Source: an uncultured Lachnospiraceae bacterium (GTDB taxonomy: Bacteria > Bacillota > Clostridia > Lachnospirales > Lachnospiraceae). Taken from it: a DNA stretch of 46,432 nt. The notes beneath the pieces were generated by a model. The model did not search any database and was not told the DNA's origin. It saw nothing but the letters and a program-made list of their open reading frames with translations. The stretch lies in contig CANQRU010000030.1 of NCBI GenBank assembly GCA_947626395.1, positions 1-46,432 of the forward strand, read 5' to 3'. The number at the start of each line of letters is the position of its first letter. Within the stretch, counting starts at the first letter, position 1. The translations under genes were made by a program, and so were the position numbers. This document shows positions 1 through 46,432 of this stretch, one piece after another.

Positions 1-114
1 TTGGGGAAATGAATCTGAGGTCATCGTCCTTTAGGGATTGTCTTTTTCATGTCAACTGACAATTCGTTTACTTCATCCAGCAGTGCATTTGCTGTAGGAA
101 ATGCGCCGGATCTG

Positions 115-213
115 TGGTATAATCTCGACAGAGATTATACCCGCGCCGGTTCGGTGTCCGGACGAAAACCGTTAACTCTTACGGATGGGGGCCATGTCCT
201 TCGAAGGACATGG
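115..213 (+). promoter_or_regulatory. Repeated structured leader/promoter element, copy 1 (upstream of hflK)
   Basis: A perfect inverted repeat, GGTATAATCTC (116-126) and GAGATTATACC (131-141) around a GACA loop, contains an extended -10 (TGG then TATAAT, 118-123). A second hairpin follows, GTTCGG (149-154) and CCGGAC (158-163) around TGT. The third is the palindrome CCATGTCCTT/AAGGACATGG (192-213). Bases 115-166 match 33875-33926 at 48 of 52 positions. The first hairpin may be a DNA operator over the -10, or part of an RNA if transcription starts further upstream. No convincing -35 was seen. I do not recognise a named family. Confidence 0.7.
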
Positions 214-274
214 GAGCATTTCTGCGGACCATGGCGCGGAAAAGACCCGAGAAGAACGGAAACTGTTAACAAAC

Positions 275-300
275 GCGCAGGGCCGGAAGGCATCCTGCGC
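275..300 (+). other. Stable hairpin in the hflK leader
   Basis: GCGCAGG (275-281) pairs with CCTGCGC (294-300). An inner GCC/GGC helix is capped by a GGAA tetraloop, with a two-base AT bulge. It ends about 26 bases before the hflK start and has no U-tract, so it is not a terminator. In bases 1-114 I see no gene or recognisable site. Confidence 0.5.
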
Positions 301-326
301 AAGAGCCAGAAGAAAGGTGAAAAGGT

Positions 327-1376
327 ATGGAGACTTACGATCCCGATTTTATGGAAAAGCAGAAGAAACTATTAAAGACAGCGAAGCGCATGGCAGGTAT
401 CTTTATCGTGGTTGTGGTTTTTGCGGTGCTGAGTACAGGCTCCTTCTACAATATCGGGGAGCAGGAGCAGGCGGTGCTGACCACGTTCGGCGTGGCCAAG
501 AGCGTCACGGAGCCGGGACTTCATTTCAAGATACCGGTGATCCAGCGGGTGCAGAAGGTGAACACGACGATCCAGGGTTTCGCGGTTGGCTACGATCTGA
601 ACAGCGAAGAGAGCCAGGAAGAGGATTCCCTGATGATCACAAGCGATTTCAATTTTGTCAATGTGGATTTCTTCGTGGAATACAAGGTGTCAGACCCGGT
701 GAAGGCGCTCTACGCGTCCCAGGATCCTTTGCTGATCCTGCAAAATATCAGCCGGAGCTGCATCCGCGGCGTTATCGGCAGTTATGAAGTGGATTCGGTG
801 CTGACCACCGGGAAGAATGAGATCCAGAGCAAGGTGCGCGAACAGATCACGCAGAAGCTGGAGCAGCATGATATCGGCCTGCAGGTGATCAATGTGACGA
901 TCCAGGATTCGGAACCGCCAACCACGGAAGTCATGGAAGCGTTCAAGGCGGTGGAGACGGCGCGCCAGGGCAAGGAGACGGCCATCAACGACGCCAACAA
1001 GTACCGCAACGAGAAGCTGCCGGAGGCCGAGGCGCAGATCGACAAGATCATGCAGGAAGCTGAGGCCCAGAAGACGGAGCGGATCAATGAGGCGAATGCG
1101 GAAGTCGCCAAATTCAACGCCATGTACGAGGAATACGCGAAGAACCCGGAGGTGACCCGCCGAAGGATGTTCTACGAGACCATGGAGGATGTGCTGCCCA
1201 GGATGAAGGTCATTATCGACGGAACGGACAGTACGGAGACGATCCTGCCGCTCGACAGCTTCACGGCGACGGCGGAGGGCGCAGGCGGCGGTAACGCGGG
1301 AGCAGGCAGTGCAGGCAGCGGAAATGGAACCGCCGCCGGAAATAACGCGGTCGGAGCCGCCGATGCGGCAGAGTAG
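327..1376 (+). CDS. hflK: HflK-like SPFH/band-7 membrane protein
   Basis: This 349-residue protein has one N-terminal membrane segment (about residues 21-42) and then a band-7/SPFH domain beginning with the family-like stretch IGEQEQAVLTTFG. A long charged coiled coil follows (about 205-265, rich in E, A, K and Q). In the HflK/HflC family such proteins form a membrane complex that modulates the FtsH protease. No ftsH is in this window. The last 35 residues are a low-complexity Gly/Ala/Asn tail, reminiscent of the disordered tail of HflK. The start has AAAGGTGAAAAGGT upstream. It is first in an operon with a small membrane protein and hflC, behind the structured leader. The HflK rather than HflC label rests on gene order and length. 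Confidence 0.88.
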   Translation: METYDPDFMEKQKKLLKTAKRMAGIFIVVVVFAVLSTGSFYNIGEQEQAVLTTFGVAKSVTEPGLHFKIPVIQRVQKVNTTIQGFAVGYDLNSEESQEEDSLMITSDFNFVNVDFFVEYKVSDPVKALYASQDPLLILQNISRSCIRGVIGSYEVDSVLTTGKNEIQSKVREQITQKLEQHDIGLQVINVTIQDSEPPTTEVMEAFKAVETARQGKETAINDANKYRNEKLPEAEAQIDKIMQEAEAQKTERINEANAEVAKFNAMYEEYAKNPEVTRRRMFYETMEDVLPRMKVIIDGTDSTETILPLDSFTATAEGAGGGNAGAGSAGSGNGTAAGNNAVGAADAAE

Positions 1377-1403
1377 CCGAAACCGTGGAGTGGGGGAAAC
1401 GCT

Positions 1404-1736
1404 ATGGACGGAAGGATTCTAGGATTTCTCATATGGACGCTTTGCGGAGCGCTGTTTCTTGGGATCGGCATCTTCGCGTTCTTTGCGAAGAAGCCGATAG
1501 GATTCTGGGCGAACGCGGAGACATTTGCGGTGGATGATGTGAAAGGCTATAACCGGGCGGTGGGGAAGCTGTGGATCTTCTACGGCGTCGTGTTCATCCT
1601 GCTGGGACTGCCGTTTCTGGCAGGGCAGAATTCCCCGCTGATCGTGCTGGTAAGCATGCCGGGCGTAATGGCGGCGACGATCGCGGTGATGTGCGTTTAT
1701 ACATTGGTCATCGAGAAGAAATACCGAAGAAAATGA
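1404..1736 (+). CDS. Small three-helix membrane protein between hflK and hflC
   Basis: This 110-residue protein has hydrophobic segments at about 7-27, 53-73 and 80-102, and a basic C-terminus ending in KKYRRK. Between the first two lies a conserved-looking loop with KKPIGFWAN and KGYNRAVGKLW. It resembles short DUF3784-type membrane proteins of Firmicutes, but I cannot confirm the family. A GTGGGGGAAA Shine-Dalgarno precedes the ATG. It sits 27 bases after hflK and 34 before hflC, so it is very probably co-transcribed with them and may be an accessory of the HflK/HflC complex. That role is inferred from position only. Confidence 0.8.
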   Translation: MDGRILGFLIWTLCGALFLGIGIFAFFAKKPIGFWANAETFAVDDVKGYNRAVGKLWIFYGVVFILLGLPFLAGQNSPLIVLVSMPGVMAATIAVMCVYTLVIEKKYRRK

Positions 1737-1770
1737 GGCTGAAAAAATATCAGAGGAAAGGAAAACAGTT

Positions 1771-2640
1771 ATGAAGAAGACGATTGCAAAGATATTGGCA
1801 TTGATCATCGTATTGGCGGCGGTTATCGGGCTTGGCGGTTCGGTCGTCATCACGAGGGAGAACGAATACAAGCTGATCCGTCAGTTCGGACGCGTGGAAC
1901 GGATCATCGACAGGGCGGGTATTTCCTTTAAGGTACCGTTTGTGCAGACGGCGGACACGCTGCCGCGGGAGATCCTGCTCTACGATCTGGCGCCGTCGGA
2001 CGTCATCACGATGGATAAGAAGACCATGCTGACAGACAGCTATGTGCTGTGGAGGATCACGGACCCGCTCAAATTTGCCCAGACATTGAATTCCTCCGTA
2101 ACGAATGCGGAGCGCAGGATCGACGCCGTGGTCTATAACTCGATCAAAAATGTGATCAGCAGCTTAAGTCAGAACGACGTGATCAGCGGCCGCGACGGGG
2201 AACTGTCCGAGGCGATCATGAACAATATCGGAACCAGCGTGGATCAGTACGGCATTCAGCTGCTGGCCGTGGAAACCAAGAAGCTGGATCTGCCGGAGGA
2301 CAATAAGGAGGCTGTTTACGAGAGAATGATCTCCGAGCGCGACAAGATCGCGGCTACCTATACCGCGGAGGGCAAGTCCGAGGCCCAGGTGATCCGCAAT
2401 ACCACGGATCGTGAGATCGCTATCAATATTTCCAACGCGGAGGCGCAGGCTGCGGCGGTTACCGCGGAAGGCGAAGCGGAGTACATGCGGATCCTGGAGG
2501 CGGCGTACAGCACGGAGGACCGGGCGGAATTCTACGCGTTCACGAGATCGCTGGACGCGGCGCGGGCGTCGCTGACCGGCAGCAACAATACGCTGATCCT
2601 GCCGGCGGATTCGCCGATCGCGAGCATATTTATGCAGTAA
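1771..2640 (+). CDS. hflC: HflC-like SPFH/band-7 membrane protein
   Basis: This 289-residue protein has an N-terminal membrane segment (about 5-25) and an SPFH domain. The family-like features are the stretch RENEYKLIRQFGRV, a GISFKVPF loop, and a C-terminal alanine- and glutamate-rich helix with AEAQAAAVTAEGEAEYMRI. It is the expected partner of the upstream HflK homologue in an inner-membrane ring that controls FtsH access to membrane proteins. The start follows a GAGGAAAGG ribosome site. It is the last gene of the operon, and a terminator hairpin lies about 75 bases downstream. Confidence 0.87.
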   Translation: MKKTIAKILALIIVLAAVIGLGGSVVITRENEYKLIRQFGRVERIIDRAGISFKVPFVQTADTLPREILLYDLAPSDVITMDKKTMLTDSYVLWRITDPLKFAQTLNSSVTNAERRIDAVVYNSIKNVISSLSQNDVISGRDGELSEAIMNNIGTSVDQYGIQLLAVETKKLDLPEDNKEAVYERMISERDKIAATYTAEGKSEAQVIRNTTDREIAINISNAEAQAAAVTAEGEAEYMRILEAAYSTEDRAEFYAFTRSLDAARASLTGSNNTLILPADSPIASIFMQ

Positions 2641-2714
2641 TGGCGATTATAAATTTGCTGAAAGTGTTGTGATACAAAGGTTGTGAAAGGTTATTTGGCA
2701 TACTGATGGAATGG

Positions 2715-2752
2715 GGAGCGCCGGAAGGAAGAATATCCGACGCTTCCTTTTT
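2715..2752 (+). terminator. Rho-independent terminator after hflC
   Basis: GGA-GCG-C-CGGA (2715-2725) pairs with TCCG-A-CGC-T-TCC (2736-2747), with one mismatch and one bulge. Five T residues follow (2748-2752). It closes the hflK operon. Confidence 0.65.
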
Positions 2753-2865
2753 GTATTTCCATGCGAGCGGAGCTCCGGTGATGTCCTGCTTGTATTTCAT
2801 AGCAGACATGGTTCCCGGTCTGCTGGATGGCTGATGACTGAAGTTGTGAAATTACAGGAAAATGG

Positions 2866-2894
2866 ATGACAGGCAGCGATTTCGGTTGTATAAT
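2866..2894 (+). promoter_or_regulatory. Sigma-A-type promoter for araM
   Basis: ATGACA (2866-2871, five of six to TTGACA) and a perfect TATAAT (2889-2894) are separated by 17 bases. The -10 lies 30 bases before the chosen start. This excludes the upstream in-frame ATG at 2862 as the start for this transcript. Confidence 0.8.
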
Positions 2895-2924
2895 TCTGGT
2901 ATTAAAATACAGGAGAGTATAGTT

Positions 2925-4220
2925 ATGAATATATCGGTAAATCAGTTTAACAGCCCATGCAGCTGCGGGCGGGAACACAGGATCGAAGTAAAAGATATTA
3001 TGATCAGCAGCCGCGCGGCGGAAGCGCTTTATGAGTCGATGAAAAACGGAGCGCTTTCCGGATACCGGCGGCCGATGATCATCTGCGATGAGAACACGAA
3101 GGCCGCGGCGTCCGGGAAGCTTTCAAGGGTCTGGCAGCTTTGTGCCGAACTGGTGCTGTCGCCGGTGAATCTGCACGCGGATAACCACGGCGTGGACCGG
3201 GTGCACCAGGCGTTTGAGGAAATGGGAGCTGGGGCTGAGACTTCCGGCGGCGCACCGGACCTTCTGCTGGCTGTCGGATCCGGGACAGTTCATGACCTGA
3301 CCAGGTATATTGCTCATGAAAAAGGCATTCCTTTCGTGTCGGTGCCTACGGCAGCCAGCGTGGACGGCTTTGTATCGACGGTGGCCGCCATGACCTGGTA
3401 CGGGATGAAGAAGACCCTGCCGGCGGTGGCGCCCGCGTATGTGTACGCGGACACGGAAATATTTTCTAAAGCGCCCTGGAGGCTGACCGCTTCCGGCGTG
3501 TCGGATCTTCTGGGGAAATATGTGGCGCTGGCCGACTGGCGGATCGTCCATGAGGTGACCGGCGAATACATCTGCGAGCGGATCTGCCGGATGGAGGAGG
3601 ACGCCATGGAGGCAGTCTGCCAGTGTATGGACGGCCTTAAAGCCGGGGAGGCGGACGCCTATGAGAAGCTGATGTACGCGCTTCTTCTGTCCGGTCTGGC
3701 CATGCAGATGATCGGCAATTCCCGTCCGGCTTCCTGTGCGGAACACCATGTGTCTCATCTGTGGGAAATGGAAGTGATCAATAATCATGTGGACGCGCTT
3801 CACGGAGAGAAGGTGTCCATTGGGACGGTTCTGAACATCGGGCTGTATAAGAAGATCGCGGCGGCGATCCGGGCCGGGAAATGTCATGTGAAACCCTATG
3901 AAGGACTGGAACTGGAACTGATTCGGCAGACCTTCGGCGCAAAGGGACTGTATGACGCTACGATGGAGGAGAATACGCCGGATCCGATGCTTCAGGTGGA
4001 GCCGGAGAGGTTCGTGGAGAAGCTGCCGCGGATTGCAGAAATCATCGAAGCGCTTCCGTCGGAACAGGAAATCGTGGATCTGCTGCGGCGGGGAAACTGC
4101 GTCTATGATGTGAAGCAGATCGGACTTACGGAGGAGATCATTCCGCTGACTATGCGGCTGTCACCGTATGTAAGGAACCGGCTGAGCTTTAACCGGATGA
4201 GGAAGATGCTGGAATACTGA
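2925..4220 (+). CDS. araM: sn-glycerol-1-phosphate dehydrogenase (AraM/EgsA family)
   Basis: This 431-residue enzyme of the iron-containing alcohol-dehydrogenase/dehydroquinate-synthase fold is predicted to reduce dihydroxyacetone phosphate to sn-glycerol-1-phosphate with NAD(P)H. The nucleotide-binding stretch GSGTVHDLTRYIA and the substrate loop VPTAASVDGFVS are present. So are candidate metal ligands in VSDLLGKYVAL, AEHHVSHLWEM and LHGEKVSIG. The ATG at 2925 is preferred because AGGAG (2911-2915) precedes it and the promoter -10 lies inside the longer frame. It stands upstream of an L-ribulokinase gene. In Bacillus subtilis, araM is likewise in the arabinose operon with araB. The product could feed an archaeal-type glycerolipid, but nothing here shows that. 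Confidence 0.9.
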   Translation: MNISVNQFNSPCSCGREHRIEVKDIMISSRAAEALYESMKNGALSGYRRPMIICDENTKAAASGKLSRVWQLCAELVLSPVNLHADNHGVDRVHQAFEEMGAGAETSGGAPDLLLAVGSGTVHDLTRYIAHEKGIPFVSVPTAASVDGFVSTVAAMTWYGMKKTLPAVAPAYVYADTEIFSKAPWRLTASGVSDLLGKYVALADWRIVHEVTGEYICERICRMEEDAMEAVCQCMDGLKAGEADAYEKLMYALLLSGLAMQMIGNSRPASCAEHHVSHLWEMEVINNHVDALHGEKVSIGTVLNIGLYKKIAAAIRAGKCHVKPYEGLELELIRQTFGAKGLYDATMEENTPDPMLQVEPERFVEKLPRIAEIIEALPSEQEIVDLLRRGNCVYDVKQIGLTEEIIPLTMRLSPYVRNRLSFNRMRKMLEY

Positions 4221-4358
4221 GGGAATGGCTGCGGGTCGGCCTGGCATGATTGCGTGATAAGATAGAGAGAAGATGAAAGGCAGAAGCACTCAAATGGTGG
4301 TAAGTAAGGAACCGAATTACGCGAAGAACGTCGAGGGAGAATGATTGGGGGAAAGCGT

Positions 4359-6023
4359 GTGGATGCGAAATATGTGATCGGTCTGGACTACGGCACGCTG
4401 TCGGGCCGGGCAATTCTGGTAAACGCGGAGAATGGCAGAACCGTGGCCCAGAGCGTGAAAAACTATACGCACGGGGTGCTGGAAAAGGCGCTCCCGGACG
4501 GAACGCCGCTTCCCGCCGCCTGGGCGCTGGCTGTACCACAGGATTATCTGGAGGTGCTGACGGAGACGATCCCGAAGCTTCTTGTCCAGTCCGGCGTTAA
4601 AGCAGAGGATATCGTGGGGATCGGCCTGGATGTGACGGCCAGTACATTTCTGCCGGTTGACAGGGACGGTATTCCGCTGTGTGAGACGGCGGAATACGCG
4701 GCGCGACCCCACGCGTGGATGAAGCTGTGGAAGCATCACGCCGCTCAGTCTCAGGCGAACCGGATGACTGCGCTGGCCCGCGAAAGAAATGAGGATTTTC
4801 TGAAATGGTACGGCGGGACGGTCAACGCGGAGTGGACGCTCCCGAAGCTTCTCCAGATTGCGGAGGAAGATCCGGAGATCTGCCGGGAAGCGGACTGTTT
4901 CATGGAGGCTGGGGACTGGCTGGTGATGCAGCTGACCGGTGAGCGGACACGCAGTATGTGCATCGCGGGGTATAAGCTACAGTACCGGAAGGCGTGGGAG
5001 CCCTCGGGGTCGGCGGCCGGATATCCTGACCGCGGGTATCTCAATGGTTTATCGCCTCTTCTGGCGGATGTCGTGGCGGAAAAGCTTGGCGGGCGTCAGG
5101 TGGAACCGGGAGAGGCGGCCGGCTGTCTGACGGCCGCTATGGCTGAGCGGCTGGGGCTTCTGCCTGGAACGCCGGTGGCAGCGGCCGCGATCGACGCCCA
5201 TGCGTCAGTTCCCGGGGTAGGGATCAGCCGCCCGGGAGAACTTCTGATGGTGTTAGGTACATCCTGCTGTGCCATGCTCTGCTCGGAGCGGGCGGCTGTT
5301 GTGCCCGGCATTTTCGGGATGGTAAAGGACGGTATTCTGCCGGGGTATTACGGCTATGAGGCGGGACAGAGCAGCGTGGGGGATACATTTGACTGGTTTG
5401 TCAGAAACTGTGTGCCGGAAAATTATGTCAGGGCAGCAGAAGAAGCCGGGATGGATATTCACCACTACCTGACGGAAAAGGCCAGTGGGCTGCGCGCCGG
5501 CGAGAGAGGACTGATCGCCCTGGACTGGTGGAACGGAAACCGCTCCTGTCTGGCGGACGCGAACCTGAAGGGAATGATCCTGGGGTTGGATCTGGCGACG
5601 AAGCCGGAGCATATTTACCGGGCGCTGATCGAATCCTGCGCTTACGGGATGCGGACCATCATGGAAGCGTTTGAGGCGGGCGGCGTAAAGGTCGAGAGGG
5701 TGTATGCCTGCGGCGGAATCGCGAAGAAGAATCCGCTGATGATGCAGATTTACGCGGATGTGCTGGACCGGGAGATCCGGGTTGGTTCATCGGATCAGAG
5801 TTCGGCCCTCGGCGCGGCCATGTTTGGCGCAGTGGCGACGGGAGTCTATCCGTCGGTGACAGAGGCGGCGAAAGCTTTAGGGCATGTGGAGGATCATTCC
5901 TACAAGCCGGTTCCGGAGAATGCAGCCGTATACCGCAGGCTTTACCGGGAGTATTCTATCCTTCATGATTACTTCGGACGCGGCGAAAACGATGTGATGA
6001 AGCGGATTCGCTGTTTATGGTAA
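4359..6023 (+). CDS. araB: L-ribulokinase (FGGY family)
   Basis: The product is about 554 residues. It phosphorylates L-ribulose to L-ribulose-5-phosphate in arabinose catabolism. The N-terminal ATP-binding motif GLDYGTLSGRA, the pair KLWKHHAAQ, the substrate region VDAHASVPGVGI-like, and the FGGY signature region GYEAGQSSVGDTFDWF all match AraB closely. So do ALDWWNGNRS and the C-terminal NDVMKRI. I choose the GTG at 4359 because GGGGGA lies 7 bases upstream. An ATG at 4341 would add six residues. AraM lies 120-140 bases upstream and both are probably transcribed together. No araA or araD is in the window. Confidence 0.92.
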   Translation: MDAKYVIGLDYGTLSGRAILVNAENGRTVAQSVKNYTHGVLEKALPDGTPLPAAWALAVPQDYLEVLTETIPKLLVQSGVKAEDIVGIGLDVTASTFLPVDRDGIPLCETAEYAARPHAWMKLWKHHAAQSQANRMTALARERNEDFLKWYGGTVNAEWTLPKLLQIAEEDPEICREADCFMEAGDWLVMQLTGERTRSMCIAGYKLQYRKAWEPSGSAAGYPDRGYLNGLSPLLADVVAEKLGGRQVEPGEAAGCLTAAMAERLGLLPGTPVAAAAIDAHASVPGVGISRPGELLMVLGTSCCAMLCSERAAVVPGIFGMVKDGILPGYYGYEAGQSSVGDTFDWFVRNCVPENYVRAAEEAGMDIHHYLTEKASGLRAGERGLIALDWWNGNRSCLADANLKGMILGLDLATKPEHIYRALIESCAYGMRTIMEAFEAGGVKVERVYACGGIAKKNPLMMQIYADVLDREIRVGSSDQSSALGAAMFGAVATGVYPSVTEAAKALGHVEDHSYKPVPENAAVYRRLYREYSILHDYFGRGENDVMKRIRCLW

Positions 6024-6205
6024 AGACATTTTCTAAAAAAACGTCTATTCTGAAGTGTGTCGGTAACAGAAAATGAGTTTGCCGTGCTGGGAAAATTCCT
6101 CGTGTGCGGGTCAGCGGGCGGAGAAAAGTTCCTTGCGGAGTAGCTTTTCCCGCAGGAGGAATCTCTTGGCAGGAATCAGGTCTGCGAACGGAGGAGGGAT
6201 TCAGA

Positions 6206-6718
6206 ATGGATATGGTAAGAATTGGGGCGTTCCTAAAAGAACTGCGCGTGCAGAACCACATGACCCAGGAGCAGCTTGGAGAGAAGCTGGGCGTGACGAA
6301 TAAGACCATTTCCCGCTGGGAATGCGGGACGTATCTGCCGCCGGTGGAGATGCTAAAGGAGCTGAGCGACCTGTACGGGCTTACGATCAATGAGATCATA
6401 AGCGGGCAGCGGCTGAATGAGGAGCAGTTCCGCCAGCAGGCGGAGATGAATATTGCGGATGCGCTTAAAACCAATGCGTTTACTCTGAAGGAAAGAGTCC
6501 GCTATTATAAACGAAAATGGCTGCGGGACCACATTTTCAGAATCGTTCTCTGTGCGGCCTCATGGATCGTGCTGATCGTTTCGCTTAAACTACAGGGAGT
6601 GGACGCGTATCTAATCGGTACGATTGGCGGGCTTCTTGCGGTCATTTTCTATGTGTATCTGTATAACCAGATGATGCGGTATGTGGAAAATCGGGCTTAT
6701 GACGGAAGTGGAAAATGA
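6206..6718 (+). CDS. Xre-type HTH regulator with C-terminal membrane segments
   Basis: This 170-residue protein has a canonical Cro/C1-type helix-turn-helix at about residues 6-60 (LGEKLGVTNKTISRWECG). A basic linker follows, then two hydrophobic segments (about 112-130 and 134-152). Membrane-tethered Xre proteins of this type are common in Clostridia and often sense cell-envelope or peptide signals; the target here is unknown. The ATG at 6206 has GAGGAGGG (6191-6198) upstream. A hairpin with a GCGG/CCGC outer helix and an AAAAG/CTTTT inner helix (about 6117-6155) lies in its leader. Its stop is about 150 bases before metF. Confidence 0.85.
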   Translation: MDMVRIGAFLKELRVQNHMTQEQLGEKLGVTNKTISRWECGTYLPPVEMLKELSDLYGLTINEIISGQRLNEEQFRQQAEMNIADALKTNAFTLKERVRYYKRKWLRDHIFRIVLCAASWIVLIVSLKLQGVDAYLIGTIGGLLAVIFYVYLYNQMMRYVENRAYDGSGK

Positions 6719-6768
6719 AAAAGATGCTAAGCCGGAAAGATGATGAAGAGAAAATACGGTTCCGGCGA

Positions 6769-6797
6769 TTGTGCTTTTGGCCGGATTATGATATGAT
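6769..6797 (+). promoter_or_regulatory. Probable metF promoter
   Basis: TTGTGC (6769-6774), a 17-base spacer and TATGAT (6792-6797) precede metF. An overlapping second TATGAT lies at 6787-6792. The -35 match is weak. The short leader has no room for a SAM riboswitch. Confidence 0.45.
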
Positions 6798-6868
6798 AAA
6801 CGGCGCAGAGAAGAACTGCGATGATGCGGCCGGCGAGATGCGAACCGGCAGGCAGGAGGAATTACAGT

Positions 6869-7726
6869 ATGAAGATCAGGGATATTCTGGCTCAGGAGCG
6901 GCCGACGCTCTCCTTTGAGGTGTTCCCGCCCAAGACGGCGGATAAGTATGAGAATGTAGAAGCGGCGGCGAAGGAGATCGCTCTTCTGAAGCCGGATTTT
7001 ATGAGCGTGACCTATGGGGCGGGCGGCGGAACACGGCGGTATACGATCGATATCGCAGATACGCTGAACAATGAATACCATGTGCCGACGCTGGCCCATT
7101 TGACCTGCGTTTCTTCCACGCGGGAGCGCGTCCACGAGATCATGGACGAGCTGAAGGAGCGCGGGATCGAAAATATCCTGGCGCTGCGCGGGGATATTCC
7201 TCAGGACGGACATGTGGAGAAGGACTTTAAGTATGCGTCGGAACTGATCCGGGAGATTAAGGTCAGCGGCGATTTCTGCATCGGCGCGGCCTGCTATCCA
7301 GAGGGGCATGTGGAGTCGGTGAATAAGACGGCGGATATCGGATTCCTGAAGGAGAAGGTGGAGGCAGGCTGCGATTTCGTGACGACGCAGATGTTTTTTG
7401 ACAATAATATCATGTACAACTTCCTGTACCGGATCCGGGAGCGGGGGATCACGATCCCGGTGGTGGCGGGGATCATGCCGGTGACTCATGCGAAGCAGGT
7501 GGCAAATATCTGCCGGATGTCGGGGACGTACCTGCCGGCCCGGTTCAAGGCGCTGGTGGACCGTTTCGGCGACCGGCCGGCGGCCATGAAGCAGGCAGGG
7601 ATCGCTTATGCGACGGATCAGATCATCGATCTGATCGCCAACGGGGTGAACCATATCCATGTGTATTCGATGAATCATTCGGATGTGGCGGCGAAGATCA
7701 GGGAGAATCTGTCGGAGATATTGTGA
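6869..7726 (+). CDS. metF: 5,10-methylenetetrahydrofolate reductase
   Basis: This 285-residue TIM-barrel flavoprotein is close to the usual MetF length. It reduces 5,10-methylene-THF to 5-methyl-THF, the methyl donor for MetH. Family motifs seen are SFEVFPPK near the N-terminus, SVTYGAGGG (about 47-55), LALRGDIP (about 106-113), ACYPEGH and the FAD/folate-site stretch TTQMFFDN. The start at 6869 follows AGGAGGA (6854-6860). It heads a run with a MetH reactivation gene and metH, so the methyl-transfer branch of methionine synthesis is grouped. Confidence 0.95.
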   Translation: MKIRDILAQERPTLSFEVFPPKTADKYENVEAAAKEIALLKPDFMSVTYGAGGGTRRYTIDIADTLNNEYHVPTLAHLTCVSSTRERVHEIMDELKERGIENILALRGDIPQDGHVEKDFKYASELIREIKVSGDFCIGAACYPEGHVESVNKTADIGFLKEKVEAGCDFVTTQMFFDNNIMYNFLYRIRERGITIPVVAGIMPVTHAKQVANICRMSGTYLPARFKALVDRFGDRPAAMKQAGIAYATDQIIDLIANGVNHIHVYSMNHSDVAAKIRENLSEIL

Positions 7727-7781
7727 GGAGTGCGGTAAGAACTTTTGTGTTGCAGATAATTGAGGCAGTGAGGAATTGATT

Positions 7782-8420
7782 ATGGATATCGATTACAGGG
7801 AGACGGTTCGATATCTCGGATATAAGAACCAGGCGGCGGACGATGCGGTTCTGGCGCTGGTCAGTCAGTGCTGGGAAGAACTTGACTGCACGGCGTCGCC
7901 GCGGTCCTTCTGGCGGGAGTATCCGCTGACGGCGGCTGGCGACGAGATCGACGCCGGCGTATTTCAGACCAGGAGCCGGGCGCTTGGCAGAAATCTTCGC
8001 GGATGCGAGAGGATCCTGGTATTCGCGGCTTCGCTGGGGGCTGGAGTGGATCTGCTGATCCAGCGATATGAGAAGCTGCAGATGAGCAAGGCGGTGGTAA
8101 TGCAGGCCGCCGCCGCTGCGTATCTGGAGAAGTATTGCGACAGTGTCAATGAAGAGATCCGGCAGCGGTATGAGGCGGACGGGTGGTATTTGCGGCCCAG
8201 GTTCAGTCCGGGCTATGGCGATTTCCCGCTGGAATGTCAGACGGCGATCGTGGCTGCACTGGAAGCCGGCAAACGCGTGGGGGTCACGCTGACGGACAGC
8301 CTTCTGATGGCGCCGTCCAAGTCGGTGACGGCGGTGATCGGAGTCGGGCGGACACCGCTTGCTTGTGAAGTGAAGGGCTGCGAGGCCTGCGGGAAGACGG
8401 ACTGTGAGTTCCGGAGATGA
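7782..8420 (+). CDS. Stand-alone MetH reactivation-domain protein
   Basis: This 212-residue protein resembles the C-terminal activation domain of cobalamin-dependent methionine synthase. That domain binds S-adenosylmethionine and supports reductive remethylation of oxidised cobalamin. The stretch RPRFSPGYGDFPLECQ corresponds to the conserved RxxxGYG-type AdoMet loop of that domain. The following region (LTDSLLMAPSKSVTAVIG) matches its MxPxxSVSG-like element. A Cys-rich tail (CEVKGCEACGKTDCEF) is typical of the stand-alone form. The ATG at 7782 is preferred over the TTG at 7776, since GAGG lies 8 bases upstream. It lies between metF and a metH that lacks this domain. Confidence 0.88.
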   Translation: MDIDYRETVRYLGYKNQAADDAVLALVSQCWEELDCTASPRSFWREYPLTAAGDEIDAGVFQTRSRALGRNLRGCERILVFAASLGAGVDLLIQRYEKLQMSKAVVMQAAAAAYLEKYCDSVNEEIRQRYEADGWYLRPRFSPGYGDFPLECQTAIVAALEAGKRVGVTLTDSLLMAPSKSVTAVIGVGRTPLACEVKGCEACGKTDCEFRR

Positions 8421-8567
8421 CGGTCTTTTAGGGTTTAGAATGAACGTTTGAAATTCAAGCAGCAAAGAAATGCGGATGTTGAATATAGAAGCAGAAGTTG
8501 CATGGACGGTCATGTAATGGAGAAATATAAGAATGGCCGGATATGGATATGCGGAGGAATATGATCT

Positions 8568-11225
8568 ATGGGTATCTTGGAGACAGTCAGAAAGCGGAAA
8601 CTGTTTTTTGACGGCGGCATGGGGAGCCTTCTTGTGGCGAAAGGACTGCAGCCGGGAGAACTGCCGGAGACCTGGAATGTGACGCATCCGGAGGTGCTGC
8701 AGGAGATCCACCTGCAGTATCTGCGGGCCGGAAGCGATGAGATCACGACGAATACATTTGGGGCTAACGGGCTGAAGTTCGGAAGCGATGGGGAGTTTTC
8801 GTTAAAGCGCCTTGTGACGGCCGCGGTGGAGAACGCGAGGATTGCCAGAGAGCGGTTCGCGGAAGAGCGGAGAGTGTTGGAAGATGGAGCATCTGCGGAT
8901 GTGACATGCGGCGCGGCAGAAACGGAACCCTGCGCGTACATCGGTCTTGATTTGGGCCCCACCGGCAAACTCTTAAAGCCGCTCGGCGATCTGGCTTTTG
9001 AGGATGCCTATAAGTTATACAAAGAAGTTGTTATTTACGGTGCGGAAGCAGGCGCCGATTTCGTGCTGGTAGAGACCATGAGCGACGGCTACGAGGCCAA
9101 GGCGGCGATTCTGGCGGCGAAGGAGAACTGCGATCTGCCCGTATGCGCGACGATGATCTTTGACAAGAAAGGCAAGCTTCTGACCGGCGGCGATGTGACT
9201 TCCACGGTGGCCCTGCTGGAAGGGCTTGGCGTATCCATGCTGGGCGTCAACTGCGGCCTGGGGCCGGTGCAGATGAAGGAGATTCTGAAGGAGATCCTTA
9301 AAGCGGCGTCCGTGCCGGTGATTGTCAATCCCAACGCCGGACTGCCGAGAACGGAAAACGGAAAGACAGTCTACGATATCGACGCGGATGAATTTGCCGG
9401 CGTGATGGAAGAGATCGCCGATATGGGAGCCAACGCGCTGGGCGGCTGCTGCGGGACCACGCCGGAGCATATCGCGAAGATGACGGCACTGTGCCGGAAT
9501 AAGAAGCAGATACTGCCGGAAGAGAAGAACCGGACGGTCATTTCTTCCTACGCCCAGGCGGTGGAGATCGGCCGTTCGCCGGTGCTGATCGGTGAGCGGA
9601 TCAATCCGACAGGCAAGTCGAAGTTCAAGCAGGCCCTGCGGGAGCACAATATTGAATACATCCTGCGGGAAGGCGTGACCCAGCAGGATCACGGCGCCCA
9701 TGTTCTGGATGTCAATGTGGGCCTGCCGGAGATCGACGAGCCGTCCATGATGGAGGAAGTGGTGCGCGAGCTGCAGAGCGTCATCGACCTGCCGCTGCAG
9801 ATCGATACATCGAATATCGAAGCCATGGAGCGGGCGCTGCGGATCTATAACGGCAAGGCGCTGATCAATTCGGTCAACGGCAAGGAAGAATCCATGCGGG
9901 CCGTCTTTCCGCTTGTGAAGAAATACGGCGGCGTGGTGGTGGCCCTGACGCTGGACGAGTCCGGCATCCCGGAGACGGCGGACGGCCGGATCGAGATCGC
10001 GAAGAAGATCTACCGGACGGCGGCGGAGTACGGGATTGCGAAGAAGGATATCCTGATCGACGCCCTGTGCCTGACGATCAGTTCCGACAGCAAAGGGGCG
10101 CTTACGACGCTGGAGACGCTTCGGCGCGTGCGGGACGAGCTTCACGGGAAGACCGTGCTTGGCGTGTCCAATATTTCTTTCGGCCTGCCCCAGCGGGAGA
10201 TCATCAACGCTTCGTTCTTCACGATGGCGATGCAGAACGGGCTGAACGCGGCCATCATCAACCCGAATTCGGAGGCGATGATGCGCGCGTATTACAGTTT
10301 TAAGGCACTGGCGGATCTGGATCCCCAGTGCGGGGAATATATTTCCGTGTACAGCGGCCAGACGGCGACGCTGGGACAGTCGGCGGTGGTGGGCGGTGCT
10401 TCTGCAGGTACGTCCAATGCGGGGGTAGCCGGAGCCGAAGGCGTGAACGATGGTTCTTTCAGCGGAGCGGCGGGAACCTCATCGGGAACAGGCAAGGCAG
10501 CAGGAGCGTCAGCCGGGATAGCGGCAGGAGGCAAAAGTACTGCGGGCAGTCAGTCTTCAGCCGCGGCCGGCGAATTGTCTCTGGCCCGCTGCATCCTCCG
10601 CGGACTGAAGGAACAGGCGCAGGCAGCAGTGCGGGAACTTCTTACGCAGCGCGATTCTCTGGCGATCATCAACGGGGAGATGATCCCGGCTCTGGACCAG
10701 GTGGGCAAAGGCTTTGAGAAAGGCACTGTATTCCTGCCGCAGCTTCTGATGAGCGCGGAAGCCGCCAAGGCGGCCTTTGAGGTCATCAAGGAACATATGA
10801 GCAGCAAAGGCGAATCCAGGCAGAAGAAAGGAAAGATCGTCCTGGCGACGGTGAAAGGCGATATCCATGATATCGGCAAGAACATCGTGAAGGTGCTTCT
10901 GGAGAATTATGATTACGAAGTGATCGATCTGGGCAAGGATGTGCCGCCGGAGACGGTAGCCGTGGCCGCTGCGGAATATCATGTGCCGCTGGTGGGCTTG
11001 AGCGCGCTGATGACGACCACGGTGCCGGCTATGGAGGAAACGATCACGCTTCTTAGGAAGGAAACTCCGTGGGTCAAGATTATGGTAGGCGGCGCAGTCC
11101 TCACAGAGGATTACGCGAAAACCATCGGCGCGGACCGGTACTGCAAGGACGCGATGGCATCGGTGAACTATGCGGAAGAAATTATGCAGAAACAACCGCA
11201 AGTTTCTGCCGGGCGTTCCCTATGA
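8568..11225 (+). CDS. metH: Cobalamin-dependent methionine synthase lacking the activation domain
   Basis: This 885-residue protein has a homocysteine S-methyltransferase domain (about 1-300; zinc ligands Cys229, Cys294 and Cys295 in GVNCG and GGCCGT). A pterin-binding domain follows (about 325-590; GERINPTGKSKF), then a B12 cap and B12-binding domain (about 665-880; DIHDIG with cobalt-ligand His767). It transfers methyl from 5-methyl-THF to homocysteine. The C-terminal activation domain is absent and is supplied by the gene at 7782. Residues about 603-667 are a Gly/Ala/Ser-rich stretch between the pterin and cap domains, much longer than a usual hinge. GGAGG (8553-8557) precedes the start. 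The 3' end overlaps the opposing gene by six bases. Confidence 0.95.
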   Translation: MGILETVRKRKLFFDGGMGSLLVAKGLQPGELPETWNVTHPEVLQEIHLQYLRAGSDEITTNTFGANGLKFGSDGEFSLKRLVTAAVENARIARERFAEERRVLEDGASADVTCGAAETEPCAYIGLDLGPTGKLLKPLGDLAFEDAYKLYKEVVIYGAEAGADFVLVETMSDGYEAKAAILAAKENCDLPVCATMIFDKKGKLLTGGDVTSTVALLEGLGVSMLGVNCGLGPVQMKEILKEILKAASVPVIVNPNAGLPRTENGKTVYDIDADEFAGVMEEIADMGANALGGCCGTTPEHIAKMTALCRNKKQILPEEKNRTVISSYAQAVEIGRSPVLIGERINPTGKSKFKQALREHNIEYILREGVTQQDHGAHVLDVNVGLPEIDEPSMMEEVVRELQSVIDLPLQIDTSNIEAMERALRIYNGKALINSVNGKEESMRAVFPLVKKYGGVVVALTLDESGIPETADGRIEIAKKIYRTAAEYGIAKKDILIDALCLTISSDSKGALTTLETLRRVRDELHGKTVLGVSNISFGLPQREIINASFFTMAMQNGLNAAIINPNSEAMMRAYYSFKALADLDPQCGEYISVYSGQTATLGQSAVVGGASAGTSNAGVAGAEGVNDGSFSGAAGTSSGTGKAAGASAGIAAGGKSTAGSQSSAAAGELSLARCILRGLKEQAQAAVRELLTQRDSLAIINGEMIPALDQVGKGFEKGTVFLPQLLMSAEAAKAAFEVIKEHMSSKGESRQKKGKIVLATVKGDIHDIGKNIVKVLLENYDYEVIDLGKDVPPETVAVAAAEYHVPLVGLSALMTTTVPAMEETITLLRKETPWVKIMVGGAVLTEDYAKTIGADRYCKDAMASVNYAEEIMQKQPQVSAGRSL

Positions 11226-12206
11226 CGATGCAGAAGCATCCCCTCGCCTCTCCAGCACCTTCCAGTCATCCTCTGTGCATTCCATATGGCTGTAACGGGC
11301 TTTCTCGTACAGGCGGTGCAGCACGGCGTCGTCAAGACCGGCGCCCTGTTCCAGCTCGCGGGGCGAAGCCCATTCGCCGGGCAGGCCGCTGCATTTCTGC
11401 TGCTTCCGTCCGGTCATGATCTGTTTCTTATAATATCTGCGGATACGGGCTTCATAGGACAGAAAGTACCTGAGGCCCTTTTTCTGCGGCGCCGCTTCCG
11501 GTTCGGGAGCGTTCAGGTGCGCCAGAATATCCAGAGTCGGCTTTAAGTAGACCTTCTCGTCCTCGTCAAAATGACGCGGCCGCGTGACGAATTCCCACAC
11601 TTTCCCGGCGCCTTTGCGGATCCCGTAAAAGCAGAGGACAAGGACCAGGAGCATCGCGCCGTATTCGACGATCGCGGTCAGGACCGCGACCCAGGCCGGG
11701 GGCGGTCCGGAATTCTGCGCTTCGCCCAGAAGCGCCTGCATATCCGGATTCGGCGTGGGCGGAGGCGTCGGGGTATATTCGAGCGGCATTTCAGGAACTT
11801 CCGTTAAGGGACGGTTGGCGAACCATTCCGCGATGGCGCGCCACAAAGGTTCCATCGCATAAGCCGTCACAACGATGCCGATAAGCGCGGCAATCAGAAA
11901 AACCGTCATGCAGAATGAATTTACATAGGAGATCTGTTTTAAGGGCATATGATCCGTGTCCTTGAACAGATCCAGGAACCGGTAATAGGAGTTTAAGTTC
12001 TTGTGGACGATATAGACCACTACCAGTGTCAGGAATCCCACAAAGCTGGCCAGCTTAAATCTCGCTCCCGATTCCGGCGCGCCGTATCGGACCATAAAGG
12101 CTCCCAGAAGGTAGAAAAGGACAAGAAAACCAGCCACGGCCCCGTAGAAATTCGTGCGGTCCCTGGATATCCAGTAGTTAAACCATTTACGTGTACGAAT
12201 GGCCAT
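11220..12206 (-). CDS. DUF4129-like membrane protein of the MoxR/DUF58 operon
   Basis: This 328-residue protein has four hydrophobic segments (about 20-41, 52-70, 97-118 and 171-195). A proline-rich extracytoplasmic loop (TPTPPPTPNP) lies between the third and fourth. The C-terminal domain (about 265-320) has the DUF4129 pattern of short conserved helices, with EWASPRELEQ and LYEKARYS. The ATG at 12206 is chosen because GGAGGTG lies just upstream (complement of 12211-12217). An upstream ATG would add 19 residues. It overlaps the DUF58 gene by 20 bases, so translation is probably coupled. MoxR-DUF58-DUF4129 clusters are widespread and are linked to envelope or peptide-handling complexes, but the biochemical role is not established. 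Confidence 0.75.
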   Translation of the reverse strand: MAIRTRKWFNYWISRDRTNFYGAVAGFLVLFYLLGAFMVRYGAPESGARFKLASFVGFLTLVVVYIVHKNLNSYYRFLDLFKDTDHMPLKQISYVNSFCMTVFLIAALIGIVVTAYAMEPLWRAIAEWFANRPLTEVPEMPLEYTPTPPPTPNPDMQALLGEAQNSGPPPAWVAVLTAIVEYGAMLLVLVLCFYGIRKGAGKVWEFVTRPRHFDEDEKVYLKPTLDILAHLNAPEPEAAPQKKGLRYFLSYEARIRRYYKKQIMTGRKQQKCSGLPGEWASPRELEQGAGLDDAVLHRLYEKARYSHMECTEDDWKVLERRGDASASS

Positions 12207-13467
12207 AGGGCACCTCCCAGTCATAAAGCTCGGCGAAGCGGAGCGGAGCGATACGAAGTTCATTGTCGGGCCGCCGGGGCAGGATCCACTGGGAACCGAT
12301 GCTCTGACGGCAGAGGGCGTCGAAATGCTCTGCCAGAGATTTCCGCTGTCCGGGAGAGATCATGACATACAGCGTCGAGTCCGTACTGAAGCTGCTGCTT
12401 CTCTTGTCGATCATGTAGAAGAGCAGCTCTTCCATGGTGACATGGCGGTTTTCGCCGGCAATCTTTGCGCCGGTGTTGAGGCTTAAGCCGGAAGCAGCCT
12501 GCTTATTGGCGTACAACGCGTCCAAAGCAGAGGTTGTCGGATCGGCGTTTCGCATGCCGTGGGCGCCGGCCATTCCGGTGGACAGCTGGACCCGCGCCAG
12601 AAGTTCCATGATGCTGCGCAGATGCTCCTTCCCGGCGCCCGCGTCCAGGCGGGAGGGAAGACCGGTAAGGCAGTCGCAGCCGTTGGACCAGATGGCTACG
12701 GGAATCCCGCGGTCGATCATCCATTTGGCCATGGAACCTGCAAGACGGATGGATTCCTCGGTCAGATCCTCGTCGGTCCAGAGGCGTTCCGCTTCCATAT
12801 CCAGCAGGATCGTCACATTCCAGGAGGAAGCGGGCGTGTAGACGTTGACCTTCAGCTCCCCGGTATGGGCCGTGGCTTTCCAGTTGACGGTCTTATAGGG
12901 ATCGTAGGACTGGTACGGCCGGACGGACTGAGTCTCGAAGGGATCCTTGAGAAGAGCCTGCCTGGCCAGAATCTGGCCCATCAGGTTCTTAAGCGGCAGT
13001 TCCAGCCGGATCGGATCGGCCGGACCGGGATACACATACATGAAGGTATCCTCAGGAACCGTGGCGACGCAGTGGCCGAAGAAGAACAGGTCGTAGCTGA
13101 CCAGGTCAATACTGCCGATATGATAATATCCCCGCTTTTTGCAGGTGAAGTCCAGTGTCCGGCGGATCTCCTGCCACGGCATGCAGGAGAAAATGTCGCT
13201 CCGGTAGTTCTGGTCGGTGATCTTGAAGTTGTTGGACGCGGAGAAGACCAGATACCGGCCCATCTGGAATTTTACATGAAGCACCGGCAGCGGGAGAAAT
13301 TTGCGGTTGGTGATGATCTCCTTTAACTGTCCGGTATCGCCTTCCACGGCGGCCCTCTGTACAAAGGAGAGCCGGGCGGTCAGCCCCCTGTCCCAGAACT
13401 TCTGGAAAAGCCGTCCCTGAAGCATCATGAACAGCCATGCGGCGATGATTGCGACGGCGATCTTCAT
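12187..13467 (-). CDS. DUF58 domain protein
   Basis: This 426-residue protein begins with a short hydrophobic N-terminal segment. The DUF58 signature region is at about residues 195-235 (DPYKTVNWKATAHTGELKVN), followed by ILLDME as in the von Willebrand-A-like fold of this family. Partners of MoxR ATPases commonly have this domain, and a membrane-anchored chaperone-like assembly is inferred for the pair. The start overlaps the moxR stop by four bases (ATGA), showing translational coupling. The downstream gene overlaps it by 20 bases. The specific substrate is unknown. Confidence 0.85.
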   Translation of the reverse strand: MKIAVAIIAAWLFMMLQGRLFQKFWDRGLTARLSFVQRAAVEGDTGQLKEIITNRKFLPLPVLHVKFQMGRYLVFSASNNFKITDQNYRSDIFSCMPWQEIRRTLDFTCKKRGYYHIGSIDLVSYDLFFFGHCVATVPEDTFMYVYPGPADPIRLELPLKNLMGQILARQALLKDPFETQSVRPYQSYDPYKTVNWKATAHTGELKVNVYTPASSWNVTILLDMEAERLWTDEDLTEESIRLAGSMAKWMIDRGIPVAIWSNGCDCLTGLPSRLDAGAGKEHLRSIMELLARVQLSTGMAGAHGMRNADPTTSALDALYANKQAASGLSLNTGAKIAGENRHVTMEELLFYMIDKRSSSFSTDSTLYVMISPGQRKSLAEHFDALCRQSIGSQWILPRRPDNELRIAPLRFAELYDWEVPYGHSYT

Positions 13468-14414
13468 AGACGTTTTCCCCAGTCTTCGGTTGGAAGCGGT
13501 ACGGTCTGCAGGATACGTGTGATCATTTCCGCGGCGGAGGTCTGGGTGCCGAATGTGCGCGCGGTCACCAGACGGTGTGCCAGCACCGGCACGGCCAGAG
13601 CCTTGATGTCCTCCGGAACTGCGTAGTCCCTTCCCAGTACCAGCGCGTGGGCGCGGACGGCGCGGTAGAACGCCAGGCTTCCGCGGGGACTGACTCCGCT
13701 TAAGATCTGGCTGTCATTACGGGTGGCCTGGATCAGTTCGATCATATAGTCCATAAGGATCGGATGGACATAGACGTCCGCGGCCAGATCCCGCAGTTCG
13801 GATAACTGTGCGGCGCCGCAGACCGGCGTCAGGCTGTCCAGCGGGCTGGTCTTCCCGAAGCGGTTCAGGATCGCCAGTTCTTCCTCCTTATCCGGATATC
13901 CCATGGGAAGCTGCATCAGGAAGCGGTCCATCTGTGCCTCCGGAAGCGGGTAGGTGCCGGCGGTCTCGATCGGATTCTGCGTGGCGATCACGAGAAACGG
14001 TTCCGTAAGCGGCATCGTGTCGCCGTCGATGGTCACCTGGCGTTCCTCCATGGATTCCAGGAGGCTTGACTGGGTCCTTGGCGTGGCGCGGTTGATCTCG
14101 TCGGCCAGAAGAATATTGGTAAAGACCGGGCCCTTACGCAGCACGAACCGGCTTTCCTGCTGGTCGAAATAATTCAGTCCCGTCACATCCGACGGCAGCA
14201 GGTCCGGCGTGAACTGAATCCGGGCGAAATGAAGATCCATGCTTCTGGCCAGCGCCTTGGCCAGCATCGTCTTGCCGGTGCCGGGCACGTCTTCAAGGAG
14301 AACGTGGCCTCTGGCAAGCAGGGCGGTCAGCAAAAGGTCGATGGTGTCCTGCCGGCCTACGATGACTTTATTGATATTTTCACGAAGTTCATTGATGAGA
14401 GCGGTCTGTTCCAT
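13464..14414 (-). CDS. MoxR-family AAA+ ATPase
   Basis: This 316-residue AAA+ protein has Walker A in EDVPGTGKT (about 38-46), Walker B in LLADEINRA (about 103-111), and the sensor region FLVIATQNPIE. The AAA lid domain contains VSPRGSLAFYRA. MoxR ATPases act as chaperones that mature or activate partner proteins, usually encoded with DUF58 and VWA-type proteins as here. AGGAGGA (complement of 14421-14427) precedes the start. It is the first gene of a three-gene minus-strand operon with tightly overlapping stops and starts. Confidence 0.92.
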   Translation of the reverse strand: MEQTALINELRENINKVIVGRQDTIDLLLTALLARGHVLLEDVPGTGKTMLAKALARSMDLHFARIQFTPDLLPSDVTGLNYFDQQESRFVLRKGPVFTNILLADEINRATPRTQSSLLESMEERQVTIDGDTMPLTEPFLVIATQNPIETAGTYPLPEAQMDRFLMQLPMGYPDKEEELAILNRFGKTSPLDSLTPVCGAAQLSELRDLAADVYVHPILMDYMIELIQATRNDSQILSGVSPRGSLAFYRAVRAHALVLGRDYAVPEDIKALAVPVLAHRLVTARTFGTQTSAAEMITRILQTVPLPTEDWGKRL

Positions 14415-14478
14415 ATGAATTCCTCCTGATCTTCAGGCGCGGTTCTCCGGTTCATTGGCATATGTGGGCGCCTGCATT

Positions 14479-14484
14479 ATTATA
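14479..14484 (-). promoter_or_regulatory. Candidate -10 box of the moxR operon
   Basis: A perfect TATAAT reads on the minus strand about 65 bases before moxR, but no good -35 lies 16-18 bases upstream. In the rest of the 323-base divergent gap (14415-14737) I see the plus-strand promoter at 14613-14641. I also see a 10-base inverted repeat, AAAATTTGAG (14540-14549) and CTCAAATTTT (14600-14609), but no gene. Confidence 0.4.
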
Positions 14485-14612
14485 TTAAGTATACCACCGG
14501 GCGGCCTTTGCGCGCTACCTATTTATGAATAATTATAAAAAAATTTGAGAGAAGACTGTTTTATGCGGCAAATGCAGTTACGCGGGGATTCGTATTTTCC
14601 TCAAATTTTCGA

Positions 14613-14641
14613 TTGCCATATCATTTCCGTAGTGCTAATAT
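14613..14641 (+). promoter_or_regulatory. Promoter of the nfnA/nfnB-like operon
   Basis: TTGCCA (14613-14618), 17 bases, then TAATAT (14636-14641) preceded by an extended TGC. The start codon lies about 90 bases beyond the predicted transcription start. Confidence 0.65.
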
Positions 14642-14737
14642 AGTAAGAACGACAAAATATGCAGGAAGCGTCACCGGCGTTTTCTGCGCGCGGAAATACG
14701 CAATGCAGAAAGAATACATAACATGAGGAGGAGTCTT

Positions 14738-15634
14738 ATGTTTCCGATCGTAAAAGCAGAAAAGCTGGCGGACAAGATCTACCTGATGGACGTCGTAGCT
14801 CCCAGAGTGGCCAAGTCCTGTCTGCCCGGCGAATTCGTTATTGTCAAGATCGACGAGGTGGGGGAGCGGATCCCCTTAACGATCTGCGACTATGACAGAG
14901 AGGCCGGAACCGTTACCATCGTGATCCAGGTGGTGGGCGCGTCCACCCAGAGGATGTGCGAGCTTGGGGCCGGCGACGCGTTCCAGGATTTTGTGGGGCC
15001 TCTGGGCAATCCGTCAGAGCTTGTGAAGGAGGATCCGGAGGAGCTTAAGAAAAAGCATATCGTATTCGTGGCCGGGGGCCTGGGAACCGCCCCGGTCTAT
15101 CCGCAGGTCAAATGGCTCCATGAGCACGGCGTGGACGCGGACGTGATCGTGGGCGCGCGGAATAAGGAAATGATCATCCTGGAGGACGAGATGCGCGCTG
15201 TGGCGGGCAATCTCTATATCACCACCGACGACGGTTCCTATGTCCGTAAAGGCATGGGCACCGACGTGCTGCGGGAACTGGTGGAGAAGGAAGGAAAGCA
15301 TTATGATCTGTGCATCGCCATCGGTCCGATGATCATGATGAAATTCGTCTGCCTGCTGACGAAGGAGCTTAATATCCCGACGGTCGTCAGCATGAACCCG
15401 ATCATGATCGACGGAACCGGTATGTGCGGCGGCTGCCGCCTGATGGTGGGCGGCCAGGTGAAGTTCGCCTGCGTGGACGGCCCTGAATTCGACGGTCATC
15501 TGGTGGATTTCGACGGCGCGATGAAGCGCCAGCAGATGTATAAGACCCAGGAGGGCCGCGCGTTATTGCGCCTGCAGGAGGGCGAAAGCCATCACGGCGG
15601 CTGTGGAAATTGTGAAGACGGAGGTGCCAGGTAA
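14738..15634 (+). CDS. NfnA-like ferredoxin-NADP+ oxidoreductase small subunit
   Basis: This 298-residue protein is of the PyrK/ferredoxin-NADP reductase family. The FAD-binding stretch RIPLTICDYD is at about 45-54, and the NAD-binding stretch GGLGTAPVYP at about 115-124. A C-terminal [2Fe-2S] site is suggested by MCGGCRL and CVDGPEFDGH (about 230-250). With the next gene it matches the NfnAB pair, in which this subunit oxidises NADH and the large subunit handles NADPH and low-potential ferredoxin. Annotation as sulfide dehydrogenase alpha subunit is an alternative for the same family. AGGAGGAG (14726-14733) fixes the start. The stop overlaps the next start in TAATG. Confidence 0.85.
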   Translation: MFPIVKAEKLADKIYLMDVVAPRVAKSCLPGEFVIVKIDEVGERIPLTICDYDREAGTVTIVIQVVGASTQRMCELGAGDAFQDFVGPLGNPSELVKEDPEELKKKHIVFVAGGLGTAPVYPQVKWLHEHGVDADVIVGARNKEMIILEDEMRAVAGNLYITTDDGSYVRKGMGTDVLRELVEKEGKHYDLCIAIGPMIMMKFVCLLTKELNIPTVVSMNPIMIDGTGMCGGCRLMVGGQVKFACVDGPEFDGHLVDFDGAMKRQQMYKTQEGRALLRLQEGESHHGGCGNCEDGGAR

Positions 15635-17031
15635 TGGATGTGCTTAAGAAGGTTCCGGTCCGCGAGCAGGACCCGAAGGTGAGAGCGACGAATTTCGACG
15701 AGGTGTGCCTCGGATATAATAAAGAAGAAGCCATGGCGGAGGCGTCCCGCTGCTTAAAGTGCAGGAACGCCCGCTGCATGGGCGGCTGCCCGGTGTCCAT
15801 CAATATCCCCGGATTCATTAAAGAGGTGGAGAACGGCGATTTCGAAGCGGCGGCGAAGATCATCGCCCAGTCGTCGGCACTGCCGGCGGTCTGCGGCCGC
15901 GTCTGCCCCCAGGAGACCCAGTGCGAGGGCGTCTGCGTCCGCGGCGTCAAGGGCGAACCCATTTCCATCGGCAAGCTGGAGCGGTTCGTGGCTGACTGGT
16001 CCCGGGAGAACGGCTTCGTGCCGGAAGCGCCTGAGAAGACCAACGGACACAAGGTGGCGGTCATCGGCTCCGGCCCGTCCGGACTGACCTGCGCGGGCGA
16101 TCTGGCGAAGCTGGGCTATGAAGTGACGATCTTTGAGGCGTTGCACCAGCCCGGCGGCGTGCTGATCTACGGCATTCCGGAGTTCCGTCTGCCGAAGGAC
16201 ACGGTTGTTAGGACGGAGATCGAGAATGTGAAGAAGCTGGGCGTGAAGATCGAGACCGATGTGGTCATCGGCAAGTCGGTGACCATCGACGAGCTTCTGG
16301 AAGACGAGGGCTTTGAGGCGGTCTTCATCGGCTCCGGCGCCGGACTTCCGATGTTTATGGGCATTCCGGGTGAGGAGGCCAACGGCGTATTCTCCGCCAA
16401 TGAGTATCTGACAAGAAGCAATCTGATGAAAGCGTTCCGCGACGATTACGATACGCCGATCGCGGCCGGGAAAAAGGTGGCGGTCGTAGGCGGCGGCAAT
16501 GTGGCTATGGACGCGGCCAGAACGGCTCTGCGGCTGGGCGCGGACGTCCATATCGTCTACCGCCGCAGCGAGGCGGAGCTTCCGGCCCGTGCGGAGGAAG
16601 TCCATCACGCGAAGGAAGAGGGCATTCAGTTCGATCTGCTGACCAATCCGACGGAGATCCTGACCGACGAAAAGGGCTGGGTCCGCGGGATGCGCTGCAT
16701 CCGCATGGAACTGGGTGAGCCGGACGCGTCCGGACGGAGAAGACCGGTTCCGATTCCCGGAAGCGAGTTCGAGATGGAGCTGGATACGGTGATCATGTCG
16801 CTGGGTACATCCCCGAATCCGCTGATTTCCAGCACCACGAAGGGCCTGGAGACCAACCGCCGCAAATGTATCGTGGCGGAGGAAGCCACTGGTAAGACCA
16901 GCAAAGACGGCGTCTACGCCGGCGGCGACGCGGTGACGGGAGCAGCTACCGTGATCCTGGCGATGGAAGCCGGACGCGCGGGGGCAAGAGGAATTCACGA
17001 GTATCTGTCCGGGGAGAAAGCGGAAGCTTGA
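15634..17031 (+). CDS. NfnB-like / glutamate synthase (NADPH) small-subunit homologue
   Basis: This 465-residue protein has an N-terminal iron-sulfur region with Cys motifs CLKCRNARCMGGCP (about 41-54) and CGRVCPQETQCEGVC (about 86-100). An FAD site follows (GSGPSGLTCAGDLA, about 144-157), then a second nucleotide site (GGGNVAMDAARTA) and the terminal GGDAVTGAATVILA. This is the architecture of GltA-type proteins that form NfnB. With the preceding gene it is predicted to couple NADH, NADPH and ferredoxin pools by electron bifurcation, a common need in fermentative Clostridia. No large glutamate synthase subunit is present, which favours the Nfn role. Confidence 0.87.
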   Translation: MDVLKKVPVREQDPKVRATNFDEVCLGYNKEEAMAEASRCLKCRNARCMGGCPVSINIPGFIKEVENGDFEAAAKIIAQSSALPAVCGRVCPQETQCEGVCVRGVKGEPISIGKLERFVADWSRENGFVPEAPEKTNGHKVAVIGSGPSGLTCAGDLAKLGYEVTIFEALHQPGGVLIYGIPEFRLPKDTVVRTEIENVKKLGVKIETDVVIGKSVTIDELLEDEGFEAVFIGSGAGLPMFMGIPGEEANGVFSANEYLTRSNLMKAFRDDYDTPIAAGKKVAVVGGGNVAMDAARTALRLGADVHIVYRRSEAELPARAEEVHHAKEEGIQFDLLTNPTEILTDEKGWVRGMRCIRMELGEPDASGRRRPVPIPGSEFEMELDTVIMSLGTSPNPLISSTTKGLETNRRKCIVAEEATGKTSKDGVYAGGDAVTGAATVILAMEAGRAGARGIHEYLSGEKAEA

Positions 17032-17105
17032 TTATTCCGGCGGACCCTCGCGGGATCATTCCGACAGAGACCGTTGCGGGATCATCGCGGGTACGTAGAA
17101 ATTTC

Positions 17106-17135
17106 TTGACGTAGGGCCCGGGTATATGCTATGAT
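17106..17135 (+). promoter_or_regulatory. Promoter of the glycerol-3-phosphate operon
   Basis: TTGACG (17106-17111) and TATGAT (17130-17135) are separated by 18 bases, with an extended TGC before the -10. The transcript would begin near 17142, about 97 bases before the GlpA-like start codon, and would contain the internal terminator at 17164-17216. Confidence 0.75.
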
Positions 17136-17163
17136 GAATCCGGCTTGAGGAAAGAGCGAACAA

Positions 17164-17216
17164 GGAAAGAGCAAGGCAGTTTGTGGGGGAGCCCATTGAT
17201 TTCCTTGCTCTTTTTT
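17164..17216 (+). terminator. Leader terminator (candidate attenuator) before the GlpA-like gene
   Basis: AAAGAGCAAGG (17166-17176) pairs perfectly with CCTTGCTCTTT (17203-17213), closing a 26-base loop and running into a tract of six T residues (17211-17216). It lies between the promoter and the ribosome site, so full-length transcription requires read-through. GGAAAGAGC occurs twice (17149-17157 and 17164-17172), giving two possible 5' partners for the same 3' arm. In Bacillus, GlpP controls glpD by antitermination at a comparable leader terminator. Whether a GlpP acts here is inference. Confidence 0.7.
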
Positions 17217-17238
17217 ATCGCAATATAAGGAGAGCGAT

Positions 17239-18807
17239 ATGAACAATCAGCGATATGATGCGGATGTGGTGGTGATCGGCGGCGGCGTGACCGGCTGCGC
17301 GGTCGCGCGGGAATTGTCCCGGTATGACTTAAAGGTATGCCTTCTGGAGCGGACCGAGGACGTCTGTTCCGGTACGTCCAAGGCTAACAGCGCCATTATC
17401 CACGCCGGGTATGACGCGGCTGCCGGTTCTGTGATGGCGAAAATGAATGTGGAGGGGAACCGGCTGATGGACCAGCTGGCGGCGGATCTGGATATTCCGT
17501 TCCGGCGCAATGGTTCTCTGGTGTTATGTTTTTCCGAGGAGGATATGCCGGGACTTCAGGAGCTCTATGTGCGCGGCGTGACCAACGGCGTGCCGGGACT
17601 GCGCATCATTTCCGGAGACGAGGCGCGGCGGATGGAGCCGAATCTGACCGATGAGGTCGTGGCGGCGTTGTACGCGCCGACCGGAGGGATCGTGTGTCCG
17701 TTCAATATGACGATCGCGCTGGCGGAGAACGCCTGCGAGAATGGGGTGGAATTCCATTTCCTGACGGAAGTGACGGAGATCCGTAAGTGTGGAGAGGGGT
17801 ATGAACTGTCCGTTCGTGAGACAGGAGAGAGGACGGATGGACCGGCCGGCGACGCTTACAAGGCAGAATGTGAAGACGGAACCGGTGCGGCTGGTAAGAC
17901 TGCCGCGGACCTTCAGGAAGCGGAAATGCCGGAAAATGGCGCTGTTAAGACCATCACGGCCCGCTTCGTAGTCAACGCCGCCGGCGTCTACGCCGACCGT
18001 TTCCACAATATGGTCAGCCGCCGCAGGATCTCGATCACGCCCCGGAGGGGGACGTACTGCCTGTTGGATCAGGAGGCCGGACATCATGTTGATAAGACCA
18101 TTTTCCAGCTTCCCGGCAAATACGGCAAGGGCGTTCTGGTGACGCCGACGATCCACGGGAATCTTCTGATCGGACCGACGGCTGCGGATATCGGCGACAA
18201 GGAAGGGACATACACGACGGCGGAAGAGCTGGCGGAAGTGACCGCCAAGTCTGCCCGCGGCGTGAAGGATATCCCGTACCGCCAGGTGATCACATCCTTT
18301 GCGGGCCTGCGTGCCCACGAGGCGGGACACGAATTCATTCTGGGGGAGCCGGAGGACGCGCCGGGCTTCTTCGACGCGGCTGGGATCGAGTCGCCGGGAC
18401 TTTCCAGCGCGCCGGCCATCGGCGTTTATCTGGCGGAAATGATCGCGCAGAAGGCGGGAGCGCCTGTGAAGGAGCATTTTGTCTCGACGCGGAAAGGCAT
18501 CCCTCATGTGGCGGCTATGGACCGGGAGAGCCGGGCCGCGCTGATCGCCGAAAGGCCGGATTACGGAACCATCGTCTGCCGCTGTGAGAACGTGAGTGAA
18601 GGCGAGATCGTAGACAGCATCCGGCGTCCGCTGGGCGCCAGGTCGCTGGATGGCATCAAGCGGAGAGTGCGGCAGGGCATGGGGCGCTGCCAGGCGGGTT
18701 TCTGTACGCCGAGAACCATGGAGATCCTGTCACGGGAAACCGGGATCCCCATGGAGAAGATCTGCAAGAACCAGCCCGGATCAGAGATGATCACAGGGGA
18801 GATATGA
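17239..18807 (+). CDS. Glycerol-3-phosphate dehydrogenase-like FAD protein with BFD-type [2Fe-2S] domain (GlpA-like)
   Basis: This 522-residue protein has an N-terminal FAD-binding motif GGGVTGCAVAREL (about 14-26) and a DAO-fold body. Its C-terminal BFD-like domain has CRC at about 454-456 and CQAGFC about 33 residues later, giving the C-x-C...C-x4-C pattern for a [2Fe-2S] cluster. This matches GlpA-type dehydrogenases that oxidise glycerol-3-phosphate to dihydroxyacetone phosphate together with a GlpB-like partner. Residues about 190-235 form an acidic low-complexity insertion before AARFVVNAAGVYAD-like sequence. GGAG (17229-17232) precedes the start. Confidence 0.88.
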   Translation: MNNQRYDADVVVIGGGVTGCAVARELSRYDLKVCLLERTEDVCSGTSKANSAIIHAGYDAAAGSVMAKMNVEGNRLMDQLAADLDIPFRRNGSLVLCFSEEDMPGLQELYVRGVTNGVPGLRIISGDEARRMEPNLTDEVVAALYAPTGGIVCPFNMTIALAENACENGVEFHFLTEVTEIRKCGEGYELSVRETGERTDGPAGDAYKAECEDGTGAAGKTAADLQEAEMPENGAVKTITARFVVNAAGVYADRFHNMVSRRRISITPRRGTYCLLDQEAGHHVDKTIFQLPGKYGKGVLVTPTIHGNLLIGPTAADIGDKEGTYTTAEELAEVTAKSARGVKDIPYRQVITSFAGLRAHEAGHEFILGEPEDAPGFFDAAGIESPGLSSAPAIGVYLAEMIAQKAGAPVKEHFVSTRKGIPHVAAMDRESRAALIAERPDYGTIVCRCENVSEGEIVDSIRRPLGARSLDGIKRRVRQGMGRCQAGFCTPRTMEILSRETGIPMEKICKNQPGSEMITGEI

Positions 18808-18899
18808 GAAGAATCATCGTGAAAAGAAAAGCTGTTTGAGCGGTTTGACAGGAAGCGGAGAATACAGACGCGTGCGGCGGAAAGTAGAGGATTATAGAT

Positions 18900-20162
18900 A
18901 TGAGACATCATGATATTGTGATCGTCGGAGGCGGCCCCGCAGGGCTGGCGGCGGCTGTGGCGGCACGGAAAGCCGGGATTTCGGATATATTGATTCTGGA
19001 GCGGGACAATGTGCTGGGAGGCATTCTAAACCAGTGCATCCACAACGGCTTCGGCCTTCATACATTTAAGGAAGAACTGACAGGGCCGGAGTACGCGGCC
19101 AGATATATCGCTCAGGTGGAAGAAGAGAAGATCCCCTACCGCCTGAATACGATCGTAGTGGATATTACCCGGAGCCGGGAAGTCACTTATATTAACCGCG
19201 AAGAAGGTCTGGTCACGATCCGGGCCGGCGCGGTGATCCTGGCCATGGGCTGCAGGGAGCGGCCCCGAGGCGCATTAAATACGCCGGGTTACCGTCCGGC
19301 AGGCATCTATTCGGCGGGAACGGCCCAGAGACTTATGAATATCGAAGGTTATCTGGTCGGAAAGGAAGCCGTGATCCTCGGCTCCGGCGATATCGGTCTG
19401 ATCATGGCGCGTCGGATGACGCTGGAAGGCGCGAAGGTGAAGGTGGTAGCTGAGATCATGCCTTACTCCGGCGGTCTGAAGCGGAATATTGTTCAGTGTC
19501 TGGATGATTACGGGATCCCGCTGAAGCTGAGCCATACGGTCGTGGATATCCACGGCAAGGAACGGCTGACCGGCGTGACCATCGCCGAAGTGGATGAGAA
19601 TAAGAACCCAATCCCGGGAACAGAAGAGTATTATTCCTGCGATACGCTTCTTCTGAGCGTGGGTTTGATCCCCGAAAATGAACTGTCGAAGAGCGCGGGC
19701 ATTTCCTTAAACCGTGTCACGTCCGGGCCGAATGTGAACGACCGGCTGGAGACGGAAGCGGAGGGGATCTACGCCTGCGGCAATGTGCTCCATGTCCATG
19801 ATCTGGTGGATTTCGTCTCCCAGGAGGCGGCGCTGGCAGGGGAGAACGCGGCGGAGTATGTGAAAAACGCGGCGTCGGACGGAGAGAATGTGATCCCGCT
19901 GGTTGCCGCTGACGGCGTCCGTTACACCGTGCCCCAGTTCCTGGAGATGGACGGCATGCGCGATTCTGTTACGGTCCGGTTCCGCGTGGCAGACGTTTAC
20001 AGGGACCGGTACATTTCCGTATACTATGATGATCAGCTGATCTCGCGGAAGAAGAAAAAGGTACTGGCTCCCGGCGAGATGGAGCAGGTGGTCCTGTCGA
20101 AGAAGAGCCTGGCGGAGTATCCGCGGACGGAGCGGATTACGATCCGGACGGAGGTGGAGTGA
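18900..20162 (+). CDS. GlpB-like NAD(P)/FAD-dependent oxidoreductase
   Basis: This 420-residue pyridine-nucleotide-disulfide-type flavoprotein has VGGGPAGLAAAVAARKAG near the N-terminus and a second nucleotide site at ILGSGDIGLIMARRM (about 158-172). A C-terminal FAD motif, GIYACGNVLHVHD, is also seen. There is no CxxxxC redox disulfide of the thioredoxin-reductase kind. In Clostridia and other anaerobes, this protein is encoded after GlpA-like and before DUF1667, and the three are taken as an anaerobic glycerol-3-phosphate dehydrogenase that passes electrons onward. The stop overlaps the next start as TGATG. Confidence 0.85.
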   Translation: MRHHDIVIVGGGPAGLAAAVAARKAGISDILILERDNVLGGILNQCIHNGFGLHTFKEELTGPEYAARYIAQVEEEKIPYRLNTIVVDITRSREVTYINREEGLVTIRAGAVILAMGCRERPRGALNTPGYRPAGIYSAGTAQRLMNIEGYLVGKEAVILGSGDIGLIMARRMTLEGAKVKVVAEIMPYSGGLKRNIVQCLDDYGIPLKLSHTVVDIHGKERLTGVTIAEVDENKNPIPGTEEYYSCDTLLLSVGLIPENELSKSAGISLNRVTSGPNVNDRLETEAEGIYACGNVLHVHDLVDFVSQEAALAGENAAEYVKNAASDGENVIPLVAADGVRYTVPQFLEMDGMRDSVTVRFRVADVYRDRYISVYYDDQLISRKKKKVLAPGEMEQVVLSKKSLAEYPRTERITIRTEVE

Positions 20163-20524
20163 TGGAAGTAAGAGAACTGATCTGTATCAGCTGTCCCATG
20201 GGATGTCCGCTGACAGTGACTATGGACGGGGACAGCCTGACCGTGACCGGCAACACCTGCCCGCGGGGCGAGGACTATGCGAAAAAGGAAGTTTTAAGCC
20301 CCACTAGGATCGTCACATCCAGCGTCCGGGTAAACGGCGGGACCATCGCCAGAGTGTCGGTAAAAACGAAAACCGATATCCCCAAGGGAAAGATCTTCGA
20401 TGTGATGAAGGAGATCCGCGCGGCGCGTGTGGACGCGCCGGTAGCGATGGGAGATGTGGTGATCGCGGACTGCGCCGGAACCGGCGTGGAAGTGATCGCG
20501 ACGAAGAGCGTCGCACGCGCGTGA
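20162..20524 (+). CDS. DUF1667 cysteine-containing protein
   Basis: This 120-residue protein has Cys pairs in CISCPMGCPL (about 7-16) and NTCPRGEDY (about 32-40), a likely iron-sulfur or zinc site. It is consistently the third gene of the GlpA-like/GlpB-like/DUF1667 set and is inferred to help with electron transfer or assembly of the complex. GGAGG (20150-20154) favours the ATG at 20162 over an in-frame GTG three bases earlier. It overlaps the preceding stop by one base. Confidence 0.87.
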   Translation: MEVRELICISCPMGCPLTVTMDGDSLTVTGNTCPRGEDYAKKEVLSPTRIVTSSVRVNGGTIARVSVKTKTDIPKGKIFDVMKEIRAARVDAPVAMGDVVIADCAGTGVEVIATKSVARA

Positions 20525-20651
20525 GCTTGTTTTTTATACGGGCAGTGTGCGGTTGGGGAAATATAAAATCTTATCAGTATAGACAAGGTACATCGATATA
20601 AATAAGGCACGGTGTTTTGCTTTGAAAAATGCAGCGGGGAGATGATATCCG

Positions 20652-21593
20652 ATGAGCACGTTTAAGCACGTATGTCCGGAAAAAACGGATGGGCGGGAGA
20701 CAGAATCTCAGAGAGCGGACACGCCGGAAATGACGGACGACAGGATCCGGGCGGAAAAGCTGAAAGAGATCGATCTTTTCGTCCTGGACCTGGATGGAAC
20801 CTTCTATCTGGGCGACCGTCTGATCGACGGCGCGCTGGACTTTGTGAATTACATCTGGGAAAGCGGAAAGAAGATATTGTTTTTTACAAACAATTCTTCC
20901 CGTTCCCCGAAGGTCTATATGGAGCGGCTGGCGGGGATGGGCTGTCCCATCAGCCGTGACCAGATCATGACGTCCGGCGATGTGACGATCGCGTATCTGA
21001 AGGAAACTTATCCGGGAAAAACCGTTTATCTGGTCGGTACGCCGGCTCTGGAGGAAAGCTTCCGGCAGGAAGGGATCAGCCTGTGGGATCCGGAAAACGC
21101 CGGGCAGGCGGACCGGACGGCCGCGGCGCGTCCGGATCTTGTGGTCGTAGGCTTTGATACTACGCTGACCTATGAAAAGCTGGAACGGGCCTGCACCTAC
21201 ATCCGGGAAGGCGCTGTTTTTCTGGCGACCCATCTGGATATCAACTGCCCGACCGAATACGGCTTTATGCCGGACTGCGGCGCCATCTGCGCGGCAGTTA
21301 CGCTGTCTACGGGCGCAGAACCTAAGTATCTGGGAAAGCCGTTTAAGGAGACCGTGGATATGGTGCTTCTGAAGACCGGCGTCAGCAGGGAGAGAGTCGC
21401 ATTCGTGGGCGACCGGCTCTATACGGATGTCGCCGTCGGCGTCAGCCACGGCGCGAAAGGATTTCTGGTGCTGTCCGGTGAGACGAAGCTGGAAGACATC
21501 AAAAACTCCCAGGTAAAACCGCATGAAGTGTACGGTTCCCTGGGAGAAATGAAGAGACTTTTGTGCGGTGAGATACCGGAAAGCCACGCCTGA
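20652..21593 (+). CDS. HAD-IIA sugar/glycerol phosphatase (NagD/AraL/PGP type)
   Basis: This 313-residue HAD hydrolase has motif I DLDGTFYLGD (about 47-56) with the nucleophile Asp, motif II FFTNNSS, Lys in YLGKPF (about 236-241), and motif III GDRLYTD (about 260-266). A C2 cap between motifs II and III is expected for the NagD/AraL/PGP group. Substrates in this group include glycerol-3-phosphate, phosphoglycolate and sugar phosphates. Placement after the glycerol-3-phosphate oxidation genes suggests glycerol-3-phosphate or a related metabolite, without proof. The N-terminal 35 residues are an extension beyond the usual NagD start. GGGGAGATGAT precedes the ATG. A later ATG near 20730 is possible. 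Confidence 0.85.
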   Translation: MSTFKHVCPEKTDGRETESQRADTPEMTDDRIRAEKLKEIDLFVLDLDGTFYLGDRLIDGALDFVNYIWESGKKILFFTNNSSRSPKVYMERLAGMGCPISRDQIMTSGDVTIAYLKETYPGKTVYLVGTPALEESFRQEGISLWDPENAGQADRTAAARPDLVVVGFDTTLTYEKLERACTYIREGAVFLATHLDINCPTEYGFMPDCGAICAAVTLSTGAEPKYLGKPFKETVDMVLLKTGVSRERVAFVGDRLYTDVAVGVSHGAKGFLVLSGETKLEDIKNSQVKPHEVYGSLGEMKRLLCGEIPESHA

Positions 21594-21616
21594 AGCGGAA
21601 GCCGGTATGGAACCGC

Positions 21617-22678
21617 TTATACGGCCCTGGCCGCGCCGGAGCTTCCGCCTACGACCAGGCGGCTCTGGTATTCCAGCCGGTGGATCGTGCCGGACTGCGC
21701 CTCAAAGGGCTGCTTCTCCATCTTTTCCGCAAGAAGCTGAATGCTGCTTCGGCCGCGTTCGACAATGGCGTGTTCCACGGTCGTCAGTTCCATGCCGTGG
21801 AAACGTGACGGATAGATATTGTCAAAACCGCAGAGGCTGATATCTTCCGGGATCCTGCGGCCCTCGTCGATCAGTGCCTCGCGGACGCCGTAAGCGACCA
21901 TGTCGTTAATGGCCACCATGGCGGTCACCTCCGGGCTTTCATCCAGACAGCGCTTGGCCAGGGAATAGCCTACTTCATGCTCCACGTCGATCACATGCAG
22001 TTCCTGCTCGGAGGACACGTCCTCGCTGAACACGGTCACGCTTCCGGAAGGGCAGGACTGGTGGTATTCATCCTGAAGCCCCATGCAGCGCTTCATCCGT
22101 GAGGAATGCTCCTCATTCAGCGTCGTGGACAGGTAGGCGATGTGTTTGTGGCCCATGCCGATCAGATGGGAAGCCATCATGCGGCCGGCCTCATAATTAT
22201 TGACATCCACAGTATCGATCTTGATGTCGATGGAACGGTCCCCGACCGTGACCATCGGTACCTGAAGGCTGGCCTCCTCGGCGAGCGGCTGCTGCTGCGG
22301 GATCATCGCGAAGATCACGCCGGCGACCATCTTTTCCTTCGCCAGCTCCAGCGCTTCCCGTTCCGCGTCCTTGTCCCAGTAGGTGGTATAGATCAGGCTG
22401 GAAAATCCGCGCAGGCGCGCTTCCTGCTCCATGCTCTGGACCAGAGTGGCGTAGTAGGGATTCATCATGGAAGGACAGATGATCAGGATCAGCTGACGCT
22501 GGGTTCTGTGCGGAGAACGGCGTTTCAGCACATAACCCAGTTCCTGACTGGCGCTGTTGACATTCTGGACCGTTTCCGCTGAGAAACGGGAAAGGTTCCG
22601 GCCGTTCAGGATCATAGAAACACAGGCGGTCGATACGCCCGCCTTGTCGGCAACTTGTTTGATTGTAACTTTTTTCAT
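21617..22678 (-). CDS. LacI-family transcriptional regulator
   Basis: This 353-residue protein has the LacI-type helix-turn-helix (TIKQVADKAGVSTACVSMIL) at residues 4-23 and the hinge region to about 60. A periplasmic-binding-protein-like effector domain follows (LILIICPSM, MVTVGDRSID, VAINDMVAYGV, ISLCGFDN). The start at 22678 is preferred because GGGGGG lies just upstream. It is divergent from a glycerophosphodiester phosphodiesterase gene and convergent with the HAD phosphatase, so it probably controls the neighbouring diesterase and itself. The effector is not predictable from sequence. Confidence 0.92.
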   Translation of the reverse strand: MKKVTIKQVADKAGVSTACVSMILNGRNLSRFSAETVQNVNSASQELGYVLKRRSPHRTQRQLILIICPSMMNPYYATLVQSMEQEARLRGFSSLIYTTYWDKDAEREALELAKEKMVAGVIFAMIPQQQPLAEEASLQVPMVTVGDRSIDIKIDTVDVNNYEAGRMMASHLIGMGHKHIAYLSTTLNEEHSSRMKRCMGLQDEYHQSCPSGSVTVFSEDVSSEQELHVIDVEHEVGYSLAKRCLDESPEVTAMVAINDMVAYGVREALIDEGRRIPEDISLCGFDNIYPSRFHGMELTTVEHAIVERGRSSIQLLAEKMEKQPFEAQSGTIHRLEYQSRLVVGGSSGAARAV

Positions 22679-22732
22679 ACATTTCCCCCCGCTGTTAAGG
22701 TTGGCGGTTGACAAAGCTTCTACTCATTACTG

Positions 22733-22761
22733 ATTGTAACATTTTTTCAACATAATATCAA
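22733..22761 (-). promoter_or_regulatory. Promoter of the LacI-family gene
   Basis: On the minus strand, TTGATA (22756-22761), 17 bases and TACAAT (22733-22738), preceded by an extended TGT. The transcript would start near 22726. No clear LacI-type palindrome was found beside it. Confidence 0.65.
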
Positions 22762-22929
22762 GTGAAATGAATAATAAGTTCGCAAAATATGTTGACGAAA
22801 CGGAAAAATGTATGATAAATTATGCATACAAAGACAACGCAGCTATGAAAGTATTGTGGAATCCACGCAATATGATACCGAAATTTCAAAAAAATTTACC
22901 AGATTATTTAACCAAAGGAGATTGCGGCA

Positions 22930-23658
22930 ATGAAAGTGATTGCACACAGAGGTTACAGCGGAAAGTATCCGGAGAACACGATGCTGGCGTTTGAGAAGGC
23001 AGCAGAGGCCGGATGTGACGAGATCGAGCTGGACGTCCATGTGACGAAGGACGGGCAGGTGGTGGTCTGCCACGATGAGGTGCTGGGCCGGACGGTGGAC
23101 GGCGCGGGTGCGGTGAAAGATCATACCTATGAAGAACTTCGGCGGATGAATGCCGCCAGGCTGTTTCCGCAGCTGACGGAATTTGAGAGGATCCCGCTGT
23201 TTGAGGAATACTGCGAATGGGCGGCGGAGCAGAGTATTTCCACGAACGTGGAGCTGAAGACCGGATTTTATTACTATGAGAAGATCGAGGAGAAGACGGC
23301 GGAGATCGTGAAGCGGTACGGTCTGCAGCCGCGGATGATGTTCTCTTCGTTCAATCATGTGGGTCTTCTGCGGATGAAGGAGCTGCTGCCGGAATGCGAG
23401 TGCGGCGCGCTGATCAGCCATTTCGGCATGGGTAACGCGGGATATTACTGCAATCGGTACGGGTTTGAGTGCTATCATCCGGAACATACGGGCGTGACGG
23501 ATGAGATCCTGGAGAGCTGCCGCCGGTACGGCGTCCGCATCAACGCGTGGACGGTCAACGATATGGAGGATCTGGCGAAGGCTTATGAAAGAGGGTACGC
23601 CGGGGTGATCACCAATTACCCGCTGGAGTGCAGAGAGTGGCTTAGTAAGAAGGAGTAA
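22930..23658 (+). CDS. Glycerophosphodiester phosphodiesterase
   Basis: This 242-residue TIM-barrel enzyme is predicted to hydrolyse glycerophosphodiesters to sn-glycerol-3-phosphate and an alcohol. The N-terminal motif AHRGYSGKYPENT (catalytic His and the conserved ENT) is seen, as are EIELDVHVTKDG (metal-binding Glu and Asp) and VVCHDEVLGRT (second His). There is no signal peptide, so it acts in the cytoplasm. AAAGGAG precedes the start by 9 bases. TTGACG at 22792-22797 may be its -35, with a weak -10 near 22816. It supplies the substrate for the GlpA/GlpB-like enzymes encoded nearby. Confidence 0.93.
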   Translation: MKVIAHRGYSGKYPENTMLAFEKAAEAGCDEIELDVHVTKDGQVVVCHDEVLGRTVDGAGAVKDHTYEELRRMNAARLFPQLTEFERIPLFEEYCEWAAEQSISTNVELKTGFYYYEKIEEKTAEIVKRYGLQPRMMFSSFNHVGLLRMKELLPECECGALISHFGMGNAGYYCNRYGFECYHPEHTGVTDEILESCRRYGVRINAWTVNDMEDLAKAYERGYAGVITNYPLECREWLSKKE

Positions 23659-23749
23659 TGCAATTCAGGAAGCGCGCCGCCGGGATCTGTTTCTGTGGGC
23701 TGATATGATGCAGACAGCGCACCGCCGGCGTGCTGACGCGATTCAAAAA

Positions 23750-23777
23750 GGCGGTCTTCTGTGGAAGGAAGACCGCC
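23750..23777. other. Perfect 10-bp hairpin upstream of deoB
   Basis: GGCGGTCTTC (23750-23759) pairs with GAAGACCGCC (23768-23777) across an 8-base loop. On the plus strand no T-tract follows. On the minus strand CTTTTTG follows, so it has terminator form only against the direction of the neighbouring genes. A direct repeat, GCGC(G/A)CCGCCGG (23672-23683 and 23717-23728), lies just upstream. Confidence 0.55.
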
Positions 23778-23799
23778 GTCTGCAAAGAAGGGAGAAGAA

Positions 23800-24990
23800 A
23801 TGGGAAAATATCATCGCATTTTTGTAGTTGTCATCGATTCTTTAGGCATCGGCGCCATGCCAAATGCCGCGGAGTACGGCGACGCCGGAACGGATACGCT
23901 GGGGCATATTGACGAGAGGATGGAATCCTTCACGATCCCGAACCTTGCAAAGCTGGGAATGGCCAATCTTCATCCGCTGACCCATGTGGCGGCAGCGGAG
24001 AAGCCGTTGGGCCGTTACGCCAGGCTTTTTGAAGCCAGCGTAGGCAAGGACACGATGACCGGCCATTGGGAGATGATGGGGCTTCATATCACGAAGCCGT
24101 TCAAGACCTTTACGGACACCGGGTTCCCGCAGGAGCTTCTGGATGAGCTGACCCGCCGCACGGGACATAAGATCGTGGGAAATAAGGCGGCCAGCGGCAC
24201 GGAGATATTGGACGAACTGGGCGAGCATGAAATCGCCACCGGCGACATGATCGTCTACACCTCTGCGGATTCGGTGCTGCAGATCTGCGGCAATGAGGAG
24301 ACCTTCGGGCTGCAGGAGCTGTACCGGTGCTGCGAGATTGCCAGAGAACTGACGATGAAGGACGAGTGGAAGGTGGGCCGCGTCATTGCGAGACCCTATG
24401 TGGGCAAAAAGAAAGGCGAATTCAAGCGCACCTCCAATCGGCACGACTATGCGCTCAAGCCCTACGGAAAGACGGCGCTGGACGCGCTGAAGGCGGCTGG
24501 TTTCGATGTGATCAGCGTGGGCAAGATCCGGGATATCTTCGACGGCGAAGGCATCACGGAGGCTTATAAATCCAAAAGCAGCGTTCACGGCATGGAGCAG
24601 ACCATCGAGATTGCGGATAAGGATTTCCATGGACTTTGCTTTGTAAATCTGGTGGATTTCGACGCGCTGTGGGGACACCGAAGGGACCCCATCGGCTATG
24701 GTCAGGAGATGGAGCGGTTCGACGTGAAGCTGGGCGAGCTGCTGCCGAAGCTTAGGGAAGACGATCTTCTGATCATCACCGCCGACCACGGCAACGATCC
24801 GACCCATACGGGGACGGATCATACGAAGGAAACGGTGCCTTTCCTGGCATACTCGCCGTCCATGACAGGCGGAGGAGTCCTGCCGGATCAGGATACGTTC
24901 GCGGTGATCGGAGCCACAGTGGCGGACAACTTCGGCGTGGAGATGCCGGAGGGGTGCATCGGGGAGTCGATCCTTGGGATGATCGAATAG
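23800..24990 (+). CDS. deoB: Phosphopentomutase
   Basis: This 396-residue alkaline-phosphatase-fold enzyme interconverts ribose/deoxyribose 1-phosphate and 5-phosphate in nucleoside catabolism. The N-terminal metal site [13 protein letters not shown], the conserved AGTDTLGH, the active-site [12 protein letters not shown] and the C-terminal metal residues in [19 protein letters not shown] are all present. The length is standard for DeoB. The ATG at 23800 is chosen for its GGGAGAAG ribosome site. An upstream in-frame start would add 13 residues. The usual nucleoside phosphorylase partner is not adjacent. Confidence 0.95.
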
Positions 24991-25095
24991 ATTTTGGAAT
25001 TGCCGGTACTGCATTGAGCGGAGCGGGCGACCGGTAAACGGATGATCGGAATGTACGGGCAGTCGGAAAGCTGGAAGTCCAGGGAGGGCAAATGG

Positions 25096-25608
25096 ATGAA
25101 TTTGCGGCTGGTAAAGGCGTCGTATGACAATAAGGCTTTGGTCTGCGACATGATGGAGGAGTGGTACGCTTCCGGCGAGCACATCGTTCCGTGGGCGATC
25201 ACGAAAACGGACTGTCACGACTATGACCGCTTTCTGGCCGGTCTGGAGCTGAAGGAAGAAAAAGACGGAAAGGTTCCCGATTCCACCTTTTTCTGCCTGG
25301 ACACGGACCGGAACGTCATGGTGGGAGCGGTTAATATCCGGCACCGCTTAAACGACCGGCTTCTGCTGGACGGCGGGCATATCGGCGACGGCGTCCGGCC
25401 CTCGGAGCGCGGCAGGGGAGTCGCCACGGCCATGATCGGTCTGGCGCTTGAGGAATGCAGGAAGCTCGGGATCCGCCGGGTGCTTATGGTGTGCGATAAG
25501 GATAACATTGCTTCCGCCAGAAGTATTATCAAAAACGGCGGCATGCTGGAAAATGAAGTCGTTGTGGACGGGGAGACGGTGCAGAGATACTGGATATCTG
25601 TCTCTTAA
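25096..25608 (+). CDS. GNAT-family N-acetyltransferase
   Basis: This 170-residue protein has the GNAT acetyl-CoA motif A as GDGVRPSERGRGVATAMIG (about 95-113). The R-G-R-G-V-A pyrophosphate loop and a following helix with EECRKLGI are visible. A C-terminal N-containing motif (VCDKDNIASARSIIKNGG) is typical of the fold. The substrate cannot be predicted. It precedes a probable aminoglycoside-type kinase by about 160 bases, but nothing shows a shared role. GGGAGG (25082-25087) selects the ATG at 25096 over a start 54 bases earlier. Confidence 0.88.
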   Translation: MNLRLVKASYDNKALVCDMMEEWYASGEHIVPWAITKTDCHDYDRFLAGLELKEEKDGKVPDSTFFCLDTDRNVMVGAVNIRHRLNDRLLLDGGHIGDGVRPSERGRGVATAMIGLALEECRKLGIRRVLMVCDKDNIASARSIIKNGGMLENEVVVDGETVQRYWISVS

Positions 25609-25765
25609 ATGCTCCTGCACCGTGGTACACAGAACAGGGAATTCTGGTGATGAGCATTTATGATTTTTTTCTGCGAGAAGATAGATTGGAGGAAAAGATC
25701 TGATTCGAAGCTGCCTTTGATGTAGTAACTGGTTTATGACAATAATGTGTGAAGGAAACAGAACG

Positions 25766-26557
25766 ATGAAGAATTCATGGCTTCCGCCTGAGATTGAAAA
25801 GAAAGTGAACGGCCTGCCCTATACGGAGAATACCACTGGTATGTCCGGGGCGGGCGTTCTTATGTATGAGGATATGGTGCTGAAGATCCAGCCTGTCGCC
25901 CCATGGACGGAGCGCGAGGTGACGATGCTTCAGTGGCTTGCGGGCAAAGTTCCCGCGCCGGAGGTGATCGCCTGTGAGGAGCGGGAGGGGAAGCTCTATT
26001 TGCTGATGACGCGGGTGAAGGGAAAGATGGCGTGCGACGAAGAATTCCTTGCCCGGCCGGAGATGCTGATCCCGCGGCTGGCGGAGGCGATGCATATGCT
26101 GTGGGCAGTGGATGTTTCGTCCTGTCCTGTCATGCGGGATCAGGAGGCCGAGCTTGCGGAGGCGAGGTTCCGTGTGGAGCATGGTCTGGTGGACACGGAC
26201 AATGTGGAGCCGACCACCTTCGGGCCGGGCGGATTTAAGGATCCGGAAGCGCTGCTTTACTGGCTTGAGAACAACCGGCCGTCCTATGAACCGGTTCTGT
26301 CCCATGGCGATCTCTGCCTGCCAAACGTATTCCTGACGGAGACCGGGATCGGCGGCTTTATCGATCTGGGCGACGCCGGCGTGGGAGACCGCTGGCGCGA
26401 TATCGCGCTGTGCCGCCGGAGCCTGCGGAGTAATATGGAAGGGAAATACGCGTCGGTAAAACGCAAGGTGGACGCGGACCGGCTTTTTGACGCGCTGGGC
26501 GTCGCACCGGACCCGGAGAAACTTAAGTGGTATCTGCTTCTGGACGAACTGTTCTGA
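25766..26557 (+). CDS. APH(3')-like aminoglycoside phosphotransferase family protein
   Basis: This 263-residue protein is nearly the length of APH(3') enzymes. The nucleotide-site Lys is seen in VLKIQP (about 42-47), the catalytic loop as HGDLCLPN (His180, Asp182, Asn187) and the metal-site Asp200 in GFIDLGDAG. The C-terminus KLKWYLLLDELF parallels the APH(3')-III and -II end. These are the residues required for kinase activity in the family, so it could phosphorylate kanamycin-type drugs. A housekeeping small-molecule kinase is possible. AAGGAA precedes the ATG at 25766. An upstream ATG at 25736 lacks a good site. Confidence 0.82.
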   Translation: MKNSWLPPEIEKKVNGLPYTENTTGMSGAGVLMYEDMVLKIQPVAPWTEREVTMLQWLAGKVPAPEVIACEEREGKLYLLMTRVKGKMACDEEFLARPEMLIPRLAEAMHMLWAVDVSSCPVMRDQEAELAEARFRVEHGLVDTDNVEPTTFGPGGFKDPEALLYWLENNRPSYEPVLSHGDLCLPNVFLTETGIGGFIDLGDAGVGDRWRDIALCRRSLRSNMEGKYASVKRKVDADRLFDALGVAPDPEKLKWYLLLDELF

Positions 26558-26638
26558 GAGGAGCGGAAAGCAATCCCCTGTTCCGCCCGCTTGTTTTTCT
26601 ATCAGGCGAAGTATGAACTTTTAAGATTATGGCTGAAA

Positions 26639-26692
26639 AAGGGACCGGCCGGGATTTGACGGCTTGCGTCCCTTACGTTTTTATGCTATGAT
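26639..26692 (+). promoter_or_regulatory. pyr operon promoter overlapping a terminator-like inverted repeat
   Basis: TTGCGT (26664-26669), 17 bases and TATGAT (26687-26692), with an extended TGC, make a good promoter. AAGGGAC (26639-26645) and GTCCCTT (26668-26674), followed by ACGTTTTT, may terminate the preceding gene. In the leader, ATGCGCCGC (26717-26725) pairs with GCGGTGCAT (26730-26738). No PyrR-binding consensus was seen. Confidence 0.6.
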
Positions 26693-26765
26693 GGTAAACT
26701 GATATGACAAACTTCCATGCGCCGCTTAGGCGGTGCATCTACATCATGATGCCCAGGAGGACGAG

Positions 26766-27683
26766 ATGATTCAGAAACTGATCGAGAAGATTCAGAAGAC
26801 CAAAGCACCGATCTGTGTGGGACTGGATCCCATGCTCAGCTACATTCCGGAACACATTACAAAGAAAGCCTATGCCGAACTCGGCGAGACCCTGGAGGGC
26901 GCGGCCGAGGCCATCTGGCAGTTTAATAAAGAAATCGTGGACAATGTCTGGGATCTGATCCCGGCGGTGAAGCCGCAGATCGCCATGTACGAGCAGTTCG
27001 GGATCCCGGGGCTCGTGGTATATAAGAAAACCGTGGATTACTGCCGCGGCAAAGGATTGATCGTCATTGGCGACGCTAAGCGCGGTGATATCGGTTCTAC
27101 ATCCGCGGCCTACGCGACGGCCCATCTGGGTCATGTGAAGGTGGGTTCGGCTGTTCTGGCCGGGTTTGATACGGATTTCGTGACGGTGAATCCGTACCTG
27201 GGCACAGACGGCGTAAAACCGTTCGTGGATGTGTGCGCGGCCGAGGACAAGGGAATCTTCGTGCTGGTGAAGACATCCAATCCGTCCAGCGGCGAGTTCC
27301 AGGACAGGCTGATCGACGGCCGGCCGCTGTACGAACTGGTGGCGGATAAAGTGGTGGAATGGGGCGGCGCTTCCATGGACGGAACCTACAGTAACGTCGG
27401 CGCGGTGGTCGGGGCCACTTATCCGGAGATGAGTAAGATCCTGCGCAAACAGATGCCGAAGACTTATTTCCTGGTGCCGGGCTACGGTGCTCAGGGCGGT
27501 ACGGCCCAGGATCTGAAATACTGCTTCAATGAGGACGGTCTGGGAGCCATCGTGAATTCTTCCCGCGGCATCATCGCGGCTTATAAGAAGGCGCCGTATG
27601 ATAAGTTTGGCGCGGAACATTTCGGCGAGGCGTCCCGGCAGGCTGTGATCGATATGGTTGCGGATATCGGGAGCGTACTGTAA
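26766..27683 (+). CDS. pyrF: Orotidine 5'-phosphate decarboxylase
   Basis: This 305-residue protein is of the longer type-2 PyrF group. It decarboxylates OMP to UMP, the last step of the pathway. Motifs seen are VGLDPML at about 18-24, the catalytic stretch GLIVIGDAKRGDIGSTS (about 97-113, with the Asp-Lys-Asp array), and TVNPYLGTDG (about 141-150). FLVPGYGAQGG and INSSRGI-like sequence (IVNSSRGIIAA) form the phosphate site. AGGAGG (26755-26760) fixes the start. It heads pyrF-pyrK-pyrD-pyrE on one strand with short gaps. Confidence 0.95.
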   Translation: MIQKLIEKIQKTKAPICVGLDPMLSYIPEHITKKAYAELGETLEGAAEAIWQFNKEIVDNVWDLIPAVKPQIAMYEQFGIPGLVVYKKTVDYCRGKGLIVIGDAKRGDIGSTSAAYATAHLGHVKVGSAVLAGFDTDFVTVNPYLGTDGVKPFVDVCAAEDKGIFVLVKTSNPSSGEFQDRLIDGRPLYELVADKVVEWGGASMDGTYSNVGAVVGATYPEMSKILRKQMPKTYFLVPGYGAQGGTAQDLKYCFNEDGLGAIVNSSRGIIAAYKKAPYDKFGAEHFGEASRQAVIDMVADIGSVL

Positions 27684-27771
27684 AATACGACTGTAGTAAG
27701 AGCAACTTGACATAAGCCGCAATTGGCAGAAGCGAAGAATTGCGAATGAGCGGCGACAGATAGGAGTAGTT

Positions 27772-28605
27772 ATGTCTAAGATAAAAATGACTGCGAAAGT
27801 CGCCAGTCAGGAGATGATCGGCCCCGACATCTACAGTCTGTGGATTCAGGCCGGGGAAATTGCAAAACAGGCCCGCGCGGGGCAGTTTGTCTCGGTCTAT
27901 ACGAAGGACGCGTCGAAACTTCTTCCGCGGCCTATCAGTATCTGTGAGATCGACCGGGAAGCGGGTGCCTTGCGCCTGGTCTACCGGATCGCCGGCGGCG
28001 GTACGAAGGAGTTCGCCGGATACAGGGCCGGGGACACGGTCACGGTGTTGGGCCCGCTGGGAAACGGATTTCCGGAGATCTCGGCGGATCGGCAGGCGTT
28101 TCTGATCGGCGGCGGCATCGGAATCCCGCCGATGCTGGAACTTGCGAAGGAACTGAACTGTGAGAAGACAGCGGTTCTCGGCTACCGGGATGCGCAGCTT
28201 TTCCTAAAAGAGGAATTCGAATCTTATGCGAAAGTAGTCGTCGCCACGGAGGATGGCAGCGTGGGCACGAAGGGAAATGTGCTGGATGCGATCCGGGAGC
28301 AGGGTCTGATTGCAGATATGACTCAGCATCTGAAATTACCGGCCGGAGAAGCCGTGAAGCAGAAGTCTGCGGCCCCCGTCATTCTTGCCTGCGGCCCCAC
28401 GCCTATGCTTCGTGCGCTGAAGGCCTTCGCGGCGGAGCACCGGATCGAATGCTGGCTGTCCCTGGAAGAGCGAATGGCCTGCGGCGTCGGCGCATGCCTG
28501 GCCTGCGTCTGTCAGACCAGCCAGGTGGACGCCCATTCGAATGTACACAATAAGCGGATCTGCAAGGACGGGCCGGTATTTGAGGCCGGGGAGGTGGAGC
28601 TGTGA
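27772..28605 (+). CDS. pyrK: Dihydroorotate dehydrogenase B, electron-transfer subunit
   Basis: This 277-residue flavo-iron-sulfur protein binds FAD (RPISICEID, about 45-53) and NAD (GGGIGIPPMLELA, about 115-127). It has a C-terminal [2Fe-2S] cluster with Cys in MACGVGACLACVC and a fourth Cys in KRICKDG. It passes electrons from PyrD to NAD+. It is slightly longer than B. subtilis PyrK. AGGAG lies 5 bases before the ATG. The gene overlaps pyrD by four bases, so the two subunits are translationally coupled. Confidence 0.95.
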   Translation: MSKIKMTAKVASQEMIGPDIYSLWIQAGEIAKQARAGQFVSVYTKDASKLLPRPISICEIDREAGALRLVYRIAGGGTKEFAGYRAGDTVTVLGPLGNGFPEISADRQAFLIGGGIGIPPMLELAKELNCEKTAVLGYRDAQLFLKEEFESYAKVVVATEDGSVGTKGNVLDAIREQGLIADMTQHLKLPAGEAVKQKSAAPVILACGPTPMLRALKAFAAEHRIECWLSLEERMACGVGACLACVCQTSQVDAHSNVHNKRICKDGPVFEAGEVEL

Positions 28606-29507
28606 TCGATACGAGAGTGACCATCGCCGGCGTGGAACTGAAAAATCCGGTCATGACGGCGTCCGGGACCTTCGGTTCCGGGAAAGAATATTCGGAGTTT
28701 GTGGACTTAAGCCGCCTGGGCGCCGTGGTGACCAAAGGCGTCGCCAATGTTCCCTGGCCGGGGAATCCCACGCCCCGCGTCGCCGAGGTCTACGGCGGGA
28801 TGCTGAACGCCATCGGACTGCAGAATCCGGGCGTCGATGTGTTTGCGCGGCGGGATATTCCATTTCTGAAAAAATACGATACGAAGATCGTGGTCAATGT
28901 CTGCGGGCGTACCGCGGAAGACTATATCGACGTGGTGGAGCGGCTGGGCGACGAGCCGGTGGATCTGCTGGAGATCAATATTTCCTGTCCCAATGTGAAG
29001 GAAGGCGGCATCGCTTTCGGCCAGGATCCGAAGGCAGTGGAGACGATCACCCGGCAGGTGAAAGACCACGCGAAGCAGCCGATCATCATGAAGCTGAGTC
29101 CTAATGTGACTGATATCACGGTCATGGCGAAGGCGGCGGAAGCCGGCGGCGCTGACGCGATTTCACTGATCAATACGCTGACCGGTATGAAGATCGACAT
29201 CCATAAGAGGACGTTCGCGCTGGCCAATAAGACCGGAGGTATGTCCGGACCGGCCATTAAGCCGATTGCGGTGCGCATGGTCTACCAGGCGGCCAACGCG
29301 GTGAAGCTGCCCATTATCGGTATGGGCGGGATCGCGGCGGCGGAGGACGCCATCGAGTTTTTGCTGGCGGGAGCAACGGCGGTTTCCGTGGGAACAGCGA
29401 ATTTCTTCAATCCTTACGCGACGGTAGAGATCGTGGAGGGGATTGAGAACTATATGAAAAAATATGGGATCGCCGATGTGAAAGAACTGATCGGCGCGGT
29501 CAGGTGA
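28602..29507 (+). CDS. pyrD: Dihydroorotate dehydrogenase B, catalytic subunit
   Basis: This 301-residue TIM-barrel flavoprotein oxidises dihydroorotate to orotate. Seen are the N-terminal NPVMTASGTFG, the FMN/substrate stretch LEINISCPNVKEGG (with the active-site Cys of the class-1B enzymes), LINTLTGMKID, and the phosphate site IIGMGGIAAAEDAIEFLLAGA. It starts with GTG at 28602, overlapping the pyrK stop as GTGA. The 1B form with PyrK uses NAD+ and suits an anaerobe. Confidence 0.95.
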   Translation: MIDTRVTIAGVELKNPVMTASGTFGSGKEYSEFVDLSRLGAVVTKGVANVPWPGNPTPRVAEVYGGMLNAIGLQNPGVDVFARRDIPFLKKYDTKIVVNVCGRTAEDYIDVVERLGDEPVDLLEINISCPNVKEGGIAFGQDPKAVETITRQVKDHAKQPIIMKLSPNVTDITVMAKAAEAGGADAISLINTLTGMKIDIHKRTFALANKTGGMSGPAIKPIAVRMVYQAANAVKLPIIGMGGIAAAEDAIEFLLAGATAVSVGTANFFNPYATVEIVEGIENYMKKYGIADVKELIGAVR

Positions 29508-29599
29508 CGCGCAAAAACAGACGGAACGACGGAAACGATCAACGGCAGAAATGATAAAAACAGTGCTGCAGTGTAAAATGGAAAAGGAGACTTGTGGTA

Positions 29600-30274
29600 A
29601 TGGAAAAGTATAAACAGGAATTTATAGAGTTCATGGTGGAGAGCAACGTGCTGAAATTCGGCGATTTTACACTTAAAAGTGGGAGAAAGTCCCCTTTTTT
29701 CATGAATGCGGGCGCCTATGTGACCGGTTCCCAGCTGATGCGTCTGGGCCGCTACTACGCGGAGGCGATCCACGAGCATTACGGCGACGATTTCGACGTG
29801 CTCTTCGGTCCGGCCTACAAGGGCATTCCGCTGAGCGTGGCGACAGTGATCGCGTTCCATGAGATGTACGGTAAGGAGATCCGTTACTGCTCCAACCGCA
29901 AGGAAGTGAAGGATCACGGCGATACCGGGATCCTGCTGGGCAGCAGGCTGCAGGACGGCGATAAGGTCGTTATTATCGAGGATGTGACCACCTCCGGCAA
30001 GTCCATCGAGGAGACATTTCCGATCCTGAAGGCTCAGGGCGACGTGACGATCGTGGGCCTGATGGTGTCCCTGAACCGCCTGGAGCGTGGCAAGGGAGAG
30101 AAGAGCGCCCTGGAGGAGATCAAAGAGCTTTACGGCATCGAGGCCAACGCGATCGTGACCATGGCGGATGTGGTGGAGCATCTGTATAACCGGGAATGCC
30201 AGGGGCGGATCGTGATCGACGATACATTGAAAGCGGCGATCGACGCATATTATGAGCAGTACGGTGTAAAATGA
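29600..30274 (+). CDS. pyrE: Orotate phosphoribosyltransferase
   Basis: This 224-residue enzyme forms orotidine monophosphate from orotate and phosphoribosyl pyrophosphate. The PRPP-binding motif VVIIEDVTTSGKS (about 116-128) and the substrate regions FTLKSGRKSPFFMNAG and YKGIPLS are present. The ATG at 29600 is preferred to a GTG at 29594, because AAGGAGA (29584-29590) is then 9 bases away. It is the last gene of the pyrimidine operon. The 50-residue membrane peptide follows closely. Confidence 0.95.
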   Translation: MEKYKQEFIEFMVESNVLKFGDFTLKSGRKSPFFMNAGAYVTGSQLMRLGRYYAEAIHEHYGDDFDVLFGPAYKGIPLSVATVIAFHEMYGKEIRYCSNRKEVKDHGDTGILLGSRLQDGDKVVIIEDVTTSGKSIEETFPILKAQGDVTIVGLMVSLNRLERGKGEKSALEEIKELYGIEANAIVTMADVVEHLYNRECQGRIVIDDTLKAAIDAYYEQYGVK

Positions 30275-30311
30275 AACCACGGATGCCTGGAAGCGTGCAG
30301 AAGGGAGAAGA

Positions 30312-30464
30312 ATGATGGAGAAAGTCTATAGAACAATGAGAAATACCGGAGCGGCCAATATTGCGGTCGGCATCATCATGATCGTGGCTGGACTCAGCGC
30401 CGGGATCGTGGCGATCGTGAGCGGGGCGGTTCTGCTTAAGAGAAAATCAGAGCTGACGTTCTGA
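30312..30464 (+). CDS. Small single-span membrane peptide (50 residues)
   Basis: An unlisted short reading frame begins ATG-ATG, with GAAGGGAGAAG immediately upstream. It encodes a basic N-terminus (MMEKVYRTMRN), a glycine-rich hydrophobic segment of about 30 residues that could span the membrane once or form a hairpin, and KRKSELTF at the end. The good ribosome site, conserved-looking composition and 38-base gap after pyrE support it as real. The function is not known. Confidence 0.65.
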   Translation: MMEKVYRTMRNTGAANIAVGIIMIVAGLSAGIVAIVSGAVLLKRKSELTF

Positions 30465-30544
30465 GCATAGTTCAGGATGCGGGAAAGGACGCCGGCGGCG
30501 TACTTTACTGCGTCCGCTGTGACGGATTAGACTGGAGCACAATT

Positions 30545-31018
30545 ATGTTTTCAAAATATACGAAGAACCAGAGGCGCGTCCTTGTGGTGTTTTTCCTGTA
30601 CCTGTCCGTGCTGATCTATCTGGTGCTGTTTTCCGAGACTTACCGGAGGGGCGGAAGCCTCGGAGACGGTTATGCCTATAATCTGGAGCCGTTTAAGGAG
30701 ATACGGCGGTTTTACGGAAGTATTGAGAAGTTAGGATTTCGGGCGGTGTTCGTAAATCTTGCGGGGAATATCCTTGCGTTTATTCCCTTTGCTTTCTTTC
30801 TTCCTGTGGTCAGCGAGAGGGCAGGAGGACTATTTCAGACGGTGTTTCTCACCTTCATTTTAAGCCTGTGCATCGAGTGTACGCAGCTTGTCACGAAGGT
30901 GGGAAGCTTTGATGTGGATGATCTGATACTGAATACGGCGGGCGGGCTGATCGGCTACCTGCTGCACTGGGTTGCCCAGCGGGAATGGATGAGGAGGAAA
31001 TCAGGTGCCGGGACATAA
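30545..31018 (+). CDS. VanZ-like family membrane protein
   Basis: This 157-residue protein has hydrophobic segments at about 9-27, 65-84, 92-112 and 124-143. The VanZ-like motifs are NLEPFKEI near residue 45, NLAGNILAFIPFAFFLP (about 70-86), and SLCIECTQ followed by FDVDDLILNTAGGLIGY. VanZ itself gives low-level teicoplanin resistance, but most members have unknown roles. GGAG lies 6 bases before the ATG. The gene end overlaps the next start by 14 bases. Confidence 0.85.
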   Translation: MFSKYTKNQRRVLVVFFLYLSVLIYLVLFSETYRRGGSLGDGYAYNLEPFKEIRRFYGSIEKLGFRAVFVNLAGNILAFIPFAFFLPVVSERAGGLFQTVFLTFILSLCIECTQLVTKVGSFDVDDLILNTAGGLIGYLLHWVAQREWMRRKSGAGT

Positions 31019-31445
31019 AAACAGCAGGTTCGGAGCTAGGCGGCGGCCCATGTCCGAAGAGGAGAGGGAGGCGCTTAAGGCCAGACAGGAGCGAAAGGAA
31101 CGGAATATCAGGGAGCAGAAGGAAGCGGCCGCCAGCCGGGTGTCCTACGTGCGCAAACCTCTTTCCGGGCGGAGCGTCATCGGGATGGTCCTGACGGTGA
31201 TCGCGCTTGCTCTTGGCGGCTACTGCCTCTATCTTGGCTATGACACCTACGGGCAGGTGCCGTTTTCGGCCGGAGGTCCGGCGCTCTGCAGCATGCTCTG
31301 CGGCCTGGCGGCGTTTATTTATCATATCTGCGCTCTGCGGGAGAGAGATACCAACGGGATCCTGTCCAAAATCGGAATTGTTCTTGCGGCGGCGCTGCTT
31401 CTTGCGTGGGTCGCGATCTTAGTAATCGGAACGCGGGGCTTATAA
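31005..31445 (+). CDS. Small basic coiled-coil/membrane protein (DUF6142-like)
   Basis: This 146-residue protein has a highly charged N-terminal half with a probable coiled coil (about 15-45, EEEREALKARQERKERN). Three hydrophobic segments follow (about 58-80, 88-110 and 122-141). It resembles a family I remember as DUF6142 in Lachnospiraceae, without confirmation. The start is a GTG with GAGGAGGA (30991-30998) six bases upstream. It overlaps the VanZ-like gene, and the M29 aminopeptidase follows after a repeat-containing gap. Confidence 0.7.
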   Translation: MPGHKNSRFGARRRPMSEEEREALKARQERKERNIREQKEAAASRVSYVRKPLSGRSVIGMVLTVIALALGGYCLYLGYDTYGQVPFSAGGPALCSMLCGLAAFIYHICALRERDTNGILSKIGIVLAAALLLAWVAILVIGTRGL

Positions 31446-31455
31446 GGAATTCGTT

Positions 31456-31655
31456 GTCGCAGAATTTTTGTGGGAGAACGCGCAGGCCTGCAAGCAATCG
31501 TGAATTTCCGCGGAAAATGTACAGACTTGCGGACAATCAAAAATTCCAATGGGAAAATATAAGAGGTGACAGATTATCGTGAATTTCAGCAGAAAAGAGG
31601 TATCAGGGATGGATTATCGTGAATTCTGGCAGGAAGAAAATGAATCTGTGCGGGA
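31456..31655 (+). repeat. Decayed tandem repeat, about 40-base period, running into the aminopeptidase start
   Basis: Units beginning near 31456, 31497, 31536, 31576 and 31616 share the pattern (A/G)TC-GTGAATTTC-GCGG-AAAA, with spacings of 41, 39, 40 and 40 bases. GATTATCGTGAATT is identical at 31572-31585 and 31612-31625. The last unit is inside the coding sequence (YREFW). Units one and two also share a CAGRCYTGCRRRCA-like second half. Confidence 0.6.
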
Positions 31656-33681
31656 ACGGTATGAGCTTTCCGTCGAGCGGCTCAGCCTGATCCGGACGGA
31701 GGAGACGGTACCGGAGCCTTTCCGGGCGTATTTTAAGACGGCGGCGGAATTTATGATGGATGCGGCACTGGTGTATGAGATGAACGACACCGGGGCGTAC
31801 CGCCAGATGCCGTTCGACAGGCTGAAACAGGTGAATGAAGCGCTGTACCATGATATCCTGCCCGGAGCGTATGAGACCAGCTATGCGAATCCCTCCTATG
31901 CGGCGGCGCAGCTGGGAGAGGACTACGGAAAGCTGCTTTCCTATCTTTTGTCCGAGATCCGCGGGCAGACCGTATTTGCCCATGAGTGCCGGCTTACGGA
32001 ACTGACCATTCTAAATGAACTGCTCATCGAGATCTATAATATGTTCGAGGAAGAGGAGCTTCCCGCGCCGGAGCGGATCCGGGAGACGATCTACTGGTTT
32101 ATCAGCGACTATACGGATCTGACGGCGGAGTACCGGCTGCGGGAGCAGGTGGATCCGGAGCTGCCGTTTGCGAAGGATATCGTGACGGGGGCGGATCTGT
32201 CGGATCTGCGGTACCTCTATTTCTATGGGGAATATGTGTCGGAAGAAGAGCTGAAGATCGCGCGGTTCATGAATTCGCTGCCGCAGGAGACCGTCGACTG
32301 CATGGCGGACACCTATACGGAAGGCTACCGGATAGGCTTTACCGTCATGAACGTAGACCTGTCGAAGAAGAAAAGCGTAGCGGTGGTCTATGAGCTGGGC
32401 TATGAGCGGATGGTGAAGAAGGCGATCGAGAATTTTACCGCCATGGGTCTGGATGTGATCGTCTATCGCGGCGGCGTCTGGTCCATGGACCGGCAGGGCG
32501 GCCGCAGGGCCGGCTATCACGGGACATCTCCCAACCGTCAGTATGATTACGACCACCGTTTCGACAGCGCGGTCTATTACCAGAAGGCGTATACGGACCG
32601 AAAGCAGGCTGTGCTTGGCACGGTCTATGAGACGTATAAAAAGCAGTGCGCGGATTACGCGGGACCGGCGGTCATCGAGACCTTCGGCGAAGCCGGTTTT
32701 GAGCCGGTGAACAAGCCGGAGGCGTGGGCGCTCACGGAGAAGCAGGAGAAGCTGAAAGTTGCGGCGGCGGGCGCGGCGGCCCTGCTGCGGGAGAGATATA
32801 TCCCCAGCGATGAGACCAGCTTTACGATCATCGCGTTCCCGAAGCCGTCTATCGGCCCGGATTTCGAAGAAATATTCGCGGAGACCATCCGCATCAATAC
32901 GCTGGATTATGAACTATATAAGAAAATCCAGCAGAATATTGTCGACCGTCTGGATCAGGCGGAGTACGTGATCGTCACCGGCGCCGGGGACAATCACACC
33001 CATATGAAGGTGATGCTGCATAAGCTTTCCGACCCGTCGGCGCAGACGAATTTCGAGAACTGCGTGGCGGATGTGAATATCCCGCTGGGAGAGGTATTTA
33101 CTTCCCCGGTGCTTACCGGAACCGAGGGCGTGCTGGAGGTCAGCAGCGTCTATATCGGGGAGTTTCAGTTTAAGAACCTGCATATGGAATTTAAAGACGG
33201 GAAGATCACGGATTACAGCTGTGCCAATTTTGACGACCCGGCGGAGAATAAGAAGCTCTTAAAGCAGATGATTCTGCAGAACCATGACACGCTGCCCATC
33301 GGGGAGTTCGCTATCGGCACTAACACGGTCGCTTACGCCATGGCCAGGCGTTTCGGCATCATCGACCGTCTGCCGATCCTGATTGTGGAGAAAATGGGAC
33401 CGCATTTTGCGGTGGGCGACACCTGCTATAGCCGCGCGGAGGATTCGCCCATGTATAATCCAAACGGCAAAGAGGTGATCGCCAGGGAGAATGAGTGTTC
33501 GGCCCTGCGCCGTACGGAGCCGGAGAAGGCGTATTTTAACTGCCACACGGATATTACGATCCCTTACCCGGAGATTGGCGAGATCTACGGCGTGACGGCG
33601 GAGGGAGAGAAGCTGCCGGTCATCGCCGGCGGGCGGTTCGTCGTGCCGGGGACGGAACTTCTGAATGAAGCGCTCGCATGA
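31609..33681 (+). CDS. M29-family aminopeptidase with long N-terminal extension
   Basis: The product is 690 residues, against about 370-410 for typical M29 enzymes. The C-terminal half carries the M29 pattern: DNHTHMKVML, the ligand stretch NIPLGEVFTSPV, then YIGEFQFKNL, IGEFAIGTNT, MGPHFAVGDTCY, and the terminal CHTDITIPYPEIGEIYG. These supply the Glu/His/Asp ligands expected for a two-metal centre. The N-terminal about 300 residues are acidic and helical with no family I recognise. AAGAGG lies 8 bases before the ATG at 31609. An in-frame GTG at 31579 also has a possible site, and both sit in the tandem repeat. Confidence 0.85.
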   Translation: MDYREFWQEENESVRERYELSVERLSLIRTEETVPEPFRAYFKTAAEFMMDAALVYEMNDTGAYRQMPFDRLKQVNEALYHDILPGAYETSYANPSYAAAQLGEDYGKLLSYLLSEIRGQTVFAHECRLTELTILNELLIEIYNMFEEEELPAPERIRETIYWFISDYTDLTAEYRLREQVDPELPFAKDIVTGADLSDLRYLYFYGEYVSEEELKIARFMNSLPQETVDCMADTYTEGYRIGFTVMNVDLSKKKSVAVVYELGYERMVKKAIENFTAMGLDVIVYRGGVWSMDRQGGRRAGYHGTSPNRQYDYDHRFDSAVYYQKAYTDRKQAVLGTVYETYKKQCADYAGPAVIETFGEAGFEPVNKPEAWALTEKQEKLKVAAAGAAALLRERYIPSDETSFTIIAFPKPSIGPDFEEIFAETIRINTLDYELYKKIQQNIVDRLDQAEYVIVTGAGDNHTHMKVMLHKLSDPSAQTNFENCVADVNIPLGEVFTSPVLTGTEGVLEVSSVYIGEFQFKNLHMEFKDGKITDYSCANFDDPAENKKLLKQMILQNHDTLPIGEFAIGTNTVAYAMARRFGIIDRLPILIVEKMGPHFAVGDTCYSRAEDSPMYNPNGKEVIARENECSALRRTEPEKAYFNCHTDITIPYPEIGEIYGVTAEGEKLPVIAGGRFVVPGTELLNEALA

Positions 33682-33727
33682 GATGGAGCGCGAAAAAACT
33701 CATTGTAGATTATATTTGTAGTTTCTG

Positions 33728-33760
33728 CTGCAGAGTGCAAAAGCATTCTGCAGTTTTTTT
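33728..33760 (+). terminator. Strong rho-independent terminator after the aminopeptidase gene
   Basis: CTGCAGAGTGC (33728-33738) pairs with GCATTCTGCAG (33743-33753), eleven pairs including one G.U, around an AAAA loop. Seven T residues follow (33754-33760). Confidence 0.9.
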
Positions 33761-33874
33761 GCAGATTTTGGGTGCGGATCTGCAAATTTGCCAACAATAT
33801 AGAATAAAGTCAAAATATTATACATTTAAGACAGAATACTATCTTTTTTATAAAATGGCTGCGTTATTTTTATA

Positions 33875-33988
33875 TGATATAATCTCGATAGAGATTATAT
33901 CCGCGCCGGTTCGGTGTCCGAACGAAGAGAGGACAAAACACCGAACCGAACCGAGCGCATCCCCCGGAGGGGCATGTCCGGAGGACAT
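33875..33988 (+). promoter_or_regulatory. Repeated structured leader/promoter element, copy 2 (upstream of the sensor kinase)
   Basis: GATATAATCTC (33876-33886) pairs with GAGATTATATC (33891-33901) around GATA. An extended -10, TGA then TATAAT (33878-33883), lies inside it. GTTCGG (33909-33914) pairs with CCGAAC (33918-33923). Alternatively CGGTTCGGTGT (33907-33917) pairs with ACACCGAACCG (33938-33948), which excludes the previous hairpin. CCCC/GGGG (33961-33972) and ATGTCC/GGACAT (33974-33988) follow. The last overlaps the GGAGG (33980-33984) used by the kinase gene. The element shares 48 of 52 bases with 115-166. Confidence 0.72.
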
Positions 33989-33994
33989 AAACTG

Positions 33995-35785
33995 ATGTCG
34001 ATTTTTTCTGTTATGGAGAGATATATGAAAAAGAATACAGGAAGCAGGAATATATTCAGTTCTATTCAGACGAAGTTTTTTGCCATCAGCCTGGTTATCG
34101 CGCTTGGTATCACATTTGTATCCCTGTTGATTTCCTATTATGCAGAAATGGATACGATTAAGCGGACAACGGAAAGCTACCTGACCCAGTATCTTTATTT
34201 TGCAGATGATTCTTTTCAGACCATGCTTAACGAAGCAAAACAGGTATCGCTGACAATAGCTGCTGAAAAGCAGGTATTGTCCTCACAGCTCAAAATAAGA
34301 GGTTCGACGGCTTCTTATGAGAATTACCGGAACAGAAAACAGATCAAGCGATTTCTTGGGAACCTTATTAATCAAAGACCCTATATCGAGGATATTATTC
34401 TGGTGTCATGGGACAGGATTGTTTATCAGGCCAGAGATAATCTTATTATAAAGCAGGATCTGGAAACACCGATCATGGAAAGGGCGCTGGAACTGAAGAG
34501 AACGGAAATTATATATGACGGTGAAAAAGAAACTCTTTTGTGTACGCCGATTCAGATTGATCGGGAACGTAAAATTACATGCATCGTCAAGATGAACTAT
34601 GAGTCGCTGGTAGAAATCTATCAGGTGTCTCCGCTTGATTCCATGAACATTTATGTAGTCGATGCTGAAAAGAACCTGTTCTATGCGGATGGGGGTCTTA
34701 ACGGGCGGGAGAAGGAGCTGCTGGAGGAAGTGGAAGGAAGCGGCAGGAATGCCGGATATATCAGCTTCTGCGATAAACGGGTCTATTTTGTCTGCTTTGA
34801 GTCAGAGGTAAGCGCTCTTAAAACGATTGCGGTGATTCCTGATGATGTCCTTTCAGCGGATGCGGTGAGAATGAGAAAACGTTTCCTGCTGATTGGCGTA
34901 TTCGCGGTATTTCTTGCCTCATTCGCGACGATCTGCTTTTCCAGGCGTCTGTGCAGCAGCCTGCGAAAATTGACGGTTTGCATCGATCGGATCAGCGCCG
35001 GTGATCTTTACGTCAGGGCCGATGTTGCCGGAACGGATGAAATCGGAAAGCTTTCCGTGACCTTTAATTCCATGATGGATCAGATTCGTTTCTTAATGGA
35101 TGAAATTGCTGTCAAAGAGCGGCTTAAACACGAAGCGCAGCAGAGCGTGCTTGCGGCGCAGATCGAGCCGCACTTTCTTTATAATACGATAGACAGCATA
35201 TATTATGTGGCCCATATGAAGGGGGAGAAAGAAATAGAGGAAGTAGCCATGGCACTGTCCGAGCTTTACAGAAGCGTTCTGGGCAATCAGAATATCTTCA
35301 TTTCTCTGTGGGAAGAAAGAGAATATGTGGAGAATTATTTGAAAATTGAACGGTTTAAATACCGGGAGAACTTTCACCTGCGCTGGGAAGTCGACGAAGA
35401 GCTTTGGACATATCGAATTCCTAAGCTGCTGCTGCAGCCGATCGTAGAAAATGCTTTGATCCATGGAATCTCAGATATGGGCGAAGATGGTATGATTCAG
35501 ATAAAGGCGTACGAAGAGCGGGAATTTGTAATCATACAGATTCTTGATAATGGGAAAGGAATGGATGAGGAACAGATACAAAAGCTGATGGCTGCGGGGG
35601 ATCAGAAGGAAAAGTTCGGGTTTCGTAGAGTGGGCATTTCCAATGTGTTCAGCCGGATCAGGCTGATCTACGGAGAACAGTATTCGGGAACGATTACCAG
35701 CTGTGTTAATATGTTTACATGTGTAGAGCTGCGGCTGCCAAAAGACGGAGGAGAAGATGAAATATTCCGTATTGATCGTCGATGA
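33995..35785 (+). CDS. YesM-type sensor histidine kinase
   Basis: The product is 596 residues. A first membrane segment (about 28-50) is followed by an extracellular sensor region (about 51-290), a second segment (about 290-310, LLIGVFAVFLASFATICF) and a HAMP linker. The His_kinase/PF06580 region has EPHFLYNTIDS with the phospho-accepting His at about 393. The ATPase domain has ENALIHGIS and ILDNGKGMDEEQ. This is the LytS/YesM class that controls carbohydrate transporters. GGAGG (33980-33984) serves the start at 33995 and lies in a hairpin; an ATG at 34025 is the alternative. The stop overlaps the response regulator start by 29 bases. Confidence 0.92.
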   Translation: MSIFSVMERYMKKNTGSRNIFSSIQTKFFAISLVIALGITFVSLLISYYAEMDTIKRTTESYLTQYLYFADDSFQTMLNEAKQVSLTIAAEKQVLSSQLKIRGSTASYENYRNRKQIKRFLGNLINQRPYIEDIILVSWDRIVYQARDNLIIKQDLETPIMERALELKRTEIIYDGEKETLLCTPIQIDRERKITCIVKMNYESLVEIYQVSPLDSMNIYVVDAEKNLFYADGGLNGREKELLEEVEGSGRNAGYISFCDKRVYFVCFESEVSALKTIAVIPDDVLSADAVRMRKRFLLIGVFAVFLASFATICFSRRLCSSLRKLTVCIDRISAGDLYVRADVAGTDEIGKLSVTFNSMMDQIRFLMDEIAVKERLKHEAQQSVLAAQIEPHFLYNTIDSIYYVAHMKGEKEIEEVAMALSELYRSVLGNQNIFISLWEEREYVENYLKIERFKYRENFHLRWEVDEELWTYRIPKLLLQPIVENALIHGISDMGEDGMIQIKAYEEREFVIIQILDNGKGMDEEQIQKLMAAGDQKEKFGFRRVGISNVFSRIRLIYGEQYSGTITSCVNMFTCVELRLPKDGGEDEIFRIDRR

Positions 35786-37244
35786 CGAGAAGGTGTTTCG
35801 CGATTATATCAGATCCATGAAATTATGGGGAAAAAGTGAGTTCGTCATTATGGGAGAGGCCGGAGGCGGCAAAGAAGCGCTGGAGATGATGAAAAACCAA
35901 AAGTACGACGTGGTGATCCTGGATGTTTCCATGCCCGATCTGAACGGCGTTGCCCTTTGTGCGAAGATCGCGGAAAAGTATCCAACGACAGCGATGATCG
36001 GGATCAGCAGTTTCGATTCTTACGACTATGTACGGGAAATCCTGAAAAGCGGAGCGTATGACTATATTTTGAAGGGAAGACTGACGGAGAGTCTGCTGGA
36101 AAAGGTGCTGGAGAATATCAAAGTGGATATTCAGAATACGTCCGCATGGGATGGAAAGAAAAAGTGGCGGTCGCAGGTTTCTGACTGGCTGTTTGGAGAC
36201 GGCTTTTATCCATTTACTTCCGATAATTCCAGGAAGCTGGCGGCGATCATCAGGCTCAACGGAAATCCGTTCGTTCATTTTCCTGAATATGAAGCAATCA
36301 TAGCCGGGATCGGAAGGATTCTGGAATCGGAATCGGATCAGGAACTGGATATTCTGGCGCTGTCTCAGGGGCAGGATTGTTTTGTCGTGTTATATCGTTT
36401 TTATAAAATGGTGTCTGAAAAAGAGATCCTTCGCAGAACATCAGATACGCTGTCGGTTAATGCAGAACGGATCCGGGCCATATACGGGGTCAGCCTTATA
36501 ATCGATCTGTGTCCCGTTTTTTTCAGCGACAACGCAATGCGTACGTTTATTCTGCATAAGATGATCGAACGGGAAGAGAGAAACGATATGACGGACACTG
36601 GAATGTCGCTCACCATAGATCAGCAGAAAAGGATGATTATGGCAATCGAACGCCGCAGCGGAGAGGAGGCGGACGAGGTCATCGGAGAAATATATGGGAG
36701 GGTTTCGAAAGAGAATGTGAGCTCCTTCATAGTGATAACCAAAGAACTCCTGGATATGATCAAACGAACGGCGATCGAATATCAGATCGAACTTGATTTC
36801 CTGCCTGCCGGGAACTCTGTTTTCCGTTATATGAATGGAAAAAGCCGGGAACGGATCGTTGAAAATATTTCCGGAGTATACAGAAATGTGCTGCGGGAAA
36901 TCAGAGAACGGGATGTCAGGCAGAAGTATTCGGAAATCGTGGGGAATGCGGTGATTTATATTCGTGAGAATTTCTACCGGCAGATTGGTTTAAGCCAGAT
37001 CGCGGATTCTATTGGAGTAAACAGTTCTTATTTAAGCAGACTATTTCATAAAGAGACAGGCAGTACGATCACAGATTTTCTGAACAGCACACGTGTGGAA
37101 GAAGCGAAGGGAATGCTGAAGGAGGGAATCCCGACGAAAGAAATTGCGAAAAGGTGCGGCTTTAAAAATTACTCTTATTTTCTGAAGATATTTAAGGATT
37201 ACGCCGGAATGACACCGAGAGGCTATAGTAAAAAGAATGGATAA
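35757..37244 (+). CDS. YesN-type response regulator with AraC DNA-binding domain
   Basis: This 495-residue protein has a receiver domain at 1-120. Acidic Asp residues follow VLIVDDE, the phospho-acceptor Asp is in VVILDVSMPDLNG (about 55), and Lys is in YILKGR (about 105). A long central region without a recognised fold follows. A C-terminal AraC-type double helix-turn-helix (about 390-490) has LSQIADSIGVNSSYLSRLF and KEIAKRCGFKNYSYFLKIFK. Paired with the overlapping sensor kinase, it is expected to activate the transporter and hydrolase genes downstream. GGAGGAG precedes the start inside the kinase gene. Confidence 0.93.
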   Translation: MKYSVLIVDDEKVFRDYIRSMKLWGKSEFVIMGEAGGGKEALEMMKNQKYDVVILDVSMPDLNGVALCAKIAEKYPTTAMIGISSFDSYDYVREILKSGAYDYILKGRLTESLLEKVLENIKVDIQNTSAWDGKKKWRSQVSDWLFGDGFYPFTSDNSRKLAAIIRLNGNPFVHFPEYEAIIAGIGRILESESDQELDILALSQGQDCFVVLYRFYKMVSEKEILRRTSDTLSVNAERIRAIYGVSLIIDLCPVFFSDNAMRTFILHKMIEREERNDMTDTGMSLTIDQQKRMIMAIERRSGEEADEVIGEIYGRVSKENVSSFIVITKELLDMIKRTAIEYQIELDFLPAGNSVFRYMNGKSRERIVENISGVYRNVLREIRERDVRQKYSEIVGNAVIYIRENFYRQIGLSQIADSIGVNSSYLSRLFHKETGSTITDFLNSTRVEEAKGMLKEGIPTKEIAKRCGFKNYSYFLKIFKDYAGMTPRGYSKKNG

Positions 37245-37295
37245 ACGAGTAAAAATTATATTTATAATAGATCATTTTGGGAAAATATAAAATGT

Positions 37296-37301
37296 TATAC
37301 T
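37296..37301 (+). promoter_or_regulatory. Extended -10 of the transporter operon
   Basis: TGT followed by TATACT (37296-37301) lies 40 bases before the lipoprotein start. No -35 is near consensus, which suggests activator dependence. The A/T-rich tract at 37247-37290 could hold binding sites for the adjacent AraC-type regulator, though I cannot identify a repeat. Confidence 0.5.
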
Positions 37302-37341
37302 GTATTTATCAAAAAACACCCGGATTGGGAAGGAGAAATGT

Positions 37342-38961
37342 ATGAAAAAAAGACATGTGGCACTGCTGTCAGCGGCGATGCTGACAGTAAGCGCGGTAAC
37401 AGGCTGCGGCAGCGGTACGGCGAATTCTGGCGGTCAGGCTCAAACGGATGTCCCCGGCAGTACTGCAGGCGAAACCGCGGCTCCGGAAAGCGCGGACAGT
37501 ACGTTTAACGCAGAGGGCTTTCCGATCGTAGAAGAGAAGATTACGCTGACTGCGTACGGCTCAAAGGATCAGAACCACGCGCCCTGGGACGAGATGACGG
37601 TATTTCAGAAATACGAGGAAATGAGCAATATCCATATGGATTTTCAGGAGGTTCCCGCGGATGGTTTTGCCGAAAACAAGCAGCTGGTATTCGCATCGAA
37701 TGAACTGCCTGATGTATTTCTCAGAGCCGGACTCACCGCCAACGAGATCTCTACCTATGGGGTCGGCAGCGGGCAGCTTATGGTATTGGATGACCTTCTG
37801 GAACAATACGCGCCGAATATCAGCAGGTATTTTAATGAATATCCGAGCATCAGGCAGACCTGCGTCGCGTCAGACGGACATATTTATACGATCCCGACAA
37901 TCGATATCAGCGCTACCGGCCGGATGGATTTTAAACAGTGGATCAACACCAAATGGCTGGATCATTTAGGCCTGAGCGTACCGACGACGATTGAAGAGTT
38001 TAAAGATGTGCTGACCGCTTTCCGTGACGGTGACCCAAATGGAAATGGCGAGCACGATGAGATTCCGCTGGGCATAAGAGAGCCGAGTTCCGTATACCAG
38101 CTTGGCGGCGCCTTTGGCCTGGGATATCAGATGAGAGATACTTATGATATTGACGACGGTATTGTTCATAACTGGTTATGCGACGATAAGTTTAAGGATT
38201 ATCTTGTTTATCTGAATGAACTGTACAGTGAGAAGCTTCTGTGGCAGGACTATTACAAAAATGATCGTCCGGCCTGGAGAAGCAATCTGGCCGCGGAATT
38301 ATTTGGAGCGATGTATATGCCTTATTCCGACGTATTCCTGAACTGCGAACAGGACTATGCCGGTTATGAACCGCTGATAGGTCCGGCCGGCGTAAAGTAC
38401 TGGCCGGATGTGAAAACCGGAGCGACAGTCGGAGCCTATGCGCTGAGCAGCACATGTTCCAACCCTGAGGCGGCAATTCGCTGGGTAGACTATTTCTATG
38501 GGGATGAAGGCGCACTGTTCTTCATGTTCGGAATCGAAGGGGAGAATTATACGATTGTTGACGGTATGCCGAAGCTGAACGATGAGATACTGAATGCCGA
38601 GGAAGGTTTTATGACTGCGCTCGGAAAGATCGCCATGGTTCCGGGACTTGGATTCCCGTCTGTTCTTACGGATAAAACGGACAGCGTGCTGGCGAGCAGT
38701 ATTACAAAGGAGGCTGCGAAGGTGTTAGAGCCGTATCTTCCTGAAGTGATCTACGCGAAGCCGCCGGTTTCTCCTGATGATATGGACCGTGTTGTTGCGA
38801 TAGAACAGGATCTTGTTACCTACAGGGACGAGGCAGTGACCAAGTTTATAGTTGGCGAATGGGGTTTTGATATGTGGGATGATTATTGCGCGACTCTTGA
38901 GCAGATCGGCATTCGGGAGTTAGAGGAAATCTATCAGAAGGCGATCGACGCGCAGCAGTAA
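37342..38961 (+). CDS. Extracellular solute-binding lipoprotein (LplA-like)
   Basis: This 539-residue protein has a lipoprotein signal (basic MKKRH, a hydrophobic core, lipobox VTGC with Cys22) and a low-complexity linker (SGGQAQTDV...). A family-1-type solute-binding fold follows, with the LplA-like patterns ELPDVFLRAGLT and NGNGEHDEIPLG. This binding-protein group delivers oligosaccharides to LplB/LplC-type permeases. It follows the two-component system and precedes two permease genes. No ATPase gene is present, so a shared MsmX-like ATPase is inferred. Confidence 0.92.
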   Translation: MKKRHVALLSAAMLTVSAVTGCGSGTANSGGQAQTDVPGSTAGETAAPESADSTFNAEGFPIVEEKITLTAYGSKDQNHAPWDEMTVFQKYEEMSNIHMDFQEVPADGFAENKQLVFASNELPDVFLRAGLTANEISTYGVGSGQLMVLDDLLEQYAPNISRYFNEYPSIRQTCVASDGHIYTIPTIDISATGRMDFKQWINTKWLDHLGLSVPTTIEEFKDVLTAFRDGDPNGNGEHDEIPLGIREPSSVYQLGGAFGLGYQMRDTYDIDDGIVHNWLCDDKFKDYLVYLNELYSEKLLWQDYYKNDRPAWRSNLAAELFGAMYMPYSDVFLNCEQDYAGYEPLIGPAGVKYWPDVKTGATVGAYALSSTCSNPEAAIRWVDYFYGDEGALFFMFGIEGENYTIVDGMPKLNDEILNAEEGFMTALGKIAMVPGLGFPSVLTDKTDSVLASSITKEAAKVLEPYLPEVIYAKPPVSPDDMDRVVAIEQDLVTYRDEAVTKFIVGEWGFDMWDDYCATLEQIGIRELEEIYQKAIDAQQ

Positions 38962-38977
38962 GTACTTATAGCTGAGA

Positions 38978-39015
38978 AGCAGAGAACCGGGACGCCTGGG
39001 AACCGGTTCTCCGCT
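38978..39015 (+). other. Intercistronic hairpin after the binding lipoprotein gene
   Basis: AGC-A-GAGAACCGG (38978-38990) pairs with CCGGTTCTC-C-GCT (39003-39015), twelve pairs with one mismatch. A short T-run (39015-39018) follows. Such hairpins usually protect or partly terminate the transcript, raising the binding-protein level over the permeases. Confidence 0.6.
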
Positions 39016-39035
39016 TTTCGGAAACGGAGGTTGGT

Positions 39036-39953
39036 ATGGGAAACAGGCTAAGAAAAACGGTAAGGCAGATCAGGCGGGATGCCGGATTGTATATTATTCT
39101 GGCAGTTCCGGTCGCCTGGTATCTGATTTTCAAATATGTCCCGATGTATGGCCTGCAGATCGCGTTCAAAAAATTCAACCCGACATTAGGAATCATAGGA
39201 AGCCCCTGGGCCGGAACAACTTATTTTAAGCAGTTTTTCAATTCGTATTATTTTGCTGATATATTGTGGAATACGGTATCTTTGAGCGTTTTTACAATGC
39301 TGATCGGATTCCCTGCACCGATTTTGCTGGCTCTGCTGATCAATGAGATAAAAAATACGCGATTTAAGAAAGCGGTTCAAAATATCACTTACATGCCCAA
39401 TTTTTTATCGGTTGTCGTCATCGTAAGTATGCTTTCTTTGTTTTCAAACCGCGACTATGGCCTTTTTAACAGAATCACTTCCGTATTTGGCCGGGAGGCG
39501 GTAGATTTTATGTCGAAACCGGGGTATTTCCAGCCGCTGTACGTCTTCTCCAATGTCTGGCAGTATATGGGATTTAACGCGATTATTTACATTGCCGCGT
39601 TAGCAGGGGTAGACGCGGAACTGTATGAAGCGGCGTCAATTGACGGAGCGTCGCGGATGCAGAAGATCCTGCATATCTCGATTCCCAGTATAATGGACAC
39701 GATTCTGATCCTGTTCATTATGAGAATCGGAAGTATTATGACAGTCGGATTTGAAAAGGTATATCTGATGCAAAACAATGTGACGATTTCCGCAAGTGAA
39801 GTGATCTCCACATTCATCTACAAAAATGGTATTCAGAAAGGACAATTCAGCTACAGTACTGCAGTCGGGATGTTTAACTCAGTAATTAATTTTGTTTTGC
39901 TGGCCGGTGCAAATTTTGTGAGCAAAAAGACAGCGAAGACAAGTCTGTGGTAA
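39036..39953 (+). CDS. LplB-like ABC transporter permease
   Basis: This 305-residue membrane protein has six predicted hydrophobic segments. Its MetI-type coupling motif near residues 195-215 appears as EAASIDGASRMQKILHISIP. The N-terminal FKYVPMYGLQIAFKKF stretch is typical of the LplB/YtrP group. It is expected to pair with the next gene to import a glycan fragment delivered by the lipoprotein. GGAGGTT precedes the ATG. Confidence 0.92.
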   Translation: MGNRLRKTVRQIRRDAGLYIILAVPVAWYLIFKYVPMYGLQIAFKKFNPTLGIIGSPWAGTTYFKQFFNSYYFADILWNTVSLSVFTMLIGFPAPILLALLINEIKNTRFKKAVQNITYMPNFLSVVVIVSMLSLFSNRDYGLFNRITSVFGREAVDFMSKPGYFQPLYVFSNVWQYMGFNAIIYIAALAGVDAELYEAASIDGASRMQKILHISIPSIMDTILILFIMRIGSIMTVGFEKVYLMQNNVTISASEVISTFIYKNGIQKGQFSYSTAVGMFNSVINFVLLAGANFVSKKTAKTSLW

Positions 39954-39968
39954 ATGGGGGATGTCAGG

Positions 39969-40862
39969 ATGAACAATAAGATGAAACGAGTCTTTCGCAG
40001 TGATTTCACATTTGACATAGCGGTATATCTGCTGGCGGCCGTGGTCCTTTTGATCATAGCCATCCCGCTTTTGTTTGTGCTTGCAGCGTCCTTTTCAGAT
40101 CCGGATCTGGTTCTGCGCGGAAAAGTTCTTCTGATACCCAAAGGCCTTACGCTGAAAGCGTATACTATGGTGTTTGAGAATGAAGATATCTGGAGAGGAT
40201 TCGTTAATTCGTGCTTTTATACAGCAGCCGGAACGGCAATCAGTCTGGTTCTGACAATTATGGCGGCCTATCCGCTGTCCCGTCCGCATCTTGTGGGAAG
40301 ACGGTACATCATGCTGCTTATTATTTTTACGATGTATTTCAGCGGCGGAATGATTCCGACGTTTCTACTGATACAGGATCTTGGGATATACAATACGGTC
40401 TGGGCGCTGCTTTTGCCGGCAGCTGTTTCGACATACAATCTGATTGTGGCTAAGACATTTTTTGAAAACAGTATTCCAAGCGAACTATATGAATCCGCGA
40501 AACTGGACGGCGGTACAAGCCTGCAGATCCTTCTGAAGATCGTACTGCCCCTGTCGAAAGCCATATTGGCCGTTTTGACCCTTTACTATGCGGTGGCAAT
40601 CTGGAATGCATACTTTGACGCGCTGATCTATCTGCGCAATTCCGATCTTCACCCGCTTCAGATTGTACTGCGCAATATACTTTTGCTGGGGCAGACAGAA
40701 CAGATGGGAACCAATGATGTAGGAATGGCGGAGAAGGTGAAAATGGCAGAAGCGATAAAGTATTCCGCGATTATTGTTTCAAGCATACCGATGCTGGTGA
40801 TTTATCCCTTTGTACAGAAACATTTTGTAAAGGGAGTAATGATCGGGGCGGTAAAGGGATGA
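39969..40862 (+). CDS. LplC-like ABC transporter permease
   Basis: This 297-residue membrane protein has the second-permease pattern. Near residues 175-205 the coupling motif reads YESAKLDGGTSLQILLKIVLP, and a GLTLKAYTMVF loop follows the first segment. The C-terminus KHFVKGVMIGAVKG is typical of the LplC/YtcP group. The ATG at 39969 is preferred because GGGGGA (39956-39961) then has proper spacing. The ATG at 39954 directly follows the previous stop without a site. The gene is 16 bases upstream of the sulfatase start. Confidence 0.9.
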   Translation: MNNKMKRVFRSDFTFDIAVYLLAAVVLLIIAIPLLFVLAASFSDPDLVLRGKVLLIPKGLTLKAYTMVFENEDIWRGFVNSCFYTAAGTAISLVLTIMAAYPLSRPHLVGRRYIMLLIIFTMYFSGGMIPTFLLIQDLGIYNTVWALLLPAAVSTYNLIVAKTFFENSIPSELYESAKLDGGTSLQILLKIVLPLSKAILAVLTLYYAVAIWNAYFDALIYLRNSDLHPLQIVLRNILLLGQTEQMGTNDVGMAEKVKMAEAIKYSAIIVSSIPMLVIYPFVQKHFVKGVMIGAVKG

Positions 40863-40878
40863 AAGGAGAAAATGTACT

Positions 40879-42399
40879 ATGAAACCGAATATTATTATCG
40901 TAATGACGGATCAGCAGAGGGCTGATCTGAGACGGTCGCGGGGCTATGAGCTGGATACGATGCCATTTCTGGATCAGTGGGCGCAGGGCGGGGCCGACTT
41001 CTGCAGCGCTTATACGCCGAATCCCACATGTATGCCGGCCCGGGTGAGCATGTTTACGGGAAGATATATAGAAAGTCATCGCGTAAGAACAAATCATAAT
41101 GAAGAGGACGCCTGTTATCGGAAGGGCTTATTGGAAATTCTGAAAGAAAACGGCTATACGACTGCCCTGTGTGGAAAGAATCATACTCATTACAAGCCGG
41201 AGGATTTTGATTTTGCGGAACAGACCGGCCATATGGGCTATGAGGGAGAAACGAATCTGACAGAGCAGGAGAGGCAGTTTGCTGATTTTCTGTGCGCAAC
41301 CTCGCACAGAGAGACGTATAGTCCGTCGCCTTTCGGTATTGAGGTTCAGCATCCATATCGAAATGTATCTTCCGCGTTTAAGTTTATCGATTCAATAGCG
41401 GAAGAAAGGCCGTTTTTCGCGTGGGTTTCCTTTGCGGAACCTCATAATCCCTATCAGGTTCCGGAACCGTATTTTGACATGTTTCCTCCGGAAACGCTGC
41501 CTGCGCTTCATGCGGATCAAAGTATTCTGCAGCAGAAAGGACAGCGTTTTGTCTGGCTTCGAAAACAATGGGAAAACGTTCTGGGGGATGATATTGATAA
41601 GAAGATCGGACGCGCAAGATCAAATTATCATGGGATGCTGAGACTGATTGACGATCAGTTTAAGCGTTTAATTGAAGGACTTAGGGAACGGGAACTGGAG
41701 GATAAGACAATCGTTATCTTCGTATCGGACCACGGAGATTTCGCCGGAGAGTATGGCCTGATCCGGAAAGGACCGGATCTTCCGGATCTGTTATGCAGGA
41801 TACCGTTCATATGGCGCGGTCCTGGCGTGGCTGCCCAGGGAAAGCTCACCGGCAGTTTTGTAAATCTGACAGATATCTTTCCTACGTTATGCGATATGCT
41901 GGGAGTGGAAATTCCGTTCGGAGTGCAGGGAAAGAGCATTCGTCCGCTGCTGGAAGGGGACGTACCCGCTGAACTGAAAAAGGAATTTGAAAAGACGTAT
42001 TCTGAAAGCGGATTCTCAGGTCTGTATTGGAAGGAGAATGATGCCCTGGATCCGGAAACGGAAGGAGCGCTCAACCCCCGGGTGACATTTGACTGTCTGA
42101 ATACCTGGACGCAGTGCGGACAGGTACGCGCTTTGTGGAAAGGAAATTATCATATTCAATTCGATATGATGGGAAGTGGATATCTTTATGATCTGTCAAA
42201 GGATCCATACGAATGCAATAATCTATGGGACAGGGATGAATATTCCGCGGTATGCTATGAAATGCTGAAGGAGCTGACAGCGGAGATGCTGAAAGCCAGC
42301 GACCCGCTTCCCGCGCCGCGGCGGAGATACAGGACGAAGATCCATCCGAAGGGGTATTGGTATCAGAATTATGAAGCGCGTGACCCAGGCATCAGATAG
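40879..42399 (+). CDS. Type I sulfatase (formylglycine-dependent)
   Basis: This 506-residue alkaline-phosphatase-superfamily protein has the sulfatase signature C-x-P-x-R at Cys51-Arg55 (CMPAR), where Cys is converted to formylglycine. The N-terminal metal site is NIIIVMTDQQR, and the second is VSDHGDFAGEYGL (about 283-295). It has no signal peptide, so it should act in the cytoplasm on imported sulfated sugars. In anaerobes an anaerobic sulfatase-maturing enzyme makes the formylglycine. None is encoded in the window. AAGGAG lies 10 bases before the start. Confidence 0.9.
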   Translation: MKPNIIIVMTDQQRADLRRSRGYELDTMPFLDQWAQGGADFCSAYTPNPTCMPARVSMFTGRYIESHRVRTNHNEEDACYRKGLLEILKENGYTTALCGKNHTHYKPEDFDFAEQTGHMGYEGETNLTEQERQFADFLCATSHRETYSPSPFGIEVQHPYRNVSSAFKFIDSIAEERPFFAWVSFAEPHNPYQVPEPYFDMFPPETLPALHADQSILQQKGQRFVWLRKQWENVLGDDIDKKIGRARSNYHGMLRLIDDQFKRLIEGLRERELEDKTIVIFVSDHGDFAGEYGLIRKGPDLPDLLCRIPFIWRGPGVAAQGKLTGSFVNLTDIFPTLCDMLGVEIPFGVQGKSIRPLLEGDVPAELKKEFEKTYSESGFSGLYWKENDALDPETEGALNPRVTFDCLNTWTQCGQVRALWKGNYHIQFDMMGSGYLYDLSKDPYECNNLWDRDEYSAVCYEMLKELTAEMLKASDPLPAPRRRYRTKIHPKGYWYQNYEARDPGIR

Positions 42400-43938
<1,539 letters not shown>

Positions 43939-44039
43939 AACTGCTTCCATCCGGCTCAGAGAGCGGGCCGATGCTCCATCCGTGCAGGAGCACTGTGGAA
44001 AAGGTGATTGCGCATCGATTTCGCGGTGCTCCTTCTGCT

Positions 44040-45911
44040 TTACGTTAGTATGTTTTCCTCTACCGATGTTTTGCAGTTTCCTTCGGAAAAACAGCCATTT
44101 CCTTTTAGATTCGATTCCGCGATCTCCCGGTTCACCCGCTCCCGAAGGCGCAGAAGATACCCGGCGTCGTGTGGATACCGGGTAAATGTGAGCGGTTCGT
44201 CCAGTCCGTCTTCCATGAGGGAGATCACATGCTCCCGGCTGGTCAGCCGCTCTAAGAGACTGAGCGCCCGCAGGTCGCAAAGGGCCTCATAAAAGACCGC
44301 CATATGAAGGGATTCCAGCGGTTCGCCGTCCGGCGCGGGATAGACCAGGAAGGAATCGCCGGACGGGAACGCATTGTCCGCGTCCGTGACGGCAAATGGG
44401 TCGATATGCCGTCTGGAGAGCCGGGAGTTGTAGAAATTAAAGCCCCACTGCAGGAATCCGGCCGCCTGATATTTATAAAGCTGCAGGCCGATGATCCGGT
44501 TCCTGGCGGAAGGCATGCCGAAGAAGCGGTTGGAGACCTGGTAATTCTGGACGCAGCAGTAGTAGACCCACAGATCGGCGGGACGCCGTCCTGTGAGGAA
44601 CGGTTTCAGCGCGCTGGTGGCGATGATGGGCGTCTCGCAGATGCCGTCGGTAAAACAGCGGTAGTGGCTCATGGCGTCCATGATCGGGAAACCGGCAAGA
44701 AGAGCGGCTGCCTGCGCTTTGGCCGCCTGATACTGAGAAAGGCATGATTCATCCGGCTCGTCGGAGATATGAAAGACCGTGCAGTCCCGGATCCCAAGCC
44801 GCTTAAGCTCATCGGTCAGGGCGGGCAGGAAGGCGCTCAGAAACTGCCGGTAATCTTCGCCGAGAGCGTCATTGTCCCAGCCGAAACGTTTCTTCAGAAC
44901 GCCGTCTTCCGTGACCATGATCTTCGGGCAGTGGGCGGCGCCCCACTGGGTGTAGAGATGCGCCATTTCAAAATATTTAATGCCGCAGTCAAGGCACATG
45001 GCAACCCAGCGTTCCAGTTTGGAGAAATCGAACGAATATACGCCGTCTTTGAATTCAATACCGACTAACTGGATCGTGGTCCGCTCGCCGCCGACATCCG
45101 TATCCAGCGGAGGCGTGAAAATGGGCGTGAGGATCATATTGAGGCCCCGCCGCACGCCCAGACAGATCTGGCGGCGCATGTATTCCCAGTGGGTCTCGGA
45201 GAAGACCGGGATCTTATAATAATCCGCGATGCAGTCTCCGTGGAACCATTCGGTGACGATCAATTGCTGTTTGGGCAGCACCGCGTCGATAACTTCTATC
45301 TGCGTTTTCAAAATAATAGTTTCATTATTTGCGTCAATTATGTTGGTATACAAAGAAGTGGACTGGCAGCACATCTTTTCCATGGATGTCGTGTATTCTG
45401 CTTCTTCTGACAATTCAAAGGAAGAGTCGTGAATATTCAAAAGTCCTGTATCTGCTGAATTCTGATCTGAAATATCCTTAGGATATGCTGCCTTATCTTT
45501 GTCGATATTGATGGTTATCGTGACCGGAAATGTGCCCGCAGGCGTATTCTCGGTCGTCTCGATCCCGATCCAGAAGGCCGTCCATACATTGCAGGGAAGA
45601 GAGCATTTTCCATCTTCAAGCGGAGTCAGAAGATCCGGGTACAGACCCGGCTTGTCGGACAGGATATTCCCGTCCCGCGCATCGTTTACCGGGAGCGTTG
45701 AGGGCATCAGATCCACGCGCCGCAGAGTGATTTGCGCGGCGACAGGGGACGCTGCTGATATCTGTACAGGAACGGAAGCGTCCGGCCGCAGAGCCGCCTG
45801 AAAAGAAAACGTATCGTTTTTCAGCATTGTGAAAGGCGTTGTGCAGGCGGCAGGGGCCTGTTCCGGGAAAATTTTCTCCAGGCTTGAAGCAAGAACGGAT
45901 TGAATGACCAT
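44040..45911 (-). CDS. DUF4091-domain protein (putative glycan-processing)
   Basis: This 623-residue protein has an N-terminal beta-rich region (about 1-170) and a central barrel-like domain (about 230-400) with WEYMRRQICLGVRRGLNMIL and DEPDESCLS. A DUF4091 domain lies near the C-terminus (about 455-560), with GLQLYKYQAAGFLQWGFNFYNS and AVFYEALCDLRALS. DUF4091 proteins are thought to be glycoside-hydrolase-like, and the activity is unknown here. There is no signal peptide. The ATG at 45911 has GGAGG five bases upstream, while an ATG 12 bases earlier has none. It faces the GH51 gene and is richer in G+C than the transporter operon. Confidence 0.8.
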   Translation of the reverse strand: MVIQSVLASSLEKIFPEQAPAACTTPFTMLKNDTFSFQAALRPDASVPVQISAASPVAAQITLRRVDLMPSTLPVNDARDGNILSDKPGLYPDLLTPLEDGKCSLPCNVWTAFWIGIETTENTPAGTFPVTITINIDKDKAAYPKDISDQNSADTGLLNIHDSSFELSEEAEYTTSMEKMCCQSTSLYTNIIDANNETIILKTQIEVIDAVLPKQQLIVTEWFHGDCIADYYKIPVFSETHWEYMRRQICLGVRRGLNMILTPIFTPPLDTDVGGERTTIQLVGIEFKDGVYSFDFSKLERWVAMCLDCGIKYFEMAHLYTQWGAAHCPKIMVTEDGVLKKRFGWDNDALGEDYRQFLSAFLPALTDELKRLGIRDCTVFHISDEPDESCLSQYQAAKAQAAALLAGFPIMDAMSHYRCFTDGICETPIIATSALKPFLTGRRPADLWVYYCCVQNYQVSNRFFGMPSARNRIIGLQLYKYQAAGFLQWGFNFYNSRLSRRHIDPFAVTDADNAFPSGDSFLVYPAPDGEPLESLHMAVFYEALCDLRALSLLERLTSREHVISLMEDGLDEPLTFTRYPHDAGYLLRLRERVNREIAESNLKGNGCFSEGNCKTSVEENILT

Positions 45912-45967
45912 ATTTTCCTCCATGATTTACTGGCCGCTGTAAGCGGCAGGGGGCTGCGGCCGGAAAC

Positions 45968-45997
45968 AAAAAACTCCGGAATCTCTCCCGGAGTTTT
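45968..45997 (-). terminator. Rho-independent terminator of rpmB
   Basis: On the minus strand AAAACTCCGG (complement of 45988-45997) pairs with CCGGAGTTTT (complement of 45970-45979) around an 8-base loop. More T residues follow. Confidence 0.85.
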
Positions 45998-46012
45998 AGG
46001 ATCCTTATTCGA

Positions 46013-46198
46013 TTAGGCTCTCTCGACTAATCCGGAACGCAGGCAGGAAGTACATACGTACATCTTCTTGGTTCCTCCGTTGACCTTCACTCGAACGGAC
46101 TTCACATTGGCTCTCCACATCTTATTGGATCTTCTATGTGAATGGCTTACCGCGTTTCCAAAGTGTACGGCTCTTTCACAGATTGCACATTTTGCCAT
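46013..46198 (-). CDS. rpmB: 50S ribosomal protein L28
   Basis: This 61-residue protein has the L28 pattern MAKCAICERAVHFGNAVSHS, then RRSNKMWRANVK and a C-terminal TSCLRSG. It binds 23S rRNA in the large subunit. Four Cys residues (CAIC and CTSC) suggest the zinc-binding form. GGAGGTG lies just upstream. It is a single-gene unit with a promoter at 46254-46282 and a terminator at 45968-45997. Confidence 0.97.
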   Translation of the reverse strand: MAKCAICERAVHFGNAVSHSHRRSNKMWRANVKSVRVKVNGGTKKMYVCTSCLRSGLVERA

Positions 46199-46253
46199 GA
46201 TCGCACCTCCTTATAACCGATTAAAGCCTGCTTATGGCTCCACAACATATTGT

Positions 46254-46282
46254 ATCTTACCAGATTGCAGGAGAATTTGCAA
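46254..46282 (-). promoter_or_regulatory. rpmB promoter
   Basis: On the minus strand, TTGCAA (46277-46282), 17 bases and TAAGAT (46254-46259) preceded by an extended TGG. The predicted start is near 46247, giving a leader of about 49 bases. To the right, 46283-46432 shows no gene. A plus-strand TATAAT lies at 46419-46424 without a good -35. Confidence 0.6.
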
Positions 46283-46432
46283 GCAAAATTTTCGACGAAT
46301 TGAAAATATTTTGCGGAAAGGCGGTGAAGAAGCGAATCTGGCTATTTTTGTGAATAGTTGGAGTAAAGAAATAGTCAGTTGATAAAAAATAAATGAAAAG
46401 AGTATTGGTTCCTTGAGGTATAATGATTTCGA

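Follow-up and report, generated by a model that had tools for sequence, protein, structure and literature searches.

Two stretches of the window, by which the whole 46,432-nucleotide stretch of DNA analysed here is meant, match the left-hand portion of a repeat that is dispersed in gut Lachnospiraceae, is about 113 bp long and has four hairpins. This repeat is best read, with a probability of roughly 70%, as a non-autonomous mobile element that inserts within the -10 hexamers of existing sigma-A promoters and regenerates them. Its hallmark is its place inside the -10, with both halves of the hexamer restored. Insertion would occur in the sense direction, between TATA and the last two bases of the -10: the left end would bring AT, turning host TG.TATA into TG.TATAAT, and the right end would bring TGGTATA, which the host's leftover AT or CT would complete to a -10 again. 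The promoter sequence would outlive the insertion, the repeat would serve as a structured 5' leader, and the -10 on the right would offer a fresh target from which head-to-tail stacks could be built. The -10 boxes at both junctions are predicted promoters, read from the sequence.

The two copies in the window

Positions 115-166 and 33875-33926 (forward strand) are identical at 48 of 52 positions by direct reading, as a previous sequence-only reading had reported, and the differences lie at 117/33877 (G/A), 129/33889 (C/T), 140/33900 (C/T) and 161/33921 (G/A). The 49-bp match between the stretches (E = 5.2e-15 against the whole genome) is far beyond chance. Copy 1 (116-166, plus strand) is the left half of a repeat whose right half is absent or decayed, BLAST covering query positions 1-50 only. 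Its left junction, in the hflK promoter, is the extended -10 TGGTATAAT (115-123, plus strand, read directly), and the relatives L272, L276 and L277 have TGGTATGAT at the matching place. Hairpin H1 of this copy (116-141, plus strand; folding and family alignment) has 11 bp and a GACA loop. The extended -10 was rightly placed within the first hairpin; positions 117 and 140 both lie in its stem as the compensatory G-C to A-T swap that had been described, and 129 falls in the four-nucleotide loop, also as described. The downstream gene (327-1376, plus strand) encodes an SPFH/Band 7, HflK-like protein (PF01145, E = 2.4e-29). Its leader (167-326) holds an additional hairpin, CCATGTCCTTCGAAGGACATGG, similar to H4 and with comparable hairpins in L271 and L273; judged by its sequence, it may be what is left of the right half from an older copy.

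Copy 2 (33876-33988, plus strand; direct reading, BLAST, covariance model) is nearly full length, with the terminal GGTATA lost or mutated and AAACTG following GGACAT. The covariance model matches it at 33876-33994 with 104.9 bits (E = 1.5e-19), copy 2 being itself one of the model's 38 rows. Its left junction, in the sensor-kinase promoter, is the extended -10 TGATATAAT (33875-33883, plus strand, read directly). All its hairpins are on the plus strand: H1 (33876-33901; direct reading and family alignment) carries the compensatory A-T pair; H2 (33903-33958; folding and family alignment) is formed by GCGCCGGTTCGG...CCGAACCGAGCGC with an inner GTCC/GGAC hairpin and one unpaired stem base, A here and T in most of the family; H3 (33962-33971) reads CCC-CGGA-GGG and H4 (33973-33988) CATGTCC-GGA-GGACAT, both by family alignment. 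The gene downstream (34025-35785, plus strand) encodes a HAMP/His_kinase sensor kinase (PF06580, E = 2.1e-20; PF00672, PF02518).

The statement that all four differences preserve pairing stands for the 117/140 swap and falls for position 161, which had been thought to turn a U.G into a U-A pair in a second hairpin. That local hairpin, GTTCGG/CCGAAC, is without family support (82.9% paired against 82.8% in shuffles, and 0 pairs in which both sides changed); the partner of GGTTCG in full-length copies is a distal CGAACC, an arm missing from the truncated copy 1. The element had also been taken for a two-copy leader, which is ruled out by the copy counts in its own genome, where BLAST with the repeat gives 17 full or partial matches at E<1e-4, and in relatives. 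Since these two statements fail, the earlier observation is confirmed in part. Its interpretation is partly supported.

Copy number and distribution

One head-to-tail pair in the own genome lies 113 bp apart with GGTATA common to both copies; elsewhere there are stacks of two or three copies, and near-identical copies occur at many places within one genome. The repeat was found in 18 of 61 genomes searched, namely 17 of the 26 of the genus (own genome counted) and one weak match outside. A 23-base exact pattern from the conserved right half occurs in 91 stretches of named genomes, at least two of which (L096, L162) hold the 23 bases alone in another context; among the matches listed are mostly Lachnospiraceae bacteria and Hungatella (including H. 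effluvii), with some Candidatus genera and some labelled 'uncultured bacterium', and [Clostridium] asparagiforme DSM 15981 has three tandem copies. The covariance-model search that the sequence-only reading had suggested, made with a model of 38 copies on a sample of nearly one genome per genus and with scoring limited to 12 candidates in each genome, gave matches in 53 of 299 family genomes (52 of 298 genera). None of the outcomes named beforehand as contrary, that is no more copies, no covariation, disregard of gene starts or an Rfam match, occurred. The genomes sampled are species representatives, among which no movement between strains was observed.

Among the 28 family loci inspected are short elements, about 75 bp long, and others whose terminal hairpins differ. 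At the level of the order, 10 of 295 genomes match, six from family f11 and one from f17, and in the seven f11/f17 loci inspected the terminal hairpins are different ones, set around a core that is the same or similar. The core hairpin (GYGCCG...CGTGYGCATCCNCCGGAGG) recurs in other genera, and in another family of the order, flanked there by different terminal hairpins, so that, on a more tentative reading, one machinery may serve several target classes. Examples are L305, L313, L319, L322-L324 and L326-L328, many with AGTAAACGAC...GTCGTTTACT; most of these loci have TATA or TTAT at the ends of the element. A phage-borne repeat was considered and rejected, as two exact patterns gave 0 stretches in viral contigs; a known RNA family was also rejected, the window with both its copies giving 0 Rfam matches at gathering score.

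Proposed insertion within -10 hexamers

The copies lie inside sigma-A -10 hexamers, with TATA on one side and AT or CT on the other. By its sequence, the promoter of the gene read as holB is the clean case of an empty and a filled site: it is empty, with ATTATGATATACTGTCC (in longer form ATTATGATATACTGTCCAC), in L243, L244 and L245, and filled in L241, which reads ATTATGTTATAAT-element-GGACATGGTATACTGTCC (longer form ATTATGTTATAATCTCG...GGACATGGTATACTGTCCAC). At the same promoter, L240 has the element and a partial second copy, L247 the element and another repeat, and L242 the left hairpin only, and in L246 and L254 a sequence like the other repeat of L247 stands straight after the same -10. 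Upstream of the gene read as dnaE, TATACT is present in all three loci compared: the right end in L213, whose left side lies beyond the contig end, is TGTTATACT, and L214 and L215, without the element, read TGGTATACTT. The gene names holB, mutL, dnaE and pyrH used here for genes downstream of copies are presumed, having been assigned by reading.

Comparable empty and filled sites among the examined loci concern three genes only, holB, mutL and hflK. The mutL site was set aside as an empty-site case, since the element comes right after mutS, no promoter is recognisable in the relatives and about 75 bp differ. The hflK site was downgraded as a clean case, as relatives may hold right-half remnants. 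In L132, 17 bp separate TTGCTA from the left TATAAT downstream of it, below a LexA-like box, and the orthologous region L167 (flanks 75-77% identical) reads TTGCAT-17-TATCCT with no element. The repeat of L132 (1104-1222) stands before a glycosylase-like gene, by reading, in a promoter whose box, CGAACAAATGTTCG, we take to be LexA-like. Another copy (L110, 7504-7622) is immediately upstream of what is presumably an RNase P RNA gene.

A regular expression found 93 copies in the examined loci, of which 72 are first in their array with enough sequence upstream and 68 are non-redundant. As the copy finder demanded G.TA.AAT on the left and TA.A on the right, those letters follow from the search itself; it left free the -35, the upstream TAT and the two bases past the right end. 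Over the 68 left junctions, the match to TTGACA peaks at a spacing of exactly 17 bp with a score of 2.69, against 1.16-1.97 at the other spacings from 8 to 39 and against a mean of 1.63 (sd 0.13, maximum 2.15) in 3000 shuffles, i.e., about 8 sd above. At least four matches to TTGACA at a spacing of 15-19 are present at 33 of the 68 junctions, compared with 7-19 of 68 in control windows. The host bases directly before G.TATAAT are T (44/68), A (58/68) and T (64/68). At the right end, [AC]T comes next in 43 of 49 last-in-array copies, and in 46 of the 49 the hexamer completed by host bases matches TATAAT at five or six positions, a count that omits ends followed by element-like starts and may thereby lose some true ends. 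With ORFs called by a simple script, a start with a Shine-Dalgarno sequence lies within 350 nt downstream in the sense direction at 49 of the 61 testable sites among the 68, at a median distance of 70 nt; in a mirror control the count is 24 of 55.

A promoter-operator cassette moved as a unit to unrelated operons, as had been suggested, is not supported by these sites. The -10 is present without the repeat at holB and dnaE and the -35 belongs to the host over the 68 sites; therefore the repeat came to the promoter, and not the other way round. The sequences show the precise placement at holB, the spacing to the -35 and the rebuilt boxes over many sites, the stacking and the conservation of hairpins on one strand; the repeat would have moved into these sites.

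Hairpins, covariation and alternative explanations

The element consists of H1, which contains TGGTATAAT, H2 with one unpaired stem base and the inner hairpin, H3, H4 and then GGTATA. It folds at -58.9 kcal/mol as RNA (z -7.3) and has a z of -8.0 as DNA. Over 38 distinct copies, 97.8% of cells are paired compared with 92.2 in shuffles, 12 pairs are changed on both sides compared with 6.5 in shuffles and 2-6 in slid versions, and the covariation score is 0.191 compared with 0.085, a value that 0 of 500 shuffles reach, the structure having been derived from the alignment on which it was tested and the shuffles not preserving relatedness. Less striking is the number of additional pair types (8 of 500 shuffles). 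Covariation in the family alignment bears out the selection on structure suggested earlier.

When sequences, not events, are counted, G.T mismatches exceed A.C mismatches by 31 to 8 overall and by 27 to 5 outside H1, with 4 to 3 within H1, which suggests folding of one strand, with H1 perhaps at work mainly in DNA. The pentamer CGGAG is found in H3 of 35 of the 38 copies, where the triloop register was set by reading and the alignment model has a four-nucleotide loop. A C-GNA-G loop closes H4 in 25 of 38, lengthened stems counted. GNA loops are known from stable DNA mini-hairpins. Loops of this kind occur in DNA mini-hairpins of extraordinary stability, d(GCGAAGC) among them, according to the part of the source consulted (cited in PMC10527192). 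The loops of H3 and H4 thus lean towards single-stranded DNA, without proving it, and copies may move as single-stranded, hairpin-bearing DNA.

One alternative is a regulatory RNA leader, kept as a transcript of H2-H4 that controls or stabilises the downstream mRNA, its mobility being incidental. The sense placement upstream of genes (49/61) and the covariation would agree with such a role, and an excess of G.T outside H1 and not within it fits a start of transcription inside H1. This explanation is nevertheless improbable, as no theme unites the genes downstream (a Band 7 protein and a sensor kinase according to Pfam; mutL, dnaE, holB, pyrH and RNase P RNA by reading), related species do without the repeat at the same gene, and copies are stacked or near-identical at many places in one genome. 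A classical MITE with terminal inverted repeats, belonging to a DDE-transposase family, would have the size, copy number and non-coding nature seen here, and TATA on both sides could be its 4-bp target duplication; it is quite unlikely, given that the ends, compared by eye, are not inverted copies (TATAATCTC... against TATACCATGTCC...) and that each end is a hairpin of its own. Least probable is a palindromic operator, in which a DNA-binding protein would read H1, a near-perfect 26-bp palindrome over the -10 with compensatory pairs and with no excess of G.T over A.C, as double-stranded DNA would give, and the repeat would build a regulon: the H1 arms vary by lineage (CTC/GAG, GTC/GAC, ATC/GAT), the conserved H2 and H4 are left unaccounted for and the holB promoter exists without the repeat.

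For a mobile repeat that rebuilds -10 boxes, the right arm of H1 (ATTATACC) may be what guides it to TGGTATAAT. More tentatively, a mobile DNA spread through the family could land on the single-stranded -10 of the open complex, by pairing of a hairpin arm with TGNTATAAT, and leave a consensus -10 at both junctions, as a promoter-preserving parasite. Were the reading as a mobile repeat that rebuilds -10 boxes true, a specific promoter hexamer would be the insertion point of an element that carries both missing halves, and entry into housekeeping promoters (of genes read as dnaE, holB and hflK) would leave a consensus -10. The target choice of a mobile element would be tied directly to promoter recognition, a group of hairpin leaders that lack annotation in gut Lachnospiraceae would be accounted for, and a testable case of -10 box remodelling in evolution would be at hand.

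Comparison with known systems

The bcr1 repeat is about 150 bp long, has mobile-element character and a conserved structure, and occurs in a Firmicute; it is like the present repeat in these respects and differs in sequence, and we know of no -10 target for it. It is named as a repeat of the Bacillus cereus group in the parts seen of two papers (PMC3733652, PMC2267715). The pneumococcal BOX, RUP and SPRITE are, in the sections of the source seen, small dispersed repeats near genes that are predicted to fold when transcribed, BOX being built of modules, among them boxB units whose number in tandem varies; they are similarly small, dispersed and foldable, but have other sequences, belong to another taxon and have no -10 target described there (PMC3049150). 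Sigma-A promoter specificity is shared with TnGBS, ISLre2 and ISKra4 (p-MULT); as far as the excerpt goes, TnGBS and its relatives have a DDE transposase and inverted repeats, and their insertion point is upstream of the -35 at a distance of 15-17 bp (PMC3942029), whereas the junction here is downstream of the -35, inside the -10. The parts seen of open-licence papers found by a literature search hold no -10-splitting repeat in Lachnospiraceae.

A further likeness is to single-strand elements. In REP with TnpA-REP (RAYT) and in IS200/IS605, as the portions seen of two papers describe, one-strand hairpins replace inverted repeats, left-flanking and right-terminal tetranucleotides are set by pairing with a guide of the element, and T17 of IS608 is an unpaired T in a hairpin stem (PMC6006769, PMC8266576). 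To the extent that these sources allow, the repeat resembles them in its one-strand hairpins, unpaired stem T and many intergenic copies, and perhaps in its TATA junctions, and differs in its promoter -10 target, its unit of four hairpins, its guide-like sequence, which would be the hairpin arm itself, and the lack of association with Y1. There are hairpins at both ends and, by eye, no terminal inverted repeats such as a DDE MITE would have. TATA on both sides at holB fits a fixed left target with a right tetranucleotide and no further duplication, and equally a 4-bp duplication. As regards a GTAG-type tetranucleotide on the 5' side of the REP hairpin, CGGAG precedes H4, though as the H3 loop region.

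The Y1 transposase (PF01797) occurs in 10 of the 26 genomes of the genus, which comprise 6 of the 17 that carry the repeat and 4 of the 9 that lack it, and shows no association. It is present in the own genome and in the copy-rich G012, and absent from the copy-rich G004, G009, G013, G014, G018 and G022 (80-93% complete). The IS200/IS605 enzyme of the genus was accordingly rejected as the cognate one, as it occurs in some genomes and does not track the repeat, and because this test failed the repeat is not assigned to IS200/IS605. A Y1 enzyme that acted in the past would be compatible with the distribution. In its behaviour the repeat is like a mobile element of hairpin-bearing single-stranded DNA whose junction is the four bases TATA.

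Other sequences at the same junctions

A second repeat (ACGAGGAAAGCACCGATGGCGC... or similar) adjoins the same -10 junctions in L125, L151, L157, L246 and L254, either following the element or standing where it would be, and therefore more than one repeat family uses one insertion point. In L104, L109, L143 and L182, a third common sequence, ending in CTAGCCGCCGCGCTAGCGGCTTGGTACAAT, stands directly upstream of the element.
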